A DNA stretch of 64,000 nt from Pseudanabaena sp. PCC 6802. GTDB lineage: Bacteria > Cyanobacteriota > Cyanobacteriia > Pseudanabaenales > Pseudanabaenaceae. This document shows positions 1 to 64,000 of this stretch, in pieces. Where the stretch lies: the NCBI RefSeq assembly GCF_000332175.1, contig NZ_KB235914.1, forward strand, positions 503,966-567,965. Direction: 5' to 3'. The notes beneath the pieces are model-generated. The model was given only the letters and a program-made list of their open reading frames with translations, was not told where the DNA came from and ran no database searches. Numbering within the stretch: position 1 is the first letter of the stretch; every line of letters starts with the position of its first letter. Both the position numbers and the translations under genes were made by a program.

Positions 1-273
1 ATATACGAGTACGCAGCTTGTGGCTTACCTGCGATCGTGAGCGATTTCCCTAATTATCGGAAATATCTTAGTAATGAGACTTGGGTGCGCTTTGCCGATC
101 CCAACAACCCTGAATCCATTGCTTCTGCTATTCGGGATATCTTGAGCGACTTTGAGAATTATCAGACAATGTGTTTAGCAGCTAGAAAGGCATTTGAAGA
201 AAGGTATAATTACGAGTCAGCTTTTTCTCCTCTGCATGCAAAAATAGACGAACTGATTAGATATTCCAAATAA
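1..273 (+). CDS. Glycosyltransferase, C-terminal end (cut by window edge)
   Basis: This reading frame is open to the left edge, so only the last 90 residues of the protein are present. The first visible residues, YEYAACGLPAIVSD, match the nucleotide-sugar-binding segment of GT-B glycosyltransferases (GT1/GT4), where a conserved E is followed by A-x-G-x-P. The rest is the usual C-terminal helix that packs back on the N-terminal domain. A GTG at 37 could be taken for a start but lies inside the conserved motif, so it is not one. The gene leads straight into the polysaccharide locus to the right, and it probably adds one sugar to the same polymer. Donor and acceptor cannot be told from the fragment. 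Confidence 0.8.
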   Translation: MYEYAACGLPAIVSDFPNYRKYLSNETWVRFADPNNPESIASAIRDILSDFENYQTMCLAARKAFEERYNYESAFSPLHAKIDELIRYSK

Positions 274-274
274 A

Positions 275-431
275 TATAGCGTTTTTCAATTGAGAACAGG
301 TTTTATTGATGGGGTGAAGGGGTTCCACACGGCAGTGGCTCTAGCGGGTAACCCCCAAGACCGCCCTGCCTCCCCTTCTTGGGGGCAACGCCCCCAACCC
401 CCCTTCTCGTTTTCATCTGAAAACCGCTATA
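275..431. repeat. MITE-like element, family A copy 1 (long form)
   Basis: 157 bp, bounded by TATAGCG and CGCTATA. It holds a GC-rich centre with GGGGGCAACGCCCCC. This long form has about 44 extra bases (around 332-377) that the 113-bp copies lack; the copy at 28938 has the same extra piece. It follows the glycosyltransferase stop codon by 1 bp. Open frames across it are not genes. Confidence 0.85.
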
Positions 432-463
432 TCGCAACGGCTGAAATGCTAGCTAATACTAGC

Positions 464-544
464 TATAGCAACCCCAAATGATGCGTGCAAGTTAGCGGTC
501 AGCGATCGACGGGGAAATTTTACAACTCAGATAGGAGTGCTATA
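464..544. repeat. MITE-like element, family D copy 1, carrying the RBS of the next gene
   Basis: 81 bp bounded by perfect TATAGCA / TGCTATA ends. The stretch 515-542 is identical over 28 bp to 16098-16125, and the left part is clearly similar as well. The element contains AGGAG at 533-537, and its last base is the A of the ATG at 544. The ribosome-binding site of the downstream polymerase gene is therefore part of the repeat. Confidence 0.75.
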
Positions 545-2040
545 TGTCTGGTTCTAGCGAAACTCAAACTACCTGGAAACAAATACTGCAAAATTATTTT
601 GAAATCCAGATAGCGAATGAGCGTTACATCAGGGGACTCGGCTATTTTTTACTATTTTGCGCGATCGCATATAGTTTTTACTTATTGGATAATCGCCCCA
701 AAGTAGTGACGTTTGACAAAGCATATCTAGCTTTGGGCATAGTTTGGCTGGGATTTCTACCAAGTATCCAGTATTTGTTCGATCGCAATCGTCCTCCGAT
801 GCCTTTCTTCCCGCTAGTAGGACTATTTTATGCTAGTGGGTTCGGTTTATCTATTTTTGCTAGTAAAGCATCAGTTTCGGGGCGCTGGTCTATAGCCAGG
901 GTTAGTGAAGAATCGCTAATGCTAACGTTCATAGCATTGGCATTGATGAACGTAGCTTTCTACTTTTCAAAGTATTTTCTATGGAGAAAAGTTTCGCCAA
1001 TTCGGTTCCCTCAAAACTACCCATTCAGCAAATTGCTAAATTTACTATGGATGCTACTGATATTAAGTACCGCTCTGAGATATATCCCATTCCTCCGAAC
1101 AATTCCTTCTCTAGGTCAATTTGTGCGTGGCTCTATATACGTTATTTTTGGAATGTTTTACGTTCTTTGGGCTAGGGGGCATCTGCCAAAATTTCAAAGT
1201 CGGTTGCTATTGTTTGTATTTGTTCCTCTTGAGGTAATACCACGTTTAGCCAGCGGGCTTTTAGCGGAAATAATGATCTTATGCTTATTCATGATGATTG
1301 TTATTTGGTACGAACGCAAAAGAATTCCAGTAATTTTAATCAGCGTATTGGCAATTTTATATCTGGGATTAGCTCCTGCCAAAGCAGAATATCGCGCTCA
1401 AACTTGGAATGATGCAGGAGCAGATCTCAATCCGATACAAAAAGTGCAATTATTTGTCAATCTTGCGATCGAGCACCATCAGAAATATACATTTAATTTT
1501 GACTCAAGAGTGCAAGCTACTCCCAAAACATCTGTTTTAGATCAAGCGGCTGAAAGATCGGCGCAAATAGTTGTCCTGTCAAAAGTAATGGAAGATACTC
1601 CTAGAGTAATACCTTACTGGAACGGCAAAACATATTTACCACTATTAACGAGTTTTATCCCTCGAATAGTATGGCCTGACAAGCCAGAATTGAGGGTGGG
1701 CAACGAATTTGGCAAGCGTTATAATTATCTAAATGCCAATGATTTCACTACCTCTTTTAATCTTCCCTGGATTGTAGAAATGTATGCAAATTTTGGGTAT
1801 TGGGGAGTGATTTTTGGAATGTCCCTGGCAGGGATTTTTCTATCTCTAATCGAAGCTAAATTGAACGATTCGCGCATGAGTGCTTTAGAATTTATAGTAG
1901 GTTGTGCAGCTTCCTTTAGTTTGGTTTATCAAGAATCAAACTTTGCACTTATGATAGGAGGTTTGATCCCTTTAATAGTATCTATGTACATATTGTTCAG
2001 GTTTTTCTTGCCCGATCGACCGCTTAAGTTCACGAAATAG
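544..2040 (+). CDS. Wzy-like polysaccharide polymerase, integral membrane
   Basis: A 498-residue protein with about ten to twelve hydrophobic segments and a soluble N-terminal tail of roughly 30 residues. The long loop before the last helices has the sequence FIPRIVWPDKPELRVGNEF (about residues 369-387), a pattern seen in bacterial O-antigen/exopolysaccharide polymerases, which join repeat units on the periplasmic side of the inner membrane. Size and topology fit Wzy. Polymerase versus ligase cannot be separated by sequence alone, but the neighbours (glycosyltransferases, Wzc-like kinase) favour polymerase. The ATG at 544 is preceded by AGGAG with 6-bp spacing, which lies inside a repeat element. 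It is followed by a dioxygenase gene 59 bp later. Confidence 0.75.
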   Translation: MSGSSETQTTWKQILQNYFEIQIANERYIRGLGYFLLFCAIAYSFYLLDNRPKVVTFDKAYLALGIVWLGFLPSIQYLFDRNRPPMPFFPLVGLFYASGFGLSIFASKASVSGRWSIARVSEESLMLTFIALALMNVAFYFSKYFLWRKVSPIRFPQNYPFSKLLNLLWMLLILSTALRYIPFLRTIPSLGQFVRGSIYVIFGMFYVLWARGHLPKFQSRLLLFVFVPLEVIPRLASGLLAEIMILCLFMMIVIWYERKRIPVILISVLAILYLGLAPAKAEYRAQTWNDAGADLNPIQKVQLFVNLAIEHHQKYTFNFDSRVQATPKTSVLDQAAERSAQIVVLSKVMEDTPRVIPYWNGKTYLPLLTSFIPRIVWPDKPELRVGNEFGKRYNYLNANDFTTSFNLPWIVEMYANFGYWGVIFGMSLAGIFLSLIEAKLNDSRMSALEFIVGCAASFSLVYQESNFALMIGGLIPLIVSMYILFRFFLPDRPLKFTK

Positions 2041-2099
2041 CCAAATCTCATTGAGTTATAAGTTAAGTTCTATAGAGGGGGAAGTAAGCCTTAAAAAAC

Positions 2100-3056
2100 A
2101 TGGAAAATATTATAAAGACCGCTCTTGCCAGATACGTTCGATTAATCAAACAGGGAATTACGGATTACAGATGGCTTTTGTTCTATATCCAGAGGATAGA
2201 TTACAATCCCGAGCGTCGCAGGTTTATATCGTCAATAATAGCAAACCTTCTGCCCAAAACTATCGGCCATCAACTTTCTCCAGAAGCGCAAAAATTAAAT
2301 AAAACCCTGGATGAAGATGGGGTAGTCGTACTGAATAATTTTGTAGACAAGACTCAAGTTGAAGAAATGAGAGCATATCTTGCGACGAAACTGTGCTTGG
2401 ATCCTCAACGTCCTGAGATGGGAAGATTTAGTTCGCCAGATCTTGCGCCAAAAGTTACTTTTCATGCCTACTACACCAATGAAGACGCAGCTAGTCTTCC
2501 GCATTTATGGGAGTTGGCTAACGATCCCACAATTTTAAGCATAATCGAGGAGAGATTTGGCGCAAAGCCGACAATTTCTTTCCTCGCAGTTTGGTGGAAG
2601 CTTAATGATTTCGATCCAGAGGCAAACGCGAACCTCAGATCTTTTGCCAAGCCGGAAGAATTTCATAGAGATGTGGATGATTGGTCGGAAATCAAACTAT
2701 TCATTTACTTAAATGATGTAGATGAGAGCACTGGCCCTCATGGGTTTATCAAGTCATCTCATAAGTGGTTTTTACCTCCTAGATCGAGAGCTTTAGACCT
2801 CGATTGTTCTAACTTTCCTATGAAAGATAATTTAGCAAAGATTACTGGTGAAGCTGGTATGGCATGGCTGGAGAATAGTTATGTACTGCACCGAGGTATG
2901 GTCGTAACAGCAAGACCTCGGCTAATTATCTCTGTAGTCTACACTTTATTCCCAGGACCGCATAGTCCTAAAACTCCCATTTTAACTTGTCCAGACCGAA
3001 ATCGTTTCGATCCCTATATCAACAGGGTCTATTTGAGAGATAGCAATCCGCAATAA
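2100..3056 (+). CDS. PhyH-type Fe(II)/2-oxoglutarate dioxygenase
   Basis: 318 residues. The core matches the phytanoyl-CoA dioxygenase family: VVVLNNFVDKTQVEEMR near residue 75, the metal-binding HxD as H189-R-D191 (in EEFHRDVDDW), the distal histidine H264 (VLHRGM), and arginines at 272/274 suited to bind 2-oxoglutarate. FIYLNDVDESTGPHGFIKSSH between them is typical of the family. All metal ligands are present, so the enzyme should be active. It sits between a polymerase and a glycosyltransferase and most likely hydroxylates a sugar, lipid carrier or small precursor of the polymer; the substrate is unknown. Start ATG at 2100, with no strong Shine-Dalgarno. Confidence 0.8.
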   Translation: MENIIKTALARYVRLIKQGITDYRWLLFYIQRIDYNPERRRFISSIIANLLPKTIGHQLSPEAQKLNKTLDEDGVVVLNNFVDKTQVEEMRAYLATKLCLDPQRPEMGRFSSPDLAPKVTFHAYYTNEDAASLPHLWELANDPTILSIIEERFGAKPTISFLAVWWKLNDFDPEANANLRSFAKPEEFHRDVDDWSEIKLFIYLNDVDESTGPHGFIKSSHKWFLPPRSRALDLDCSNFPMKDNLAKITGEAGMAWLENSYVLHRGMVVTARPRLIISVVYTLFPGPHSPKTPILTCPDRNRFDPYINRVYLRDSNPQ

Positions 3057-3108
3057 TTTGTTTAATTTACTCACCTTACGCGGAAGATCCTGAAACCCTC
3101 ACCCCTAA

Positions 3109-3131
3109 CCCCGCTCCCTCAGGGAGCGGGG
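3109..3131. repeat. Perfect hairpin in the intergenic region
   Basis: CCCCGCTCCCT, a single C, then AGGGAGCGGGG: two 11-base perfect arms. It belongs to a type of short dispersed palindrome common in cyanobacteria. No T-run follows directly, so it is not a clean intrinsic terminator, although it lies 53 bp after the dioxygenase stop. Confidence 0.6.
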
Positions 3132-3228
3132 AACAAAACCAGAGCGGTGGCTACGCCCCTGCGACCCTTATGTATAAAGGGTACGTACAGGTTAAAGGAG
3201 ATAAGGATTCCGCATAACATCAGTAATT

Positions 3229-3341
3229 TATAGCGCTTTTCAATCGAGAACGAGTTTCATTTTTGGGGTGAAAGGTTTCCACCCCTTCTTGGGGGCAAAG
3301 CCCCCAAACCCCCTACTCTTTCCGATCTGAAAACCGCTATA
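3229..3341. repeat. MITE-like element, family A copy 2 (short form)
   Basis: 113 bp between TATAGCG (3229) and CGCTATA (ending 3341), with the GGGGGCAAAGCCCCC stem in the middle. It ends 14 bp before the ATG of the next glycosyltransferase, so the leader of that gene is largely repeat sequence. Confidence 0.85.
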
Positions 3342-3355
3342 TCACTAACTCAAAT

Positions 3356-4552
3356 ATGACTGATGCAATTGAGAGCTATACAGTTTTTACGCGAAAGTAC
3401 GCATTTCAAAAGCACAAAAATCTACACCTATGGTTTCCTAATATTTTTGAGTTTAAGGGTGGGATTCAAGTCTATTCAGCATTTTTGCTGGAAGCATTAC
3501 AAAACTTATATCCTCAGGTCACCTATGATATATTTTTAAAACACGATTCTGGTTGCCCGCCAAACCTTGCGGCGATCGCTAACTCTAAATTTCATTTTTC
3601 TGGAACTTGGCCGAGCGCTCTCAGAACAGTTGCCTTTGCTACTCACATTTCAGGCCATGCACTTTGGCAACGCCCTTGTTTAATTATTTCATCTCATGTG
3701 AATTTCACTGTAGCTGCCTACTTGCTGAAACGTCTAATTGGCATCCGCTACTGGACTGTAGTTCACGGTGTAGATGCTTGGAATATTACCAACCCTCACT
3801 TGAAAATGGCGCTCCAGCACGCCGATCGCATCCTGGCCGTAAGTAATTACACGCGCGATCGCCTGTTGCAAGAACAGCATCTCGATCCAGCGCGAATTTC
3901 GCTTTTGCCCAATACATTCGATCCCGAGCGCTTCCAAATTGCTGCCAAGCCAACTTATCTGTTAAAGCGATATAGGCTGAAACCCGAACAGCCCGTTATT
4001 TTAACCGTGGCGCGATTAGAAGGTCTGGAAAGACAGAAAGGCTACGACCAGATCTTGCAAGCCCTGCCTGAAATTAGACATCAGATACCAGATGTTCGCT
4101 ATATTCTAGCTGGGAAAGGTCGCGATCGCTCTCGGCTCGAACAGGCAATTGCTCGATTAAATCTGCAAGATTGCGTTACCTTAGCGGGCTTTATCCCCGA
4201 TTGCGAACTTGGCGATCACTACAATCTCTGCGATGTGTTTGCTATGCCCAGTCAGGCGGAGGGTTTCGGTATAGTCTACTTGGAAGCATTGGCTTGCGGC
4301 AAACCAGTTTTGGGTGGGAATCGAGATGGAGCACTTGATGCGCTGTGCGAAGGCGAACTAGGCGTTTTAGTCGATCCTCTAGATGTGGGCGCGATCGCGC
4401 AAACTTTAATTCAAATATTACAAGGTGAATACTCCAACTCCCAGATCTATCAACCTGAATTATTGCGACAGAAAGTAATTGCAAAATTCGGATTCGATCG
4501 TTTTCAACAAACTCTGGCTAGCTACTTAGCCCCCTATCTCAGTTCTACTTAA
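3356..4552 (+). CDS. GT4-family glycosyltransferase
   Basis: 398 residues, the normal length for GT-B family 4. The N-terminal domain has a GGIQVYS acceptor-side loop (about residues 35-41). The C-terminal donor-binding domain begins near LTVARLEGLERQKGYDQIL (about 217-236) and has the E-x7-E pair as E302 and E310 in EGFGIVYLEAL, which holds the sugar-nucleotide. It should act at the cytoplasmic face of the membrane, adding a sugar to a lipid-linked repeat unit. It is followed after 45 bp by a second GT4 gene on the same strand. The specific donor is not visible from sequence. Confidence 0.88.
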   Translation: MTDAIESYTVFTRKYAFQKHKNLHLWFPNIFEFKGGIQVYSAFLLEALQNLYPQVTYDIFLKHDSGCPPNLAAIANSKFHFSGTWPSALRTVAFATHISGHALWQRPCLIISSHVNFTVAAYLLKRLIGIRYWTVVHGVDAWNITNPHLKMALQHADRILAVSNYTRDRLLQEQHLDPARISLLPNTFDPERFQIAAKPTYLLKRYRLKPEQPVILTVARLEGLERQKGYDQILQALPEIRHQIPDVRYILAGKGRDRSRLEQAIARLNLQDCVTLAGFIPDCELGDHYNLCDVFAMPSQAEGFGIVYLEALACGKPVLGGNRDGALDALCEGELGVLVDPLDVGAIAQTLIQILQGEYSNSQIYQPELLRQKVIAKFGFDRFQQTLASYLAPYLSST

Positions 4553-4597
4553 TATGAAATCCAGATATTCTTGCCACAGACGATTGAGAGCCGGAAT

Positions 4598-5791
4598 ATG
4601 AAAATTCTTCATATTATTCCTTCAGTAGCTTCAGTACGAGGTGGCCCGAGTCAAGCTGTGGTGGAAATGGTTAAATCTCAGCGAAACGTGGGGATTCAAG
4701 CTGAAATAGTTACCACTAATGATAATGGTAAGGATTTATTAGAAGTGCCTTTGAGCGCGTGGATGGAATACAAGCAGGTGCCGGTTCAGTTTTTCCCAAG
4801 GTTTTCTCCTAACATAGATGCCATCCGCGAATTTGCTTTTTCTAGGCAGCTTACTGCATGGTTGTGGCAAAATGCCGCTAACTACGATCTGCTCCACATC
4901 CACGCCATATTTTCCTATGCATCGACAGCGGCAATGGCGATCGCTCGCCTGCAAGGCATTCCCTACATTGTGCGTCCCCTGGGACAACTTTGCGAATGGT
5001 CGCTCCAGCAAAGCGCTCGCAAAAAGCAGCTATATCTTAGCCTCATCGAACATGCCAACCTCGATCGCGCGCAGGCAATTCATCTTACTTCAGAACAAGA
5101 AAAACAAGATGTTTCCCGTTTAAATCTAAAAGCTCCAAGCTTCGTCCTGCCGCACGGACTCGCTATCCCACCTGCAATTCCTAATGCTCGCAGTCTTCTT
5201 CGCAAACATCTCAATATTTCTGCCAATGAACCTGTTATTTTATTTCTGTCTCGATTGCATCCTAAAAAGGGTCTCGATTATTTAATTCCAGCCCTAGGTA
5301 AACTCACTCACCATCGTTTCACTTTTGCGATCGCAGGTAATGGCTCAAAAGAATATGAAGCGGAAATTGAGAATCTTCTAGTTTCTCATGGTATTCGCGA
5401 TCGTACCCATCTGATGGGTTTTGTGGAAGGTGAGACTAAAAACATGTTGATGCAAGGTGCCGATCTATTTGCGCTCACATCCCATTCAGAAAACTTTGCC
5501 GTGGTAGTTCTAGAAGCTTTAGCTGCAGGTATTCCCGTGCTCGTTACCCCTGGTGTTGCCTTGGCTAAAGTTGTTCAGCAACAACAACTAGGTTACGTGC
5601 CAGAATTGGATGTAACGGCGATCGCATCAGCCCTCGATCGCTATCTTAACAATCCTCAAGCAGGGATAGATATGGGCGATCGCGCTCGACAAATTGTCTG
5701 TGAGAAATATGCATGGAAGCGGATTGCGTTGGACATGCAGCAAATTTATACAGATATCCTCCAGCAAAAGCCTATTTCTGGGGTTGACTGA
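4598..5791 (+). CDS. GT4-family glycosyltransferase
   Basis: 397 residues from the ATG at 4598 (MKILHIIPSVASVRGGPSQA). The open frame extends upstream to a TTG at 4571, but the family begins at this MKILHI strand, so 4598 is chosen. GGPSQAVVEM is the glycine-rich loop at the start of GT-B enzymes. The donor domain starts at ILFLSRLHPKKGLDYLI, and the catalytic/donor pair is E298 and E306 in ENFAVVVLEAL. It probably works next to the preceding GT4 on the same oligosaccharide. Base composition and HIP1 sites are like the rest of the chromosome, with no sign of recent transfer. Confidence 0.87.
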   Translation: MKILHIIPSVASVRGGPSQAVVEMVKSQRNVGIQAEIVTTNDNGKDLLEVPLSAWMEYKQVPVQFFPRFSPNIDAIREFAFSRQLTAWLWQNAANYDLLHIHAIFSYASTAAMAIARLQGIPYIVRPLGQLCEWSLQQSARKKQLYLSLIEHANLDRAQAIHLTSEQEKQDVSRLNLKAPSFVLPHGLAIPPAIPNARSLLRKHLNISANEPVILFLSRLHPKKGLDYLIPALGKLTHHRFTFAIAGNGSKEYEAEIENLLVSHGIRDRTHLMGFVEGETKNMLMQGADLFALTSHSENFAVVVLEALAAGIPVLVTPGVALAKVVQQQQLGYVPELDVTAIASALDRYLNNPQAGIDMGDRARQIVCEKYAWKRIALDMQQIYTDILQQKPISGVD

Positions 5792-5858
5792 AAACGCATT
5801 GCCCTACAATTTTCGAAGTAGTCATGTCGATTTCAATCGCTAAAACTTTTCTACCTAG

Positions 5859-7094
5859 ATGTTACTTTCGGGTGTCAATATGCCAGTATCTTCCCTACAA
5901 AAAGTCATTTTTAACTATGAGTTCAAGATATTTCAAGGAAGAGCATCGTTGGTTAGACAATTCTTGAGACGGCTAGTTTACGCAAGTAAAATCTTTATAG
6001 CTAACCTTCTTAGGACATTTCTCTCCAATCTTTTCAGTCGCAGATCGGCCTCAAGACTGCACCGAATTTTATTAGAACCGCAAACTTTGCCCGATTGTAA
6101 TTTTTTGATTTTAGTACATCCCGTACGAGTTCCTTCCTGCGAGCCAGAATTTTTCATGTCCGGATCTGACGAAGTGGAGTTTATGAGATATCTAACTTCC
6201 TCTAAAGATAGATGCACCTGTCCAGCGGGTATTATCTCTGCAGACAACGTTTATTTGTCATTACCTACAGGGATGCACCTGTGGAATGAAAAAATATTTG
6301 AGGATGCCCTTCTTGGCACGCACATACTGGACAATCCTAAGTACCTTTTCGATCTTGAAACTATCTCTTTTAAGAAGAAAATAAAAATTGTAGAACCATC
6401 AATTTTACTGACTTTCCCCTGGTACTATAACTTATACCATTGGCTCATCGAGATCCTGCCAAGGTTGCTTTTATACGATCTTGCGCAAGATATCCATGAC
6501 TTACCAATCATAGTACCAGCTTCAGCTCCTAAATTTGTAAGAGAAAGCCTTGCTTTAACTGGATATCTCGATAAAACTCGGCTTATTGATGATGGTATTT
6601 ATCAATTTGAGAAATTACACATTTTAAGTAGATTAGCTACAATTAATGATATTTCCCCTCTTGCAATTCAATGGCTTAATACACGCGCAATAACCGAAAG
6701 AGGATCTTCCCAAAGAACGCGAATTTATGTTTCGAGGTTGGATGCAAAAAATCGTTATCTCAGCAATGAGGCTGATATTCACAATTTATTATCTGACTTT
6801 GGATTTGAAACGGTTGTGATGACTCATTATAGTTTTGAAGAGCAGATACAAATCTTTCAACAAGCTGAGATAGTGATAGGTAGTCACGGTGCAGCCTTTT
6901 CCCATATAGCTTTCATGAATCCAGGCTCGATATTTGTGGAATTTTTTCAGCCTGGATACTTTATTGACTGTTACTACCGTCTCGCAAGCTTGAAACATCT
7001 AAGGTACGTTTTTTTAATCGGTAAAAAAACTGGTTTAGGATTCTCCATAGACCCAACTCAATTGAGAAGTATCCTAGAGAATGCCTTATCCTAA
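5859..7094 (+). CDS. GT61 / DUF563-type glycosyltransferase
   Basis: 411 residues. The signature segments of the DUF563/GT61 family are present: YYNLYHWLIEILPRLLLYD (about residues 188-206), IYVSRLDAKNR, and the C-terminal GSHGAAFSHIAFMNPGSIFVE (from about 341). The family includes plant xylosyl- and animal O-GlcNAc-type transferases, and bacterial members lie in polysaccharide loci. The first about 60 residues are rich in hydrophobic and basic residues and may associate with the membrane. An internal ATG at 5880 is an equally good start, since neither has a clear Shine-Dalgarno. It lies alone between a GT4 gene and a methyltransferase with 60-90 bp gaps. Confidence 0.82.
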   Translation: MLLSGVNMPVSSLQKVIFNYEFKIFQGRASLVRQFLRRLVYASKIFIANLLRTFLSNLFSRRSASRLHRILLEPQTLPDCNFLILVHPVRVPSCEPEFFMSGSDEVEFMRYLTSSKDRCTCPAGIISADNVYLSLPTGMHLWNEKIFEDALLGTHILDNPKYLFDLETISFKKKIKIVEPSILLTFPWYYNLYHWLIEILPRLLLYDLAQDIHDLPIIVPASAPKFVRESLALTGYLDKTRLIDDGIYQFEKLHILSRLATINDISPLAIQWLNTRAITERGSSQRTRIYVSRLDAKNRYLSNEADIHNLLSDFGFETVVMTHYSFEEQIQIFQQAEIVIGSHGAAFSHIAFMNPGSIFVEFFQPGYFIDCYYRLASLKHLRYVFLIGKKTGLGFSIDPTQLRSILENALS

Positions 7095-7188
7095 CGACAA
7101 GTATCTCTCCCTTTTGACAACATCATTAGAAGAATTTTCAAGAAAGATCGTACTGTACTCTAGTTCTACATCACCTGTTAAATAACCC

Positions 7189-7830
7189 ATGCAATCTCTT
7201 CCCAACTACGAATATTCCTATGCAGATAGTGCCTCTGGACATCACCATGCCTACTTGTTACCTGTTATCTTAGAGACAATCTCGCAGTACGCCCCACAGC
7301 ACGCAAAACTGCGAGTGCTGGATTTAGGCTGCGGTAATGGCAGTCTCAGCCAGCAAATTGCCAAGCAGGGGCATGAAGTAATTGGAGTTGAGGATTCCAG
7401 TTCGGGAGTTTTGTTTGCCAGCCAGCATTTCCCAGAGTGCAAATTCTTACATGCCAGCGTTTACGATCTGCCTTATGCCGATTTGGAAAATACATTCGAT
7501 GTAGTTCTTTCTGTCGATACGATCGAGCACCTACTTTATCCTAGGGAACTACTTCGAGCTGCGAGAAGATGCCTTAAGCCAGGGGGTAACGTCATTCTCA
7601 CCACTCCCTATCACGGCTATCTAAAAAATCTGGCGATCGCCCTGCTCGGAAAAATGGATCGTCACTTCGATCCACTATGGGATGGAGGGCACGTTAAATT
7701 CTTTTCAGTCAAAACCCTTGCCCGTCTAGTCGAGCAAGAAGGATTTATTAACTGTCAATTCAAGTTTGCGGGTAGATTACCATTTTTCTGGAAAGGAATG
7801 CTCTGCTCTGCAACCCTAGCCTCAAGTTAA
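7189..7830 (+). CDS. Class I SAM-dependent methyltransferase
   Basis: 213 residues with the Rossmann-fold SAM site VLDLGCGNGSLSQQI (about residues 42-56, motif I), an acidic end of strand 2 (GVEDSSSGVL), FDVVLSVDTIEHLLYP (motif IV region) and CLKPGGNVILTTPYHGYLKN. It resembles the small UbiG/type-11 methyltransferases found in polysaccharide clusters, which can methylate a sugar hydroxyl or terminate a chain. It is followed after 13 bp by a GT2 gene, so the two are probably co-transcribed. The substrate is not deducible. Confidence 0.85.
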   Translation: MQSLPNYEYSYADSASGHHHAYLLPVILETISQYAPQHAKLRVLDLGCGNGSLSQQIAKQGHEVIGVEDSSSGVLFASQHFPECKFLHASVYDLPYADLENTFDVVLSVDTIEHLLYPRELLRAARRCLKPGGNVILTTPYHGYLKNLAIALLGKMDRHFDPLWDGGHVKFFSVKTLARLVEQEGFINCQFKFAGRLPFFWKGMLCSATLASS

Positions 7831-7843
7831 AGCTGATATTCTC

Positions 7844-8626
7844 ATGAGTTTCACACCATTAAGCGAACAGCTTACATCTCTGATCCTGACTTTCAATGAA
7901 GCTCCTAATATCGATCGCACTCTCAAGCAACTCACCTGGATAAGTAGAATCGTTGTCGTTGACAGCTATAGTACAGATAAAACTTTGGATGTTTTACACT
8001 CTTATCCTCAAGTACAGGTCTACCAACGACAGTTTGATTCCTTTGCCAGTCAGTGTAATTACGGGCTAGGCAAGATTTCATCGCAATGGGTTCTGTCGCT
8101 CGATGCCGATTATGTCTTAACCGATCGGCTAATCAGCGAGATTCAGTCACTGTCAGCAGATTCTGATGTGGATGTTTACGCTGCTAGATTCAAATACTGC
8201 GTGTTTGGTCGTCCTTTACGCGGCACCCTACTTCCACCTCGGCAAGTAATCTACAAAAAGGAAAAAGCTGTTTACAAAGATGACGGGCACGCGCATCGGG
8301 TTTGGGTGGATGGGAAATCGGCAATGCTGGCTGGCTGTATATATCATGACGATCGCAAACCTCTAGGGCGTTGGCTCTGGGCGCAGGATCGCTACATGAT
8401 AATCGAAGCCAAAAAATTACTAGAAACCCCTGTAAGAGACCTGAGTTTGGGCGATCGCCTCCGCAAGCACAAAATAATTGCGCCTTTTATTATTTTGTTT
8501 TATTGTCTCATCCTTAAAGGCGGCATCTTAGACGGTTGGGCGGGGTGGTATTATGCTTTCCAGCGCATGCTAGCTGAGATCGTCTTAGCGATACGACTCA
8601 TAGAACGAGAAATGGACGAGCAGTAG
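7844..8626 (+). CDS. GT2-family glycosyltransferase, KdtX/WaaE-like
   Basis: 260 residues. The GT-A fold start LTSLILTFNEAPNIDRTLKQL and VDSYSTDKTLDVL are followed by WVLSLDADYVLTDRL, where D-A-D (about residue 87) is the metal-binding DxD. The Q-CNYGL motif and overall length fit the WaaE/KdtX subfamily, which adds glucose to LPS core or to exopolysaccharide. A hydrophobic stretch near the C-terminus (IIAPFIILFYCLILKGGIL) can anchor it to the membrane. It is coupled to the methyltransferase before it and the acetyltransferase after it. Confidence 0.86.
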   Translation: MSFTPLSEQLTSLILTFNEAPNIDRTLKQLTWISRIVVVDSYSTDKTLDVLHSYPQVQVYQRQFDSFASQCNYGLGKISSQWVLSLDADYVLTDRLISEIQSLSADSDVDVYAARFKYCVFGRPLRGTLLPPRQVIYKKEKAVYKDDGHAHRVWVDGKSAMLAGCIYHDDRKPLGRWLWAQDRYMIIEAKKLLETPVRDLSLGDRLRKHKIIAPFIILFYCLILKGGILDGWAGWYYAFQRMLAEIVLAIRLIEREMDEQ

Positions 8627-8657
8627 AGTAGAAACAATCTTGAAGAGTGGAAGTCTC

Positions 8658-9197
8658 ATGCACTTAGACCAATATAACCTTGGAGACTATAGTCCTGGAG
8701 CCTCTATCTGGAAACAGGCTATGTGGTACTTTATTGGTAGTCCGTTAGTGCAGAGCTACTGGATTCCACTTTCCATCTGTAAAGTGCTGCTACTAAGGTG
8801 CTTTGGCGCGCAGATTGGTACGCACGTGCGCATTAAGCCAGGAGTCAAAATCAAATTTCCGTGGCGTTTGACTGTAGGAGATTATGTATGGATTGGAGAG
8901 AATACCTGGATAGATAACCTGGCTCCCATTACTATAGGAAATCACGTCTGTATTTCCCAAGATGTCTATCTTTGTACGGGCAATCACGACTGGCGACATC
9001 CAGATTTCAAACTAATTACATCAAGCATTGATATTCAAGACAGTTGTTGGATTGCTGCACGGGCTGTAGTTGGCCCTGGCGTAACTGTTGGCGAAGGCGC
9101 TGTGTTGGGCTTGGGCAGTGTAGCTGGGCGCTCACTAGAACCCATGCAAATTTACTTAGGGAATCCAGCTCAATCCATTAAGCAGCGCAAGCTCTAA
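8658..9197 (+). CDS. WcaF-like sugar O-acetyltransferase
   Basis: A left-handed beta-helix acyltransferase of 179 residues. From about residue 60 the hexapeptide pattern (IGTHVRIKPGVKIK, VGDYVWIGENTWID, IGNHVCISQDVYLCTGNHD) is continuous; the CTGNHDW segment holds the catalytic histidine. The protein matches the colanic-acid WcaF family in length and in its N-terminal YNLGDYSPGASIWKQ. The ATG at 8658 is chosen over the upstream TTG at 8640 because GAGTGGAAG lies just before it. It most likely transfers acetyl from acetyl-CoA to a sugar of the polymer. It is the last plus-strand gene of the cluster and converges on the minus-strand block with a 5-bp gap. Confidence 0.86.
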   Translation: MHLDQYNLGDYSPGASIWKQAMWYFIGSPLVQSYWIPLSICKVLLLRCFGAQIGTHVRIKPGVKIKFPWRLTVGDYVWIGENTWIDNLAPITIGNHVCISQDVYLCTGNHDWRHPDFKLITSSIDIQDSCWIAARAVVGPGVTVGEGAVLGLGSVAGRSLEPMQIYLGNPAQSIKQRKL

Positions 9198-9202
9198 GAG
9201 CG

Positions 9203-11527
9203 CTATGGCGTAATTACGAACCCATCTGAAACGCTCTCTATACCCACTCGTAGGAAAGTCAGATCTGTGACATCGGATGGTACGGGAAGCGAGCGATCGG
9301 CTAACTTCTCTTGTCTAAGCGGTGCTAACATCGAATACAACCAGCCTGGATCGATTGTGCCTTGATTGGTATACTGTTGCCCTTTACCGCTTGTCGTAGT
9401 CCAATTTTGGAGAAATGACACTTTTCCATCGGTTGCTGAGTCAGAGAATTCCGAGGAGAAGCTATCTTGTTTGCCAAAAATTGAGTTCAGCAGTAATACA
9501 TTCATGTCAGGGTTACTGCCCTTTGTCTGAATGGATGCACCATTGAAGGCAATGCCATTAATGGTAACCTGCCCCGAAAACCCATCGATCGCAATAACCG
9601 GCGTGTCACCAGCACCATGGGCAAAATACTGTTGACGCATGTTGTCGAGCGTAATGTTGCCACTGTTATTACTCGATAGCTGGAGCATGGGAGTTCTCGT
9701 TTTGCCATTTTCGTACCAGGAATCCCGCACTATGAGCCGTCCACCATCATTTACCTGAAAAGATGGCCCCACCCCTACAGAACCACTAGTGCCTCCGAAG
9801 AGATTTACCCGCGCTGTAGTTAACTGTCCTGACTTTGTCTTTGCACCTCCTATAACGCGGATCCCTTTGTCCCCACCAAATTGGTGGTTGATGGCATCAA
9901 CAGTGGTGTAGTCAAGACCTTTAACGCGCAGACCTGCGCCAGTGTTAGCAAAGGCACTGGTTTGGGTTTGGTTCAAGAAAATGCGCCCGCCAGGTCGATC
10001 GACACCCTGGATCGCTATTCCTGGCACCTGCTTATTTGAGTCGCCAAATATAAAAATATCCTGGACAACGGCATGGGATGGCCCCTGTATTGACAATATT
10101 GGCCCAGTCTGCGTACCGCGCCACGACAATCTTGAGACTCCGCTAAAAGCTAGATATCCCACGTCACCAACTAACCTGAGATCGCTGCCCGCAGGAATTG
10201 AGATTGTCGAAGAGACAGCATAGTTACCTGCCCGGAGGTGTACGATTGGGCGCTGACCCGAGTAATCTCGCACTGCTCTGTCGATCGCAGCTTGTATGCT
10301 TTCTCCTGTCAGGGCATCGACCTCAATTACAGGAGCCGTTGCGCGTTCTGGCGTGGGGGGAAGCACTGGCTGGGAAGCTTGGATTGCAGATCTATCTCTA
10401 ACAGAAGTGTCGAGATCGAGAAAACGATTGTATGTCGAATCGATTTTAATAGGGTGTTTAACCGAAAAGGAGTTGCCAACAGCAACGACATTGCCCGGCA
10501 CAAATCCGCCGAAAGTAACCGCTGGCTTTGAATTTCCCGCACTATTTCGGATTCTATTGTCGAGCAACGTGACGGGGCCGGGTGTCTTAATCTGAATTGC
10601 CGTATCTGTAGCGTCCAGGATCGTATTGTTTTGAATTGTAGCAATCTGTCCAGATGAGGTGGGGCCACCTGTCTGATAGAAGTAGGGCGATCCGACAGAG
10701 TAGTTGTTGCGCAGACCGATATAGAAGTTATCTCGCGCCCAAATATCTCCACTGGTAGAATTTTTGAAGACTGAGTTCGAGACATGGAAAACGCCGATTT
10801 CTCCTCTAATGCCATTATTGTTGCGATCGAACAGAGAATCGCGAATCCACCAATCAACTGTATTCCAGTCATTCAACAAAATGCCAGTTGAATTCCCAAC
10901 GAACTTGCTGCGGTTGATAGCAACTTCAGCAGCAGTGTCCTGATGACCGTCACTAGTTGGATATTTCCCTCCACGTACCCCAACTTGCAGATTTTTGAAT
11001 ACGTTGTCTGAGATATCGAATGTAGTTGGGAAATTTTTAGTTTTCCCATCCCAGCGTATCCATAACCCATTGCCAGCAGTATTGTTACCGTCGAAGGTCA
11101 CGCGCTGAACCCTGGTATAGGCTGTATTTTGGAACCGCAGCATCGTTCCGCCAGGTGCCCCAGCCCAACGCAAGTTTACCAGATCCGGAGACTCGCCCAC
11201 GATCGCAACATTACGAACTTTAGAAAGGTCGAGCTGATTAGTTATCTTATACGTGCCGGCGGGAAGATAGAGGACGCTAGACTTGCCCGTTTTGCCAAGG
11301 TCGTTCAATGCAGCTTGTAGTGCCTGCGTGTCATCGCTCTTGCCGTCGCCTACCGCACCGTAACGAGTCTTGAGATTAGCCCAACTCGGGAATGGCCCCA
11401 TAAACTCTTCCATGAACGATCTTCCCCCAGATGTAAAATGCGAGACAGCCGAAACAGGTAGCAAGTGGACGCGATCGAATGCCACTATGCTAAAAAATAC
11501 AAGTAAAAATGTAAAGATATACCTCAC
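9203..11527 (-). CDS. Secreted tandem pectin-lyase-fold protein (Pectate_lyase_3 type)
   Basis: 774 residues starting with a signal peptide (MRYIFTFLLVFFSIVAFDRV). The mature part has two right-handed beta-helix units. The first opens with TRYGAVGDGKSDDTQALQAAL (about residues 54-74), the classic Pectate_lyase_3/GH55 start, with LYLPAGTYKI after it. The second begins near residue 400 with ESIQAAIDRAVRDYSGQRPIVHLRAGNY. Such proteins cleave, epimerise or simply bind polysaccharides outside the membrane. In a polysaccharide locus it may trim or edit the polymer during export. No catalytic residue can be assigned with certainty by eye. It is divergent in strand from the biosynthetic genes and followed by no coupled gene. 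Confidence 0.82.
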   Translation of the reverse strand: MRYIFTFLLVFFSIVAFDRVHLLPVSAVSHFTSGGRSFMEEFMGPFPSWANLKTRYGAVGDGKSDDTQALQAALNDLGKTGKSSVLYLPAGTYKITNQLDLSKVRNVAIVGESPDLVNLRWAGAPGGTMLRFQNTAYTRVQRVTFDGNNTAGNGLWIRWDGKTKNFPTTFDISDNVFKNLQVGVRGGKYPTSDGHQDTAAEVAINRSKFVGNSTGILLNDWNTVDWWIRDSLFDRNNNGIRGEIGVFHVSNSVFKNSTSGDIWARDNFYIGLRNNYSVGSPYFYQTGGPTSSGQIATIQNNTILDATDTAIQIKTPGPVTLLDNRIRNSAGNSKPAVTFGGFVPGNVVAVGNSFSVKHPIKIDSTYNRFLDLDTSVRDRSAIQASQPVLPPTPERATAPVIEVDALTGESIQAAIDRAVRDYSGQRPIVHLRAGNYAVSSTISIPAGSDLRLVGDVGYLAFSGVSRLSWRGTQTGPILSIQGPSHAVVQDIFIFGDSNKQVPGIAIQGVDRPGGRIFLNQTQTSAFANTGAGLRVKGLDYTTVDAINHQFGGDKGIRVIGGAKTKSGQLTTARVNLFGGTSGSVGVGPSFQVNDGGRLIVRDSWYENGKTRTPMLQLSSNNSGNITLDNMRQQYFAHGAGDTPVIAIDGFSGQVTINGIAFNGASIQTKGSNPDMNVLLLNSIFGKQDSFSSEFSDSATDGKVSFLQNWTTTSGKGQQYTNQGTIDPGWLYSMLAPLRQEKLADRSLPVPSDVTDLTFLRVGIESVSDGFVITP

Positions 11528-11585
11528 GCTCTTATCTTCTCGGATCGATTCCTGCTAAACGGCTATCTCTCAAATCTTTGCAAGA

Positions 11586-12923
11586 CTATCGAGAGAATAT
11601 GGTACTTGATTTTGAGTTGATTTCAAGACCAAGCGCTCGTAGATATAAAGGCAAAATCTTCTCTAGAGTAAAACGCCTTTCGCAGAAAAGTCGAGCATTC
11701 TTTCCTAAACATTCAGCTTTACGGCGATCGCGAGCCAGGCGTTCGATGTAGTCAGCTAGACCCTGAGCATCGCCGTTAGCAAAGTAGTTTCCACAATTTC
11801 CCTCATCGATTAAATCCCTGAGATAGCAACCTTCAGGGCAAATGACAGCAACTGGTCTTCCTGCCGCCAGGATTCCATAGAGTTTAGAGGGAGCTACTAC
11901 TGCATCCATGCTGGGTTTGAGACTAACTAAAGATAGGTCGCCAGCCGATAACGAATAAGGTAGAATTTCTCTATCTTGATACGGTAGCTGCATGGCGTTG
12001 GGTAATAATCCCGCATGAATTGCTTCCCGCACTCTCAAGCTACCAGCCCCATTACCAATAAACAGAAACTTGATGTCAGGATTGTTTCTCAGCAAACGGG
12101 CGCACTGAATTATAGTTTCTTCATCGTGACAGCGACCGAGATTGCCAGAATACAGAACCGTGAAAAATCGATCCATCCCGTATTGCTTGACAAAAAAATT
12201 CTTCTCCTTGGCTATGGGTCTAATAAACTTAACATCTGCCCAAGAGTGAATTACGTGAATTTTGTCTTCGAGACTAGAATCTTTTTCGAGCACTAGTTGC
12301 TTCATTGCCTCGCTTAAGACGATTAAAGACTGCGAGCGCTGCCATACTATACGGTTTACAGCATCCCACATCTTTACAATCCAGCGATCTGGATTGACCA
12401 CTCCTAATCTCACGGCGACATCAGGGTAGATATCGTAGATTAAACAGGTATAGGAATGCCCAAACAGCCTATTGTACAGCCAGCCTACCAAAGATAAAAA
12501 AGGAGGTGCCGAAGTAATTAATAAGTGCGAACCTCTTGCTGCTTTATTTCTCAGTCTGATGGCAGCGCGCGCGCAAAAGATAATGCCGTTAATCAATTTT
12601 CCTCTAATGCGCTTCGGTAAAATCCTGGACGCTCCTGTTCGCCTCACCTGAACTCCATCTACGAATTCTTCCTTTGGGGCATCTATTTGACTAAAGGCAT
12701 AACCGGGCTTACCCGTATATACCTGAACGGGCTGACCTTGATTGACTAAAGCAACTGCTAGCTCCTCGATCAATTGACCGGTAGCAGCGTAATCTGGCGG
12801 ATAAAACTGGGTTAGGATGGTTATCTTTTGTTTTGTAGTATCCTTCTGTTTAATTTGTTTTGGCGGAACATCGATTACTGGCGAAAGCACCCTATTGGAA
12901 AATGACATCAGAAGGTTAAACAT
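11586..12923 (-). CDS. WcaI-like GT4 glycosyltransferase
   Basis: 445 residues. After a 28-residue tail the GT-B fold begins with KITILTQFYPPDYAATGQLIEELA, the signature of the colanic-acid WcaI group. HLLITSAPPFLSLVGWLYNR and CLIYDIYPDVAVRLGVV are also WcaI-like. The donor domain has VLYSGNLGRCHDEETIIQCARLL and a VVAPSKLYGILAAGRPVAVIC segment instead of the plain E-x7-E, as is usual for this subfamily. It probably transfers fucose or another sugar to the lipid-linked unit. It reads away from the kinase gene, separated from it by 615 bp that hold a family A repeat. Confidence 0.85.
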   Translation of the reverse strand: MFNLLMSFSNRVLSPVIDVPPKQIKQKDTTKQKITILTQFYPPDYAATGQLIEELAVALVNQGQPVQVYTGKPGYAFSQIDAPKEEFVDGVQVRRTGASRILPKRIRGKLINGIIFCARAAIRLRNKAARGSHLLITSAPPFLSLVGWLYNRLFGHSYTCLIYDIYPDVAVRLGVVNPDRWIVKMWDAVNRIVWQRSQSLIVLSEAMKQLVLEKDSSLEDKIHVIHSWADVKFIRPIAKEKNFFVKQYGMDRFFTVLYSGNLGRCHDEETIIQCARLLRNNPDIKFLFIGNGAGSLRVREAIHAGLLPNAMQLPYQDREILPYSLSAGDLSLVSLKPSMDAVVAPSKLYGILAAGRPVAVICPEGCYLRDLIDEGNCGNYFANGDAQGLADYIERLARDRRKAECLGKNARLFCERRFTLEKILPLYLRALGLEINSKSSTIFSR

Positions 12924-13538
12924 ACACCCACCACACGCTGAGAGAGCATTACTTTGCGTTAGATATCTAACACATTTTGTTCGATTTTCAACATTCAGGA
13001 TTCAAGACCGACGATCCGCAAACGCAGAAACAATAATTTAAACTGTTGCATATAGCATCCAGATCCACTTTTGATGTGGGGATTTGCAGTAAATCACAGC
13101 GGTTTTTTCTATAGGACTTAAACAATAACTCATTTGTTCCACATAAATTTATCAAAAAACACAATATTGTGAATTATTTGACTCATGCTATAGCGGTTTT
13201 CAGATGAAAACGAGAAGGGGGTTTGGGGGCGTTGCCCCCAAGAAGGGGTGGAACCCCTTCACCCCGTCAATAAAACCTGTTCTCAATTGAAAAACGCTAT
13301 ATGCAAAGAAAAAAATAATTACGCTTGAGATTTTGGCCTCTTGTAGCAGCAGGACAAGTTAGAGGTAAAGCTACGTAGTAGCTAAAGTAAAAGGGGGTAA
13401 CTGAACAGAATTTGGTATTAAAGAGATAATAGCGTCTCTATTGTAACTAGATCGTATCCGTTCTCACAAATGTTACACAAAAATCGAATTTCTGTTGCCA
13501 AATTAACTCTCCCTTCGATCGGTTGAAGTTATCGCAGC
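12924..13538. other. Intergenic region, 615 bp
   Basis: AT-rich sequence between two minus-strand genes. It holds one family A element (13189-13301). The right part contains the 3' flank of the kinase gene, with AGAGATAATAGCGTCTCT (13423-13440) able to form a small hairpin, a possible terminator for the kinase. No gene is seen. Confidence 0.6.
13189..13301. repeat. MITE-like element, family A copy 3 (short form, reversed)
   Basis: 113 bp from TATAGCG to CGCTATA, opposite orientation to copies 1 and 2. Core stem GGGGGCGTTGCCCCC, followed by the second stem AAGGGGTGGAACCCCTT. Flanked by TA on both sides. Confidence 0.87.
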
Positions 13539-15683
13539 TTATGATGGCTTAAGTCTTTTGAGTTTTTTGCTGCTTTCTGTAGGTGCATAGTGGCGATATT
13601 TGTAGTAAACTCTGGGGGTTGCTCCGTTGGCAACCAGTCCTAACACGTTGATGTCTGACTTGTCTAAAAGTTTTTTGGCAACGCTCGCATCAGGAGAACT
13701 GAGTAACTCTGGTCTGGCCACAATTAATACACCATCAGCTTGCTTGCTTAACACCATGGCATCTGCTACTGGTAATAGAGGTGGTGTATCGAGAATTACA
13801 TAATCGTAGATATCGGCCCATTTTTCCATTAGAGCAGACATGCGTTGAGATTTTAGTAGTGATAATGATAGCGTGTTAGAGGGTAGCTTACCTGCTAATA
13901 ATAGATTTAAATTAGGTATTACAGTGTGGATTACGGACCCCTCAGGTGTTTGTCCCGCTAATAAATCGGTTAATCCTAACCCGTGCGGTATATCCCAAAT
14001 TGCATGTTGAGAAGGATGCCGCATATCCGTATCTATAAGTAAAACGTGTTTTCCTAACTGCGCTGCGATCGCTGCTAGGTTTGCTGAAACCGTCGATTTG
14101 CCTTCTGAGGGAACTGAGCTAGTAATTAATATGACCTTTAAAGGACAATTCGCGTTCAGGAATTCTAACTTTGTTTGCAGCATGCGATACGTCTCGCTAA
14201 TTTGGGAACCAGGCTCAGCGCATACGATCGCATCTTGCCTACCCACCCATTTCCTGCCAAATTTAGGGAGAACGCCGAGTAAGGGATAACTATCAAACGC
14301 GCGTTCTAAATCGTCTGTAGTTCTAAGTAGGGTATCCATACTTTGCAAGGCAATTGCTGTAGCGATCGCTACAGCCAATCCCAGCAATCCACTCATCATC
14401 AGATTACTTTTGAGCTTGGAGGCGATCGGTTGAGTAGGCTCGACCGCTGACGAGAGTACGCGCGCGTTACTAACCTTCTGATTCTCTACTAACTGCACTT
14501 CTTGCAGTCTTTTTAACAGGCTTTCATAGGTAATGCGATTGACTGCAATCTTGCGTTCCAGGGATTGCTGTTCTTGTTCTAGTTTAGGTATGACCCGCAA
14601 GCGATCGCTGTACGTATTAAGCGACCGTTCCAGAGTGTCTAACTGTTGCTGGAGGCCGCTGCGATTGATTTCAGATTTGACTAGATCGGACATCAGAGCA
14701 AGATCTAGCCCGCCGACTTGTAAATCTTTAGAATTTATAGATTTACCACCGCCAATCACTTCAGCAACTCGCTGCTGCAGCAGGGTTTGCAAAGTAGTTT
14801 GTTGGCGTTTTAGCCTTTTGATAATAGGATGGCCGTCACTATACTGTGTGCTTTGGACTGCTAATTGCTGTTCGACTTTTTGGAGTTCGGCAAAAGTTTG
14901 CTTTACTGGTTCCGATGCGCTCAGCGTGCTGAGGAGAGTAGCCTGGTTGGTACTGATTCCCAGTCGCGATCGCATAGCTCTTATAGATGCTTCCAGATTA
15001 GAGATCTGAGCCTTGAGGTCTGTAATTTGTTTGTCTGTTCCTATGACTACTCCGATCGAGGACGAAGACTCTTGGGCTAGCGCGGTTACCCTATTTTTTT
15101 CCTTAAACCTACGCAGGGCAAGTTCGGAATCTACTAAATCCTTTTCGACGTTGGGTAGCTGAGACAAAATAAACTTCCTGGCCGTAACAGACTCTGCCTG
15201 GTTTGCTTGCAAATCGTTGGCAATGTAACTCTTCATCAACGCATTGACCACCTCAGCAGGTTCTTTGGGGTTTTCGCTTTGATATGAAACTTTTAAAATA
15301 TTCGTGTCAGGGCTGGGAATTACACTCAACCCATCCGTAATGTCAATGTCCTTAAATGCGGGGTCGAGCGACTTGACCGCCAGCTCTACTACGGGGGCAG
15401 ACAGGATAACCCGAGCTTCGGTTTGTAAATTTGTCTGTTTTTTTTCCTCATCGCCGATCCCTGTCAATCGCGCCGCTCTATCTACTTTAAAAATTAGCTC
15501 GCCACTGGCTTCATACAAAGGCTTTTGCCGAGATGCTAAATATGCTGAAATGCCAAAGACACCAACAAAAACAATAGTTGCAGGTAGCCATTGACGGCGT
15601 AGAGTCGTTAATAGACCGATCAGAGGATTGCTATCTTCCTGTTGACGGATCTTTTGAGGGACGTTCAGTTCAAGGAGATTCAT
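13539..15683 (-). CDS. Wzc-like polysaccharide co-polymerase with tyrosine-kinase domain
   Basis: 714 residues. The N-terminal Wzz domain has TM1 (WLPATIVFVGVFGISAYL, about 32-49), a long periplasmic coiled-coil region and TM2 near residue 430. The cytoplasmic BY-kinase domain follows: Walker A SSVPSEGKST (about 520-530), Walker A' VLLIDTDMRHP, and Walker B VILDTPPLLPVADA. The C-terminal tail has a tyrosine cluster (YYKYRHY) before a basic end, the expected autophosphorylation site. These proteins control chain length and export through Wza/Wzx/Wzy; phosphorylation of the tail switches oligomer state. No Wza or phosphatase gene is in view. It is transcribed toward the WcaI-like gene. Confidence 0.9.
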   Translation of the reverse strand: MNLLELNVPQKIRQQEDSNPLIGLLTTLRRQWLPATIVFVGVFGISAYLASRQKPLYEASGELIFKVDRAARLTGIGDEEKKQTNLQTEARVILSAPVVELAVKSLDPAFKDIDITDGLSVIPSPDTNILKVSYQSENPKEPAEVVNALMKSYIANDLQANQAESVTARKFILSQLPNVEKDLVDSELALRRFKEKNRVTALAQESSSSIGVVIGTDKQITDLKAQISNLEASIRAMRSRLGISTNQATLLSTLSASEPVKQTFAELQKVEQQLAVQSTQYSDGHPIIKRLKRQQTTLQTLLQQRVAEVIGGGKSINSKDLQVGGLDLALMSDLVKSEINRSGLQQQLDTLERSLNTYSDRLRVIPKLEQEQQSLERKIAVNRITYESLLKRLQEVQLVENQKVSNARVLSSAVEPTQPIASKLKSNLMMSGLLGLAVAIATAIALQSMDTLLRTTDDLERAFDSYPLLGVLPKFGRKWVGRQDAIVCAEPGSQISETYRMLQTKLEFLNANCPLKVILITSSVPSEGKSTVSANLAAIAAQLGKHVLLIDTDMRHPSQHAIWDIPHGLGLTDLLAGQTPEGSVIHTVIPNLNLLLAGKLPSNTLSLSLLKSQRMSALMEKWADIYDYVILDTPPLLPVADAMVLSKQADGVLIVARPELLSSPDASVAKKLLDKSDINVLGLVANGATPRVYYKYRHYAPTESSKKLKRLKPS

Positions 15684-15934
15684 AGGTTAGCATGCGAAAA
15701 CAGCCGTTACGTAAAGTGCTCGAGCAGCTAACAGATCGACCTCAGGTGCCAAGCGACCTGTTGAAGCTTTGGGGGAGCTAATATGATGTGACCTTATACT
15801 CCGCTTGAAGTTCCACAACCTGCCTCCAGATAAGCATTTACATTTCGCTTAATCTATATCCTGACAATAGATCGTCAATAACTAACCCAATGAATATACT
15901 CCTACAATTAATTCATGACAAGTAACGATCTAAC

Positions 15935-16032
15935 TGTAGCCGTAGACAGATCTGTTAGGACAGGGGGTGTGGGGGCTGCGCCCCCACGCAGGGTTTTCCC
16001 CCCTGCACCCCGTCCTAAGCCTATTGGCTATA
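15935..16032. repeat. MITE-like element, family B copy 1
   Basis: About 98 bp. Left end TGTAGCCGTAGACAG, right end GTCCTAAGCCTATTGGCTAT; the inner 10-base arms CTGTTAGGAC / GTCCTAAG frame a double hairpin with GGGGGCTGCGCCCCC. The second copy is at 28268. Confidence 0.8.
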
Positions 16033-16046
16033 GCTATATTTGTGGA

Positions 16047-16127
16047 TATGGCAATCCGAAATGATTTGTGCAAGTCAGCGATTGGCGGTCGGCGCAGAAA
16101 TTTTACAACTCAGATAGGAGTGCTAGA
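16047..16127. repeat. MITE-like element, family D copy 2
   Basis: 81 bp related to 464-544, with 28 identical bases at 16098-16125. The right end is altered (TGCTAGA rather than TGCTATA), so this copy is probably decayed. It carries the same AGGAG, but no gene start follows on the plus strand. Confidence 0.7.
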
Positions 16128-16159
16128 GTAAACCCTTTATTTGTAGCGGTAAAGTCATA

Positions 16160-16513
16160 CTAAGACCCCAGTTTAAAGGCCTCAAGACACATGCCATACA
16201 GTACGCCTATCTTGAGGCAATTTAGCATAGTTGATGGTAGCGATCGCTTTGCCAGACTACCATCGGGTAAAACCTGCCGACTGGGGCTGTAGACAAAATG
16301 ACTGATTAGCTCGGACAGTATGACGATCAGACCAGCGGTGAAAGTATCCCAGTCCGATCTAGCTCCAAAGGAAGTGGTGAAGATCGATGCTAACAGGAAG
16401 CCAAACAGCAGACTAATGACGGATAAAGACGTTCGCCGCCAGGGATTGCCGAGCCACCGTGCTAGGCGAGCCTGGCTGACATTAACAAGGGTGTTGAGGC
16501 GAGTGTTTTGCAC
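16160..16513 (-). CDS. ycf20: Ycf20 / DUF565 membrane protein
   Basis: 117 residues, the usual size. It begins MQNTRLNTLVNVSQARLARW and has LGNPWRRTSLSVISLLFGFLLASI, the family hallmark NPWRR directly before the first transmembrane helix. A second hydrophobic stretch follows (FTAGLIVILSELISHFVY), then a third near the C-terminus. Ycf20 is kept in cyanobacteria and many plastids; plant homologues affect non-photochemical quenching, but its biochemical role is not settled. It stands alone, with repeats on both sides. Confidence 0.85.
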   Translation of the reverse strand: MQNTRLNTLVNVSQARLARWLGNPWRRTSLSVISLLFGFLLASIFTTSFGARSDWDTFTAGLIVILSELISHFVYSPSRQVLPDGSLAKRSLPSTMLNCLKIGVLYGMCLEAFKLGS

Positions 16514-16558
16514 GACTTGGAATATGAAATGTACGGTTCCGTAGTTTAAATATGGTTT

Positions 16559-16735
16559 TATAGCGATCCTAAATCATTTACGAACGGGGTGCAGGGGTGA
16601 AACCCCTGCGTGGGGGCGCAGCCCCCACACCCCCTTTTTCACAAATCACGTACGAACGGGGTGCAGGGGTGAAACCCCTGCGTGGGGGCGCAGCCCCCAC
16701 ACCCCCTTTTTCACAAATCATTTGTGATTGCTATA
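16559..16735. repeat. MITE-like element, family C, with an internal 72-bp tandem duplication
   Basis: Ends TATAGCGATCCTAAATC and GATTTGTGATTGCTATA-like form imperfect inverted ends. Inside are two near-identical 72-bp units (16579-16650 and 16651-16722), each with a GCAGGGGTGAAACCCCTGC hairpin and a TGGGGGCGCAGCCCCCA hairpin. The right end resembles the left end of family D. Confidence 0.8.
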
Positions 16736-16773
16736 TATTCTAGGGAACAAGTCTTTTATAGCAAATCTGCAGC

Positions 16774-16877
16774 AATTATCCCTATATTGCCTGGCGACTG
16801 GAAGTCGCGGCTACACAAACAAAGTCTGCCTGCGCAGACTCTGCGAAAGGGGGTTAACAAACCAGGATTTGGTATTA
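16774..16877. repeat. Dispersed repeat, family E copy 1
   Basis: About 104 bp starting AATTATCCCTATATTGCC and ending GGATTTGGTATTA. The same sequence with a few differences lies inverted at 21213-21316. It contains the palindromic AGTCTGCCTGCGCAGACT. Confidence 0.8.
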
Positions 16878-16971
16878 GTTCTAGCGTAATGCAAGAGCAG
16901 TTTTGCTAGCTTACAAGATTTAAAGTAAGACTGAAATAGTTTGTTAGTTTGGTCAAATTGAGGAATAAAAC

Positions 16972-18408
16972 ATGGTTTATTCAGGACTGACAGTGACTCC
17001 AGGTAGCTGGAGTACTGTCACCAGTCTTTTTAGTCACAGTCATCCCTTATTTCTGAGCGCGATCGCCCAAGCTTCGGAGCCAGCAGAACCAGATAGCTCC
17101 TTTGTCTTAGCTGCTGTAATGCTGAGTCTAGTGGTTGTCTACCTGGCCAGTAAGGTAGGTGGCGAGCTATCTAACCGTCTGGGTTTTCCGCCAGTGTTGG
17201 GCGAGTTGGTTGGTGGAGTGCTGGTTGGTGTTTCTGCCCTACATCTGTTGGTGTTCCCGGATACGGGGGTGGATGGCTCTAGTTCGCTGATTATGCAAAT
17301 TCTGCTATCTACCGATGGTTTGAGTCCTGAAGCTGTCAACCCCACTTTTAAGGCTACGGGCGAGGTCATATCCGTACTGTCCGATTTGGGTGTAATTATT
17401 CTGCTGTTTGAAATTGGGCTGGAATCAAACTTGAACGAACTGATGAAGGTTGGCATCCAGGCGATTCTAGTAGCGGTGGTGGGGGTGACGGTGCCTTTTG
17501 TGGCTGGTACCGCTGGTGCGATGCTGATTTTTGGCGTACCTGCCATACCAGCAATTTTTGCGGGGGCGGCGCTCACGGCAACTAGTATTGGCATTACTTC
17601 TAAGGTGCTGTCCGAGTTAAACCAACTTACGTCTAAGGAAGGGCAGATTATTCTAGGTGCGGCGATCGCCGACGATATTATTGGCATTGTCATCCTGGCC
17701 GTAGTGGCGAGTCTGGCTAAGACTGGACGGGTGGATGTTGGTAATGCGATTTATTTAATCGTCAGTTCCGTGTTATTTATTGTGGGCACCCTCCTCCTGG
17801 GCAAGTTAGTAAATACTGTCTTTATCGCCCTTTCTGAGAGACTAAAAACACGCGGAGCTTTGGTAGTTCCGGCAATGATTTTTGCTTTGATCCTGTCCTA
17901 TATTGGTGCTGCCGTGCACCTGGAGGCAATTTTAGGGGCATTTGCAGCGGGATTGTTACTGGACGAAACCAAGGAACGCGAGGAGTTAGAGGAATTAATT
18001 AAACCTGTAGCCGATCTGGTCGTACCGATTTTCTTCGTCTCAGTGGGAGCTAGAACCGATATTGGCGTGCTGAATCCAGCCATTTCAGCTAACCGTGAGG
18101 GTTTGGTAATTGCCATCTTCCTGATTACGGTGGCGATCGTGGGGAAAGTCGTCACTGGTTTAGCCGTATTCGGTCAACCGGGAATTAACCGCCTGGCGAT
18201 CGGCGTGGGCATGATTCCCCGAGGTGAGGTGGGGTTGGTATTTGCAGGTGTCGGTACCGCCAGCGGCATTATTTCCGATGCGCTCAATGCCGCTATTATC
18301 ATGATGGTGATTTTGACCACGTTCTTAGCCCCGCCGCTATTGCGGTTCACTTTCCCGGAGCCGCAATCCGAGCCGGTACAGGATGAGGGTACACCGGCCC
18401 AAACCTGA
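16972..18408 (+). CDS. CPA2-family Na+(K+)/H+ antiporter, NhaS3-like
   Basis: 478 residues with about 12-13 transmembrane helices. The Na_H_Exchanger domain spans from about residue 45 to the C-terminus: LVVVYLASKVGGELSNRLGFPPVLGELVGGVLVG at the start, SDLGVIILLFEIGLESNL, then ALTATSIGITSKVL and GAAIADDIIGIVILAVV, where the paired aspartates are the ion-binding site. The first about 40 residues are a variable leader with a hydrophobic stretch. The family includes cyanobacterial NhaS3, an essential antiporter placed in the thylakoid membrane; orthology is likely but not proven here. It ends 5 bp before the next gene, so the two probably form an operon. Confidence 0.87.
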   Translation: MVYSGLTVTPGSWSTVTSLFSHSHPLFLSAIAQASEPAEPDSSFVLAAVMLSLVVVYLASKVGGELSNRLGFPPVLGELVGGVLVGVSALHLLVFPDTGVDGSSSLIMQILLSTDGLSPEAVNPTFKATGEVISVLSDLGVIILLFEIGLESNLNELMKVGIQAILVAVVGVTVPFVAGTAGAMLIFGVPAIPAIFAGAALTATSIGITSKVLSELNQLTSKEGQIILGAAIADDIIGIVILAVVASLAKTGRVDVGNAIYLIVSSVLFIVGTLLLGKLVNTVFIALSERLKTRGALVVPAMIFALILSYIGAAVHLEAILGAFAAGLLLDETKEREELEELIKPVADLVVPIFFVSVGARTDIGVLNPAISANREGLVIAIFLITVAIVGKVVTGLAVFGQPGINRLAIGVGMIPRGEVGLVFAGVGTASGIISDALNAAIIMMVILTTFLAPPLLRFTFPEPQSEPVQDEGTPAQT

Positions 18409-18413
18409 GTATC

Positions 18414-20159
18414 ATGAGTAATCCGTTTAAATTGCTGCTAATCGACAGCGATCCCGTATTTCGCATGGGATTGCAGGCCTGGTTGCAGCAATTTAGCGAT
18501 CTCGAAGCGATCGCCGAGGTGGAAACCGATACTGATGCGCTAGAGATGCTCGCAAAGCAGTCAGCATCAGATAAGATCGATTTGGCGATCCTGGATCTGG
18601 GTTTAGAGGGCAGTTTGGATCTGTGCCAGGCGATCGCCAAGCAATTTCCCCATCTCCCCATCCTCTTGCTGACCTCACCGCAGCCAGTGAAGCTCGTGTC
18701 TGCCGCCTTGCAAGCTGGTGTGGCAGGCTATTGTCTCAAGGGCACGCCAGCTACAGAGTTGGAGAATGCCATTCGCACCTGCGCTGGCGGCGGTAAATAT
18801 TTACAAGATATTCGATTGCGCGATCGCAGTTTGGCGGCAAGTACAGCGGATGCAGCAGACGAACTTGAAATCGTCAGCGTACTCGCGGTGCTGCGGCACA
18901 ACCTGCGGAAATCGGGACTGAGGCAGATCGATCGAACTTTACGGGGTGTCAAAATGCATCTAGCAGGCGCAGGAACATCCATCTGGGATGATATCGAGCG
19001 CATAGTATTAGAAGGCAGGCAGAGGGAACTGTTGGCAACGCGCTGGCTGGTCTCTCATTTACTCAAATCAACACTGAAAACATCACCGATCGCTAATTTT
19101 GACATTACATCTGACTCCACACCCAAGTCGAGCTATACTCAGGCTGTATTTAAATCTGCTGCATCCACCGAATCTACAGCTAGCGAAGCACAACTCGCGC
19201 GCGCCAGACTACTACAGGCGGAAATCTTCGATCGCGCGGCAGCAAAATTACAAGCTGGCTTATCTAACTTAACTGATGTCCTGTTGGAAATCGATATCCT
19301 CAGAGAAGAACAAAAACGGGAGCTATTACTGATTGTCCTGCGCCACTTGGAAGATGTGTTGGTGGAGTTGCGACTCTCGCAAGTCGAGCCGCAGCAACTA
19401 TTGGAACAGCAAGCAAAGATTCTCCACGATCTATGGCAAGCCAGTACGATTAGTTTCTTTGGTAAATACTACAGTGTCGATCGCGATCGCCAGTCGGTAG
19501 TGGATGTTTTACTCGCGGATGCCGCGATCGTGCAGGCGGAAATTCTAGCTGAGATTCCGCAAGCGAGCGAACTATTTTCCTATTTGATTTTCCAAACAGA
19601 TTTAGTCATTGATAATGCTACCTATGCGGCTGGCACCATAGAGGCAGCCATGAGAGCAGAAAGCCTATTGGATAATCTCGCAATTGAGATTGCCAATGCG
19701 GTCATGCAACCGCTTTTAAATCACTTTGCGGATGTGGAAGCCATCAAGCAAAAGTTCTACGACTATCGCCTGATTGCTACCCGCGAAATCGAACGATTCC
19801 GCAATAATCTATCTTGGAAATACCGCCTCAAGAAATATGTTCAAGTGCCGCAAGCAATCTTTGAGAGCCGCTACGATTTATTCGTCCTCGCTAGTCCCGG
19901 CATCAAAAAGCACGCAATCTACGCGCCGCGCCGACAAGAGCTAACTGAGTTAGGCGGAATTCAACTCGCCGTGACATTGGCATTGGAACTCCAGGATGCG
20001 ATCGCGCCGCGCTTGCGATCGGCAGTCGCTTTCGTTGGTAGCGGTATTGTCTACGTCCTCACCAATATCGTAGGGCGTGGCATCGGTCTGATTGGGCGCG
20101 GCATTTTGCAGGGTATTGGTAGTGCTTGGCAAGATAGTCGTCCCCGTAAAAAAAGCTGA
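18414..20159 (+). CDS. Response-regulator-like protein, REC + DUF3685 (Ycf55-like)
   Basis: 581 residues. Residues 5-125 are a receiver domain: LLLIDSDPVF holds the acidic pocket, LAILDLGLEG (about 58-67) the likely phospho-aspartate, LLLTSPQ the switch position and CLKG the conserved lysine. The remainder is the cyanobacterial DUF3685 region (related to red-algal Ycf55), predicted helical, with a hydrophobic end rich in glycine (FVGSGIVYVLTNIVGRGIG). No helix-turn-helix is seen, so it is not an ordinary transcription factor. It follows the antiporter gene by 5 bp. Function unknown. Confidence 0.82.
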   Translation: MSNPFKLLLIDSDPVFRMGLQAWLQQFSDLEAIAEVETDTDALEMLAKQSASDKIDLAILDLGLEGSLDLCQAIAKQFPHLPILLLTSPQPVKLVSAALQAGVAGYCLKGTPATELENAIRTCAGGGKYLQDIRLRDRSLAASTADAADELEIVSVLAVLRHNLRKSGLRQIDRTLRGVKMHLAGAGTSIWDDIERIVLEGRQRELLATRWLVSHLLKSTLKTSPIANFDITSDSTPKSSYTQAVFKSAASTESTASEAQLARARLLQAEIFDRAAAKLQAGLSNLTDVLLEIDILREEQKRELLLIVLRHLEDVLVELRLSQVEPQQLLEQQAKILHDLWQASTISFFGKYYSVDRDRQSVVDVLLADAAIVQAEILAEIPQASELFSYLIFQTDLVIDNATYAAGTIEAAMRAESLLDNLAIEIANAVMQPLLNHFADVEAIKQKFYDYRLIATREIERFRNNLSWKYRLKKYVQVPQAIFESRYDLFVLASPGIKKHAIYAPRRQELTELGGIQLAVTLALELQDAIAPRLRSAVAFVGSGIVYVLTNIVGRGIGLIGRGILQGIGSAWQDSRPRKKS

Positions 20160-20192
20160 CCGTGCTACTAGACTTCTGCTAGCAGTCAGGCT

Positions 20193-20462
20193 CTATTTGC
20201 AATCTTTTGTTGTGTAACTAGCAATATATTGATGAACCATGTTGGCAATCAACAGCGAGATTGAAGTCTCTGTTTGCTGTGCCAAGTCTTGCAAATATCG
20301 CATATCATCTACAGGTAATTCGACTTTAATCTCCTCTAATACCTGCGATCTGGCATACTTATTGTAGCGCTGAATCTCCTGTGCTAAATTTGGTACAGAC
20401 TGCCATTCATCATTTTCTACAGACTCCAAAAGCGCTTTTTCTTCCGCATCTAAAAATGTCAT
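20193..20462 (-). CDS. Likely antitoxin partner of the BrnT-like toxin
   Basis: 89 residues. The C-terminal half, EEIKVELPVDDMRYLQDLAQQTETSISLLIANMVHQYIAS, looks like a ribbon-helix-helix DNA-binding module (short strand then two helices). The gene starts 4 bp after the toxin stop codon. In the BrnTA family the antitoxin follows the toxin and represses the operon; position and fold agree. It differs from the classical BrnA sequence, so the name is not given. Confidence 0.68.
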   Translation of the reverse strand: MTFLDAEEKALLESVENDEWQSVPNLAQEIQRYNKYARSQVLEEIKVELPVDDMRYLQDLAQQTETSISLLIANMVHQYIASYTTKDCK

Positions 20463-20466
20463 TATG

Positions 20467-20751
20467 TTAGTCTCCTAAATACTTTTTCTTTAGCTTGCGA
20501 CTGGGAATTATTGTTTTGAGAAAAATCTCCTCAGTGCTTTCCACAAACGGTACTAGATAAACGTATTGGTTAACTTCAATGATAAAGATCCGTTGCGATG
20601 GATACCTTTCTTGGTTGGGATGTTCTATCACATCTAGTACTTTGCCTTCAGCGATCGCCAACACTGCTACCTCAAAGCTAATCCCTCGCTCTGCCTGTAG
20701 TTGGTTGTTTTTCTCAGTATTCCAGCGAAATGGTTTTATGCCGTAAGACAT
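20467..20751 (-). CDS. BrnT-family ribonuclease toxin
   Basis: 94 residues. FRWNTEKNNQLQAERGISFEVAVLAI near the N-terminus matches the BrnT pattern (F-W-x-x-x-K-N at the start, then G-I-S-F-E-x-A), and the end TIIPSRKLKKKYL matches the C-terminal basic segment. BrnT toxins are RelE-fold RNases that block translation when the antitoxin is lost. The start codon lies inside the 3' end of the upstream small gene (16-bp overlap), so translation is coupled. Confidence 0.78.
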   Translation of the reverse strand: MSYGIKPFRWNTEKNNQLQAERGISFEVAVLAIAEGKVLDVIEHPNQERYPSQRIFIIEVNQYVYLVPFVESTEEIFLKTIIPSRKLKKKYLGD

Positions 20752-20963
20752 TCCCTATTTTCTTCATCCACAATCGAACTGACAATGTTACCCAAGGTTT
20801 TGCCCTTACCTGCAATTGCAACAGGAGGGAATCGGCGTTTTACAATAGGTAATGCTGTCTCTTCTAAAACTGTCAGGATCGCAAGAGCTGAGAGGACTGG
20901 AGGTGGTCCTTCCGACCATTTGACTCGTCCGTTTTCGCAAACTGCCTCGTAGCTTTTCAGCAT
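20736..20963 (-). CDS. Small cyanobacterial protein, antitoxin-like, first gene of the BrnT unit
   Basis: 75 residues, MLKSYEAVCENGRVKWSEG at the start and GKGKTLGNIVSSIVDEEN at the end. Small proteins of this pattern (K-x-Y-E-A-x-x-E-N-G-x-x-x-W ... GKGKTLGDIV) are widespread in cyanobacteria, often in front of short toxin genes. I do not know a proven function. Its 3' end overlaps the toxin start by 16 bp, giving a three-gene unit of this protein, toxin and ribbon-helix-helix protein. Confidence 0.65.
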   Translation of the reverse strand: MLKSYEAVCENGRVKWSEGPPPVLSALAILTVLEETALPIVKRRFPPVAIAGKGKTLGNIVSSIVDEENRECLTA

Positions 20964-21212
20964 AACGTTGTCCTAAAACTATAACTGTAAGTTATGTTAA
21001 TACAATCTTAACTGAAACTGCTGAAAGCAAAGGTATTGGTAGCGTTAAAACCATCGATCCAGTATGTTCAATCCGCTACTAAGAACCTGCCAAAGCCCAA
21101 TAAAGGCAAGTACCTGCGTGATAAACTGCACCCAATTTGTAGAGGGAGACGTTTGCTGAGGGGGGCGATCGGGATTTCGCTTCATAATCTTGCCTAAAAA
21201 CCATCAAGTAAG

Positions 21213-21316
21213 TAATACCAAATCCCGATCTGTTAATCCCTTTTCTCGCAGTCTGTGCAGGCAGACTTTGTTTGTATAGCTGAGACTTCCAGTCGCCAGG
21301 CAATATAGGGATAATT
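21213..21316. repeat. Dispersed repeat, family E copy 2 (inverted)
   Basis: Reverse-complement match to 16774-16877 over about 104 bp, differing at scattered positions. It contains AGTCTGTGCAGGCAGACT. Confidence 0.8.
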
Positions 21317-21335
21317 CGTGCGAATTTGGCGCAAG

Positions 21336-21352
21336 GTGGGCATTGCCCACCT
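21336..21352. repeat. GTGGGCATTGCCCAC palindrome, copy 1
   Basis: GGTGGGCATTGCCCACC located 37 bp after the cynS stop codon. The same palindrome, with similar flanks (AAGG left, TACCTATG right in two copies), follows hemB and the ATP-grasp gene. Possibly a transcription-end or mRNA-stabilising element. Confidence 0.6.
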
Positions 21353-21388
21353 TACCTATGTTATCTCTGCGTAAGTCCTGAAATCTAT

Positions 21389-21838
21389 CTACCACTTCTT
21401 GTAGGGTAGGAACTTCCCATTCATAACTACTTTGACGCGATCGCCCTTTGGATCTTCCACCTTCTCAATATCGAGCGTGAAATCGATCGCGCTCATAATC
21501 CCATCACCAAATTTCTCCTGGATGACATCTTTCATTGGCATCCCATATACCTGCATAATTTCGTAAAAGCGGTAAACGAGCGGATCGGTTGGTACGACTG
21601 GTCCTAAACCTTTGACCGGGTAGGCCGTCAGTTCCGAGCTAAGATCCAAACTCAAGCCCAGAGCCTGGAGAATCTTGGTTGCTTCCTCCGCAGATGCCGT
21701 TGCCTGTCGATAGAAAATTGAGGCAATGCAGATTTCATCGAGTCCGACGATCGCTTCGAGATCGGCGAAGCTGAGACCTTTGCTCTTCTTGGCAGCTAAT
21801 AACTTTTCGGTAATTGCAGGTACTTCAACGTTTGACAT
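21389..21838 (-). CDS. cynS: Cyanate hydratase (cyanase)
   Basis: 149 residues, close to the 156 of the E. coli enzyme. It catalyses cyanate + bicarbonate to ammonia and CO2 in the cytoplasm. The N-terminal half is a helix-turn-helix-like bundle. The C-terminal catalytic part has [21 protein letters not shown], with catalytic R90 and E93, and [10 protein letters not shown] with S116; the spacing R+3 E and R+26 S equals that of the known active site (R96, E99, S122). It is the last gene of the cyn operon, 24 bp after cynD. Confidence 0.96.
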
Positions 21839-21862
21839 AATCGTTCCTCTTTTTAGTTACTA

Positions 21863-22741
21863 TTATTCACCAACAGATAGAGTGCGAGATTCCTCGATCG
21901 CTCTAGTTTCGCGCATCAGATGCTGTTCCATTTCTACTTTGAGAGCGTGGTAGGCAGGATACTGGTCTAGCTCCTCGCGCTTGCGCGGGCGCGGAAATGG
22001 CACGTCCAAAACCTGAGCGATCTTGGCAGAAGGCCCCCGCGTCATCATCACAATTTTGTCAGATAGCAATAATGCCTCCTCGATACTGTGCGTAATTAGA
22101 ACCACGGTTTTCTGCTTTTGCTCCCAAATACGGGCGATTTCATCCTGCAAGAAGCCTCGCGTCAGCGCGTCGAGCGCTCCAAACGGTTCGTCCATCAACA
22201 GGATACTGGGATTGATCGCCAATGCCCTGGCAATGCCCACCCGCTGTTTCATGCCGCCGGATAATTCGTGGGGATGTTTCTTCTCCGCACCTTGCAGGTT
22301 AACAAGCCCCAGATATTCGTACACGATCGCTTCTCGCTCGAAGTGTGACATTTGAGGGTAGACTGTAGCGATCGCGAAGTCGATATTCTCAGCCACTGTC
22401 ATCCAGGGCATGAGGGCATAGCTCTGGAAAACTACACCGCGATCGGGGCCAGGTTTGGTAACCAATCTACCATCGAGCAAAATCGACCCCGTTGTTGGTT
22501 TTGACAATCCGGCAATAATATTCAACAAGGTGGATTTGCCACAACCAGAAGTGCCGATAATCGAAACAAAGGTATTTACCTCTATTTCCAAATTGATATC
22601 GGTGATGGCTATGTAGTCCGGAGTAGCGCGCTTAAAGGCTTTATCCATTAGGGTTTGTCTGCCCCGAAAAACTTTGGAGACACCTTGGATCGCAAGATGC
22701 GCCATTGCTCCTATTGCTTTCGATCTGGAATTGCTGTTCAT
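21863..22741 (-). CDS. cynD: Cyanate (nitrate-type) ABC transporter ATPase
   Basis: 292 residues. ABC ATPase with Walker [16 protein letters not shown]-loop FQSYALMPW, signature [15 protein letters not shown], Walker [13 protein letters not shown] and a switch histidine in [11 protein letters not shown]. It is of the NrtD/CmpD/SsuB/TauB group. The ATG at 22741 overlaps the permease stop codon (TAATG), which decides the start; the frame stays open upstream to 22867 but that part is the permease gene in another frame. With the permease and the lipoprotein it forms the importer that feeds cyanase. Confidence 0.9.
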
Positions 22742-23562
22742 TACGATGTCCTCTGTCCAAAAGACACCCAACTTTGCAAAAGGCCGAACAGTCGATCCAG
22801 GATCAATCCCACAATCCCAATCGTCAAAATGGCGGTAATGATACTGGTGATTTTCAAATTGTTCCACTCATTCCAAATAAAATAACCAACCCCTCCACTC
22901 AGCAAGATTTCCGCCGCTACAATCACAAGCCAGGCAATGCCAAAACTAATGCGCAACCCAGCAATAATACTGGGAGCGGCGGCAGGTAAAATCACTTTGC
23001 GGATCGTACGCCAGCGCGAAGCACCTAGCGTGCGGGCAACGTTGAGGTAGGCCGGATCGACATTGCTCACGCCAAACTTGGTATTTGCCAAAGTCGGCCA
23101 GATGCTGGTAATGGCAATTACAAACAGAGCGGTACGCTCTGAGTCTTTAATCAGTGCCAGCCCCAACGGCAGCCACGCCAGCGGCGAGACAGGACGGAGA
23201 ATCTGGATGAAAGGATCGACTGCTCTAGATACAATGGGAGACAAGCCCACAAGTATGCCTAAAGGCACGGCGATCGCCGAACCAATCAGAAAACCCACTA
23301 CCACTCGTTGCAGGCTGGTGAGCAAGAGCCATCCCAAACCCTTATCGTTGGGGCCATTATCGAAGAATGGATTCGTGAACCAAAACCAGGCATCTTTAAG
23401 TGTCTGACTTGCCGACGGCATGATGGGCAGAAATATCTTATTATTTACGCCCATTTCCCAAAACAGTAGGATAACTGCCAATATGGCTAAAAACAGTAAA
23501 AAGGCTTTTTGGTTAATGCCAAGTCGAAAGGATGGCGAGTGAGTAGATATACTCATTATCAT
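22741..23562 (-). CDS. cynB: Cyanate (nitrate-type) ABC transporter permease
   Basis: 273 residues with about six transmembrane helices. The EAA loop that contacts the ATPase is seen as [21 protein letters not shown], and the N-terminal part has [20 protein letters not shown], typical of the NrtB/SsuC/TauC permeases. The start at 23562 overlaps the end of the binding-protein gene by ATGA. An internal ATG at 23556 is possible. It lies between cynA and cynD, and the overlaps on both sides show translational coupling. Confidence 0.9.
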
Positions 23563-25154
23563 ACCTTGTACTTCTTAATCTGCTCGTCTACATACACGGC
23601 AGGATTCTTAGGATCGAAGGAGTCGTACTTCAGTTTCTCCAAGCGTTCTGCTTCAGTGGGTGGAGTTTGTCCCAAGTCCTTTTGCAGATTTGCTGCTACT
23701 TCCGTCAGGAAAATATCTTTAGCAATCTTGTCATAATCTGCCTTGTCCTTGGGCATCAAATCCCAGCGCACGAGTTGAGCGGAGATCCACTTAGCAAAGC
23801 TCTTCCAGGGATAAGGATCGAAACCAATGCGATCGGGGACATCTAACGTGTTACCCAATCCATCTTCAAACTTGCCAGTTAGAACTGCTTCAACCACGGG
23901 TAAAGGTTGATTGAGATACTTGCGTTCGATCAGAGCCGCAGCAACTTTAGAACGGTTAGCGGGGTCGTTGGCATAACTGCAAGCATCAATAATTGCTTTA
24001 TTGACAGCTTTGAAGGAGTTGGGATTGGCATCGATCCATGACTGGCTGGCAGCAAACGCGCAACAGGGGTGTCCGTTCCAGAGATCCTTGCTGAGGATAT
24101 GGATAAAACCGATCTTCTCAAACACGGCGCGTTGGTTGAAAGGATCGGGCATTAGCATGGCATCGATTTCACCGGCTGTCATCTTCGCTACACTATCGGG
24201 CGGTGGTACGGGGAAAATTTGTACGTCTTTATCGGGGTCGAGTCCGCCAGTTGCTAAATAGTAGCGAATCAATAGGTTGTGCATGGAGAAGGGAAACGGC
24301 ACGCCAATCTTGAAGCCTTTAAAGTCCTTTGCTTCTTTGACTTTGTCTTTGTGCTTAAGGGCGACTGTAATTGCCTGACCGTTAATATTCTCAATACTGG
24401 CGAGCTTAATCGGAAAAGCCGCAGAACCTAAACCCAGCGTAATCGCGATCGGCATGGGAGAAAGCATGTGATAGGCATCGAGTTCGCCCGCGATCGCCGA
24501 GTCCCTAACCGCTGCCCAGTTGGGCATTTTCTTCACCGTCACTTTCAGACCGTGCTTGGCATAGAAGCCCAGCGGATCGGACATCACGATCGGCGTGGCA
24601 CAGGTGATGGGGATGAAACCAATCGTTAAGTTAGTTTTCTCTAGCTTGCCTGGTGCCGCAGCTTCAGGCGAGGCTGTCGGAGTCGTCGGCTGAGTGTTAT
24701 TACAACTGGCAATACTAATCAGCGCCCCTGCTACTACTACCCGTTTGAGAAACTCGCGACGACTAAAGTCACCCGTACGAATTGTGTTGCTGAAGAACTC
24801 TGTAGCGTGTACGCCGAAGGCGGCTGCCATAGCCTGGTCTAAGCCACCCGCTTCCCTAAGCAAATCTCGACAGAACTGTTCTCGAACTGGATCGCCGCCA
24901 CCAATTTGTTGCAACAGTAGCGCTTCGCGCAACTCAACTTGGGTGAGGGTATTGGCCAGATCCAGTACTTGCGGGCTGTACGTCCCCATCTTAACGAGAT
25001 CGTCGATCAGGTCTGGCGGGTTTTGGGGCATACTCGACCAAAATTCCCAGTGGTCTTGGGGTAAATGATTTCCACCACAAGGACACCGAGCAATATTGGA
25101 CAAATCGGACAAAGGCGATAATGAACTACCTTTAGTTTTGAGCGTAAAAGTCAT
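23559..25154 (-). CDS. cynA: Cyanate (nitrate-type) ABC transporter binding lipoprotein with N-terminal extension
   Basis: 531 residues, about 130 longer than a plain NrtA-type protein. Residues 1-130 are an extra domain containing IARCPCGGNH (C24, C26, H30). Residues 131-151 are an internal Tat-type signal, SRREFLKRVVVAGALISIASC, ending in a lipobox-like cysteine at 151. The binding domain starts at LTIGFIPITCATPIVMSDPLG (about 176) and runs to the end, with NINGQAITV and GHPCCAFAAS as in the CmpA/NrtA/CynA group. The internal Tat motif is odd: a signal normally stands at the N-terminus, so either the extension is kept cytoplasmic and cleaved off, or an internal start is used. First gene of the cyn operon. 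Confidence 0.85.
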   Translation of the reverse strand: MTFTLKTKGSSLSPLSDLSNIARCPCGGNHLPQDHWEFWSSMPQNPPDLIDDLVKMGTYSPQVLDLANTLTQVELREALLLQQIGGGDPVREQFCRDLLREAGGLDQAMAAAFGVHATEFFSNTIRTGDFSRREFLKRVVVAGALISIASCNNTQPTTPTASPEAAAPGKLEKTNLTIGFIPITCATPIVMSDPLGFYAKHGLKVTVKKMPNWAAVRDSAIAGELDAYHMLSPMPIAITLGLGSAAFPIKLASIENINGQAITVALKHKDKVKEAKDFKGFKIGVPFPFSMHNLLIRYYLATGGLDPDKDVQIFPVPPPDSVAKMTAGEIDAMLMPDPFNQRAVFEKIGFIHILSKDLWNGHPCCAFAASQSWIDANPNSFKAVNKAIIDACSYANDPANRSKVAAALIERKYLNQPLPVVEAVLTGKFEDGLGNTLDVPDRIGFDPYPWKSFAKWISAQLVRWDLMPKDKADYDKIAKDIFLTEVAANLQKDLGQTPPTEAERLEKLKYDSFDPKNPAVYVDEQIKKYKV

Positions 25155-25300
25155 AAGCCTGGGATCGCTAGAATTAGCATCTTAAATTGTAGTGCGTTTT
25201 GCAAAAAAAGCGAGATTTTAAGGCATTTAAGATTTTTATACTTGAAAAAACGCAGAAAACATGGGCGTTAAGCTCAAGCAGTCAAAAAACTAAGTCATAG

Positions 25301-25314
25301 GTAATGACTGCTAC
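25301..25314 (-). promoter_or_regulatory. Candidate NtcA binding site upstream of the cyn operon
   Basis: GTAATGACTGCTAC on the plus strand (GTAGCAGTCATTAC on minus) fits the NtcA consensus GTA-N8-TAC exactly. It lies 147 bp upstream of the cynA start. NtcA is the global nitrogen regulator of cyanobacteria and controls cyanate use in related strains. I cannot place a -10 box about 22 bp downstream with confidence. Confidence 0.55.
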
Positions 25315-25373
25315 ATAGGAAGTAGGAACGTTATGCATAGCGATCGCTCGTAGACAAGATCCCCCAACTACAC

Positions 25374-25499
25374 CTATTTATCCATCAGCCATTTCTCCAA
25401 ATCTGCAATCCCAGAAAAATCCAATAATGCTTCGCCAAGAGATTCTAAATCTTCCAAAGATAGGTCTTCAATGCGATCGCGCTTTACTTGCCCTATTTC
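25374..25499 (-). pseudogene. C-terminal remnant of a DUF4351-type protein
   Basis: The frame gives 41 residues ending at the TAG at 25374, with LSLEDLESLGEALLDFSG and IADLEKWLMDK. This resembles the C-terminal DUF4351 tail found on Rpn-type nucleases and related proteins of cyanobacteria. There is no start codon and a stop (TGA at 25502) lies just upstream, so it is a leftover fragment. It abuts the 3' end of the DUF2779 gene. Confidence 0.6.
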
Positions 25500-27376
25500 T
25501 CACTAGCAACCAGATAGCACCAGTGCGTCCAGACAATTACCATCGCCATCGTATCCAAGCAGCAATACTGTCGGAGCAATTCCCGCCACTTTTCTCTGGC
25601 TTCAGGGCGATCGCGATGTTTGCCATGTAAAATCTCTTGATAAGCAAGCATAGCTCCAGTTCCTTCATTAATTACAGCGATTTCTCCCAGGATATCTACT
25701 TCTGGCAGAGCAGCATAGGGATTCAGGATCTTGCCATCTATTTGCTTGAGATATGCACTCAACCAGGGTAACTGATGCAAATAGGAGTTGGTTGCCCAGA
25801 TTGCAGGTAAAACGGTCTTGAGCGAAGTTTTACCTTTCATGAGAGGATGGAAATAATGCTGGAGCGTAAGGGCATTCATATCGACTAAACGCGACATGCC
25901 ATGACTATGAGTTTTGACAGTTTTACCCAACCATGTCTCCAGTTCTGGATCGCGATGACCGTATGCTGACACCTGCTTGTGGATATCTCGCAAGACACTA
26001 TTTTCGTGAGTAGCCCAGGTGAAGATGGTGCCGCGATCGCCAATCTGCTCCATCAGGGCACGCGCAAACTTAAAATTTGGGAAAGAGTTATTTAAATCGA
26101 GCCAGTCGGAATGGATGGGAGGATCGCCAGGTCTATTAATCGTATGACAGCTCCATTGAAATGCGATTTGCTCGAAGGGTTGCATTCCAGCATGATAGGG
26201 AACCGTCATGCGTGCGGTTTCAAAATCGATAAAATGAAGCGGATATTGGAATTTGGTCAGGAGCTTGGGTAGTTGTTTGGAAATCCATTCCGTATTTTTG
26301 CGGGTATATTCAAGTTGTACTAATTGCCTCAAGCTATAGGTAATATCGTTTAAGTGCTCGGAGGGGACATCATATATGCTGACCTTACCCTGTTGAATTA
26401 GCTCGTTGACAACTGCACCGTCGGAACCGCCAATGCGACCCATATGGTAGAGATCGAGAATGTGTGGCTCGACATCGGCGAGTTCCCGCCAGCATTCTTT
26501 AAAGCCATCTCTAGAGTCGAGAGAATTTCCCCTAAATTCGCAATTCTTGCAGGATTTGCTAATTGGCACCTCAATTTTGGTAATCCCGTTCTTCAAGCTT
26601 TCTACCAGTGGTTTTGCCGCCGCGATCGTAGCAGGCATCACCTCTAGAACTTCATCTTTAATACTGACTTTGGATAAAATATGATGTTCTCTTAGCTGTT
26701 GCAGATCGCCAGAAAATGTTACTTCCACGCGATCGAACTTAGAGAAAGAATTACGCGATCGAACGTGTTGAATTTGGAAATCAAAGGCTAGCCCCTCGAT
26801 CGCCGCTATCTTTGACTTATCCGGCATAATCAGATAGGGATGTATTTCCGGCTGCAGTCCCATTTCCTCTTCCAGGAATTCTTGCAGCACATAGGTCTGG
26901 TAGCTGACATCCGCGATCGCCGATCGCCATGCGCTAGATACTCGACCGTCTTTTTTACTGCGAAATAGATTAATTCCTCTAGAGTTAATTAATTCTGCGT
27001 TCTCGCGACTGTCAAATGCTTTAGATCTCACCTCGATCTGTTCAAAGCGATCGCCCTGTTTAATTAAAATATCAATCCGTATCAGCTTGTGACCGGCATA
27101 AATAGCTGCGTCGAATAGAATGACATTTTTCTGCTGTAATGCCTTCTGCGTGAGGGCAATACATGCTTCAATACCCTGCTCGGAAGCAATCGCTATCCCA
27201 TCTGAGTGCAGTAACCGCGCCATCTGGTGAATGATAAATTCTCCATCAGATAACATCCTGGCGTAGTTGCTGTAACTGCCAACCGTGGGATAGCCTAATT
27301 TCTTGTAGTACAACTTGGTCGGACAAGTCTGGGCAACTTTAAAATCGGATTTGGAGAGGTAGATCGGAGTGGACAT
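25493..27376 (-). CDS. DUF2779 protein: Cas4-like nuclease plus DEDD exonuclease-like domain
   Basis: 627 residues from the ATG at 27376 (MSTPIYLSKSDFK); the frame continues into radC upstream but the family starts here. N-terminal part: KVAQTCPTKLYYKKLG, then IDILIKQGDRFEQIEVRSKAF (about 100-120), a PD-(D/E)xK-like core, and later CKNCEFRG ... ECW (about 277-297), a cysteine cluster as in Cas4/RecB nucleases. C-terminal part (DUF2779): FIDFETA (about 377) with the D-x-E of DEDD exonucleases, VDMNAL, and CCLDTMAM near the end as a third acidic site. So two nuclease folds are joined. Function is not established; nucleic-acid repair or defence is likely. It follows radC by 38 bp. Confidence 0.72.
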   Translation of the reverse strand: MSTPIYLSKSDFKVAQTCPTKLYYKKLGYPTVGSYSNYARMLSDGEFIIHQMARLLHSDGIAIASEQGIEACIALTQKALQQKNVILFDAAIYAGHKLIRIDILIKQGDRFEQIEVRSKAFDSRENAELINSRGINLFRSKKDGRVSSAWRSAIADVSYQTYVLQEFLEEEMGLQPEIHPYLIMPDKSKIAAIEGLAFDFQIQHVRSRNSFSKFDRVEVTFSGDLQQLREHHILSKVSIKDEVLEVMPATIAAAKPLVESLKNGITKIEVPISKSCKNCEFRGNSLDSRDGFKECWRELADVEPHILDLYHMGRIGGSDGAVVNELIQQGKVSIYDVPSEHLNDITYSLRQLVQLEYTRKNTEWISKQLPKLLTKFQYPLHFIDFETARMTVPYHAGMQPFEQIAFQWSCHTINRPGDPPIHSDWLDLNNSFPNFKFARALMEQIGDRGTIFTWATHENSVLRDIHKQVSAYGHRDPELETWLGKTVKTHSHGMSRLVDMNALTLQHYFHPLMKGKTSLKTVLPAIWATNSYLHQLPWLSAYLKQIDGKILNPYAALPEVDILGEIAVINEGTGAMLAYQEILHGKHRDRPEAREKWRELLRQYCCLDTMAMVIVWTHWCYLVASEK

Positions 27377-27414
27377 GTAAGCTGATGGCCCAGTTTTAGT
27401 AATAGCGATCGCGG

Positions 27415-28155
27415 CTATCCGGCTTGAGGATACTCTTGCCAAAGATTAGTTGCTTCTCTAATACTCTTATAGTCGCCATTTCCTAAAATCAGGTGATCTA
27501 ACAGAGGAATATTAAGGAAGCGAGCCGCCTCTAGCAGTTGTCGCGTCAGTGCAATATCCTCAGGACTGGGATCGGTATTGCCTGAAGGATGGTTATGGGC
27601 AACGATTAACTTGATAGCGCCACTTTTGAGTACCTCGCGAAAAATATCGCGGGGATGCGCTAGGGTTTCAGTTGCGGTACCAATTGTCATAGTGCGCTGC
27701 GCGACGATACGATTCCTATTATCTAACATTAAAATAGCAAGCCGTTCTTGAGGTTGCCACATTAAATCGTGGCTGAGTGCTGCCACCGCGACGGATGGAT
27801 CGGTAATTTCGGCTTTATCAGGCGGACGGGCGCAAAATGCTCTTTTACCCAGCTCGATCGCCGCCAGAATTGTCGTAGCTTTGGCTGGCCCCACACCAGG
27901 AATTTTCATTAATTCCTGTGCCGAGACATTTTGCAACCCTGCAACTGGATCGCTAAAGTCCCGACCAACTTTTTGCAAGATCGCATGACCCAGCCCTACT
28001 GCCGATAATTTACCCTCACCTTGACCGCCCTGACCCGTACCGAGCAAAATTGCGATTAGTTCTGCTGTCGATAAATGGCGCGTTCCATGACTGAGAAGGC
28101 GTTCGCGGGGACGTTCGCTGGCTGCCATATCGACAATACGCAAGGAATAAGTCAT
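27415..28155 (-). CDS. radC: RadC family protein (JAB/MPN+ fold)
   Basis: 246 residues, standard length. The N-terminal helix-hairpin-helix ([25 protein letters not shown], about 83-107) is followed by the JAB domain with the zinc motif [14 protein letters not shown] (H-x-H-x7-D) near residue 194. RadC was named for a repair phenotype now known to be due to another gene; the family's true role is unclear, although a DNA-related function is supported by the HhH motif. The neighbour downstream is the double-nuclease protein. Confidence 0.92.
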
Positions 28156-28267
28156 AAAGTTGCGATCTCGGGATAGTAATTCTGCGGTATTCGTACAACC
28201 TCAACATCAGGCTATACGATCGTGAATATACCCATCTCACAGCGATAAATGACTACTACGAGAGAGC

Positions 28268-28365
28268 TATAGCCGTAGATAGATCTGTTAGGACAGGGGG
28301 TGTGGGGGCGTAGCCCCCACGCAGGGGTGGAACCCTTGCACCCCGTCCTAAGCCTATTGGCTATA
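28268..28365. repeat. MITE-like element, family B copy 2
   Basis: 98 bp bounded by TATAGCCGTAGATAG and ATTGGCTATA, inner arms CTGTTAGGAC / GTCCTAAG. Core hairpins TGGGGGCGTAGCCCCCA and GCAGGGGTGGAACCCTTGC. Better preserved ends than copy 1 at 15935. Confidence 0.82.
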
Positions 28366-28410
28366 GCTATAAAAAAAGTGGTAAGCCCTAAAGAAGCATA
28401 GAAAAAGTTT

Positions 28411-28432
28411 AGGAGCACCTTGCGGTACTCCT
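28411..28432 (-). terminator. Likely psaC terminator
   Basis: AGGAG-C-ACC-TTGC-GGT-A-CTCCT forms a hairpin of 8 paired bases with one mismatch. It lies 57 bp past the psaC stop. It is flanked by A-runs on the right and AAAAAGTTT on the left, so on the minus strand the hairpin is followed by AAACTTTTTC. Confidence 0.6.
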
Positions 28433-28488
28433 AAAAAAGAAAAATGCAGAATATAAATAATTGCATTAATCGGGTTGAAACAACCTAC

Positions 28489-29200
<712 letters not shown>

Positions 29201-29824
29201 TTACAGGATATACAGCAACAAGAACAGGATAATCCAGATAATATCGACGAAGTGCCAGTAAATTGAGGCTGCTTCAATGCCGTAGTGCTTGCCACCTAGA
29301 AATGCGCCTGGTTTGAACGATCGCAAGCCAACCAGCGCAATAATTGTTAAGCCCACGAAAACGTGAAAGCCGTGGAAACCAGTCAGGACGTAAAACGTGC
29401 TGGCAAATAGGTTAGTGGTTAGCCCAAACCCCAGATGATTGTATTCGTATAGCTGACCGCACAGGAAAATTGCACCCATGACGAACGTAGCCAAAAACCA
29501 CCACCGCACGGACTTGATATCATCGCGCTTAATCGCGGCATCAGCCTGGTGAATTACAAAACTACTGGACACGAGAATAGCAGTATTAATTCCAGGCAAA
29601 AGCAACTCTAACTCTGGCGTACCCTCTGGCGGCCAGGCGGGGGCAACTACCCTAAAAGTTAGGTAAGCTGCAAACAAACCCATGAACAACATGCCCTCGG
29701 AAAAAAGAAACACCAGCAGCCCAAAGACGCGATGATCCGGGTGCTCGTGATGATGGGTTGTAGTATGAGCGATCTCAGAATGGTTAAGCTCCACTTGAGC
29801 GGTATCGATGGTTGAACCTTGCAT
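29201..29824 (-). CDS. ctaE: Cytochrome c oxidase subunit III
   Basis: 207 residues, five transmembrane helices as in the short cyanobacterial CtaE. Typical segments: VFLFSEGMLFMGLFAAYL, VLTGFHGFHVFVG and YWHFVDIIWIILFLLLYIL at the C-terminus. Subunit III stabilises the aa3-type terminal oxidase that reduces O2 to water in thylakoid and plasma membranes. The N-terminus has a histidine-rich tail (HTTTHHHEHPDH). It is the last gene of the cox operon, 71 bp after ctaD. Confidence 0.95.
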   Translation of the reverse strand: MQGSTIDTAQVELNHSEIAHTTTHHHEHPDHRVFGLLVFLFSEGMLFMGLFAAYLTFRVVAPAWPPEGTPELELLLPGINTAILVSSSFVIHQADAAIKRDDIKSVRWWFLATFVMGAIFLCGQLYEYNHLGFGLTTNLFASTFYVLTGFHGFHVFVGLTIIALVGLRSFKPGAFLGGKHYGIEAASIYWHFVDIIWIILFLLLYIL

Positions 29825-29895
29825 AGTCGATTTTTCCCGATCTTGTTAGTTGTTCAATTTTAGTTGTTCAATTATGTAACCCTTATGGGGAGAGC

Positions 29896-31563
29896 CTACG
29901 TGCCTACCACTACAGGTGTCTGTTCGTCCTTTTCGTCAAAATATCCCATACCGTAGTCGTAGGGCCCAGTTAACAAGACTGGTTCGCCTGGCCAGTTTTC
30001 GTGAATTGGCGGTGAGTCAGTAGTCCATTCTAGGGTTAAAGCTTTCCAGGGGTTAGAACCGGCTTTTGGCCCTCGCATCCAGCTATAGATAGCATTGACC
30101 AGGAAAGGCAAAGTGGAAATTGCCAGGATAAACGCGCCAATCGTGCAAACGAGATTAATCGATGCAAACTGCGGGTCGTATTGCGCCACCCGTCGCGGCA
30201 TGCCCTGCAAACCCAGGACATGCATGGGCATAAAGCAGAGGTTAAAGCCAATGAAGGTCAGGGCAAAATGTACCTTACCCCAGAATTCGCTGTACATGCG
30301 TCCTGTAATTTTGGGGAACCAGTGGTAAATCGCGGCATAAATCCCAAATACACTGCCACCAAATAAAACATAGTGGAAATGCCCCACAATGAAGTAAGTA
30401 TCGTGTACGTGAATATCAATTGGTACTGAAGCCAGCATGACACCGCTGAGTCCGCCGATGACAAACATGGAAATAAAACCGATCGCAAATAGCAAAGGAC
30501 TCTCCAGACGAAGCTTCCCGCCCCACAGAGTTGCCAGCCAGCTAAACACTTTGATGCCTGTCGGTACCGCAATCAACAAAGTGGCAATCATAAAGAACAC
30601 GCGCAACCATTCCGGCGTACCGCTGGTGAACATGTGGTGCGCCCATACTAGCAACCCCAAAATGCAGATGAACATGCTGGAGAAAGCGATCGTCTTGTAG
30701 CCAAAAATGGGCTTGCGGGAGTGTACGGGAACGATCTCAGAAATAATGCCAAACACGGGCAGAACCATCACATAGACAGCGGGGTGGGAATAAAACCAGA
30801 ACAGGTGTTGATAGACAACCGGATCGCCTCCACCTGTGGGATTGAAAAATGCCGTGCCGATTAACAGATCGAATCCTAAGAGAATCAGCGCTCCAGCTAG
30901 CACTGGCGTAGCGATCGCGATCAGAAAGGAGGTTGCCAGCATTGCCCAGCAATACAGTGGCATACTGAACAAATCCATACCTGGCAAGCGCATTGCCAGA
31001 ATTGTGACGATAAAATTTACCGCGCCCAAAATAGAAGAAGTGCCGAGCAAAATCACGCTAAAGATCCAGATTGCTTGACCGACGTGTTGATCGGTCAAGA
31101 TACTGAGCGGCGGGTAAGCCGTCCAACCCGTTGATGGCGCGCCAAAGAAGAAGCTGCTAATCAACAACAGTCCGGCAGGGGGAATCATCCAAAATGCAGC
31201 AGCGTTCAGGCGGGGGAATGCCATATCCCTTGCGCCAATCATTAGCGGCACCAGATAATTCCCAAATCCTCCATTAATCGCTGGTACGATCCAGAGAAAG
31301 ATCATAATCGTACCGTGCATTGTAAACAGACCGTTGTACATCTCTGGCGGCACCAAATCTGAATCTGGCGTGGCAAGCTCGACTCTCACGAGCGATGCTA
31401 ATACACCTCCCAGTAAATAGAAAACAAACGTAGTGACCAGGTACTGAATACCGATGACTTTATGATCGGTATTAAAGGTAAAATACTCGCGCCAACCAGT
31501 TTTATGATGTGGTGAGACCTTCCCCTCTTGAGTATCGGTATCAGGTTTTACTGCTTGTGTCAT
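29896..31563 (-). CDS. ctaD: Cytochrome c oxidase subunit I
   Basis: 555 residues, 12 transmembrane helices. Haem and copper ligands are in place: TMHGTIM (low-spin haem a), FWFYSHPAVYVMVLP (CuB His and the cross-linked Tyr in helix VI), the HH pair in WAHHMFTSG, and HFHYVLFGG (haem a3 and a ligands). The start ATG at 31563 (MTQAVKP) fits the family; a TTG at 31596 with AAGGA before it would add 11 residues. This is the catalytic subunit of the aa3 oxidase. A family A repeat separates it from ctaC. Confidence 0.95.
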   Translation of the reverse strand: MTQAVKPDTDTQEGKVSPHHKTGWREYFTFNTDHKVIGIQYLVTTFVFYLLGGVLASLVRVELATPDSDLVPPEMYNGLFTMHGTIMIFLWIVPAINGGFGNYLVPLMIGARDMAFPRLNAAAFWMIPPAGLLLISSFFFGAPSTGWTAYPPLSILTDQHVGQAIWIFSVILLGTSSILGAVNFIVTILAMRLPGMDLFSMPLYCWAMLATSFLIAIATPVLAGALILLGFDLLIGTAFFNPTGGGDPVVYQHLFWFYSHPAVYVMVLPVFGIISEIVPVHSRKPIFGYKTIAFSSMFICILGLLVWAHHMFTSGTPEWLRVFFMIATLLIAVPTGIKVFSWLATLWGGKLRLESPLLFAIGFISMFVIGGLSGVMLASVPIDIHVHDTYFIVGHFHYVLFGGSVFGIYAAIYHWFPKITGRMYSEFWGKVHFALTFIGFNLCFMPMHVLGLQGMPRRVAQYDPQFASINLVCTIGAFILAISTLPFLVNAIYSWMRGPKAGSNPWKALTLEWTTDSPPIHENWPGEPVLLTGPYDYGMGYFDEKDEQTPVVVGT

Positions 31564-31604
31564 AAGTAAATTCTTGTATTTTGGACAAATTCCCAATCAA
31601 TCCT

Positions 31605-31718
31605 TACAGCGGTTTTCAGATCGGAGGTGAGTAGAGAGGGTAGGGGCGTTGCCCCCAGGTCGGGGTGGAACCCCTTCACCCCGTCAATAAAAACTGTTCT
31701 CAATTGAAAAACGCTATA
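31605..31718. repeat. MITE-like element, family A copy 5, inside the cox operon
   Basis: 114 bp, ends TACAGCG and CGCTATA, reversed orientation. It fills most of the 169 bp between the ctaC stop (31733) and the ctaD start (31563). If the genes are co-transcribed, the mRNA carries its hairpins between subunits II and I. Confidence 0.85.
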
Positions 31719-31732
31719 GTAGGTACAGGGTA

Positions 31733-32920
31733 TTAGGTACGTGACATATGAAGATGAGACAGATCAGGGGAATGGCGAACTGGCTGCGGCACTGAATGCA
31801 GCACTGTGATATCAATATCTTCGATCGCTTCCATGTTTTTCATTCTCCCTGCTAGATACTCCCTATCTGTCATTGCGGTAGTGGGTTGATTGAGACTATT
31901 TGCAGCAATTACTCGTTTAGATGGATTGCTAGCTAGCTCCTCCTGAGTGGTTTTAACCCAAGCTTGAAATCCGTCAGGTGTATCTACAAATAACTGTGCC
32001 CTCATGCCGCCGTGATAAGCTCCACATAGCTCAGCACAAACGACGGGGTAATCTCCTATTTTGTTAGCCGTAAATTGTAGCTGGGTCGGAAGACCGGGAA
32101 TTACGTCTTGCTTGAGGCGGATCTGCGGCACCCAAAAAGCGTGAATTACATCTGTGGCTTTGAGATTCAGGTTTACCTTACTCCCAACCGGAACGTGCAG
32201 TTCAGCCGTCTCGATGTTGTTGTAATCGGGATAAGAAAAAATCCAGGCAAACTGCATCGCCGTGACGTTAATGTTAGTAGTCGACAGATCGGGCTGTTCG
32301 ACATTGCCAGCACCAGGTAAATTAGAGGAATCAGGTGGTTTAGTGGACGGCATTGCCTCAGCTAGATTGGATATCTCGCTATTGACATGAGTGGATTGAC
32401 GATCTGTATTTGAGGTTAAAATACTAGCCTGGACTGGCTCTATGCCCAGCTTATCTATACCTAACTTATTAGCTAACTTATCCGGGGCGATCGCTGCAGG
32501 TTGGTGATGGGCAGGTTGGTGATGACCGGACAGATCGTGCGACATTGCCATCATCAATGCTGGCGAGTTGCCCCGCATGGCACTGTAAACATCGAAGCTA
32601 TAAATACCGACAAACATCACAATTACTGTTGGAACAGCCGTCCAGATCAATTCCAGGGTAAAGTTATCGCGAATGGGTGGCCCGTCTGTATTATCGTCAG
32701 GCCGACGGCGGAAGCGAAATATACAAAATAGTAAAGTTCCTTCTACAAGTAGAAATAATGCCGTTGCTAGTGCAGTCAGGGTGTTGAACAGTCCATCGTA
32801 TAGCGATGCCTCATCAGAAGCGGCTAATGGTAACAAGCCATGGTTGTTGCCATACCAAATGCCTGAAATTACGATCAGGCACAGTACGGTCACAACAGAA
32901 ATAGTTTTTCTTGCATTCAT
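31733..32920 (-). CDS. ctaC: Cytochrome c oxidase subunit II
   Basis: 395 residues, about 70-90 longer than usual. An N-terminal signal/anchor, two transmembrane helices (near 40-65 and 85-110), then the periplasmic/lumenal cupredoxin domain with the CuA site CAELCGAYHGGM and the upstream histidine in DVIHAFW. The extra length lies in a linker between TM2 and the cupredoxin domain, which includes the repeat HHQPAHHQP and a low-complexity stretch, and in a C-terminal tail after the domain. CuA ligands are all present, so the subunit should accept electrons from cytochrome c6 or plastocyanin. First gene of the ctaCDE operon. Confidence 0.94.
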   Translation of the reverse strand: MNARKTISVVTVLCLIVISGIWYGNNHGLLPLAASDEASLYDGLFNTLTALATALFLLVEGTLLFCIFRFRRRPDDNTDGPPIRDNFTLELIWTAVPTVIVMFVGIYSFDVYSAMRGNSPALMMAMSHDLSGHHQPAHHQPAAIAPDKLANKLGIDKLGIEPVQASILTSNTDRQSTHVNSEISNLAEAMPSTKPPDSSNLPGAGNVEQPDLSTTNINVTAMQFAWIFSYPDYNNIETAELHVPVGSKVNLNLKATDVIHAFWVPQIRLKQDVIPGLPTQLQFTANKIGDYPVVCAELCGAYHGGMRAQLFVDTPDGFQAWVKTTQEELASNPSKRVIAANSLNQPTTAMTDREYLAGRMKNMEAIEDIDITVLHSVPQPVRHSPDLSHLHMSRT

Positions 32921-33065
32921 CGGTAGTCCCTATTTTGTTGAGGATGCCTACACATTAAGTGCCAGCATATGCCTGCATACTTAATGTTAAGAAAATAAAA
33001 CTGAAATCGCCCAGCTTTAGGCATTTCTTCAGGATCGTCTAGGGCAATTGTCAAATCGATCGCAA

Positions 33066-33563
33066 TTATTCGATCGCTACTACACCTCTCATCCCTGCCT
33101 CTGCATGACCGGGTACGGTGCAGCGCAGGGGGAAATTACCCGGTTTAATTGCCACAAATACCCATTCGGCTTTAGTACCGGGGCGCAGTTCTAGCTCGTG
33201 GATGTTACCTTTAACCTCTACGTTGCCCGCATCAACTTTTTGCGTCCAAATCGCGTCGGCAAAGTCCTTATCGGTAAAGTAATGTTTCGAGGGGCTGGGG
33301 TTGCTGAGTACGAGTTTATAGTGTTTCCCCGCTTCAAATTTCAGGCGATCCGGGAAAAATTTGAGTTCGTTACCCTCATTGCCAAGACTAATATTAACCT
33401 CGATCGCTGGTTGTTTGAGGATATTGTTGCCGGGTGCAGCGATCGCGGGTCGGGCGATCGCGCCCAAACACCAGACCAGAGACGCAATTAGTAAGACCGG
33501 CACGACAAGGGGAAATAATTTGGGAAATTTTGAGTCTAAAAGTTTAAGCATGGATTCCTGCAT
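33066..33563 (-). CDS. Cupredoxin-domain secreted protein
   Basis: 165 residues with an N-terminal signal sequence (LFPLVVPVLLIASLVWCLGAIARPAIA). The mature part is a plastocyanin/azurin-like fold: SKHYF supplies the first histidine and LRCTVPGHAEAGM supplies Cys, His and Met, a complete type-1 copper site. The start at 33563 directly follows the proA stop (TAA then ATG, no gap). A second ATG at 33551 has AGGA 4 bp upstream and may be the real start. Set 145 bp before ctaC, it may serve electron or copper delivery to the oxidase; this is an inference from position. Confidence 0.8.
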   Translation of the reverse strand: MQESMLKLLDSKFPKLFPLVVPVLLIASLVWCLGAIARPAIAAPGNNILKQPAIEVNISLGNEGNELKFFPDRLKFEAGKHYKLVLSNPSPSKHYFTDKDFADAIWTQKVDAGNVEVKGNIHELELRPGTKAEWVFVAIKPGNFPLRCTVPGHAEAGMRGVVAIE

Positions 33564-34886
33564 TTAAATATTGCGATGTCGAAATGGCTTGGCATGCTCG
33601 CCTGCATACGTGGCAACAATATGACCGCTTCCAACCAGTTGATATTTGTAGGTAACCAGCCCCTCCAAACCCACTGGCCCACGGGGGGGCATTTTCTGCG
33701 TGCTAATTCCCACCTCTGCGCCAAATCCATAACGGAAACCATCCGCAAAGCGGGTAGAACAGTTGTGGAAAACGCCAGCGGCATCCACATCGCTCATAAA
33801 TGTCTGTGCCGCGATCGCATCCTGGGTAATAATCGTTTCCGTATGTCGCGAACCATAGGTATTAATATGCGCGATCGCATCTTCTAGCGTATCGACCACC
33901 CGCACTGACAGAATTAGATCGCAGTATTCCGCAGACCAGTCCTCCTCAGTCGCGGGAATCAGGGACATTTCAGGTAGTAAGGCACGAGTGCGATCGCAGG
34001 CTCTAATTTCTACACCCTGGGATTGCATAGCAGTAACAAGACGCGGTAGGAAGACAGCGGCGATATCCCGATGCACCAAGAGAGTCTCAATCGCATTGCA
34101 GGCAGAAGGATATTGCACCTTAGAGTCAACTGCAATCGCGATCGCCTGTTCGAGATCGACATCGCGATCGACATAGGCGTGACAGATGCCGTCCGCATGA
34201 CCGAGTACGGGAATGCGCGTATTGTTCTGGATATAACGCACTAACTGATTGGAACCTCTGGGAATAATCAAATCGATTTCTTTATCCATTCCCAAAATGG
34301 CATTAATCTCATCCCTTGTGGTTACCAGTTGCACGACATCGGTTGCGATCGTGCCCAGCTTAGCTAAAGCCCTGTGAATCGTATTCACGATCGCCTCCGA
34401 GGAACGGGTAGCTTCGCTGCCGCCTTTGAGGATAATGCCGTTACCGGATTTAATTGCCAGCGCGGAAATTTGCGTGACCGCGTCGGGACGTGCCTCAAAG
34501 ATAATACCCACAACCCCTAGGGGGCAACTGAGGCGTTCCAGCACCAACCCTTCATCTAGTTCTCGGTGAATTTGCCGAACCCCAACCGGATCGGCGAGTT
34601 TGGCCACATCCCTTACACCTGCCACCATCCCAGCCAGCTTGGCTCGATCTAGCTTTAGCCGCCCAATTAGTGGCTTAGCCAATTGCGCTGCCTCCGCCGC
34701 TTGCACGTCTTTGTAATTAGCTGCCAGAATGTCCTCGGCGTCATCTTCCAGAGCTATAGCGATCGCTTCTAAGGCCGCATTTTTCGCTGGAGCATCTAAC
34801 TTGGCCAGCACTCTGGCCGCGTTCCGCGTAGCTCGCACCGACTCAAGCAGCGATCGCGTTTGTGGGGCAGGTGAGGTAGTAACCAT
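33564..34886 (-). CDS. proA: Gamma-glutamyl phosphate reductase
   Basis: 440 residues. Second step of proline synthesis: gamma-glutamyl phosphate + NADPH to glutamate semialdehyde. Family markers: [20 protein letters not shown] (about 110-130), [14 protein letters not shown], the catalytic-cysteine segment [16 protein letters not shown], and [30 protein letters not shown] near the C-terminus. Start ATG at 34886. It is followed without gap by the cupredoxin gene. Confidence 0.97.
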
Positions 34887-34975
34887 GATTAACTAAAGCA
34901 GTTTTTAATCTAGTTTAACCTCATTATTAATCATTGCAACTAGAGGTATTTTTGTTGAATCTTATAGAGGAGAAC

Positions 34976-35088
34976 TATAGCGGTTTTCAGATGAAAAAGA
35001 GAAGGGGGTTTGGGGGCGTTGCCCCCAAGAAGGGGTTCCACCCCTTCACCCCGTCAATAAAACCTGTTCTCAATTGAAAAACGCTATA
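34976..35088. repeat. MITE-like element, family A copy 6, abutting a start codon
   Basis: 113 bp, TATAGCG to CGCTATA, reversed orientation. It ends 2 bp before the ATG at 35091. No Shine-Dalgarno lies in its right end, which is the inverted repeat itself. Confidence 0.87.
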
Positions 35089-35090
35089 CT

Positions 35091-35945
35091 ATGGCAATGC
35101 TCTTAACTGGAATTGTTTTAAGTGCTCTAATGATAGGATTAGCAGTTTGGATAGCTGCGGGGAGTTGGCATCGCGAGACTGCTCGGTTAGTCGAGCAATC
35201 GATCCAAAAAATCCTTCCTCAGAGCGATCGCGAGACAAAAACAGTCAGCTTCCAAGATTTCGATCCCCTCCCCGAACCAGTAGCTAAATACTTGCGCTTA
35301 GTTCTCAAAGAAGGACAACCCTATATTCGCTCGGCTTCTCTTACGCAAGCAGGCGAATTTCGGATCGGTAAAGATGAAAAGGGATGGAAGCAGTTTGAGG
35401 CGAAGCAGTACTTCGCGGCAAATCCACCAGGTTCGATCTGGGATGCCAATATTCGCATGGCTGCCGCGATCGCCGTACGGGTACGCGATGCCTATACAGA
35501 CGCGCAGGGATCGATGCAGGCAAAGATCCTGGCGCTTATTCCCGTGGTGAACGATCGCGGCAAGCCAGAACTGAATGCAGGCGCGCTGCAACGGTATTTA
35601 GCTGAGTCGGTCTGGATGCCAACCGCGCTAATGCCAAGCGATCGCTTAAAATGGAGCGAGATAGATCGCCACAAAGCCCTAGCAACTCTGACGGATAGCC
35701 AAACAACTGCGAGCTTGGAATTTCATTTTAACGATATCGGAGAAGTTACGGGCGTGTTCGCGCCAGCACGCTATCGTGAAGTCAATGGCAAATACGAGCC
35801 GACTCCTTGGGCAGGCTATTTCTATAACTATCAGGAAAGGCACGGCATGAGAATTCCCACCGCAGGATACGTGGAATGGCAGTTAGGCGATCGCAGTTTC
35901 CCATACTGGAAAGGTAACATCACCGAAGTAAAGTACGATTACTAA
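35091..35945 (+). CDS. Membrane-anchored protein of the DUF6544 type
   Basis: 284 residues. One N-terminal transmembrane helix (LLTGIVLSALMIGLAVWIAAG) precedes a soluble domain with LPEPVAKYLRLVL, QAGEFRIG, PPGSIWDANIRM and a C-terminal GYVEWQLGDRSFPYWKGNITEVKYDY. These segments match a conserved family of unknown function (I believe DUF6544, earlier DUF6920). The ATG at 35091 has no Shine-Dalgarno because a repeat element ends 2 bp before it; an ATG at 35097 has the same problem. Expression must therefore depend on signals in or before the repeat. Confidence 0.62.
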   Translation: MAMLLTGIVLSALMIGLAVWIAAGSWHRETARLVEQSIQKILPQSDRETKTVSFQDFDPLPEPVAKYLRLVLKEGQPYIRSASLTQAGEFRIGKDEKGWKQFEAKQYFAANPPGSIWDANIRMAAAIAVRVRDAYTDAQGSMQAKILALIPVVNDRGKPELNAGALQRYLAESVWMPTALMPSDRLKWSEIDRHKALATLTDSQTTASLEFHFNDIGEVTGVFAPARYREVNGKYEPTPWAGYFYNYQERHGMRIPTAGYVEWQLGDRSFPYWKGNITEVKYDY

Positions 35946-35954
35946 CTTAGCAAC

Positions 35955-36905
35955 TCACCTTACGCGGATGTCTGAGAGGGTTTCAGGTTTCAGGGAATGC
36001 CACGCAGCAAATGCCTGCTTCAGTGCCTGAAGGTACAACTTCGATTTAAGCGCAAAATGATTTTGCTTAGACTGAAGCTTCAATACCTCCAATTTGATAT
36101 AGCGGTTTTCACTTGAGAACGGGTTTTATTTTTGGGGTGAAGGGGTGGAACCCCTTCTTGGGGGCAACGCCCCCAAACCCCCTGATCTTTCTGATCTGAA
36201 AACCGCTATATAACCCCACAATGCAGCAAAGAAATGATTCGTCTGACTGTTAATCGTCTGTGTAGGCGACTTTGACAGACTCACATTCTGCTTGAGCGAT
36301 TTGTGGTATTCTTCAACTTTCCATCGTTTTTGATAGATTGTTGTGATGCGCTCGTATGTCAAGCTCGTATCACTTGTCGCCAAATAGAGAATGCCCGTAC
36401 TGCCATCTTCGTTTGTGAAGATTTGTTTGGCTAACAATAAAGGGAATTCTACCCCTTCAAGGTAGATTGACTTAATGCATCCTCTTTTGATATCCACAGC
36501 CTCGACGCAGACATACTTGCCCTTCCTTTTGTCATCTTGACTCAGTGCTACCTTGCGATTGCTTTTGAGTGGCATGATAAAATCTTTCTTCAGTTCTTGC
36601 TTGATGAAATTCATATTCTCCGCTGCTGCATACCAAATATCGTTGAGTACATAACTAAACTCAACTTGATTTTGCACTGCTTGCTTTAGCATTTGCCGAT
36701 AATGCTCGTTTTTCGTGATTGTACTTCGTCTCTTAGGTTTCCCTGTCTTTTCGTCTTTGTAGATCTCTGTCTTCGTCACCAACACGAATCCGATTGGCAA
36801 CGATACTCCTTGGCTATGATACAAGAGGCTGATGAAGTTTATGCCTTTGACTTGTCTATCTTTGCTGTGGTCGTAATGCCAGCAGATATGCTCATTAGTT
36901 ACTTG
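35955..36905 (-). pseudogene. IS4/IS701-type transposase, 5'-truncated and split by a MITE
   Basis: The minus strand reads ICWHYDHSKDRQVKGINF (about 36890), VLNDIWYAAAENM with the second catalytic Asp, and YQKRWKVEEYHKSLK, a perfect Y-x2-R-x3-E-x6-K (YREK) motif. Frame then runs into the family A element at 36098-36211 and is shifted. Removing 112 bp (element plus one TA) gives GYIKLEVLKLQSKQNHFALK and continues to a stop at 35955, the normal C-terminus of this family. The N-terminal third with the first catalytic Asp is missing. So the gene was broken at least twice. Start boundary (about 36905) is approximate. Confidence 0.85.
36098..36211. repeat. MITE-like element, family A copy 7, inserted in the transposase gene
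   Basis: 114 bp including one TA on each side; the element proper is TAGCGG...CCGCTA at 36100-36209. The flank order is TTGA-TA-[element]-TA-TAACC, consistent with insertion at a TA that was duplicated. It is the only copy here with a pre-insertion reading frame to prove mobility. Confidence 0.9.
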
Positions 36906-36959
36906 CAAATTTGAGCAAGTAGAGTTACTTTGTATACATAGACATAATCGAACTCTAAA

Positions 36960-37166
36960 ATGCGCAACCCAAACCCAAATACAAAAGGGCTTAGGCCTAT
37001 CCAAAGGAGTGACGATACCACAGACCCACTAGCAGAGACAGCATTGATGGCAAGGGTACCCATCCACATTGATGCAATCGTGCGATCGCTACCCAATCGA
37101 TCGGCATGGTTGCGTCGGGTGATTACCGAAGCAGCACAGCGAGAGTTAATGGGAGATAAGTCATGA
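36960..37166 (+). CDS. Ribbon-helix-helix-like small protein
   Basis: 68 residues. An N-terminal tail (MRNPNPNTKGL) is followed by ARVPIHIDAIVRSLPNRSAWLRRVITEAAQREL, which has the spacing of a ribbon-helix-helix fold: a short strand, helix A, a turn at PNRS, helix B. Such small proteins in cyanobacteria bind DNA or act as antitoxins. The stop codon overlaps the start of the next gene (ATGA), so the two are translated together. An internal ATG at 37047 exists but would drop the tail. It lies 55 bp past the truncated end of the transposase. Confidence 0.62.
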   Translation: MRNPNPNTKGLRPIQRSDDTTDPLAETALMARVPIHIDAIVRSLPNRSAWLRRVITEAAQRELMGDKS

Positions 37167-37471
37167 CTGAGCGTTGGACAGACGAGCGTTTAGATCGACT
37201 TGCCGAAACTGTAGAGCGCTTTATCACAGGAGCAGAGGAGCGCATCGAAGATCTGACCGCAGTAACCCAGGCGATCGGTCGCGATGTGGCTCAACTGGTT
37301 GCAACCCAGCAGCAGTCATCGTCAGAGTTGAATCAGGCCATGATTCGTTTAGCCGATACCCAAGAGGGTATAGCAAGGCTACTTGCCAACCTGGATGATG
37401 ACCGTCCTACCATATTGCGCAAACTCAACGCGATCGAGAACAAAGTCGATCGGCTGTTAGAACAGCAGTAA
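37163..37471 (+). CDS. Coiled-coil protein, partner of the preceding gene
   Basis: 102 residues, almost entirely helical with heptad-like hydrophobics: RLAETVERFITGAEERIEDL, then QAIGRDVAQLVATQQQS and LRKLNAIENKVDRLLEQQ. No catalytic motif. Pairs of this coiled-coil protein behind a ribbon-helix-helix protein recur in cyanobacteria; the meaning is unknown. The start overlaps the previous stop by 4 bp. Confidence 0.65.
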   Translation: MTERWTDERLDRLAETVERFITGAEERIEDLTAVTQAIGRDVAQLVATQQQSSSELNQAMIRLADTQEGIARLLANLDDDRPTILRKLNAIENKVDRLLEQQ

Positions 37472-37472
37472 T

Positions 37473-37490
37473 ACCCCGATTTTTACCCCG
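37473..37490. repeat. Direct repeat ACCCCGATTTTTACCCCG, left copy
   Basis: 18 bp, identical to 37719-37736. The unit itself is two ACCCCG hexamers around ATTTTT. The two copies flank the tRNA fragment and stand before the integrase fragment, so they may be integrase arm-binding or attachment-site sequences. Confidence 0.65.
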
Positions 37491-37571
37491 CTACTTTATT
37501 GATAATGCCCAGATGCTTTATCAGGTAAGCAATTCAACCATGAGTGACATCTCAATGGCATTGAGAGGGTC

Positions 37572-37596
37572 AGCGGTTCGAATCCGCTTAGCTCCA
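37572..37596 (+). tRNA. tRNA 3' fragment (T arm and acceptor strand only)
   Basis: AGCGG-TTCGAAT-CCGCT is a perfect T stem-loop (5 bp, 7-nt loop with TTCGAAT), followed at the right distance by TAGCTCC-A, the 3' acceptor strand with discriminator base. No matching 5' GGAGCTA, D arm or anticodon arm is found in the 150 bp upstream. It is therefore the 3' part of a tRNA gene, the usual attB/attP identity segment of integrative elements, not a working tRNA. Confidence 0.7.
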
Positions 37597-37718
37597 TCGG
37601 TTGAGGAACCGTTAATTGATAAGGCTTTTGGGAGTTTCAAACATCTCCTGAAGGTAGTTTTTGCTGTCAATAAGCCCACGAAAATTGGCTTTTAAGGGTT
37701 GTTTGGGTTAGTAAATTC

Positions 37719-37736
37719 ACCCCGATTTTTACCCCG
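37719..37736. repeat. Direct repeat ACCCCGATTTTTACCCCG, right copy
   Basis: Identical 18 bp to 37473-37490, 246 bp to the right, directly in front of the integrase fragment start at 37744. Confidence 0.65.
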
Positions 37737-37743
37737 AACTTTC

Positions 37744-37911
37744 ATGAGCACTGTATATATCGAAAAGCACGACGGACGCTTGCGATTGCGATGGTTCCAC
37801 GCCAATAAACGCTACACGCTGGCTGCAGGCGTAGATGACAATGCCACCGGACGAGCGATCGCCAAACAAAAAGCCGCCCAAATTGAGCTAGACATTGCAG
37901 CGGGTTACTTT
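37744..37911 (+). pseudogene. N-terminal fragment of a tyrosine integrase
   Basis: 56 residues: STVYIEKHDGRLRLRWFHAN, then KRYTLAAGVDDNATGRAIAK and KQIELDIAAGYF-like end. This is the arm-DNA-binding domain of cyanobacterial phage-type integrases. The core-binding and catalytic domains (R..HxxR..Y) are missing; the sequence runs directly into the 3' end of surE on the other strand. With the tRNA fragment and the direct repeats it marks the end of a lost integrative element. Confidence 0.75.
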
Positions 37912-37925
37912 GTCAATAGAAGTTG

Positions 37926-38603
37926 TTATGCCTTGATTTTTGTCACTGCGATACTGCCAGAGAAACACACATCAACATCTGTGCCGGGAGAGCGATCGCG
38001 CAGTTCGTATTTTCCTGCATAGATCAAATGCTCGCCTTCTACTCGAAATCCAATCGGTAAAGGTTTGCTGGAGAGCGGACAAAATACGATGGCTGGCTCT
38101 GGAGCGTTAGAATCTAAATGCGGCAAATTCACATTCCAAAATGTGCCTGGTTCGATGGGTAGATTCAATAATTTATCCAGAACCAGAGTAGTGAGATACG
38201 CAGCATATTCCCAATCGATTTCCTTGCGTTTGGCGCGGTAATGGGAAATTGCGATCGCGGGTATTCCGTGTAATGCCGCCTCGCGCACCGCCGCTACCGT
38301 ACCGGAAATATAGACATCAGCGCCCAAATTACCGCCTTCATTAATTCCCGATAGTACTAATTTGACATTCTCAAAGAGATGTCCGATCGCCACTCGCACG
38401 CAGTCGGCAGGCGTACCCGCGATCGCAAAATGACCGGGCGATCGCTGCTGGACGTGAATGGGGCTAGCGGTTGTGACCTGATGACCGCATCCCGACAGAT
38501 GGTCGCGGGGAGCCACCACAACGCCCTTGCCAGCTACAGCCTTTTGCAGCGCTAAGATGCCAGGTGCATCAATCCCATCGTCATTGGTTAAAATTAATGT
38601 CAA
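37926..38603 (-). CDS. surE: 5'-nucleotidase SurE
   Basis: 225 residues from the TTG at 38603 (TLILTNDDGIDAPG). The N-terminal TNDDG holds the metal-binding Asp pair. APRDHLSGCGHQVTT carries the conserved Ser, and GTPADCVRVA and SGINEGGNLGADVYISGTVAAVREA the rest of the active site. SurE dephosphorylates nucleoside monophosphates and acts in stationary phase and salvage. The frame is open up to an ATG at 38651 inside the upstream gene, but AGAGG stands 5-6 bp before the TTG and the family starts there. The 3' end meets the integrase fragment. Confidence 0.92.
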   Translation of the reverse strand: MTLILTNDDGIDAPGILALQKAVAGKGVVVAPRDHLSGCGHQVTTASPIHVQQRSPGHFAIAGTPADCVRVAIGHLFENVKLVLSGINEGGNLGADVYISGTVAAVREAALHGIPAIAISHYRAKRKEIDWEYAAYLTTLVLDKLLNLPIEPGTFWNVNLPHLDSNAPEPAIVFCPLSSKPLPIGFRVEGEHLIYAGKYELRDRSPGTDVDVCFSGSIAVTKIKA

Positions 38604-38628
38604 GACTTCCTCTATCCCTTCTGTAACT

Positions 38629-39294
38629 TTAGCTAGCTGGATTTCGAGCATCAGTTAAAATGACATCCTCGCAGCCTCTAACTGTAGATAGATAGGTGCC
38701 TGCTAGATTGGCTCCTCCTAGTTTGGCACGAGCGATATTTGCCCAGTTCAACTTGGCTCCAGTGAGGTTAGCTCCGGTCAGATCGGCTTCAGTGAGGTTG
38801 GCTCCAGTAAGGTTGGCGCGGGTCAGATCGGCTTCGCTGAGATCGGCACCAGTAAGATCGGCATTATGCAAGCTAGCTCCAGTTAAGGATATCTTAGTGA
38901 GATTAGCCCTAACTAAATTCGCTTTGGTTAAATTTGCCGAAGTGAGAAAAGCGCCCTGTAATATGGCTCCCCCCAGATTGGCTTCGCTCAGATCGGCATC
39001 GATTAGATAAGCACCACTGAGATCGGCACCGACTAGAGAAGCCTGATAAAGACTAGCACCATTAAGATTGGCACGATTTAAATTAGCCTGCTGCAAATTG
39101 GCACCACTGAGATTGGAGAGATTTAACTCCGCCCCCTCCAGACTAGCTGCTTCTAAAACTGTGAGAGTTAAATCTGCCTCCACTAAGTTGACTGCGTTGA
39201 GATCGACCGATTGCAAGTGTCCGCCACTGAGTACGACCTGACTAAAATCGCGATCGCCTGCAGCATACCTCTCTAATAGTTCTTGAGCTTCCAT
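38629..39294 (-). CDS. Pentapeptide-repeat protein
   Basis: 221 residues. From about residue 30 to 205 the sequence is an unbroken series of A(D/N)Lxx repeats (LSGANLQQANLNRANLNGAS and so on), which builds a right-handed quadrilateral beta-helix. No transmembrane or catalytic part is seen. Cyanobacteria have many such proteins; most have no known role, and some mimic DNA. It is 25 bp upstream of surE and probably co-transcribed. Confidence 0.93.
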   Translation of the reverse strand: MEAQELLERYAAGDRDFSQVVLSGGHLQSVDLNAVNLVEADLTLTVLEAASLEGAELNLSNLSGANLQQANLNRANLNGASLYQASLVGADLSGAYLIDADLSEANLGGAILQGAFLTSANLTKANLVRANLTKISLTGASLHNADLTGADLSEADLTRANLTGANLTEADLTGANLTGAKLNWANIARAKLGGANLAGTYLSTVRGCEDVILTDARNPAS

Positions 39295-39311
39295 AAAATT
39301 TATCAGAACTG

Positions 39312-39351
39312 ACCGAGTAGCTGAAATTTCAATTAGTTCTAGCTACTCGGT
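39312..39351. terminator. Inverted repeat downstream of hemB
   Basis: ACCGAGTAGCT (39312-39322) and AGCTACTCGGT (39341-39351) are perfect 11-base arms around an 18-base loop. On the plus strand it is followed by AAAAATA. It lies between the hemB stop and the pentapeptide gene start; a role as a terminator is possible but the T-run on the minus strand is weak. Confidence 0.45.
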
Positions 39352-39364
39352 AAAAATACCGTAA

Positions 39365-39381
39365 GGTGGGCATTGCCCACC
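39365..39381. repeat. GTGGGCATTGCCCAC palindrome, copy 2
   Basis: GGTGGGCATTGCCCACC with the flanks AAGG and CTACCTATGG, 42 bp downstream of the hemB stop. Same as 21336-21352 in the core and right flank. Confidence 0.65.
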
Positions 39382-39422
39382 CTACCTATGGAGTCTAGAA
39401 TTCTCCTAAAAAAATTCAAAAA

Positions 39423-40445
<1,023 letters not shown>

Positions 40446-40563
40446 TTATCAAAATTACTCTTAAAGCCAGTATTTTAACCTAACAAGAGGACACCTTAGT
40501 GGCGGATTAATGCTAGAACTTAGGCGAACCTAATCTAGGAACTTTCGCTTACAACGATGGTTC

Positions 40564-42312
40564 ATGAATCTTAACGTGCTTTCAGAGGATCTATGTAGGG
40601 TGGCTATGCAGTACAAATCTGACAATTGGGGCAATTCATCTAAGCGACGCACCAAGCACCGCAAATGCTATAAGTTCTGGCTGGTAGGGGGCGCGATCGC
40701 CCTATCTACCTGTGTCTCCATGCCAAGTTCAGCCCAGATTCCCCCCACCTTTAACTGGGACGTTTTCAAATTTGCCGCCAGTCCTAAAAATAGCGACCCC
40801 AACGCGCAGATCGCCTCAGGTTGGGTGTGGCTAGACGGTCGTCCCCTATTTCAAGTCTCAGCTCCCAAGGATACGCTTGCCGTTCGGATCGATAATATTC
40901 AAGATAATTTGAATTCTGTATTAGCTAGCTATCTCAGACAGGAGACGGCACCAGAGACCATAGAGGTACAGGTCAAGCAATCGAGCGGACTGACTGCTTT
41001 ATATGTCAAGCCCTCAAATGCTAGTGAAATCTACTTGATGAGCGTGACGGAATACGACACAAAAGTACATGGTGTTACCGTCGATATTTTAGCTAGGAAT
41101 ATTAGTCAGACAGTCCGCCGAGCCTTGATGAATGCCAAACAAGAGCGGCAACCTCAGGCTTTGCTAGTGCAGGGAGGTTTAGCTGCGGGTACGGTTGTGG
41201 CAGTTATATTGCTCAGTTGGGGCGTGCGTCGCTGGCGAAGACACGTCCAGGCATCCGTGCAGCCAATCGCTGTTGGTGGTGCGATTGATGGTGCCACTAG
41301 CGATGCTGCTAATATTGCTGCTAACGATCTGCCCGAAGATGAAGGTATAGGTCGGGAGATTGCCACACAAATAAAAGTAAGACAGAAAAATACGCTCAAG
41401 GAAATTCAAATTCGTCTGTTACAAGGTTTACAAGTTGGTATTTGGACGTGTGGCACATTAGTAATGCTGTACCTATCCCCTTATACGAGGGGATGGCTGG
41501 TATTGCTAGCGATCACGCTAGAAATTCCGGTCAAATTAGGTTTAGCAATCTTCGGCACCTATCTAGCTGTACGCCTCAGCTATGCCCTAGTCGATCGGTT
41601 TACATCTACGCTCGCTCAGACCACGCTTCTGAGTACCGCCGAAGATTCACAAAGGTTGCAGTTGCGTTTGTCTACAATTTCTGGTGTGACCAAAAGCATT
41701 ACTACCGTAGCGGGTTTAGGCATCGGCATTTTTACTGGCTTAGCCATTCTCGGTGTCGATATTGGCCCACTTCTGGCTGGGGCTGGCTTAGTTGGTGTCG
41801 CTATTTCCTTTGCTTCCCAAAGCGTAATTAAGGATACGATTAATGGCTTCTTTATCCTGTTAGAAGACCAGTATGCGATCGGAGACTCAATTGCGGTATC
41901 GGGTTACAGTGGCTTAGTGGAAAATATAAACCTGCGCATTACACAACTAAGAGATGCGGATGGTCGCCTGATTACTATCCCAAACAGCGAAGTCAAAATC
42001 GTTGCCAACCTCTCTAGCCGTTGGTCGAGAGCTAACCTCAGCATTCCAGTTGCCTATAATGCTGACCTGGATCGGGCGATCGCCCTGATTCGAGAAGTAG
42101 CAGCCAATATGGTCGAAGACAACAAATGGCGGGAAAAGATTTTGGAAACTCCAGAGGTACTGGGCGTAGATGACTTTGCTAGCAATGGTTTGACCGTGCG
42201 CGTGTGGATGAAAACTCAACCTTCGCTCCAAGGGCCAGTTGCGAGGGAATTTCGCCGTCGCGTTAAAATGACCTTCGATCGCGCTGGCATTGCCCTACCT
42301 ACAACCGGTTAA
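40564..42312 (+). CDS. MscS-family mechanosensitive channel
   Basis: 582 residues. A possible signal/anchor ([21 protein letters not shown], about 40-60), a periplasmic domain, TM near 200, an acidic linker, two or three more TMs (from about 290), then the MscS core: [33 protein letters not shown] is the pore-lining TM3 and start of the beta domain, followed by [26 protein letters not shown]. The C-terminal alpha/beta domain is complete. It releases solutes on hypo-osmotic shock. The stop codon overlaps the Shine-Dalgarno of the next gene. Confidence 0.9.
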
Positions 42313-42329
42313 AGGAGAGATTAAATACA

Positions 42330-43763
42330 GTGCAATTAACTAGCTATAACCCTGGTAACTTTTATGACGAGCTATTCTTAGCTTCAGGCAACCCTCGTCC
42401 CGAGGCAATACCGTTGGTAGATCGCATTAATTCCCTCTCCCCTGGCGAACTCAACCGCAGGTATCTAGCCGCACGTCAGACTATGTTTAAGCTAGGCGTA
42501 ACGTTCAGCGTCTATGGCGACGAAGAGGGGACAGAGAGAGTTTTGCCCTTCGATATTATTCCCAGAATCATTACAGCAAAAGAATGGGAATGGTTAGAGA
42601 AGGGACTGAAACAGAGAATCCACGCCCTCAATCTCTTCCTGGCGGATATCTATGACGAACAGAAAATAGTCAAGGATGGTATTATCCCTCTAGAGTTAAT
42701 TTTATCGGCAACAGGCTTTCTGAAGCCATGCATTGGGTTGAAGCCGCCCCAAGGCATCTGGTGTCATATTACTGGTACGGATCTGGTGCGCGATCGCTCC
42801 GGTGAGTGGTACGTACTTGAGGATAACCTGCGCTGTCCTTCTGGCGTTTCCTATGTCCTGGAGAATCGGCGCGTGATGAAAAGCACCTTCCCACAGGTAT
42901 TCAATATGATGAGCATTGAGCCAGTGGAAGACTATCCCAGCTATCTACTTGACGCTCTGCTGCACTTAGCACCTCCTGGGTTACCCAATCTTACTGTAGT
43001 CGTACTCACGCCAGGCATTTACAATTCCGCCTACTTCGAGCACTCTTTCCTTGCCCAGCAAATGGGTGTAGAACTGGTGGAAGGTCGAGATTTAGTCGTC
43101 AGCGATGGATATCTCTACATGCGCACCACCAAAGGGTTGCAACGGGTGGATGTGGTCTATCGTCGCATCGACGACATCTTTATCGATCCACTGGCATTCC
43201 GTTCCGATTCCCTCCTGGGTATACCTGGGCTGATGGAAGTTTATCAATCGGGTAGAGTGGCGATCGCCAACGCCCTTGGGACTGGTGTTGCGGATGATAA
43301 AGTGATCTATGCTTTCGTGCCGGAGATGATTCGCTATTACTTAAGTGAAGATCCCATCCTGCAAAACGTACCGACCTATCTCTGTTGGGAGGAGAAACAA
43401 CTGGAATACGTGCTGGCAAATTTGGATAAGCTAGTTGTAAAATCTGCGAATGAATCTGGCGGCTATGGCATGTTAATCGGCACGCAAGCATCAGCACAGG
43501 AGCGTGCGGAGTTCTCTCAGCGCATTCTCGCCACGCCCCGCAACTACATTGCCCAACCAACATTAAGCCTATCCCGCGTACCGACACTAATCGACGACCA
43601 GATTGAAGGCTGCCATGTCGATCTGCGCCCCTATATCCTCTATGGCAAGGATATTTACGTTAACCCAGGCGGTCTAACTCGCGTCGCCCTCAAACGCGGT
43701 TCGTTGGTCGTCAACTCTTCCCAAGGCGGTGGCAGTAAAGATACCTGGGTGCTGACTGCATAG
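42330..43763 (+). CDS. Circularly permuted ATP-grasp type 2 protein
   Basis: 477 residues, GTG start at 42330 with AAAGGAG 12 bp upstream. Family markers: MYDE-like [72 protein letters not shown] (nucleotide/metal binding), and [24 protein letters not shown] near the end. Members form an amide bond, probably in a peptide-linked metabolite. They usually stand next to an alpha-E (DUF403) gene and a transglutaminase-like gene; here neither is adjacent. It may be coupled to the MscS gene before it. Confidence 0.88.
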
Positions 43764-43838
43764 ATGCATGAGGCGTATTGTGTAATTGAGTCGATCCGTA
43801 CTATTGTGGCAATAACAGGGTTTACGCAAGTAGTAAGG

Positions 43839-43855
43839 TGGGCAATGCCCACCCT
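43839..43855. repeat. GTGGGCAATGCCCAC palindrome, copy 3
   Basis: GGTGGGCAATGCCCACC with AA in place of AT at the centre (the inverted copy of the other two), 75 bp after the ATP-grasp stop codon. Confidence 0.6.
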
Positions 43856-43929
43856 ATCCTCCACTAAAAAAGCTGACTGCTGACCGCCGAAAGCTGACTG
43901 CTAATCGCTAGTTAATAAAAATAATTGGT

Positions 43930-44436
43930 ATGACCGTAAGTAATATTGAATCCCGCGATCGCCTGTATGCTAGCTTGCCCTACCTCCTGCCCATGTCGGC
44001 GGTTGTCTATTTTGGGGCTTCCTTACTCCAACAGTTTTTGCCCCTGGAATATCTATTCTTTCCGTTTATCTGGTTATATGGCAATGTTTTAATGCTGCCA
44101 GTCGTCCCTTTGCTAGGCTTGAACGGCGAGTTTTTGATCTTAGTTGGCCTGTATGTATTGGTGATTCGAAATACTCGCATCAATCATTTCGTGCGCTTTA
44201 ACGCCATGCAAGCGATTCTGCTAGAAATCGTCATATTTTTAATGCAGCTAATTTTGCGCCTATCTGCGGAAATTGCGGGTTATTCGTCTGCAATGAGCTT
44301 GATATTTGCAACTCTCTTCAATACCGTTTTTCTGGGGATAGTTGGGGTTTGTGTCTACGCGATCGCACAGAATATTGCCGGCAAATACTCCGAAATTCCC
44401 ACCATCTCTGAAGCCGCACTCATGCAATGCGAATAG
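43930..44436 (+). CDS. Tic20-family membrane protein
   Basis: 168 residues with four transmembrane helices. The segments LYASLPYLLPMSAVVYFG near the N-terminus and NHFVRFNAMQAILLEIVIFL in the middle are the marks of Tic20/Ycf60-type proteins. In chloroplasts Tic20 is part of the inner-envelope import channel; in cyanobacteria the role is unclear. It converges on the GT2-GtrA gene, with a perfect inverted repeat between them. Confidence 0.82.
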   Translation: MTVSNIESRDRLYASLPYLLPMSAVVYFGASLLQQFLPLEYLFFPFIWLYGNVLMLPVVPLLGLNGEFLILVGLYVLVIRNTRINHFVRFNAMQAILLEIVIFLMQLILRLSAEIAGYSSAMSLIFATLFNTVFLGIVGVCVYAIAQNIAGKYSEIPTISEAALMQCE

Positions 44437-44466
44437 ATTCACACGATCGACAATCCCACCCGGTAA

Positions 44467-44530
44467 GGGTTTAGCATTTGTCTGCCAATCTCCGCATCAA
44501 ACGCAAGAATTCACGACAAATGCTAAACCC
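44467..44530. repeat. Perfect 16-bp inverted repeat between convergent genes
   Basis: GGGTTTAGCATTTGTC (44467-44482) and GACAAATGCTAAACCC (44515-44530), 32-base spacer. It may act as a two-way terminator or be a small MITE. Confidence 0.7.
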
Positions 44531-44556
44531 CTGCGGTATTGCCCGCTAATCCCAAA

Positions 44557-45744
44557 TCACTTCGTCTGAGTCACTCTCCAACTCAACTTTAAGTTAATCC
44601 AGAAATTCCAAACGGTGACGATCGCGATCGCGATCAGGTTGGCAATCAGGTAATGAAGATTAAAGTAATTAACCAAAACATTCACAATTAAGACATTCAG
44701 GAACAATCCCAGAAGGCAAACTAGATTAAATTTAATAAATCGCTTGATCCGCTTCGACCAACCTCTTTGCTGGCTAGAGATGTCTCTAAATGTCCAGAGA
44801 TCGTTCCACAGAAAATTATTGACGATCGCAACTTCGGCGGCAACTACTTTACTGCGGGTTAACGGCAATCCTAGCGCTGCTGGGTCGTGCAGTAAATAGA
44901 ATATTGCCATATCAACAAATACGCCGCTTAAACCCACCAGGCCAAATCGCACAAACCGTTTAATGGGAACCTCGAAGCGTTGTTTTAGCTTTTCGAGCCG
45001 CCCGCGAGAGCGAAGTCGGATTAAATGCTGGATGTACTCGACATATTGCTTCCAGGTAACTTTGCTCGCCCCCTCCTGCCGTTCCTGAAATACATAACCA
45101 ATTTCTGCGATCCGATCGATCTGACAGCGCCCCAGCACTTCAATCAGGATTTTATATCCAATTGGGTCGAGGTCTCGTCCGATAACTGCATCTCGACGCA
45201 CCATAAAATAGCCGCTCATGGGATCCGAGACGCGCCCGATCGCATTCGGTAAGATAATCAGACCCAAAAGTTGCGCCCCTCGCGATAAGAAGCGCCTGAT
45301 AAATCCCCAATCGCTCACGCCGCCGCCCTCGATATGACGACTCGCAACCACTAAATCCGCTCCCCCTTTGAGGGCAGTCAACATTTGCAGTAATATTTCG
45401 GGCGGATGCTGTAAATCGCTGTCAATTACACCGAGGATTTGCCCTGCGGCAGCTTGCCAACCTCGAATTACAGCCGTAGATAGTCCGCGCTCTTGCTGCC
45501 GTCTGATTACTGTTAACTGGGGATAGTCGTTACACAAAGCCTGCGCCAATTCCCAGGTGCGATCGGGGCTGTCATCATCCACAACGATCAACTCATAGAA
45601 CCCTTCCAGTACGGGATCGAGAAGCTTGCTGATGCGTTCTACCAGAGTCTGAATATTTGGTCTTTCGTTGTATGTGGGCACGACCAAAGATAGGTAGGTT
45701 TGCCGATCGCTTGACCCCTCAATGTCAGAAATTCTTAAACTCAT
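44557..45744 (-). CDS. Dolichyl-phosphate-mannose-synthase-like GT2 fused to GtrA
   Basis: 395 residues in two parts. Residues 15-235 are a GT-A enzyme: LSLVVPTYNERPNIQTLVERI, ELIVVDDDSPDRTWELAQ (the D-D-D nucleotide site), LGVIDSDLQHPPE with the metal-binding D-x-D, and GGGVSDWGFIRRFLSRGA. Residues 265-390 are GtrA with four transmembrane helices (FVRFGLVGLSGVFVDMAIFYLLH, and WNDLWTFRD). It should move a sugar to polyprenyl phosphate on the inner membrane and help flip it. A natural fusion found in many bacteria. Probably supplies lipid-linked sugar for glycoconjugates. Confidence 0.88.
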   Translation of the reverse strand: MSLRISDIEGSSDRQTYLSLVVPTYNERPNIQTLVERISKLLDPVLEGFYELIVVDDDSPDRTWELAQALCNDYPQLTVIRRQQERGLSTAVIRGWQAAAGQILGVIDSDLQHPPEILLQMLTALKGGADLVVASRHIEGGGVSDWGFIRRFLSRGAQLLGLIILPNAIGRVSDPMSGYFMVRRDAVIGRDLDPIGYKILIEVLGRCQIDRIAEIGYVFQERQEGASKVTWKQYVEYIQHLIRLRSRGRLEKLKQRFEVPIKRFVRFGLVGLSGVFVDMAIFYLLHDPAALGLPLTRSKVVAAEVAIVNNFLWNDLWTFRDISSQQRGWSKRIKRFIKFNLVCLLGLFLNVLIVNVLVNYFNLHYLIANLIAIAIVTVWNFWINLKLSWRVTQTK

Positions 45745-45816
45745 GTTAACGACTCAAATAATTCAGATCTAGTTGACGATCGTAACATCGGTAAGAACGG
45801 GCGATCGTATCGGCAG

Positions 45817-46011
45817 CTAATTAGTGTCTTTAGGACGAAAAACCTCTGCTAGCTCCTCTTTAGTCATGGTGTCAGGAGAAGGGTAGGCTTTAGCATTTGG
45901 ACTGCGGCAATTGATAAACAATTCTCTAATTGCCTCATCATCAGTGGGATTTTGTCTAATATAAGCTTTTAATTCTTTACGATTCATTTGGGTAAAGTTA
46001 GGTTTGGTCAT
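45817..46011 (-). CDS. Small protein of the DUF6887 type
   Basis: 64 residues from the ATG at 46011 (MTKPNFTQMNRKELKAYIRQNPTD). The motif MNRKELKAYI and the end MTKEELAEVFRPK are typical of a small cyanobacterial family I recall as DUF6887. It overlaps the upstream small gene by 14 bp. No function is known; it resembles the stand-alone helical parts of toxin-antitoxin pairs but has no proven partner activity. Confidence 0.62.
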   Translation of the reverse strand: MTKPNFTQMNRKELKAYIRQNPTDDEAIRELFINCRSPNAKAYPSPDTMTKEELAEVFRPKDTN

Positions 46012-46189
46012 CTGCGTAAAACTCCCAATTTCCATCTTCAAAAATGACAGTTTCTATCCCTTCATCGACACCAGCTAATGTTAAAGATTTATACGACGCA
46101 TCATATCTAAACAAGTGAATAGGCTGTAGCATATCTGAAAGAGATTGACAGACATAGACAGAGGCGATCGCTTGTTCGTGAGTTGGCAT
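45998..46189 (-). CDS. Small protein of the DUF6888 type
   Basis: 63 residues: EQAIASVYVCQSLSDMLQPIHLFRYD, then ILAG-like AGVDEGIETVIFEDGNWEFYAD. I recognise it as the usual companion (DUF6888) of the DUF6887-type protein in cyanobacteria. The two genes overlap by 14 bp. Function unknown. Confidence 0.62.
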   Translation of the reverse strand: MPTHEQAIASVYVCQSLSDMLQPIHLFRYDASYKSLTLAGVDEGIETVIFEDGNWEFYADDQT

Positions 46190-46412
46190 TTACCAAAACA
46201 TTTCCCGAATTGTTATAGTGCCTCTTAAATTGTACCTAAAATAGCGATCGCCGCCTTGGAATGCCTACCACTAGAGCACGATCGTGTTATGTGAAATCCG
46301 ACTAATTAATTATTGATATATTGCCTACTTGTTAACGATCTCAGTCATTTTTATGGTAAGCGATCGACCGGATTTCGTACTATGGAGGTTGGCGATCGCG
46401 CTAAAGTAACTA

Positions 46413-46468
46413 TCGGACATAATTGGATGCAATCGGCTATAATTGGCTAAGTAATTGGACATAAAATT
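46413..46468. promoter_or_regulatory. Three iteron-like repeats before the Fic gene
   Basis: TCGGACATAATTGG (46413-46426), TCGGCTATAATTGG (46433-46446) and TTGGACATAAAATTG (46455-46468), starting 20 and 22 bp apart, about two helical turns. They end 6 bp before the Fic start. The Fic protein has a C-terminal winged-helix-like region, so autoregulation is plausible. Confidence 0.5.
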
Positions 46469-46474
46469 GCCCCA

Positions 46475-47515
46475 ATGCGTAACATTGCAATTACCCAGGA
46501 AATATTGTTACTCATTTCCGAGCTTGACGAATTTAAGGGTACTTGGAAGGCACTTAATACCCTGGCTCCCGATCGATTGGCAGCATTGCGGAAAATCGCC
46601 ACGATTGAAAGCATTGGTTCCTCAACCCGCATTGAAGGAGCGCGGCTTTCCGATCGCGAGGTCAAAGATCTAATCGCAAATCTTGGACAACAGAGTCTTA
46701 TTTCCCGCGACGAGCAAGAAGTAGCTGGGTATGCTGAAGTTATGGACTTAGTCTTCTCAAGTTGGGAGTCCATTCCCTTCACAGAAAATTATATTAAACA
46801 AATTCACACGATACTGCTCAAGTATAGTTCAAAAGATGAGAGGCATCGAGGTGAGTATAAGAAATTCCCAAATAACGTTCAAGCCTTTGATGTAGATGGG
46901 AAAAGCCTTGGCGTTGTGTTTGAAACTGCTTCGCCATTCGACACCCCACAACAAATGTCTGAAATTGTGACCTGGACAGCCGAACAGTTTGTCTCGCGGG
47001 AGATCCATCTACTGCTCGCAATTGGTGTATTTGTGGTTGCGTTCTTGGCAATTCATCCTTTTCAGGACGGAAATGGGCGGCTCTCTCGAATTTTAACCGT
47101 ACTCCTGCTCCTGAAAGCAGGATATGCCTACGTTCCATATTCCTCGCTGGAAAGTATCATCGAAGAGAATAAAGATAGATATTACCTCGCGCTTCGTAAA
47201 ACCCAAGGAACGCTTAACCAGGATGAACCTGACTGGGAACCCTGGCTGCTCTTCTTTCTGCGCGCGCTCCAACGCCAGAAAGTGCGGTTGCAAACCAAAC
47301 TCGAAAGTGAAAGAATCATGGCTTCAACCCTACCGACTCTTTCGGTACGCATCCTCGAACTTGCAAAAGAACACGGTCGCGTCACGACTCAAGGTATCGA
47401 GAAGGCAACTGGTGAGAGCCGAAGTACAATTAAAGCGAGACTTAAGCAACTCACGGAGGATCGGCTACTGGTGCGCTATGGCAAGGGCAGATCTACATGG
47501 TACGGACTGAGTTAG
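46475..47515 (+). CDS. Fic-family AMP-transferase with winged-helix tail
   Basis: 346 residues. The catalytic motif HPFQDGNGRLSR (H-P-F-x-D-G-N-G-R-x-x-R, about residues 193-204) is complete. An N-terminal inhibitory helix carries SSTRIEG (about 50-56), the class II pattern in which a glutamate blocks ATP binding. The C-terminal 70 residues (LAKEHGRVTTQGIEKATGES and STIKARLKQLTEDRLLVRYG) are a winged helix. Targets are unknown; the protein should be auto-inhibited at rest. The start has three iteron-like repeats just upstream. The stop is 2 bp from the stop of the convergent DAHP synthase gene. Confidence 0.9.
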   Translation: MRNIAITQEILLLISELDEFKGTWKALNTLAPDRLAALRKIATIESIGSSTRIEGARLSDREVKDLIANLGQQSLISRDEQEVAGYAEVMDLVFSSWESIPFTENYIKQIHTILLKYSSKDERHRGEYKKFPNNVQAFDVDGKSLGVVFETASPFDTPQQMSEIVTWTAEQFVSREIHLLLAIGVFVVAFLAIHPFQDGNGRLSRILTVLLLLKAGYAYVPYSSLESIIEENKDRYYLALRKTQGTLNQDEPDWEPWLLFFLRALQRQKVRLQTKLESERIMASTLPTLSVRILELAKEHGRVTTQGIEKATGESRSTIKARLKQLTEDRLLVRYGKGRSTWYGLS

Positions 47516-47517
47516 GG

Positions 47518-48597
47518 CTATAAGGATACAGCATCAGCAAGGGTATGCAGCATATCCACGGTAGTAGCAAAGTCAACGCAGCCGTCTGTAATGCTTTGAC
47601 CGTAAACCAGTTTAGAGAGATCTTTAGGGATAGATTGCTTGCCAGCGACCAAATGACTCTCAATCATCACTCCCATCAGATATGGAGAACCCGCTGATAG
47701 CTCCTGGGCAATAGCTTGTAGTACTTCAGGTTGCTTGGTATAGTCTTTGTGGCTGTTGTCATGGCTGCAATCGACCATCAGACGAGGGCTGAGGCTGTGC
47801 TTCTTCAGTGCCTGAGCTGCTTTTTCAAGATGGACATCATCGTAGTTAGGGCCATGCTTGCCTCCACGTAAAACCAGATGGGTACTGGGATTGCCCGTAG
47901 TAGTGACAATACTGGCGAGACCTTCGGCGTTAATACCGAGAAAGTGATGTACCTGATTCGCTGCCAGCATGGCATTGATGGCGATCGTTAAGCCTCCGTC
48001 CGTACCATTTTTAAACCCGACCGGCATGGACAGCCCGGATGCCATTTCGCGGTGAGTTTGGCTTTCAGTTGTTCGCGCTCCGATCGCTGTCCAGGCAATC
48101 AGATCGGCAATAAACTGCGGAATAATTGGGTCGAGCAACTCCGTCGCGCTGGGCAGTCCTAAATGCGCTAAGTCCAGTAGGAGCTTGCGTGCGAGCTTGA
48201 GCCCGAGGTTGATATTATAGCTCCCATCGAGATAAGGATCGTTAATCAGACCTTTCCAACCGATCGTCGTGCGGGGTTTCTCGAAATACACCCGCATCAC
48301 GATTTCCAACTTGTCCTTTAACTGCTCGCGCAAAAAAGCTAGCTTTTCGCCATACTCATAAGCAGCCTTAACATCATGGATCGAGCATGGCCCCACGATT
48401 ACTAGCAGTCGTCGATCTCGACCGCTCAAGATATTACAGATGCGCTCTCTGGTTTCCGCAACTACAGTGGATGCGGCTTCAGTAATCGGCAACTCGTTTT
48501 TGAGCTTCGCCGGACTAGTAAGCGCTCTAGTTTCAACAACATGCAGGTCGTTGGTTTTATACATGCTTTTCTGGGCTGGAGATGTTAAGACTGACAA
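47518..48597 (-). CDS. aroF: DAHP synthase, class I (first step of the shikimate pathway)
   Basis: 359 residues. Joins phosphoenolpyruvate and erythrose-4-phosphate. Family motifs: LLVIVGPCSIHD with the metal-binding Cys, RVYFEKPRTTIGWKGLINDP, GARTTESQTHREMASG and PVGFKNGTDG, HLVLRGGKHGPNYD and VDCSHDNSHKDY. This is the AroF/G/H-type, usually inhibited by an aromatic amino acid; which one cannot be told here. Symbol given for the type, not the isozyme. It has a 306-bp upstream region shared with a divergent gene. Confidence 0.93.
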   Translation of the reverse strand: MSVLTSPAQKSMYKTNDLHVVETRALTSPAKLKNELPITEAASTVVAETRERICNILSGRDRRLLVIVGPCSIHDVKAAYEYGEKLAFLREQLKDKLEIVMRVYFEKPRTTIGWKGLINDPYLDGSYNINLGLKLARKLLLDLAHLGLPSATELLDPIIPQFIADLIAWTAIGARTTESQTHREMASGLSMPVGFKNGTDGGLTIAINAMLAANQVHHFLGINAEGLASIVTTTGNPSTHLVLRGGKHGPNYDDVHLEKAAQALKKHSLSPRLMVDCSHDNSHKDYTKQPEVLQAIAQELSAGSPYLMGVMIESHLVAGKQSIPKDLSKLVYGQSITDGCVDFATTVDMLHTLADAVSL

Positions 48598-48903
48598 GGC
48601 TCTTTTTAGTTATTAAATTGGATAAATGGACTGAAATTTTAGAAATATTTTTAAAATACTCAATGGCTTATCACCTAATAAATTCTACTTTAGTTAGCGC
48701 ACAAGGCTCACGCTAAGGGGTGATGATAGCAAAATGCGGACACTGTAAACTTATGTTAATTCTTTTTGACAAGAACCTCCTGGGTTGCGTCTCAAAGTAA
48801 TACAGGTAAGGCTTTGTCGATTGCAACTATTAGCCAATTCAAGTCAAGCTGCGATCGGCCCCGCAGGTTTTCACGGATTTTTAAAGATCTAATCTAAATT
48901 GTT
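48598..48903. other. Divergent promoter region, 306 bp
   Basis: Between the DAHP synthase start and the membrane fusion protein start. AT-rich at the left, mixed at the right. Both promoters must be here; no clear -10/-35 pair, riboswitch or repeat was found. Confidence 0.5.
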
Positions 48904-50187
48904 ATGGAGATTCCCCGCATTGGTAATATCGGTCGCAAGACTAACCCCTGGTTGTGGGGGTTACTCCTTGCTGGCATTGCGGGGACTAGCGCGATCGCCT
49001 ATCAGTCGCTCGTCCGCAATAATGAAAAACCAAATATCAGTAACTTGACCGTACCCGTGACAGTGGAAACTTTAAATGTCACGATCAAAGCCAGTGGTTC
49101 GGTCGTTCCGGTGCAGACTGTGAATGTCAGCCCGAAGGTATCCGGTCGCTTGCAGGAACTCTATGTGGAGCAGGGGGATACGGTTACTAAGGGACAGATG
49201 CTGGCACGGATGGACGACAGCAACATCCAGCCACAAATTATGCAGGCCAGGGCTAGTCTTGCGAGCGCCCAGGCAAATCTAGCCCGATTGCGCAACGGCA
49301 GCCGCCCTGAGGATATTGCTGCTGCGGAGGCTAGAGTGGAATCGGCCAGATCGCGCTCAGCACTGGCTAAAGAGAAAGTATCGAGGTATAGATCGCTCGC
49401 CGATCAAGGGGCAATTACCCGCGATCGCCTGGACGAGCTATTAGCAGACGAAACCGCAACTGCCGCCAATCTGCTAGAGCAGCAGCGCCAACTCGATCAG
49501 CTTAGAAATGGCAGTCGAGCAGAAGAAATTGCCCAGGCCGAGGCTCAGGTTCAGCAAGCGATCGCCAGCTTGCGAATTGTGGAAGTGCAGCAAGAAGATA
49601 CGATCGTGCGCGCGCCATTTGATGGCAAAGTCACGCAAAAGTTTACGAATGTCGGTTCGTTTGTTACACCCACAACTTCAGCTTCAACCACTAGCTCCGC
49701 TACCTCCACATCAATTGTGGCTGTCGCCAATGGCCTGGAAATCTTAGCCAAGGTGCCCGAAGTAGATATCAGTCAGATTCGAGTAGGGCAATTGGTGGAG
49801 ATTGTGGCCGATGCTTACCCTGACAAAGTATTCAAAGGGCGCGTGCGGCTGATCGCACCAGAGGCGATCGTCGAGCAAAATGTCACCTCATTCCAGGTAC
49901 GCATCACCTTAGAAACCGGAAAGGATAAGTTGCAGTCGGGTATGAATACCGATCTGAAGTTTGTGGGTGAGGTGCTAAAAAATACTCTAGTGGTGCCAAC
50001 TGTGGCGATCGTGACTGAGAATAATCAAACAGGACTGCTTTTGCCGGATGGGAACAACAAACCCAAATTCCACCCCGTCACGTTGGGTATCACGATTAAC
50101 GATCGCACTCAAATTCTCAAAGGCGTTAACTCCGGCGATCGCGTTTTCCTCACCCTCTCTGAAAACAAGAAACCCGGAAATAACTGA
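48904..50187 (+). CDS. Membrane fusion (HlyD/MacA-type) efflux adaptor
   Basis: 427 residues. One N-terminal transmembrane helix (WLWGLLLAGIAGTSAIAYQ, 17-35), the biotinyl-lipoyl half VNVSPKVSGRLQELYVEQGDTV, a long coiled-coil hairpin (about 110-235, with the repeated LRNGSRxE motif), the second lipoyl half DTIVRAPFDGKVTQKF, and beta-barrel and membrane-proximal domains. A Ser/Thr-rich insert (TSASTTSSATSTS) follows. It bridges an inner-membrane pump and an outer-membrane channel, as in DevBCA or MacAB. No pump gene is next to it, so the partner lies elsewhere. Confidence 0.88.
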   Translation: MEIPRIGNIGRKTNPWLWGLLLAGIAGTSAIAYQSLVRNNEKPNISNLTVPVTVETLNVTIKASGSVVPVQTVNVSPKVSGRLQELYVEQGDTVTKGQMLARMDDSNIQPQIMQARASLASAQANLARLRNGSRPEDIAAAEARVESARSRSALAKEKVSRYRSLADQGAITRDRLDELLADETATAANLLEQQRQLDQLRNGSRAEEIAQAEAQVQQAIASLRIVEVQQEDTIVRAPFDGKVTQKFTNVGSFVTPTTSASTTSSATSTSIVAVANGLEILAKVPEVDISQIRVGQLVEIVADAYPDKVFKGRVRLIAPEAIVEQNVTSFQVRITLETGKDKLQSGMNTDLKFVGEVLKNTLVVPTVAIVTENNQTGLLLPDGNNKPKFHPVTLGITINDRTQILKGVNSGDRVFLTLSENKKPGNN

Positions 50188-50260
50188 TCGGTCTGTCATG
50201 CTTGTATCTGTTTGGGAAAAGATAAGCTAAAATTTCTGAGATTCGGGACTTACGCAAAGC

Positions 50261-50355
50261 AGATCCCCTAACCCCCAACCCTTACGGGAAGGCAAAGCCT
50301 GGAAAAAGGGTGCTTTTGGCTTCTCCCCCTTAAAAAGGGGGGCTAGGGGGGATCT
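50261..50355. repeat. Dispersed inverted repeat
   Basis: AGATCCCCTAACCCCC at the left and GGCTAGGGGGGATCT at the right are inverted ends; inside is CCCCCTTAAAAAGGGGG. Elements of this look are very common in cyanobacterial genomes. It fills the gap between the adaptor and the HerA-like gene. Confidence 0.65.
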
Positions 50356-50431
50356 TGAGTTTTAGCATTCAATGCGTAATTCCTAGGATTATCGCTCGGA
50401 TTAACGATAGACAAAGCGAGGCAGAATTCAA

Positions 50432-52408
50432 ATGGCTACAATCATTGGTCGCGTTTTTGCCACGGAAAATATCCCCAGTACGCCCGATACTTTTAATTTC
50501 TGGACGGAACTAAATTCCCCAGTGGGAATCGGCACGATCGTGAAGGTTACAGTACCGCAGCCGTCCAAACGCAATTTTGGCAATGCCAATGCCACGCAGT
50601 GGGATATCTATGGCATCGTGGTAGAAGCGCACGGTTACACGGATTTAGTCTCGGCGCTCTACGATTACATCGGTGCCGATCGCAGCCCAGAATTGGCAGA
50701 TATCGCACCCACGCAAAGGCCGGAGATTCGAGCTTTTAAGGTAGCCGTCCTGCGCATGGAGCCGGAAGAACCCATGCAACCCGTTCCCATCGGCCCCGTG
50801 TACCTGGCGGAAGACGAGGACGTGCTGATGTCCATGCGCATGGATGAGTACGTGCATAAAGGCAGGGGAATTCCTGTAGGCGTATACGTCAAGGGAGGTG
50901 CCAATTCCCCCGTTTATCTCGATGCCGATTTCCTGTTGGGGCCAGAAGCGGCACATCTGAATATTACTGGCGTATCCGGCCTAGCCACGAAGACATCCTT
51001 AGTGGAATTTCTATTAAAAAGCATATTTACGCATTATTATCCCGATCGCAGCGATCGCAGCGTGGCAGCGGTATTTTTCAATGTCAAAGGCCCTGACCTC
51101 CTTTATTTAGATCTGGAGCCAGCCGAGTCTGGTCAGTTAAGCCCTGAAGAGATAGCGATCTACGATAAGTTGGAGATTCCTGCTACACCATTCGATCGCG
51201 TGCAGTACTACGCTCCCTATAAGCCTGACGGTTACAACCTGAATACACTCCGTACCCATCCCGATCTATTGCATAACGTCTCGCCACTGCAATGGGGGTT
51301 GACCGAGATTTTTGAATATACAGAGGTTTTACTCAATCGCGATGATGTTGATGCTAAGGCTGATGCCGTTTTGGCATTGATCGAAGAGAAGGTGATTCGC
51401 AAACCCGATCCTGCCTACACTCTGGGTGTCAAAGTTACTAATTTCCAGCGCCTCGAAGAGTGGTTTCGACAAGTAATTGAGGAAATGGAAAGCGACAATA
51501 AAAAAGAGTGGCACAGCCACCACATCGCGACATTGTATAAGGTGCGAAATCGCTTGCTTAACATCACTAATCGCTGTCGCGGTCTGGTTGGCAATGGCGA
51601 TGCCGTAAGCGATCTGCCGTGGGGCGAGTTTCGCAAAAATCACATCTACGTCGTGGATGTGGCAAACCTCGATCCTACCGCCCAGGATTTAGTATTTACG
51701 CGCATTGTCAGTAAAATTCGCGAATCCCTCGAACAAAACGATCTGGGCGTAGAACGTGCAATTATCTTCGTCGATGAGTTAAATAAATATGCCGCTTCCG
51801 ATAGCGGCGACACTTACCTGAAGCGCACTTTGCTGGATATTTCCGAGCGGGGCAGATATCTAGGCGAAGTCCTATTTTCGGCACAGCAGTTTAGATCGCA
51901 GGTACACAAGCGGGTTGTTGGTAACTGCGGCACGGGTTTGTACGGTCGTATGGATATGGACGAACTTGCTACGCCGGGCTACAGTAACCTCTCTGCGGCG
52001 GTTAAGACCAAGCTGTCGACTTTACCTAAGGGCGAGTTGATGGTGAGGCATCCCCACTTTACTCAACCTGTATTCGTGAAGTTCCCGCGTCCGTCGGTCA
52101 TGCGCGGTCAAGATGGGCGACAGCTCTATCCACCGCAAGTGGATATGGAGTTCCAAGAAGCAATGGTCTATCGCTTGCGGCAGTTGCAACGCCATCTATC
52201 ACCAGCCAAGATTAAAGATGCGATCGCGGGCTATGACGACGACATTGTTTTGCAGGTAGTGAACAAAATCGAACAGCAGCGACCGGAAGATATTCTCAGC
52301 TTCTGTAAAACCAATCTGCGTACTATTCCCACTCGCAGTAATGGAGCCAAGGTTAAGGTTGCCCCTCTCTACATACCAGATGAATCGGATGATGCCTATG
52401 GGGATTAA
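50432..52408 (+). CDS. HerA-like hexameric ATPase with HAS-barrel
   Basis: 658 residues. The N-terminal about 110 residues form the HAS-barrel (IIGRVFATENIPSTPDTFNFW). The ATPase domain begins near residue 160. Its Walker A is ITGVSGLATKTSLVEFL (about 178-194), in which the usual Gly before the Lys is Thr (G-L-A-T-K-T-S). Walker B is AIIFVDELNKY (about 448-458), and GLYGRMDMDEL follows as sensor/arginine region. HerA proteins translocate DNA, normally with the nuclease NurA; no NurA is next to it. Related cyanobacterial ATPases share the altered P-loop, to my knowledge, so it is probably active. Confidence 0.78.
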   Translation: MATIIGRVFATENIPSTPDTFNFWTELNSPVGIGTIVKVTVPQPSKRNFGNANATQWDIYGIVVEAHGYTDLVSALYDYIGADRSPELADIAPTQRPEIRAFKVAVLRMEPEEPMQPVPIGPVYLAEDEDVLMSMRMDEYVHKGRGIPVGVYVKGGANSPVYLDADFLLGPEAAHLNITGVSGLATKTSLVEFLLKSIFTHYYPDRSDRSVAAVFFNVKGPDLLYLDLEPAESGQLSPEEIAIYDKLEIPATPFDRVQYYAPYKPDGYNLNTLRTHPDLLHNVSPLQWGLTEIFEYTEVLLNRDDVDAKADAVLALIEEKVIRKPDPAYTLGVKVTNFQRLEEWFRQVIEEMESDNKKEWHSHHIATLYKVRNRLLNITNRCRGLVGNGDAVSDLPWGEFRKNHIYVVDVANLDPTAQDLVFTRIVSKIRESLEQNDLGVERAIIFVDELNKYAASDSGDTYLKRTLLDISERGRYLGEVLFSAQQFRSQVHKRVVGNCGTGLYGRMDMDELATPGYSNLSAAVKTKLSTLPKGELMVRHPHFTQPVFVKFPRPSVMRGQDGRQLYPPQVDMEFQEAMVYRLRQLQRHLSPAKIKDAIAGYDDDIVLQVVNKIEQQRPEDILSFCKTNLRTIPTRSNGAKVKVAPLYIPDESDDAYGD

Positions 52409-52415
52409 CGTGACT

Positions 52416-52616
52416 TCACCCATCCACAGCGTAGCCGGCGGCGGCGATCGCACCCTTAACCTCAGATTCGGCTTGCGTTGTAGTAATACTGACTAACTTA
52501 GTGGTCAGATCGGCCTGGATTGTAGCAGAGGCATCCAGCGCCTTTACTGCCTTGGTAATGGTATCCGCACAGGCGGAACAAGCCATAGAGGGAATTTTTA
52601 GCTCGATTGTTGACAT
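52416..52616 (-). CDS. Copper chaperone, Atx1/CopZ type
   Basis: 66 residues, a single heavy-metal-associated domain. PSMACSACADTITKAVKALD holds the metal site M-x-C-x-x-C. The fold beta-alpha-beta-beta-alpha-beta fits exactly, ending at AIAAAGYAVDG. In cyanobacteria this protein carries Cu(I) to the P-type ATPases that supply plastocyanin and cytochrome oxidase. The histidine seen in loop 5 of cyanobacterial Atx1 is not present here (a Tyr occupies the region GYAVDG). It converges on the HerA-like gene with a 7-bp gap. Confidence 0.92.
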   Translation of the reverse strand: MSTIELKIPSMACSACADTITKAVKALDASATIQADLTTKLVSITTTQAESEVKGAIAAAGYAVDG

Positions 52617-52710
52617 TTTAGTTTGTGCCCTTGTGGTTTAGTTTTTTGCAGGTGGTTGAAGCTTACAATAATTAAGGTTACGCAATAGTAATTTTACAAA
52701 ATGTTCGCAA

Positions 52711-53682
52711 ATGCCCGATCGTCAAATACTACTTGATTTTGAGAAACCTTTGGTAGAGCTAGAAAGTCGCATCGATCAAATTCGCTCTCTAGCTAAAGAT
52801 AATGGTGTTGATGTCGATCAACAGATCTATCAGCTCGAGCAACGTGCCGATCAACTGAGACAGGAGATCTTTAGCAGTCTGTCTCCCATGCAAAAAATGC
52901 AGATCGCACGCCATCCGCGCCGCCCCAGCACGCTCGACTACATTCAGACTATCACCGACGAATGGTTGGAGTTACACGGCGATCGCCGTGGTAACGACGA
53001 TCCAGCTATGGTGGGAGGTATCGCCAAGCTAGATGGCTACTCGGTCGTAGTTTTGGGGCACCAAAAAGGGCGCGACACCAAAGACAACGTTGCTCGCAAT
53101 TTTGGCATGGCTTCACCAGGAGGATATCGCAAGGCACTGCGCCTGATGGAACATGCCGATCGCTTTGGCCTACCAATTATTACCCTGATCGACACTCCAG
53201 GTGCATACCCCGGCGTATCGGCGGAGGAACTGGGACAAGGCGAAGCGATCGCCGCTAATCTCCGCAACTGTTTCGGCCTGCAAGTACCAATTATCTGCAC
53301 TGTGATCGGTGAAGGTGGATCTGGCGGTGCTTTGGGTATTGGCGTGGGCGATCATCTGATGATGTTCGAGCATTCTGTGTATACTGTAGCCACACCTGAA
53401 GCCTGCGCTGCTATTCTGTGGCGCGATGCGGCAAAAGCTCCTAAAGCGGCAGAGGCACTCAAGATTACTGCCGACGACCTCAAGCAATTAGGTATTATCG
53501 ATCAGGTCTTGGCCGAACCAAGAGGTGGCGCGCACCGATTGCCACTGGAAGCAGCAGCCACCCTCAAAGCAGCACTTATCAAAAACCTGGAGCAGATTAG
53601 TAAGATGAGTGTTAGAGATCGCCAGGAACGCCGCTATCAAAAGTTCCGCAAGATGGGTGTATTTCTCGAAGCAGATTTGTAG
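52711..53682 (+). CDS. accA: Acetyl-CoA carboxylase carboxyltransferase, alpha subunit
   Basis: 323 residues. Works with AccD to move CO2 from carboxybiotin to acetyl-CoA, the first step of fatty-acid synthesis. N-terminal helix [20 protein letters not shown], then [15 protein letters not shown], the oxyanion glycines [14 protein letters not shown] and [20 protein letters not shown], and [15 protein letters not shown], all diagnostic. The start ATG at 52711 gives the usual length. It is followed 21 bp later by a small membrane protein gene. Confidence 0.98.
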
Positions 53683-53703
53683 GTAACCCTAGGAAACCCG
53701 ATT

Positions 53704-54306
53704 ATGTCAGAGCCTGGCATCGCCGAACTATTACGACAGGGCAATGCGATCGTGCTGGCTGCCTTAATTAATCGCCTCCTCTTACCCTACGCCATGACTG
53801 CTACGCTGGAGAAATGCGATCGCAGGTTGAACCTGTCGATCTCCTCCAGTCAAAGACTACCAGAGTTAGATTTTTCCATGCCAGATCGGCAGGGATTGGT
53901 GGCACTCGTGCAAAGATTGCTGCTGCGATTGAACGTGCAAGCGATCGACCGCGTGAACCTATCCTGGCAACTATCCAATGTAGTTCAGGATCTAGCTTTG
54001 CCAGATCGGAAATTCGATTGCTCTGAGTATGCTTGGAATGCTGAGTTTAATCTGGCTAACCCTGAAACTACAGCAAAAACCGATGATGAACGCAGTATCG
54101 AGCCTGCACCTGAGAATAGTAGGTTGGCTAAATGCGATCGCGATTTGCCCGCACCGACAGATAACTTTGGGAACCAGCTAGTACAATACGCGATCGCAAC
54201 TCTAATTATGGCTGGTCTATTTTTGGGCATTCATTTTGCCATCAATAATAACAAACCCGCCAAAAATAGCCCGAACTCTGCCCTTATGCGTGGAATAATA
54301 GCGTGA
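53704..54306 (+). CDS. Hypothetical protein with C-terminal transmembrane helix
   Basis: 200 residues. The N-terminal about 80 residues (IAELLRQGNAIVLAALINRLLLPYAM, then LVALVQRLLLRLNVQAIDRVNLSW) resemble a small domain that recurs in cyanobacterial proteins of unknown function, with the pattern A-x-L-I-N-R-x-L-x-P. A charged linker follows, and one transmembrane helix (ATLIMAGLFLGIHFAI) near 165-180. It is the coupling gene between accA and wecB: its stop overlaps the wecB GTG start (GTGA). Confidence 0.6.
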   Translation: MSEPGIAELLRQGNAIVLAALINRLLLPYAMTATLEKCDRRLNLSISSSQRLPELDFSMPDRQGLVALVQRLLLRLNVQAIDRVNLSWQLSNVVQDLALPDRKFDCSEYAWNAEFNLANPETTAKTDDERSIEPAPENSRLAKCDRDLPAPTDNFGNQLVQYAIATLIMAGLFLGIHFAINNNKPAKNSPNSALMRGIIA

Positions 54307-55412
54307 AACCCGGCTTAATTCATATTTGTGTCATTTTAGGAACTCGGCCTGAAGCCGTGAAGCTAGCTCCAGTTGTCTTGAGCTTGCGGCAAAGTCCTGC
54401 GTTTAAAACCACCCTCATCCTCACGGGTCAACACCGCGAGATGGTGCAACAGGTGATGGATTTATTCGCACTCAAAGCAGATTATGACCTAGCAATCATG
54501 CAGCCCAAGCAGTCGTTAACTCAGATTACCTGTGGCAGCTTGAGCGGCTTAGAGCAATTGTTCCAGGATCTCCACCCAGACATGATTTTAGTACAGGGCG
54601 ATACTACTACTGCATTTGCTGCGGCGTTAGCGGCTTTTTATCAGCGCATCCCCATCGGGCACGTAGAGGCAGGCTTGCGCACTGACGATTTATTTAATCC
54701 TTATCCCGAAGAAGCCAACCGCCGTCTCATTTCCCAAATTGCCCAGCTTCACTTTGCACCTACGATCGCCGCTGTCGAGAATCTCAAGCGCTCTGGCATT
54801 ACCGCTGGCATCCACAACACTGGTAATACGGTAATCGATGCCCTCCTGCACGTATCCGCCCAGTCACCCGCCTGCGACATTCCTGGTCTGGATTGGTCGG
54901 CTCATCGCGTTATCTTATCCACGGTACATCGACGCGAAAATTGGGGACAGCCCTTAGAAGACATTGCGAAAGCGTGGTTGCAGATCCTCGATCGCTTCCC
55001 CCATGTAGCCGTATTATTACCGTTGCACCTCAACCCCGTGGTGCGCGAGCCGTTGCAGGCAATTTTGGGCAGCCATCCCCGCATTTTCCTCACCGAACCT
55101 CTCTCCTACGGTCAACTTGTAGGGGCGATGCAACGTTGCTACCTCGTGATGACCGATTCCGGCGGCTTGCAGGAAGAGGCTCCCAGCCTGGGCAAGCCCG
55201 TCCTCGTATTGCGCAAAACCACCGAACGCCCCGAAGCGATCGCCGCTGGCACGGCTAAGTTAATCGGTACCGAAACCGCAGATATAGTGGCAGCAGCCAG
55301 TACTCTCTTGCAGGATGAAGCTGAATACAACCGCATGGCACAAATTGCCAATCCGTTTGGCGATGGCAAATCCTCCGAGCGCATTCTAGAAATCGTCAAG
55401 TCATATTTTTAG
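54303..55412 (+). CDS. wecB: UDP-GlcNAc 2-epimerase, non-hydrolysing
   Basis: 369 residues. Interconverts UDP-GlcNAc and UDP-ManNAc. GTRPEAVKLAPVV at the N-terminus, TGQHREMV, VQGDTTTAFAAALAAFYQRIPIGHVEAGLRT (the GDTTT and HVEAGLR motifs), PYPEEANRRL, and near the end DSGGLQEEAPSLGKPVLVLRKTTERPEA, all diagnostic. Start GTG at 54303 overlaps the upstream stop. ManNAc made here may feed the polysaccharide genes at the left of the window or cell-wall glycans. Confidence 0.96.
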   Translation: MKPGLIHICVILGTRPEAVKLAPVVLSLRQSPAFKTTLILTGQHREMVQQVMDLFALKADYDLAIMQPKQSLTQITCGSLSGLEQLFQDLHPDMILVQGDTTTAFAAALAAFYQRIPIGHVEAGLRTDDLFNPYPEEANRRLISQIAQLHFAPTIAAVENLKRSGITAGIHNTGNTVIDALLHVSAQSPACDIPGLDWSAHRVILSTVHRRENWGQPLEDIAKAWLQILDRFPHVAVLLPLHLNPVVREPLQAILGSHPRIFLTEPLSYGQLVGAMQRCYLVMTDSGGLQEEAPSLGKPVLVLRKTTERPEAIAAGTAKLIGTETADIVAAASTLLQDEAEYNRMAQIANPFGDGKSSERILEIVKSYF

Positions 55413-55424
55413 CTTGCTTCAACA

Positions 55425-55772
55425 ATGTCTATTCCTCCTGAAATTCTTGCGTTGGCTCAACAATTGACCGATGAACTAGATCGCATTGAACTGCAAGCCA
55501 ATAAAGGACTTGTCTTGGTAAGCCAATTTTTAGAGCGTTTTCCCGACGATGCAAGGCTGATTAGCCTGTCTGTTAGAGTAGGGAATGGCTTATTTTTTGT
55601 TGATGGCTTTAGAAATAGGATTGAGAGCATAATTGAGAGCGTATCTGACCCCAACGTATCAATCGAGGCTATTCAGTTGGCTGGTGAGGAGTTGTCAGAA
55701 TTTTGGGGAAGAACTCTAGAATGTAAGATAGTAGTAAATAGAGCTATGAATATATTGGAGAGCTTGCAATGA
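55425..55772 (+). CDS. Small helical protein of unknown function
   Basis: 115 residues, acidic and probably all-helical: ILALAQQLTDELDRIELQAN, VSQFLERFPDDARL, then a central LISLSVRVGNGLFFVDGFRNRIESII. I do not recognise a domain. It begins 13 bp after wecB and its stop overlaps the next start (ATGA), so it forms a pair with the coiled-coil protein behind it. Confidence 0.62.
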   Translation: MSIPPEILALAQQLTDELDRIELQANKGLVLVSQFLERFPDDARLISLSVRVGNGLFFVDGFRNRIESIIESVSDPNVSIEAIQLAGEELSEFWGRTLECKIVVNRAMNILESLQ

Positions 55773-55951
55773 CTCAGCCACAAATGACTAGGGAGCAGGA
55801 GGTTCTCTTGGATGAGGCTCTAAAATATGCCCAATTGTTCGAGCAACAGGCGAAAGAGCTATGGGAGCAGGGAGAAGCTTTTGCCCAAAGGTGGGAAAAA
55901 CGCCTGCGTGAAGCCGAAGCTGCTGCTGCACCTAATTCATCTATTGACTAA
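55769..55951 (+). CDS. Short coiled-coil protein paired with the preceding gene
   Basis: 60 residues, one long amphipathic helix (EQEVLLDEALKYAQLFEQQA, then KELWEQGEAFAQRWEKRLREAEAA) and a short tail. The start overlaps the previous stop by 4 bp. No function assigned; the pairing suggests a complex. Confidence 0.6.
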   Translation: MTQPQMTREQEVLLDEALKYAQLFEQQAKELWEQGEAFAQRWEKRLREAEAAAAPNSSID

Positions 55952-56015
55952 AGCGATTCAGTTAAACTCCCTCTTTGTTGAGCTATGCAAATATAAGGGT
56001 GCGATCGCTGGGTGG

Positions 56016-57407
56016 TTACTTACCAATGCAAAAACGACTAAAGATTCGATCGAGGACGGACTCAGTTACTTCTTCACCAGTAATTTCACCGATCGCGGCG
56101 ATCGCGGCACGCAGATCGATCGTCCAGAAGTCCAAGGGCAGGCGATCGGCAACGGCTTCCATCACTTTATGCAAGGACTGTACTGCCTTCAGCAAACAGG
56201 CTTTTTGTCTTTGATTGATCGCAATATCGAGATTGCTGGCGGTGAGATTGGAACTGCGCGCGCAGGTCAGAATGGCTGACTCCAGCAAGTCAATACCCCG
56301 ATCTAGAGCAACGGCGGCATGAACGATCTGGCTGAATGGCACGGGGATAGAAATCCGATCGCTTAGATCGATGCCATCGACTAAATCGACTTTATTGATG
56401 ACCAGGATAGTAGGGCGATCGCAAATCAGGTCGAAAATAGCTCGATCTTCTGGCAGCCAGCCAGCCTGGGCATCGATTACCAGTAATACGATGTCGGCGG
56501 CCTGGGCAGCTCGTCGCGATCTCTCTACCCCTATCTTTTCTACCTTGTCTTCTGTCTCTCGAATACCAGCCGTGTCGAGTACTTGAATCGGAATTCCACC
56601 GACGACAAGCTGTGAGTCCACCACATCTCTGGTCGTGCCGGGCAAATCCGTGACAATGGCGCGATCGCTGCGACTCCAGGCATTGAGCAGGCTCGATTTC
56701 CCCACATTTGGCCTGCCGACAATCGCGACTTTCAGTCCGGCACGTAATAGTTCGCCCCGATCCGCCGTGTCCAGAATATGTTGGGCATCAGTGGCAATCC
56801 GGTCGATTTCTATTTTCACCCAATTTGTATCCAGGGGCGGCAGGTCGTCCTCAAAATCAATTCTTGCCTCAATTTCCGCCAGGATATCGACACACTTTTG
56901 CCGCAGTTGTCGTAAAGGTTGGGCGAGTTTACCTTGAAGGCCGGCGATCGCCATCTCTGCGGCCTGAGGTGACCTTGCCCCCACTAAATCGTTAATACTT
57001 TCTGCCTGGGTGAGGTCGATGCGCCCGTGCAAAAATGCTCTCAGTGTAAATTCCCCAGGTTGGGCGAGGCGAGCGCCCTGTTCCAAGCATAAATTCAAAG
57101 TTTGCTGGACGGCGATCGCACCACCATGACAGTGAAATTCCACCACGTCCTCGCGGGTGTACGAACGCGGTGCTTTCATAACTAGCAGCAGACTTTCATC
57201 AATTACTACACCAGTAGTAGGGTGTTTGATATAGCCGTAGAGAATGCGGTGGCTTTCCCAAACTTGCTTGCCAGGTGCGCTAAACATGCGTCTGGCGATC
57301 GCCTCGGCTCGACTGCCCGATAAACGCACGATCCCTACGCTGCCTTGCTGGGGTACTATGGCGGTCGCGATCGCGACAATTGTACTGTCGAATGTATCGT
57401 CGGTCAT
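56016..57407 (-). CDS. mnmE: tRNA modification GTPase MnmE
   Basis: 463 residues. With MnmG it makes the cmnm5 group on wobble uridine. N-terminal tetrahydrofolate-binding domain ([25 protein letters not shown], and [12 protein letters not shown]), helical domain, then the GTPase: [12 protein letters not shown] (G1), [10 protein letters not shown] (G2), DTAGI (G3), NKVD (G4). It ends in FSRFCIGK, the C-x-G-K end needed for activity. All motifs are intact. Confidence 0.97.
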
Positions 57408-57468
57408 AATAGGTCAAGGCAGGTTTGGTATTTTGGTGTAATATGCATTAACTTTGAATGGTGCGCCT

Positions 57469-57780
57469 ATGTTGTTCGCGATCCTAGCTGTGCAAGCTCC
57501 TCAAAAAGTTAAGGAAAAAGATACTAAGGTAGTCCGCAAGCAGTACCCAAACTACAAAGTCATAGTGCTCAACGATGACTTTAATACATTTGAACACGTT
57601 GCTAAGTGTTTGATGGCATATATTCCTGGCATGACTGAGGATAGAGCCTGGGAATTAACAAATCAGGTGCATTTTGAAGGGCTGGCGATCGTCTGGGTGG
57701 GGCCGCAGGAACAGGCGGAACTTTATCACGCTCAACTAAAGCAATCAAACCTGACGATGGCTCCGCTCGAACCTGTTTAG
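57469..57780 (+). CDS. clpS: ClpS-type protease adaptor (second cyanobacterial type)
   Basis: 103 residues from the ATG at 57469. Core: YPNYKVIVLNDDFNTFEHVAKCLMAYIPGMTEDRAWELTNQVHFEGLA, with the NDDFNT N-degron pocket and the M/D gate residues in place. It delivers N-end-rule substrates to ClpC/ClpP. The sequence is closer to the ClpS2-like form than to the classical ClpS1. A TTG at 57454 could extend it by 5 residues. The stop codon overlaps the stop of the convergent gene (TAG within TTAG). Confidence 0.92.
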   Translation: MLFAILAVQAPQKVKEKDTKVVRKQYPNYKVIVLNDDFNTFEHVAKCLMAYIPGMTEDRAWELTNQVHFEGLAIVWVGPQEQAELYHAQLKQSNLTMAPLEPV

Positions 57781-59327
57781 CGATTTTGGGAATTCTCTTC
57801 TACCAGGTTAGCCAGCCATATACCACCACCAATCAACATAAACAACCCCAACCAGCCCCATCCACCATCTCCACCATCGATGGAACTGCCACTGCCACTG
57901 TAAGAACCTTTCGCAAATACGGAGTCCGGCGCTACGATGTTAGCGACCAACAGCGTGAGGGTAAGCATAATCAACACTTTAGTCGTATTTGCGGGGGTAT
58001 TTGTAGAGATATTGCGATCGCTCCCTTGCGGTTCGCCAGCATTGCCATTACCGATCTGCAAATCAGACAGCGATCGCTGCAAGTCATCTGTGACTTGGGA
58101 CGGTAACTCTGGCGATCGCTCCAGGATTTTCTGGAATAATCGGGATAGATCGATCTGGCTCAGCAGGTGTTTGGCGCTGCCCAACCATTCTGCCGTCATA
58201 TGCGGCGCATGGTAAGGATGCTGCACGGGCAGTAGCACCTGTGGATTAAATTCATGACGCTCGGCTTGCTCCAGCCAGATCCTGGCTAAAGATTCCAATT
58301 GCAATGGATCGAGTTTTTGGGCTGAAGTCTGCGACGTTAGCTGGGGTGGCGAAGCCAATTGCGCTTGCGATCGTAGCGCTTGCTCTGTCGCTCCATCAAT
58401 TTCTAGAAAGTCAATCGCCCTATCTGAGCGATCGCCGACTGTTTCCGAGTTTTCTGGGGGTAGCTCGAAGTTTGGATTAGTGGGGTTAAGTAGGTAGTAA
58501 AACAACTGCGGCGCTGTCTGACTGTGCGGAATTACCTGGTGCCGCATAGCAGCATTTGCTCGCGAGAAGGTAAATGCGGACAAAAGGAGATCGGTTGTTA
58601 GTGCTTGCAAATTATGCGGCAATTTCAGATCGCATAGTTCGCATTTGGAAATATCGAGATCCGATGCCACCAGAAATCCCCAATCACCATAGTCGTGCAT
58701 CTGAAACGAGGGAATATCGATTTGCATCGGCTTTGGCAGCAATCCAGATGCCAGCATGGTTTGGTAAAGGCACCAAAAAGCTGTAGGCGTGTACTGTGGC
58801 GAAACGGCATTCTGGGCGATCGCGCCACCAGGAGCCAGGATGCGCCGTGCTAGTTGAAACCATTCCAGGCTATAAATCTGAGTTTCCTGGCTGGTTTGAG
58901 GATAGGTAAAATCAGCAATGATGGCATGATAGGGGTCGCGATCGCCGCGATCTATGAGAGTCGCAACTTCAGTTATGTAACTAAAAGCTTCCCCCACCTG
59001 TACGTTTACTTTAGGGTGATGCAGGCTAGCTTGATTGAAAGGAGCAAATGCAGTCCTGCCTAAATCCAATACATCTGGATCGTAATCGACTAGATCGATC
59101 CGACTCACCTCAGGATATTTCAACACTTCACGGGCAGCTAACCCGTCACCACCACCACAGATGAGTACGCGCAGGGGCTGGGGAAAACGTCGAACTGCCA
59201 GAGCGATCGCTGGAATCACCAAAAATTCATGATAGATCGCCTCATCAGCAGTATGGAACTGCAATTCGCCATTGATATAAAAAGCCAGTCCATGCGCTTG
59301 GTGTTCGATAAATAAGGATGCTGGCAC
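57777..59327 (-). CDS. Spermidine-synthase-like protein with C-terminal membrane tail
   Basis: 516 residues. The first about 280 form the polyamine aminopropyltransferase fold: LAFYINGELQFHTADEAIYHEFLVIPA, then RVLICGGGDGLAAREVL (SAM/dcSAM loop, about 52-68) and LVDYDPDVLDLGR. A long linker follows, and the end has one transmembrane helix (LIMLTLTLLVANIVAPDSVFA), a Gly/Ser-rich segment (SYSGSGSSIDGGDGGWG) and a second helix (LGLFMLIGGGIWLANLV). It is thus membrane-bound, unlike SpeE. It is coupled to a DUF4178 gene 3 bp upstream. Such pairs occur in polyamine/stress-membrane islands; a role in making or modifying polyamines at the membrane is an inference. Confidence 0.78.
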   Translation of the reverse strand: MPASLFIEHQAHGLAFYINGELQFHTADEAIYHEFLVIPAIALAVRRFPQPLRVLICGGGDGLAAREVLKYPEVSRIDLVDYDPDVLDLGRTAFAPFNQASLHHPKVNVQVGEAFSYITEVATLIDRGDRDPYHAIIADFTYPQTSQETQIYSLEWFQLARRILAPGGAIAQNAVSPQYTPTAFWCLYQTMLASGLLPKPMQIDIPSFQMHDYGDWGFLVASDLDISKCELCDLKLPHNLQALTTDLLLSAFTFSRANAAMRHQVIPHSQTAPQLFYYLLNPTNPNFELPPENSETVGDRSDRAIDFLEIDGATEQALRSQAQLASPPQLTSQTSAQKLDPLQLESLARIWLEQAERHEFNPQVLLPVQHPYHAPHMTAEWLGSAKHLLSQIDLSRLFQKILERSPELPSQVTDDLQRSLSDLQIGNGNAGEPQGSDRNISTNTPANTTKVLIMLTLTLLVANIVAPDSVFAKGSYSGSGSSIDGGDGGWGWLGLFMLIGGGIWLANLVEENSQNR

Positions 59328-59330
59328 GAC

Positions 59331-60011
59331 TCACCAACCTCCAAATAGCATCAACAACAAACCCACAATAATCAAAGTCCACGCTCCGATCCACTGCCAA
59401 ATGCGATCGTTTTTCTGCGAACCGATCCGCCCAGAACTAAATGCTGCTGCTCTTAAATTAGTCGCGCTGCGCTCCACATCTGAGAACTCCTCCGGTTGCA
59501 CTGGTTTGGTCGAATAGACGCGCACTAAGCCACCCGCCCAGGCTTCCAGTGCCAGATTCCAGGTGCGATCGGCATCCCAGTAATCCCAAGTAGTGCGCGA
59601 TTCATCGCCCTCGTCGCTTCTGTAGTTACCCGTAGTCTGAGATTCAAATGTAAATACCCTACCCAAGGCACGCAACTGATGATACGGTTGCCCATCGCGC
59701 ATCGCGTCCCAGAGACCAAAGCGAATATCATCGCCAGGCTTTATCCCTGAGACTTGATTTAAGGAAATCTCCTCGGAAAAGTACCAATTGACTTCACTGT
59801 CAGGATTATGCGGATCGATTTCTCGCAGGAGATAGTGTTCTTTACCCGACAGCGATCGCAACAGCCATTCCGCTGTTTGGTAGTTTTCATCGTCCGCATA
59901 GGTACTGTAGTCCATCACCTGCCACTGCACGCCACCGTAGGTGACGCGATCGCCTGCTCTTAATTGCTGTAAGCGAGCCTGAGTAAAAACCGAAGGCATA
60001 GATTGCACCAA
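59331..60011 (-). CDS. DUF4178 protein with C-terminal transmembrane helix
   Basis: 226 residues. LRAGDRVTYGGVQWQVMDYSTY (about 17-38) and a later WNLALEAWAGGLVRVYSTKPVQPEEF are typical of DUF4178. A single transmembrane helix (WQWIGAWTLIIVGLLLMLFGGW) ends the protein. The family is linked in other bacteria to spermidine-synthase-like, DUF350 and PspA-type genes. Here it precedes a spermidine-synthase-like gene by 3 bp. Exact function unknown. Confidence 0.8.
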   Translation of the reverse strand: MVQSMPSVFTQARLQQLRAGDRVTYGGVQWQVMDYSTYADDENYQTAEWLLRSLSGKEHYLLREIDPHNPDSEVNWYFSEEISLNQVSGIKPGDDIRFGLWDAMRDGQPYHQLRALGRVFTFESQTTGNYRSDEGDESRTTWDYWDADRTWNLALEAWAGGLVRVYSTKPVQPEEFSDVERSATNLRAAAFSSGRIGSQKNDRIWQWIGAWTLIIVGLLLMLFGGW

Positions 60012-60079
60012 ACTTACTCAATCTTGGGTTCAGTTTAAGGTAAAATTACTTAAGATAAAACCAACAACTATATAAGCCT

Positions 60080-60298
60080 ATGTCTTTGCTTCAGTCTGGT
60101 CCCGTCGCGTACACCTTAGTTGCGGGTGCTTATCTTTTCGTCATCCCCTTAGCTTTAATGTACTACCTTAAAGCCCGTTGGTACGTAACTGGTTCCCTGG
60201 AAAGAGCTTTTATTTGTTTCATGGTATTCTTTTTCTTCCCAGGATTGTTGCTGTTTGCGCCCTTACTTAACTTCCGCCCCCAACCCCGTAAAATCTAG
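60080..60298 (+). CDS. ndhL: NAD(P)H-quinone oxidoreductase subunit NdhL
   Basis: 72 residues, two transmembrane helices: [26 protein letters not shown] and [25 protein letters not shown]. This is the normal sequence and length of NdhL, a cyanobacteria/chloroplast-specific subunit of NDH-1 (earlier IctA, since its loss impairs inorganic-carbon uptake). It lies at the membrane arm near the ferredoxin site. The stop is immediately followed by the ATG of the next gene. Confidence 0.95.
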
Positions 60299-60619
60299 AT
60301 GCGCCGTATTGATGCCATTGCTCTCACGTTAGTTTTTTTCCTACTGGGCGGACTGGCCTATATTGTTCTGCAATGGCTGGGGATTGGCAAGATGAATGCT
60401 GGAATTTGGAGTCAAGTGGTCCTGATAACCGCACTACTGGTGTGGCTTGGCTCCTATCTCCTGCGCGTCGTTACCAAAAATATGACCTACGACCAACAAT
60501 TAGAAAACTATAAAACTGCCGTCCTCAAAAAGCGCCTGGAAGAAATGTCACCAGAAGAAATCGCACGACTACAGGCAGAAGTTGCGGCAGAAAAGCAGGA
60601 ACGCCTAAGCGATAGTTAG
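60299..60619 (+). CDS. DUF3007 membrane protein
   Basis: 106 residues: two transmembrane helices (IALTLVFFLLGGLAYIVL and SQVVLITALLVWLGSYLLR), then a charged helix with MTYDQQLENYKTAVLKKRLEEM, the DUF3007 mark. It follows ndhL without a gap in many cyanobacteria, as here, which suggests a part in NDH-1 or thylakoid biogenesis. Role unproven. Confidence 0.85.
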   Translation: MRRIDAIALTLVFFLLGGLAYIVLQWLGIGKMNAGIWSQVVLITALLVWLGSYLLRVVTKNMTYDQQLENYKTAVLKKRLEEMSPEEIARLQAEVAAEKQERLSDS

Positions 60620-60678
60620 AATACTAAAATATTAGAATATTAGGATAAATTCCTGCCAACCTGCCCACCCACAGGTGT

Positions 60679-62358
60679 ATGAGCCAGTGCTCTCCATACC
60701 CTTTATTTCAACTCAAAACGCTAACCAGGCGGATGAGTAATTTTGGGTTTCCAGCCAATCTAGCTAGCCGCGCTGCCAAGATTCAGAGATGGTTGGACTT
60801 TGTGGCTAGTGGAGATCGCCCCAATCCTGCCACCGATGCCGAGTTTTTACATGAGATCTTTGTTGACGTTCTGGGCTACCGTTCGCTGTTTTATCCCGAT
60901 CGACTGGGGTGGGAACTGGAATTTAGTCCTACTCCCTGCCTCGGTTTTTTTACGGAAGAGAAATCTCACGTTCTAGCGGAAATCTTCCCTGGCGAGATAA
61001 ATCTCAAACCAGTGCCCATACACGACACCACAGAATGGGCGATCGTAACCAATTACGAGGAAATTCGCTTATATCACAGATTCAGTTCCCCTCTGTTTTA
61101 TCAGCAGTTTTATCTCAATACATTAACTAACCCCGACCGTCTCAAGCAATTCTATTTCATTCTCTGTCGTCGTACGCTTTTAACCGCCAGCCCTAAAACA
61201 CAAGAACCTTCTCGCACGCTACAGCTCCTGGAGGAATCGCACCAAATAGAAGCTGATATTGCCAAGGATTTCTACAGTCATTATCATAAAATTCGCTTGC
61301 AGTTGATCAAGGATTTTCAATACCGCTTGCAGCAATTACCGCAAGCACAAGCATCGAACCCGATCGCGAATGAAATTAAAAATTTAGCGATCGCCAAAGC
61401 CCAGAAGCTCTTAAGTCGGATTTTGTTTATCGCTGTTGGTGAAGATCGACAATTGTTAGCTAATGGGCTACTGAATAATGCCTATGAATTTTACAATCCC
61501 TATACTAGCCAGCCAGTTTGGGTTAACTACAAAGCGATCTTCAACTGGATCGATCGCGGCAATTCTAAACCTAACTGGCAAGTAAATGCCTACGGTAGTA
61601 GTCTGTTTGCCCAGGACGATCTTTTGGATCGATTCTTATTTGTTGGAGATGAGTTATGTCGTCAGATTAAGGAATTAACGCGATTTAACTTCGATGAAGA
61701 GATATCGAATGCCATAATTGCCTTTGTGTTGGAGGAGTCCATTAAGGATTTGTCTCTACTCAAAACAGAATCCGATAAGTTACCCAAGCGGCGTAAATAT
61801 CATTACCCGCCCAGGTCGCTCTTAAATAGCATCTCGGTTGTGAGCGATATTAGGGCTTATCTAGCTAATAAAGCCCCTCTCAATCCGAGCGATCGCTCGT
61901 CTAGCGATGCTGAGATCGTGGAATATTTGCAAAAACGCCTCTCCTGCTTAATCGATCTCAAAATCGTAAATGCGAATTGCAATAGCGGCATTGCACTTGT
62001 GACTGCGCTTGATTGTTTACTAGAAGAGTATCAAAATCTAGAACAGGAGTTGCTTAAATTAGATATTGCCCCTAATTTCCCGCTTCACGAGGAATTCCCA
62101 GGCTTTGACGAAAAAGAGTTGATAGCGACGATCTGCCAGCGCAATCTATTTGGTTGCGATCCCGATCCAGAAAATATCGCGATCGCCAAACTATGCCTGT
62201 GGCTCAGAACGGCTCAATGCGATCGCCCCCTCATTCCTCTCGATCTGAATATCAAGCAAGGCGACCTCTCTAGTCGCAACCTGGCAGCCAAATTCACAGA
62301 AATCTTTGCCCAACCTGCTAATCCAGACTGCCTGTTGTTAATTTATACCAAAACCTGA
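60679..62358 (+). CDS. Degenerate type IIG-like restriction-modification protein
   Basis: 559 residues, half the normal size. N-terminal part: RWLDFVASGDRPNPATDAEF, VLGYRSLFYPDRLGWELEF and WAIVTNYEEIRLYHR, as in Eco57I-type enzymes. The specificity/helical part follows. The methylase domain starts with ANCNSGIALVTALDCL, where the usual D-P-A-C-G-S-G is changed, and has NLFGCDPDPENIAIAKLCLWLRTAQ. It ends in LLLIYTKT exactly where the NPPY catalytic motif should follow. So it cannot methylate. Either a truncated relic or a protein with a different job; the long intact frame argues against recent decay. An ATG at 60733 is an alternative start. Confidence 0.68.
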   Translation: MSQCSPYPLFQLKTLTRRMSNFGFPANLASRAAKIQRWLDFVASGDRPNPATDAEFLHEIFVDVLGYRSLFYPDRLGWELEFSPTPCLGFFTEEKSHVLAEIFPGEINLKPVPIHDTTEWAIVTNYEEIRLYHRFSSPLFYQQFYLNTLTNPDRLKQFYFILCRRTLLTASPKTQEPSRTLQLLEESHQIEADIAKDFYSHYHKIRLQLIKDFQYRLQQLPQAQASNPIANEIKNLAIAKAQKLLSRILFIAVGEDRQLLANGLLNNAYEFYNPYTSQPVWVNYKAIFNWIDRGNSKPNWQVNAYGSSLFAQDDLLDRFLFVGDELCRQIKELTRFNFDEEISNAIIAFVLEESIKDLSLLKTESDKLPKRRKYHYPPRSLLNSISVVSDIRAYLANKAPLNPSDRSSSDAEIVEYLQKRLSCLIDLKIVNANCNSGIALVTALDCLLEEYQNLEQELLKLDIAPNFPLHEEFPGFDEKELIATICQRNLFGCDPDPENIAIAKLCLWLRTAQCDRPLIPLDLNIKQGDLSSRNLAAKFTEIFAQPANPDCLLLIYTKT

Positions 62359-62565
62359 TTCCGGCGATCTTCGGTAAAAAACTCTCAATCAACTCTAGGG
62401 TGGACATTGCCCGCCCAGCAGTCTGCACCTTTGACACTGACCCCCTTTTCAGAAGTTGCCTCAACCACCCCAACCTGCCCAACCTGTAGAATTACCCTAA
62501 ATGTATCTATAATTGGGTAAAATAGCATAGCTTGTAATTTGGCGCTTATTGGAGTTTTAAGATAA

Positions 62566-62895
62566 ATGAGTTCTGAGGTTGAAATAATAAAGCCATCCGG
62601 CAGGTTAGATGTAACTAGTGCGGCTAAATTTCGGCACGAAGTTACCGAATTAGCCGCTACCAAGCCCAGATTTTTACTTGTAGATCTGGAAAATGTCAGC
62701 TTTATGGACAGTTCGGGTTTGGGAGCTTTGGTCTCAGCACTCAAAACCATACGCAGCGTCAACGGAGAGTTAGCTGTTTGCTCCCTTAGCGAACAGGTCA
62801 AAATGTTATTCGACCTGACCAGTATGAGCAAGATTTTTATTATTTATGCTAACCAGGGCGAGTTTTACTCTAAAGTTGGGCTATCGAGAAGTTAA
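62566..62895 (+). CDS. STAS-domain anti-sigma-factor antagonist
   Basis: 109 residues, one STAS domain. VDLENVSFMDSSGLGALVSAL (about 43-63) has the conserved serine that is phosphorylated by an anti-sigma kinase. No other domain. With the PP2C gene to the right it forms a partner-switching pair. The minus-strand frame over it is a shadow. Confidence 0.92.
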   Translation: MSSEVEIIKPSGRLDVTSAAKFRHEVTELAATKPRFLLVDLENVSFMDSSGLGALVSALKTIRSVNGELAVCSLSEQVKMLFDLTSMSKIFIIYANQGEFYSKVGLSRS

Positions 62896-63024
62896 TTCGC
62901 CATAATTTGTCTCTGTAAAGTTCCATTGGCGTAGGGACAGGTTTCGTTCAAGTACTAGTAGTGACTGCAAAAAATTCTGGCTAAACTTGCCCTTAAATGC
63001 AGCCTATCGATCGAGAGCGCCAAA

Positions 63025-64000
63025 TTAAGCAAAGCTAAGCTCCAACAGCGATAGGTCATCCTCAAGCTTATCGCCATGTTTTGCTGTCAGCGTAGCCTTG
63101 TGTAAGGCTATATCGAGACTATTTTCGCCCTGCCCCACAGGAGATATCAGGGCATCGATCAAACTGTCCAGCCCCCACAGTGAATCATCTGCTTGCGCGA
63201 TCTCATAGGCACCATCGCTAAACAGGTAAAGCTTGCTACCAGGGGGAATATTGCAAATTTTGGTTTCAAATTCGACATCAGATATCATTCCAATTGGTAA
63301 GCCACTAGTTTTGAGCTTCACGATCTCTTTGCCATCAGGACTATCGTTCGAGTTATTTACTAATATGGCAGGTGGATGACCGCCACTGGAATAGGCTAAT
63401 TGTTGATTAGATTTGTTATAGACCCCGTACCAGATTGTAAAGTACATATCTTGATGTCCCGACATCTGGAAATAGTCGTTTAGCGCGCTCAGTACTTCAT
63501 GGGGTTGGCTCAGATCTGTCGATCCCAGTATCTGGGCGCTCCCCTTTTGGCCGCTCGTGCGTAGAAGGTTTAACACGGACACCGATAATAGCGCTGCCCC
63601 TACGCCATGCCCGGCAACATCGAGCAGGTAGAATACTAAGCGATCTCGATCCAGCCAGTAATAGTCAAAACAGTCTCCTCCTAATTGTGCTGATGGCAAA
63701 AAACAGGAACGGGTAGCGATCTGACCTTCAAGAGGATGTGGCAGTAGCGATCGCACGTAGGCTGCCGCTTGCGCTAATTCCGCTTCTAAATATTGTTTCT
63801 GCACCTGTAGAGCATGATTGGCTTGGTATAACCGCAAACCAGCTCTAACCCTCGCTTTTAGTTCATTTAGATCGGGTGGCTTTGATAGAAAATCATCTGC
63901 CCCATTTTCTAAGCCCTGGACTATATCGACCACCTGATCGCGGGCAGTAAGCAAGATAAAATAGGTATTGGCTAAGGTATCTTCGGTTTTGACATGGCGG
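63025..64000 (-). CDS. Response regulator with SpoIIE/PP2C phosphatase domain (cut by window edge)
   Basis: About 325 residues are visible; the start lies beyond the right edge. First comes the C-terminal half of a receiver domain (ILLTARDQVVDIVQGLENGADDFLSKPPDLNEL, with the switch Thr and the Lys), then a coiled-coil (ALQVQKQYLEAELAQAA), then a PP2C/SpoIIE phosphatase: LGGDCFDYYWLD, LLDVAGHGVGAALLS, SSGGHPPAIL and LFSDGAYEI hold the metal-binding acids. RsbU-like: it should dephosphorylate a STAS protein, probably the one at 62566, in response to phosphorelay. A TTG at 63954 is not the start because the frame continues as receiver sequence. Confidence 0.9.
   Translation of the reverse strand, partial: RHVKTEDTLANTYFILLTARDQVVDIVQGLENGADDFLSKPPDLNELKARVRAGLRLYQANHALQVQKQYLEAELAQAAAYVRSLLPHPLEGQIATRSCFLPSAQLGGDCFDYYWLDRDRLVFYLLDVAGHGVGAALLSVSVLNLLRTSGQKGSAQILGSTDLSQPHEVLSALNDYFQMSGHQDMYFTIWYGVYNKSNQQLAYSSGGHPPAILVNNSNDSPDGKEIVKLKTSGLPIGMISDVEFETKICNIPPGSKLYLFSDGAYEIAQADDSLWGLDSLIDALISPVGQGENSLDIALHKATLTAKHGDKLEDDLSLLELSFA

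Follow-up and report, generated by a model that had tools for sequence, protein, structure and literature searches.

A TA-flanked 109-bp MITE with the ends of an IS630-type element interrupts a YREK transposase remnant in Pseudanabaena sp. PCC 6802

ISY100, an IS630 element of cyanobacteria, inserts almost only at TA, duplicates this dinucleotide and moves by a cut-and-paste mechanism (PMC2170065). Cyanobacteria also carry MITEs, among them Nezha (Zhou et al. 2008) and those of Microcystis (Kaneko et al. 2007), both as cited in PMC10969869, which likewise mentions MITEs that disrupt genes, for example the mcy genes of Anabaena. Here we describe a MITE family of Pseudanabaena sp. PCC 6802, whose genome was examined as 5.62 Mb in 6 contigs, taking as our starting point a copy that lies inside a transposase gene. 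The window is the 64,000-nucleotide stretch of contig NZ_KB235914.1 that contains this copy, and coordinates refer to it unless a contig is named. Our main reading, to which we give a probability of roughly 93%, is that this MITE was moved in trans by the IS630/Tc1-mariner transposase of a 1018-bp IS with the same ends, and that its insertion at a TA of the YREK gene introduced an in-frame stop.

The element spans positions 36100–36208 (109 bp), runs from TAGCGGTTTTCA to TGAAAACCGCTA and lies between two copies of TA, at 36098–36099 and 36209–36210, which the flanks and the reconstruction of the empty site identify as the duplicated target site. It is short, has no coding capacity and ends in terminal inverted repeats, which comparison of the ends places at 36100–36121 on the plus strand and at 36188–36208 on the minus strand. 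The original prediction had described a TA-flanked repeat of 110 bp within a minus-strand transposase gene; the location and the flanks stood, while the length proved to be 109 bp.

On the minus strand the host transposase reads ...HFFAALWGY and then enters the repeat at 36208. The MITE together with one TA measures 111 bp, which is exactly 37 codons, so that the frame downstream of the insertion is the same as that upstream. The uninterrupted frame through the element is ...FFAALWGY-IAVFRSERSGGLGALPPRRGSTPSPQK*NPFSSENR-YIKLEVLKLQSKQN, with a single TAA, within the element. The MITE thus ends translation of the host gene by an in-frame stop; there is no frameshift, contrary to the earlier view that the frame shifts on entry into the repeat. 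This copy contains at least one stop in all six combinations of insertion phase and orientation.

Removal of the element and one TA (111 bp) yielded ...FFAALWGYIKLEVLKLQSKQNHFALKSKLYLQALKQAFAAWHSLKPETLSDIRVR*, which remains open to the stop at 35955, as had been foreseen; the predicted sequence of the empty site is TTTGATATAACC. Deletions of 110, 112 or 113 bp did not restore the frame, and a deletion of 114 bp did so with the loss of one residue. The 112 bp originally given for the element plus one TA therefore fail to restore the gene, and with 111 bp being 37 codons, the argument that chance would hardly produce such a fit, 112 not being divisible by three, falls as well. That the restored frame is beyond chance follows instead from an ungapped alignment to 11 relatives, a gained profile match and a genome-wide set of 40 near-full-length MITE copies, of which 39 are bounded by TA at either end.

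The 11 relatives, all uninterrupted, come from Pseudanabaena and its family, Ignavibacteria, Chloroflexi, archaeal MAGs and others, and their alignment with the rejoined host protein shows no gap where the two parts meet and is conserved to either side of this point. The closest among them, from Pseudanabaena 'Roaring Creek' (66% identical), reads HFFASLWGYVKLEVLKLNSKLNHFALKSKLY, and its junction region is FFASLWGYVKLEVLKLNSKLNHFALKSKLY. Rejoining moved the end of the match to NF049921 from position 284 to position 315 of 318 and raised its score from 218 to 248 bits, which, in a protein whose N-terminus is absent, is just below the cut-off of 250. The comparison of the restored C-terminus with relatives, proposed together with the original prediction, thus bore it out: family members did not end before position 36211, and their C-termini matched the restored frame.

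The main part of the host gene occupies 36211–36896 on the minus strand, as defined by profiles and by alignment to the relatives. The C-terminal part split off from it, IKLEVLKLQSKQNHFALKSKLYLQALKQAFAAWHSLKPETLSDIRVR*, lies at 35955–36097 on the same strand; it was recovered as a separate match that reads through one TAA, as well as in the profile match of the rejoined protein. The best profile of the gene is of the IS701/IS4 type (NCBIfam models), the match to Pfam DDE_Tnp_1 (E = 7.6e-12) exceeds its cut-off, and the YREK spacing Y-2-R-3-E-6-K is present within IYQKRWKVEEYHKSLKQ, all in agreement with the assignment of the host transposase to a YREK family distinct from that of the MITE. About 80 N-terminal residues are absent: homology starts at residue 9 (about 36896). 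The gene has no complete catalytic triad, as the first aspartate, found in the DDT/DDS motif of relatives, was lost with the N-terminus. The gene is present in a single copy in the genome. Judged from these sequence comparisons, it is a 5′-truncated remnant of an IS701/IS4-type (YREK) transposase and not an intact member.

The 40 near-full-length copies of the MITE are 92–100% identical, and their outer flanks are unrelated. A count of the exact 13-bp MITE end gave 335 for the whole genome, against 0 for its reversed control. One copy (L156, G000:C5:2925915-2926028) is 100% identical to that at 36100–36208 and lies 2.4 Mb away from it, which suggests recent movement. The product of the gene interrupted by L156 belongs to a large protein family, and another copy (L157) interrupts the gene of an HSDR_N-domain protein. 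After rejoining, both gene products matched many relatives through the junction (residues 4–266 of 267 at 49% identity in one case and 2–201 of 205 at 53–55% in the other), and the two loci constitute, by these alignments, independent empty-site tests of the family. Exact empty sites were thus reconstructed at three copies by removing the element and one TA. The assertion that the repeat is proved to have been mobile is fair, but what supports it is the alignment at empty sites together with the TA flanks seen throughout the family, not the frame.

Within the window, further copies of the family were found by sequence match at 3231–3339, at 13191–13299, at 31607–31716 (diverged) and, in the orientation opposite to that of the 36100 copy, at 34978–35086 (34976–35088 with two more bases on each side). 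The last of these stops a few bases from the ATG of an ORF of 284 amino acids (35091–35945), forming its leader; this copy and the one at 36100, inverted relative to each other and separated by about 1 kb, flank the ORF. A long variant with the same ends and an extra palindrome in the core occurs at 277–429 and 28940–29092 (275–431 and 28938–29094 with two more bases on each side), as well as elsewhere (L218–L223); it is 44 bp longer, the further palindrome being nested in the first hairpin. At the other extreme are 26-bp units, TAGCGGTTTTCATCTGAAAACCGCTA, which amount to two MITE ends fused. They were found at five unrelated TA-flanked sites (L212–L216; G000:C5:230616, C5:1732880, C5:4474910, C5:97622 and C1:261916), in opposite orientation at some, and either were transposed as such or are remnants of longer copies after internal deletion.

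The genome has 16 matches of the IS630 type (DDE_3), and exact copies of the MITE ends directly enclose just one of them, L011. This IS630 element (L011 1008-2025) is 1018 bp long, has perfect 23-bp inverted repeats and is flanked by TA on both sides. It shares with the MITE only about the outer 20 bp, and the left terminal repeat of the MITE differs from the ends of the IS at 3 of 22 positions. The IS630 elements that are most abundant in this genome, those of the group L012–L022, were considered as partners of the MITE and rejected, as they do not lie between MITE ends. The family at 36100 therefore has the features of an IS630/Tc1-mariner MITE, namely a TA duplication, a high copy number with unrelated flanks, and the ends of an autonomous IS630 element. 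The TA preference and IS630/Tc1-mariner type that had been proposed for the repeat thus found support in the TA/TA flanks of 39 of 40 copies and in the same-ended IS630 element of this genome.

The transposase of L011 is encoded in two frames that overlap; the N-terminal frame has helix-turn-helix domains, the C-terminal frame has the DDE domain, and both match NF033545 (IS630). A run of nine A residues (A9) is located at position 396 of the element, inside the overlap. A relative (G011) has a 67%-identical IS630 transposase with seven full matches, and the same ends were present around six among the matches listed. In the one G011 copy examined (L228), the length of 1018 bp, the two-frame layout and the A9 run are all as in L011. 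The 13-bp MITE end is also found in other genomes of the family, up to 124 times (G013). Conservation of this layout and of the A9 position in two genomes suggests programmed frameshifting, which we predict for both elements. The activity of L011 would hinge on it, since its transposase, encoded by the sole complete copy of the IS in this genome, is split over two frames. Contig C5 starts inside a second copy of the IS630 element (G000:C5:1-110), the first being at C5:1425190. The second exact IS end (C5:88-110) did not qualify as an independent copy, as no more than 4 differences separate the first ~680 bases of its flank from those next to L011. This half copy has the appearance of a duplicated stretch truncated where the contig ends, or of an assembly effect.

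In the mechanism that we propose, the transposase of the low-copy 1018-bp IS630 element would recognize the MITE ends TAGCGGTTTTCA, excise the MITE and insert it at a TA, which would thereby be duplicated. One MITE copy landed in the IS701/IS4-type (YREK) transposase gene, adding 37 codons and an in-frame stop, such that the host protein terminates within the element. We infer that the L011 enzyme was the actual mover, and by analogy with ISY100 the chemistry would be cut-and-paste. It is also conceivable, though we consider it the less probable case, at odds well short of even, that the mover was an IS630 relative other than L011, for instance one since lost from the genome. A single complete same-ended IS and the half copy at the end of C5 stand here against 335 MITE-type ends, and intact multi-copy versions occur in relatives. 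However, L011 keeps its DDE domain, its perfect 23-bp ends and the two-frame layout of the multi-copy G011 elements, and may well be active.

The interior of the MITE contains a GC-rich core (36134–36183) that is predicted to fold, as single-stranded DNA, into two hairpins (z = -6.95) enclosed by the paired MITE ends. The same core occurs between different ends elsewhere in the window (15925–16038, 16571–16714 and 28258–28380) and in other genera at 77–88% identity (G035, G037 and G005). A strict core pattern was found 187 times in this genome and 0 times in 243 others drawn from the phylum, a draw that excluded two genomes with looser matches (G035 and G037). Pair 7/23 of the pattern is A-T or C-G in 16 of 16 among the matches listed, and, with one exception among these 16, pair 25/43 is T-A or G-C. 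These two freely varying stem pairs switch together between subfamilies (A-T with C-G, T-A with G-C), which possibly reflects one inherited double change per subfamily and gives no more than a hint of a conserved structure. That the core is a module kept as a structure in several genera and in MITEs whose ends differ, with the 26-bp copies as the smallest units that an IS630 enzyme could move, is a speculative proposal that we regard as unlikely.

The strong GC-rich double hairpin, and its recurrence between different ends and in further genera, could be read as signs of an extragenic palindrome, or of a product of recombination or duplication, that a rearrangement placed in the gene. The fixed ends, the constant length of 109 bp, the paired TA that borders 39 of 40 copies and the unrelated flanks speak against this explanation, and the exact restoration of three genes by removal of the element and one TA refutes it for the 109-bp unit, leaving it a very small probability overall. 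The notion that the host YREK transposase itself moved the MITE has nothing beyond co-location in its favor and is improbable in the extreme, given hundreds of MITE ends elsewhere, duplications of TA only, ends that match the IS630 element, and a host gene that is single-copy and truncated. Movement of the MITE by an enzyme other than the host transposase, as originally proposed, is thus what the ends point to.

A literature search with most subscription papers outside it returned no paper on a Pseudanabaena MITE of this kind, a result that argues only weakly for novelty; a search of a plasmid collection gave no match, and the left end of the MITE had no exact match in viral contigs. The event is ordinary in kind, and its mechanism is already well known. 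With three reconstructed empty sites and, in the genome, a partner transposase whose element has the same ends, the MITE family is directly testable. Its closest parallel in mechanism is ISY100 of Synechocystis (PMC2170065), with which it and its IS630 partner have in common the TA target and its duplication, an IS630-type DDE transposase with an N-terminal helix-turn-helix region, terminal inverted repeats and a cyanobacterial host. ISY100, however, is autonomous, whereas the element at 36100 is a 109-bp passenger, and the IS630 partner differs from ISY100 in that its transposase is split between two frames, which overlap around an A9 run. The Nezha and Microcystis MITEs, as cited in PMC10969869, resemble the present family in being short and non-coding, with inverted-repeat ends and many copies, and in that movement in trans has been inferred for them; this likeness is one of description, and the present family has the ends TAGCGGTTTTCA and a GC-rich double-hairpin core. 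The MITEs in the mcy genes of Anabaena, as mentioned in the same source, likewise interrupt a coding sequence, but the interrupted gene here is a truncated transposase remnant, so that little or no phenotype would be expected.

Follow-up and report, generated by a model that had tools for sequence, protein, structure and literature searches.

The DNA analysed here, called the window, is a 64-kb stretch of a cyanobacterial genome (C5:503966-567965 of genome G000). Between the remnant of a transposase gene and the host gene surE it holds a short piece in which two small genes, a tRNA fragment enclosed by two repeats, a conserved spacer and the beginning of an integrase gene follow one another on the same strand (Table 1). 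A preliminary description had read this locus as the scar of an integrative element, and both the anatomy and the relatives described below agree that it is a junction piece of an element targeting tRNA-Ala. The two identical 18-bp repeats it had pointed out are indeed present, and they are arm-type sites rather than a duplication of the crossover. A short repeat pair occupies the P-arm position in most of the 18 right ends of related elements, and its sequence differs between them. The integrase reading frame breaks off 14 bp before the surE stop codon (37926). Next to the decayed transposase lies a MITE-like 113-bp dispersed repeat (36098-36211) with inverted ends ATATAGCGGTTTTCA...TGAAAACCGCTATAT, of which the genome has about 40 further copies.

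Table 1. Features of the junction piece and its flanks, in window coordinates
Feature	Position	Strand	Basis or remark
Decayed DDE transposase remnant, left edge of the piece	36221..36938	-	Pfam DDE_Tnp_1
Right-end gene 1, 68 aa	36960..37166	+	Ribbon-helix-helix-like (putative); homologues at the right ends of the C1:379 kb, C1:339 kb and G002 elements
Right-end gene 2, 102 aa, coiled coil	37163..37471	+	ATG overlaps stop of gene 1; over 95 aa, 78% identical to its C1:379 kb counterpart
P-arm site (ACCCCG twice, 12 bp apart)	37473..37490	+	18-bp repeat
Right-end motif TTTATTGANAATGCC(Y)NAAAGC, about 50 nt 5' of the T arm	37495..37521	+	Read across 18 right ends; window copy diverged
att core: 3' part of tRNA-Ala(ggc), 49 nt from the anticodon arm through the discriminator base	37548..37596	+	Identity to the intact tRNA
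Conserved spacer (about 120 bp), proposed int leader RNA	37597..37718	+	Covariance model match, 118.9 bits
Spacer hairpin H1	37598..37611	+	Covariation, first and held-out sets
Spacer hairpin A, terminator-like stem with TTTTT shortly 3'	37623..37656	+	Covariation in both sets, and fold
Spacer alternative helix B, one strand in common with hairpin A	37636..37707	+	Supported in the first set, weakly in the held-out set
P'-arm site, identical to the P-arm site	37719..37736	+	18-bp repeat
Tyrosine integrase start, about 55 codons (arm-binding domain), truncated	37744..37911	+	Pfam and homology
surE, flanking host gene; element piece stops at its stop codon	37926..38651	-	ORF and homology

The tRNA fragment had been described as a T arm plus acceptor strand, that is, the last 25 nt. 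It is present but longer, beginning in the 5' strand of the anticodon stem (37548). The 5' half is absent as stated: ARAGORN reports no complete tRNA within the window, and none spans the locus. An intact tRNA ending in TAGCTCCA, which the description proposed to look for, exists at C1:691 kb of the same genome; the fragment (37548-37596) is identical to this tRNA-Ala(ggc) in alignment, and several relatives have a tRNA-Ala that agrees with it at 100% across the 50 bases that match. At C1:691 kb the intact tRNA-Ala is followed by the spacer and a 43-codon integrase remnant. Because the intact tRNA-Ala thus sits with its own truncated copy on contig C1 and the window piece on C5, the window end is an orphan. 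C1 looks like the native place of this tRNA, since it carries what we take to be housekeeping genes (dnaX-, relA- and gltD-like ORFs) and since the gene 5' of the tRNA is common to the relative G006 (one of 33 loci examined). Another tRNA-Ala(ggc), which has diverged from the C1 copy in its T stem and acceptor region, stands without the spacer at C5:3156621-3156692 (L017).

The integrase fragment encodes an arm-binding domain cut at surE, as had been claimed (Pfam Arm-DNA-bind_2, E 7e-7, better than the curated cut-off). Its residues 3-55 are 74% identical to a complete 366-aa integrase of the same genome, at C1:388 kb, with Phage_integrase, SAM-like and arm domains, so the search for the missing domains ended in complete relatives within this genome. 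Complete integrases are also encoded at C5:2540691 (L113), about 180 bp after a tRNA-Pro(ggg), and at C5:2337709 (L114); they share 47% and 41% identity, respectively, with the C1 protein. Integrase relatives in phages and plasmids are all below 60% identity, the best being 37% (Planktothrix phage PaV-LD).

Both small ORFs left of the 18-bp repeat are intact. They had been labelled a ribbon-helix-helix and coiled-coil pair. The coiled-coil label is reasonable, but the ribbon-helix-helix label was not confirmed by Pfam, PDB sequence, model or fold searches: the gene 1 product had no Pfam match above cut-off and no PDB sequence relative, and its single-sequence structure model, mediocre with two confident helices, found no fold match in the PDB. 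Pairwise dN/dS was 0.09-0.31 for gene 1 (six comparisons) and 0.10-0.15 for gene 2 (three comparisons). The suggestion that the pair was cargo of the lost element holds in that it belongs to the element, but these are conserved right-end genes of the family and not random cargo.

A search with 37473-37920 found five places in the genome besides the window, of which four copy the layout or its left end and the fifth is the diverged tRNA-Ala alone. At C1:388 kb an intact tRNA-Val(tac) is followed by the spacer and the complete integrase. The whole element there, about 10 kb, runs from tRNA-Val through spacer, integrase (366 aa) and a primase-like gene (970 aa) to the right-end pair and a tRNA-Val fragment. 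At C1:378 kb the right-end pair, the arm pair and a tRNA-Val fragment are joined to a spacer and a second integrase start (about 98 aa) that runs into an insertion sequence, and another right end with a tRNA-Val fragment and partial spacer lies at C1:339 kb. C1 thus has a tandem of two elements at a single tRNA-Val. Their arm sequences match within each element, with ACCCCG at both ends of the first and ACCCAG/GCCCAG at the ends of the second. The second element (C1:339-378 kb, L009-L011) is about 40 kb long and holds many insertion sequences and, presumably, type I restriction-modification genes, judging from ORFs that resemble them. No relaxase or type IV secretion family matched among nine proteins scanned from the C1 region. 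The 3' part of the tRNA is duplicated at both bounds of the C1 tRNA-Val element and of a tRNA-Ala element in G002; the window has one copy only.

The wider family was surveyed in 388 genomes of the class. A protein profile of right-end gene 1 matched in 59 of them (E 1e-5), and 40 fetched regions around profile matches were examined together with 15 earlier loci. In G002 an element of about 13 kb occupies the same tRNA-Ala. Small copies of about 1 to 2.2 kb that lack an integrase but have both ends and a right-end gene were found at L173:449-1674, L109:7859-10131 and L183:4486-6390. The order in L173 and L109 is tRNA-Val, spacer, right-end pair and tRNA-Val fragment, and L183 has no recognised spacer. 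All three keep both att ends and have lost the integrase, as CIMEs and accretion products do, and they are candidates for mobilization in trans. It had seemed that every right end is followed by the spacer and a cut integrase, but this impression came from search bias, as about half of the 18 right ends found via the right-end gene lack the full spacer. The smaller contig of the two-contig genome G149 (C2, L193, 23 kb) carries two right-end-type genes and could represent a plasmid or a relative in excised form. The survey thus delimits a cyanobacterial family of tRNA-targeting elements that occurs in complete, tandem, integrase-less and remnant forms. Our literature search found no account of this family or of a conserved tRNA-integrase leader in cyanobacteria; since most subscription journals lay outside that search, this is weak evidence of novelty.

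A complete element of the family reads tRNA 5' half, core, spacer, P' arm, integrase, replication genes, right-end gene pair, P arm and core. The integrase would exchange strands at the anticodon region, so that integration rebuilds the tRNA with the 3' half of the element and displaces the original one to the opposite end. After a single integration the P' arm and the integrase lie at one end and the P arm at the other. In the window both arms, the whole core, the spacer and the integrase start stand together, and it therefore represents a tandem junction or a circle-type attP and not a single insertion. Both arms around a whole core are also seen between the tandem copies at C1:378 kb. We conclude that 36960-37911 is very probably an orphan junction piece, of tandem or circle-type attP origin, from a cyanobacterial family of integrative elements that enter tRNA genes by recombination in their 3' half. 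In this piece the core would connect two copies, with the right-end genes and P arm coming from one and the spacer and integrase start from the other, as in tandem accretion or an excised circle. Deletion or rearrangement would then have removed the remainder, so that the integrase ends at surE and the vicinity lacks a tRNA 5' half. The piece keeps this junction only and not both att ends, which sets it apart from CIMEs and accretion products.

An off-target integration of one element at surE, followed by its decay, is highly improbable. The fragment does lack an adjacent tRNA 5' half and surE is directly adjacent, as such an event would leave them, but a single insertion would split attP between the two ends, and the observed run of P arm, whole core, spacer, P' arm and integrase start requires a circle or tandem copies. 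The neighbourhoods of surE in 20 relatives offered a weak test, as none shares the surE gene order of the window: the layout without any integrase, which would have spoken against the preliminary description, was not seen, and in none of the 20 does the integrase lie directly beside surE. For the same reason an empty site at surE could not be shown in the relatives fetched. The tRNA-Val found near surE in some of them was judged a coincidence, because the core of the window derives from tRNA-Ala. That an insertion sequence, instead of rearrangement of a tandem array, carried the piece to surE is also unlikely, though less so. The DDE transposase remnant abuts its left side, but no matching insertion-sequence end was found on the right, and the transposase part has no second DNA-level copy in the genome that would define its ends. 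What we take to be a transposase-like ORF adjoins the integrase remnant on C1. An inversion linking C1:691 kb with the window was considered and dropped, as the broken ends share no DNA match beyond 15 and 28 bp.

The distribution of the spacer was surveyed as well. A covariance model built on H1 and helix B only, with the window among its source sequences, found 56 places in 26 of the 388 genomes. Thirty-eight of these directly follow an intact tRNA (Val gac 10, tac 5 and cac 4; Ala ggc 7; Pro cgg 5 and ggg 4; Thr ggt 3), ten follow a tRNA fragment and one is at a contig edge. The remaining seven were not placed by the script, and five of them have tRNA remnants by eye. A right-end gene lies upstream of the spacer at 8 of the 10 places with a tRNA fragment, as against 0 of the 38 with an intact tRNA. 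An integrase match directly after the spacer reaches residue 350 or beyond at 10 of the 56 places, is shorter at 17 and is missing at 29, although several places are near contig ends and, for at least one of the 29 (G041:C14), a complete integrase lies slightly further on. The exact spacer pattern occurs in no viral contig and in two genome contigs. Rfam gave no match at gathering score, and a permissive search gave only a sub-threshold cyano_tmRNA match starting at the T arm. Spacers often outlast the integrase, which fits, without proving, a role as the replacement 3' flank of the tRNA.

Covariation was assessed in a first alignment of 24 spacers (A3) and in 22 held-out spacers outside it, aligned with the window row; helix A was absent from the model that recruited the latter. 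Helix A was paired in 96.2% of cells of the first set, with 4 double-changed cells (reached by 1 of 500 shuffles), and in 93.9% of the held-out set, with 10 (0 of 500 shuffles). H1 was paired in 86.8% of cells in both, with 14 double-changed cells in the first and 12 in the held-out set. Structure-conserved stem-loops between tRNA and integrase are accordingly present in both sets. Helix B was paired in 82.2% of cells with 29 double changes in the first set, but held-out pairing fell to 70.8% and 109 of 500 shuffles reached its double-changed cells; misalignment at the 3' end may explain part of this weakness. An alignment-free comparison of own with swapped arms, uncorrected for relatedness, gave p 0.052 for helix A and 0.003 for helix B in the first set, and 0.00015 and 0.042 in the held-out set. 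A further candidate helix, 5-14 with 27-36, showed no covariation in the first set. Folding favours the sense strand over the antisense (mean z -2.32 versus -1.03), with the lower value on the sense strand in 36 of 52. It is possible, though on balance we doubt it, that the conservation reflects only DNA sites for the integrase and accessory proteins. Inverted stretches common to the right-end motif and the spacer lie either side of the core, as protein sites would, and helix B is weak on held-out sequences. Against this view stand the retention of helix A through G-U and double changes in both sets and the strand difference in folding. The comparative evidence indicates that the spacer is a conserved structured RNA.

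As to its function, the integrative element ICEKp1 offers a guide. When ICEKp1 is integrated, its int gene is described as driven by the tRNA promoter, with stem-loops between tRNA and int that lower transcription; after excision a promoter at the other end serves int (PMC13023037). Because the layout is the same, we infer the same logic here, in which the spacer would replace the lost 3' flank of the tRNA and, as a leader, limit tRNA-driven transcription of int. By this analogy the spacer probably attenuates read-through from the tRNA into int. Hairpin A lies about 26 nt after the tRNA end, and a U-rich stretch often follows (mean 4.3 of 10, against a background of 33%). An intrinsic-terminator scan did not list hairpin A of the window; the scan accepts loops of 3-8, and in the window the hairpin folds with a loop of 10. 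In the circle the right-end pair would lie just upstream of attP and could supply a promoter or regulator, and an antiterminator at the right end is possible.

A more elaborate proposal, which we consider quite unlikely at present, is that the leader is an RNA sensor of the state of the element. The chromosomal tRNA transcript would fold hairpin A and stop before int. The circle transcript, coming from the right-end genes, would carry the motif GCCYAAAAGCCUUA, which would pair with the 5' arm of hairpin A and open it, so that int is made for re-integration. The right-end motif is roughly complementary to this arm, with a shuffle fraction of 0.02 or below in 5 of 18 right ends but also in 1 of 9 left-end controls, a modest signal, and inverted DNA sites for recombination proteins explain the complementarity equally well. 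Folding in silico gave mixed results. In the three right ends in which hairpin A forms from the spacer by itself, most of it is lost once the right-end sequence is present upstream; it is retained in two tRNA contexts, and the three remaining cases scarcely form it from the spacer by itself. The leader may control when the element moves.

Several features of the family are shared with known systems, compared here as far as the cited descriptions go. Islander-class islands have a tyrosine integrase beside a rebuilt tRNA, with the displaced tRNA 3' fragment marking the other end (PMC4383910). The present family is alike in these features, but the window copy is an orphan junction without a tRNA, and the family has a conserved leader RNA and a conserved right-end gene pair. 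Stacking, decay and int-less derivatives are already known as accretion and CIMEs (PMC5704250), which our copies stacked at one tRNA and the int-less copies with both ends (L109, L173) resemble; in contrast, no conjugation or mobilization gene was recognised among the proteins scanned, and the small copies of the family retain right-end genes. Set side by side by description, the tycheposons of Prochlorococcus (PMC10872708) likewise combine a tRNA with a tyrosine recombinase in a cyanobacterium. With ICEKp1 (PMC13023037) the family shares a tRNA that has a structured leader and int directly after it, and displacement of the native 3' flank of the tRNA by the element. The family differs in being cyanobacterial and in a leader whose conservation is seen by covariation across tRNA-Val, Ala, Pro and Thr. 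It thereby provides comparative evidence for a structured tRNA-integrase leader beyond the proteobacterial elements for which regulation of this kind has been reported.
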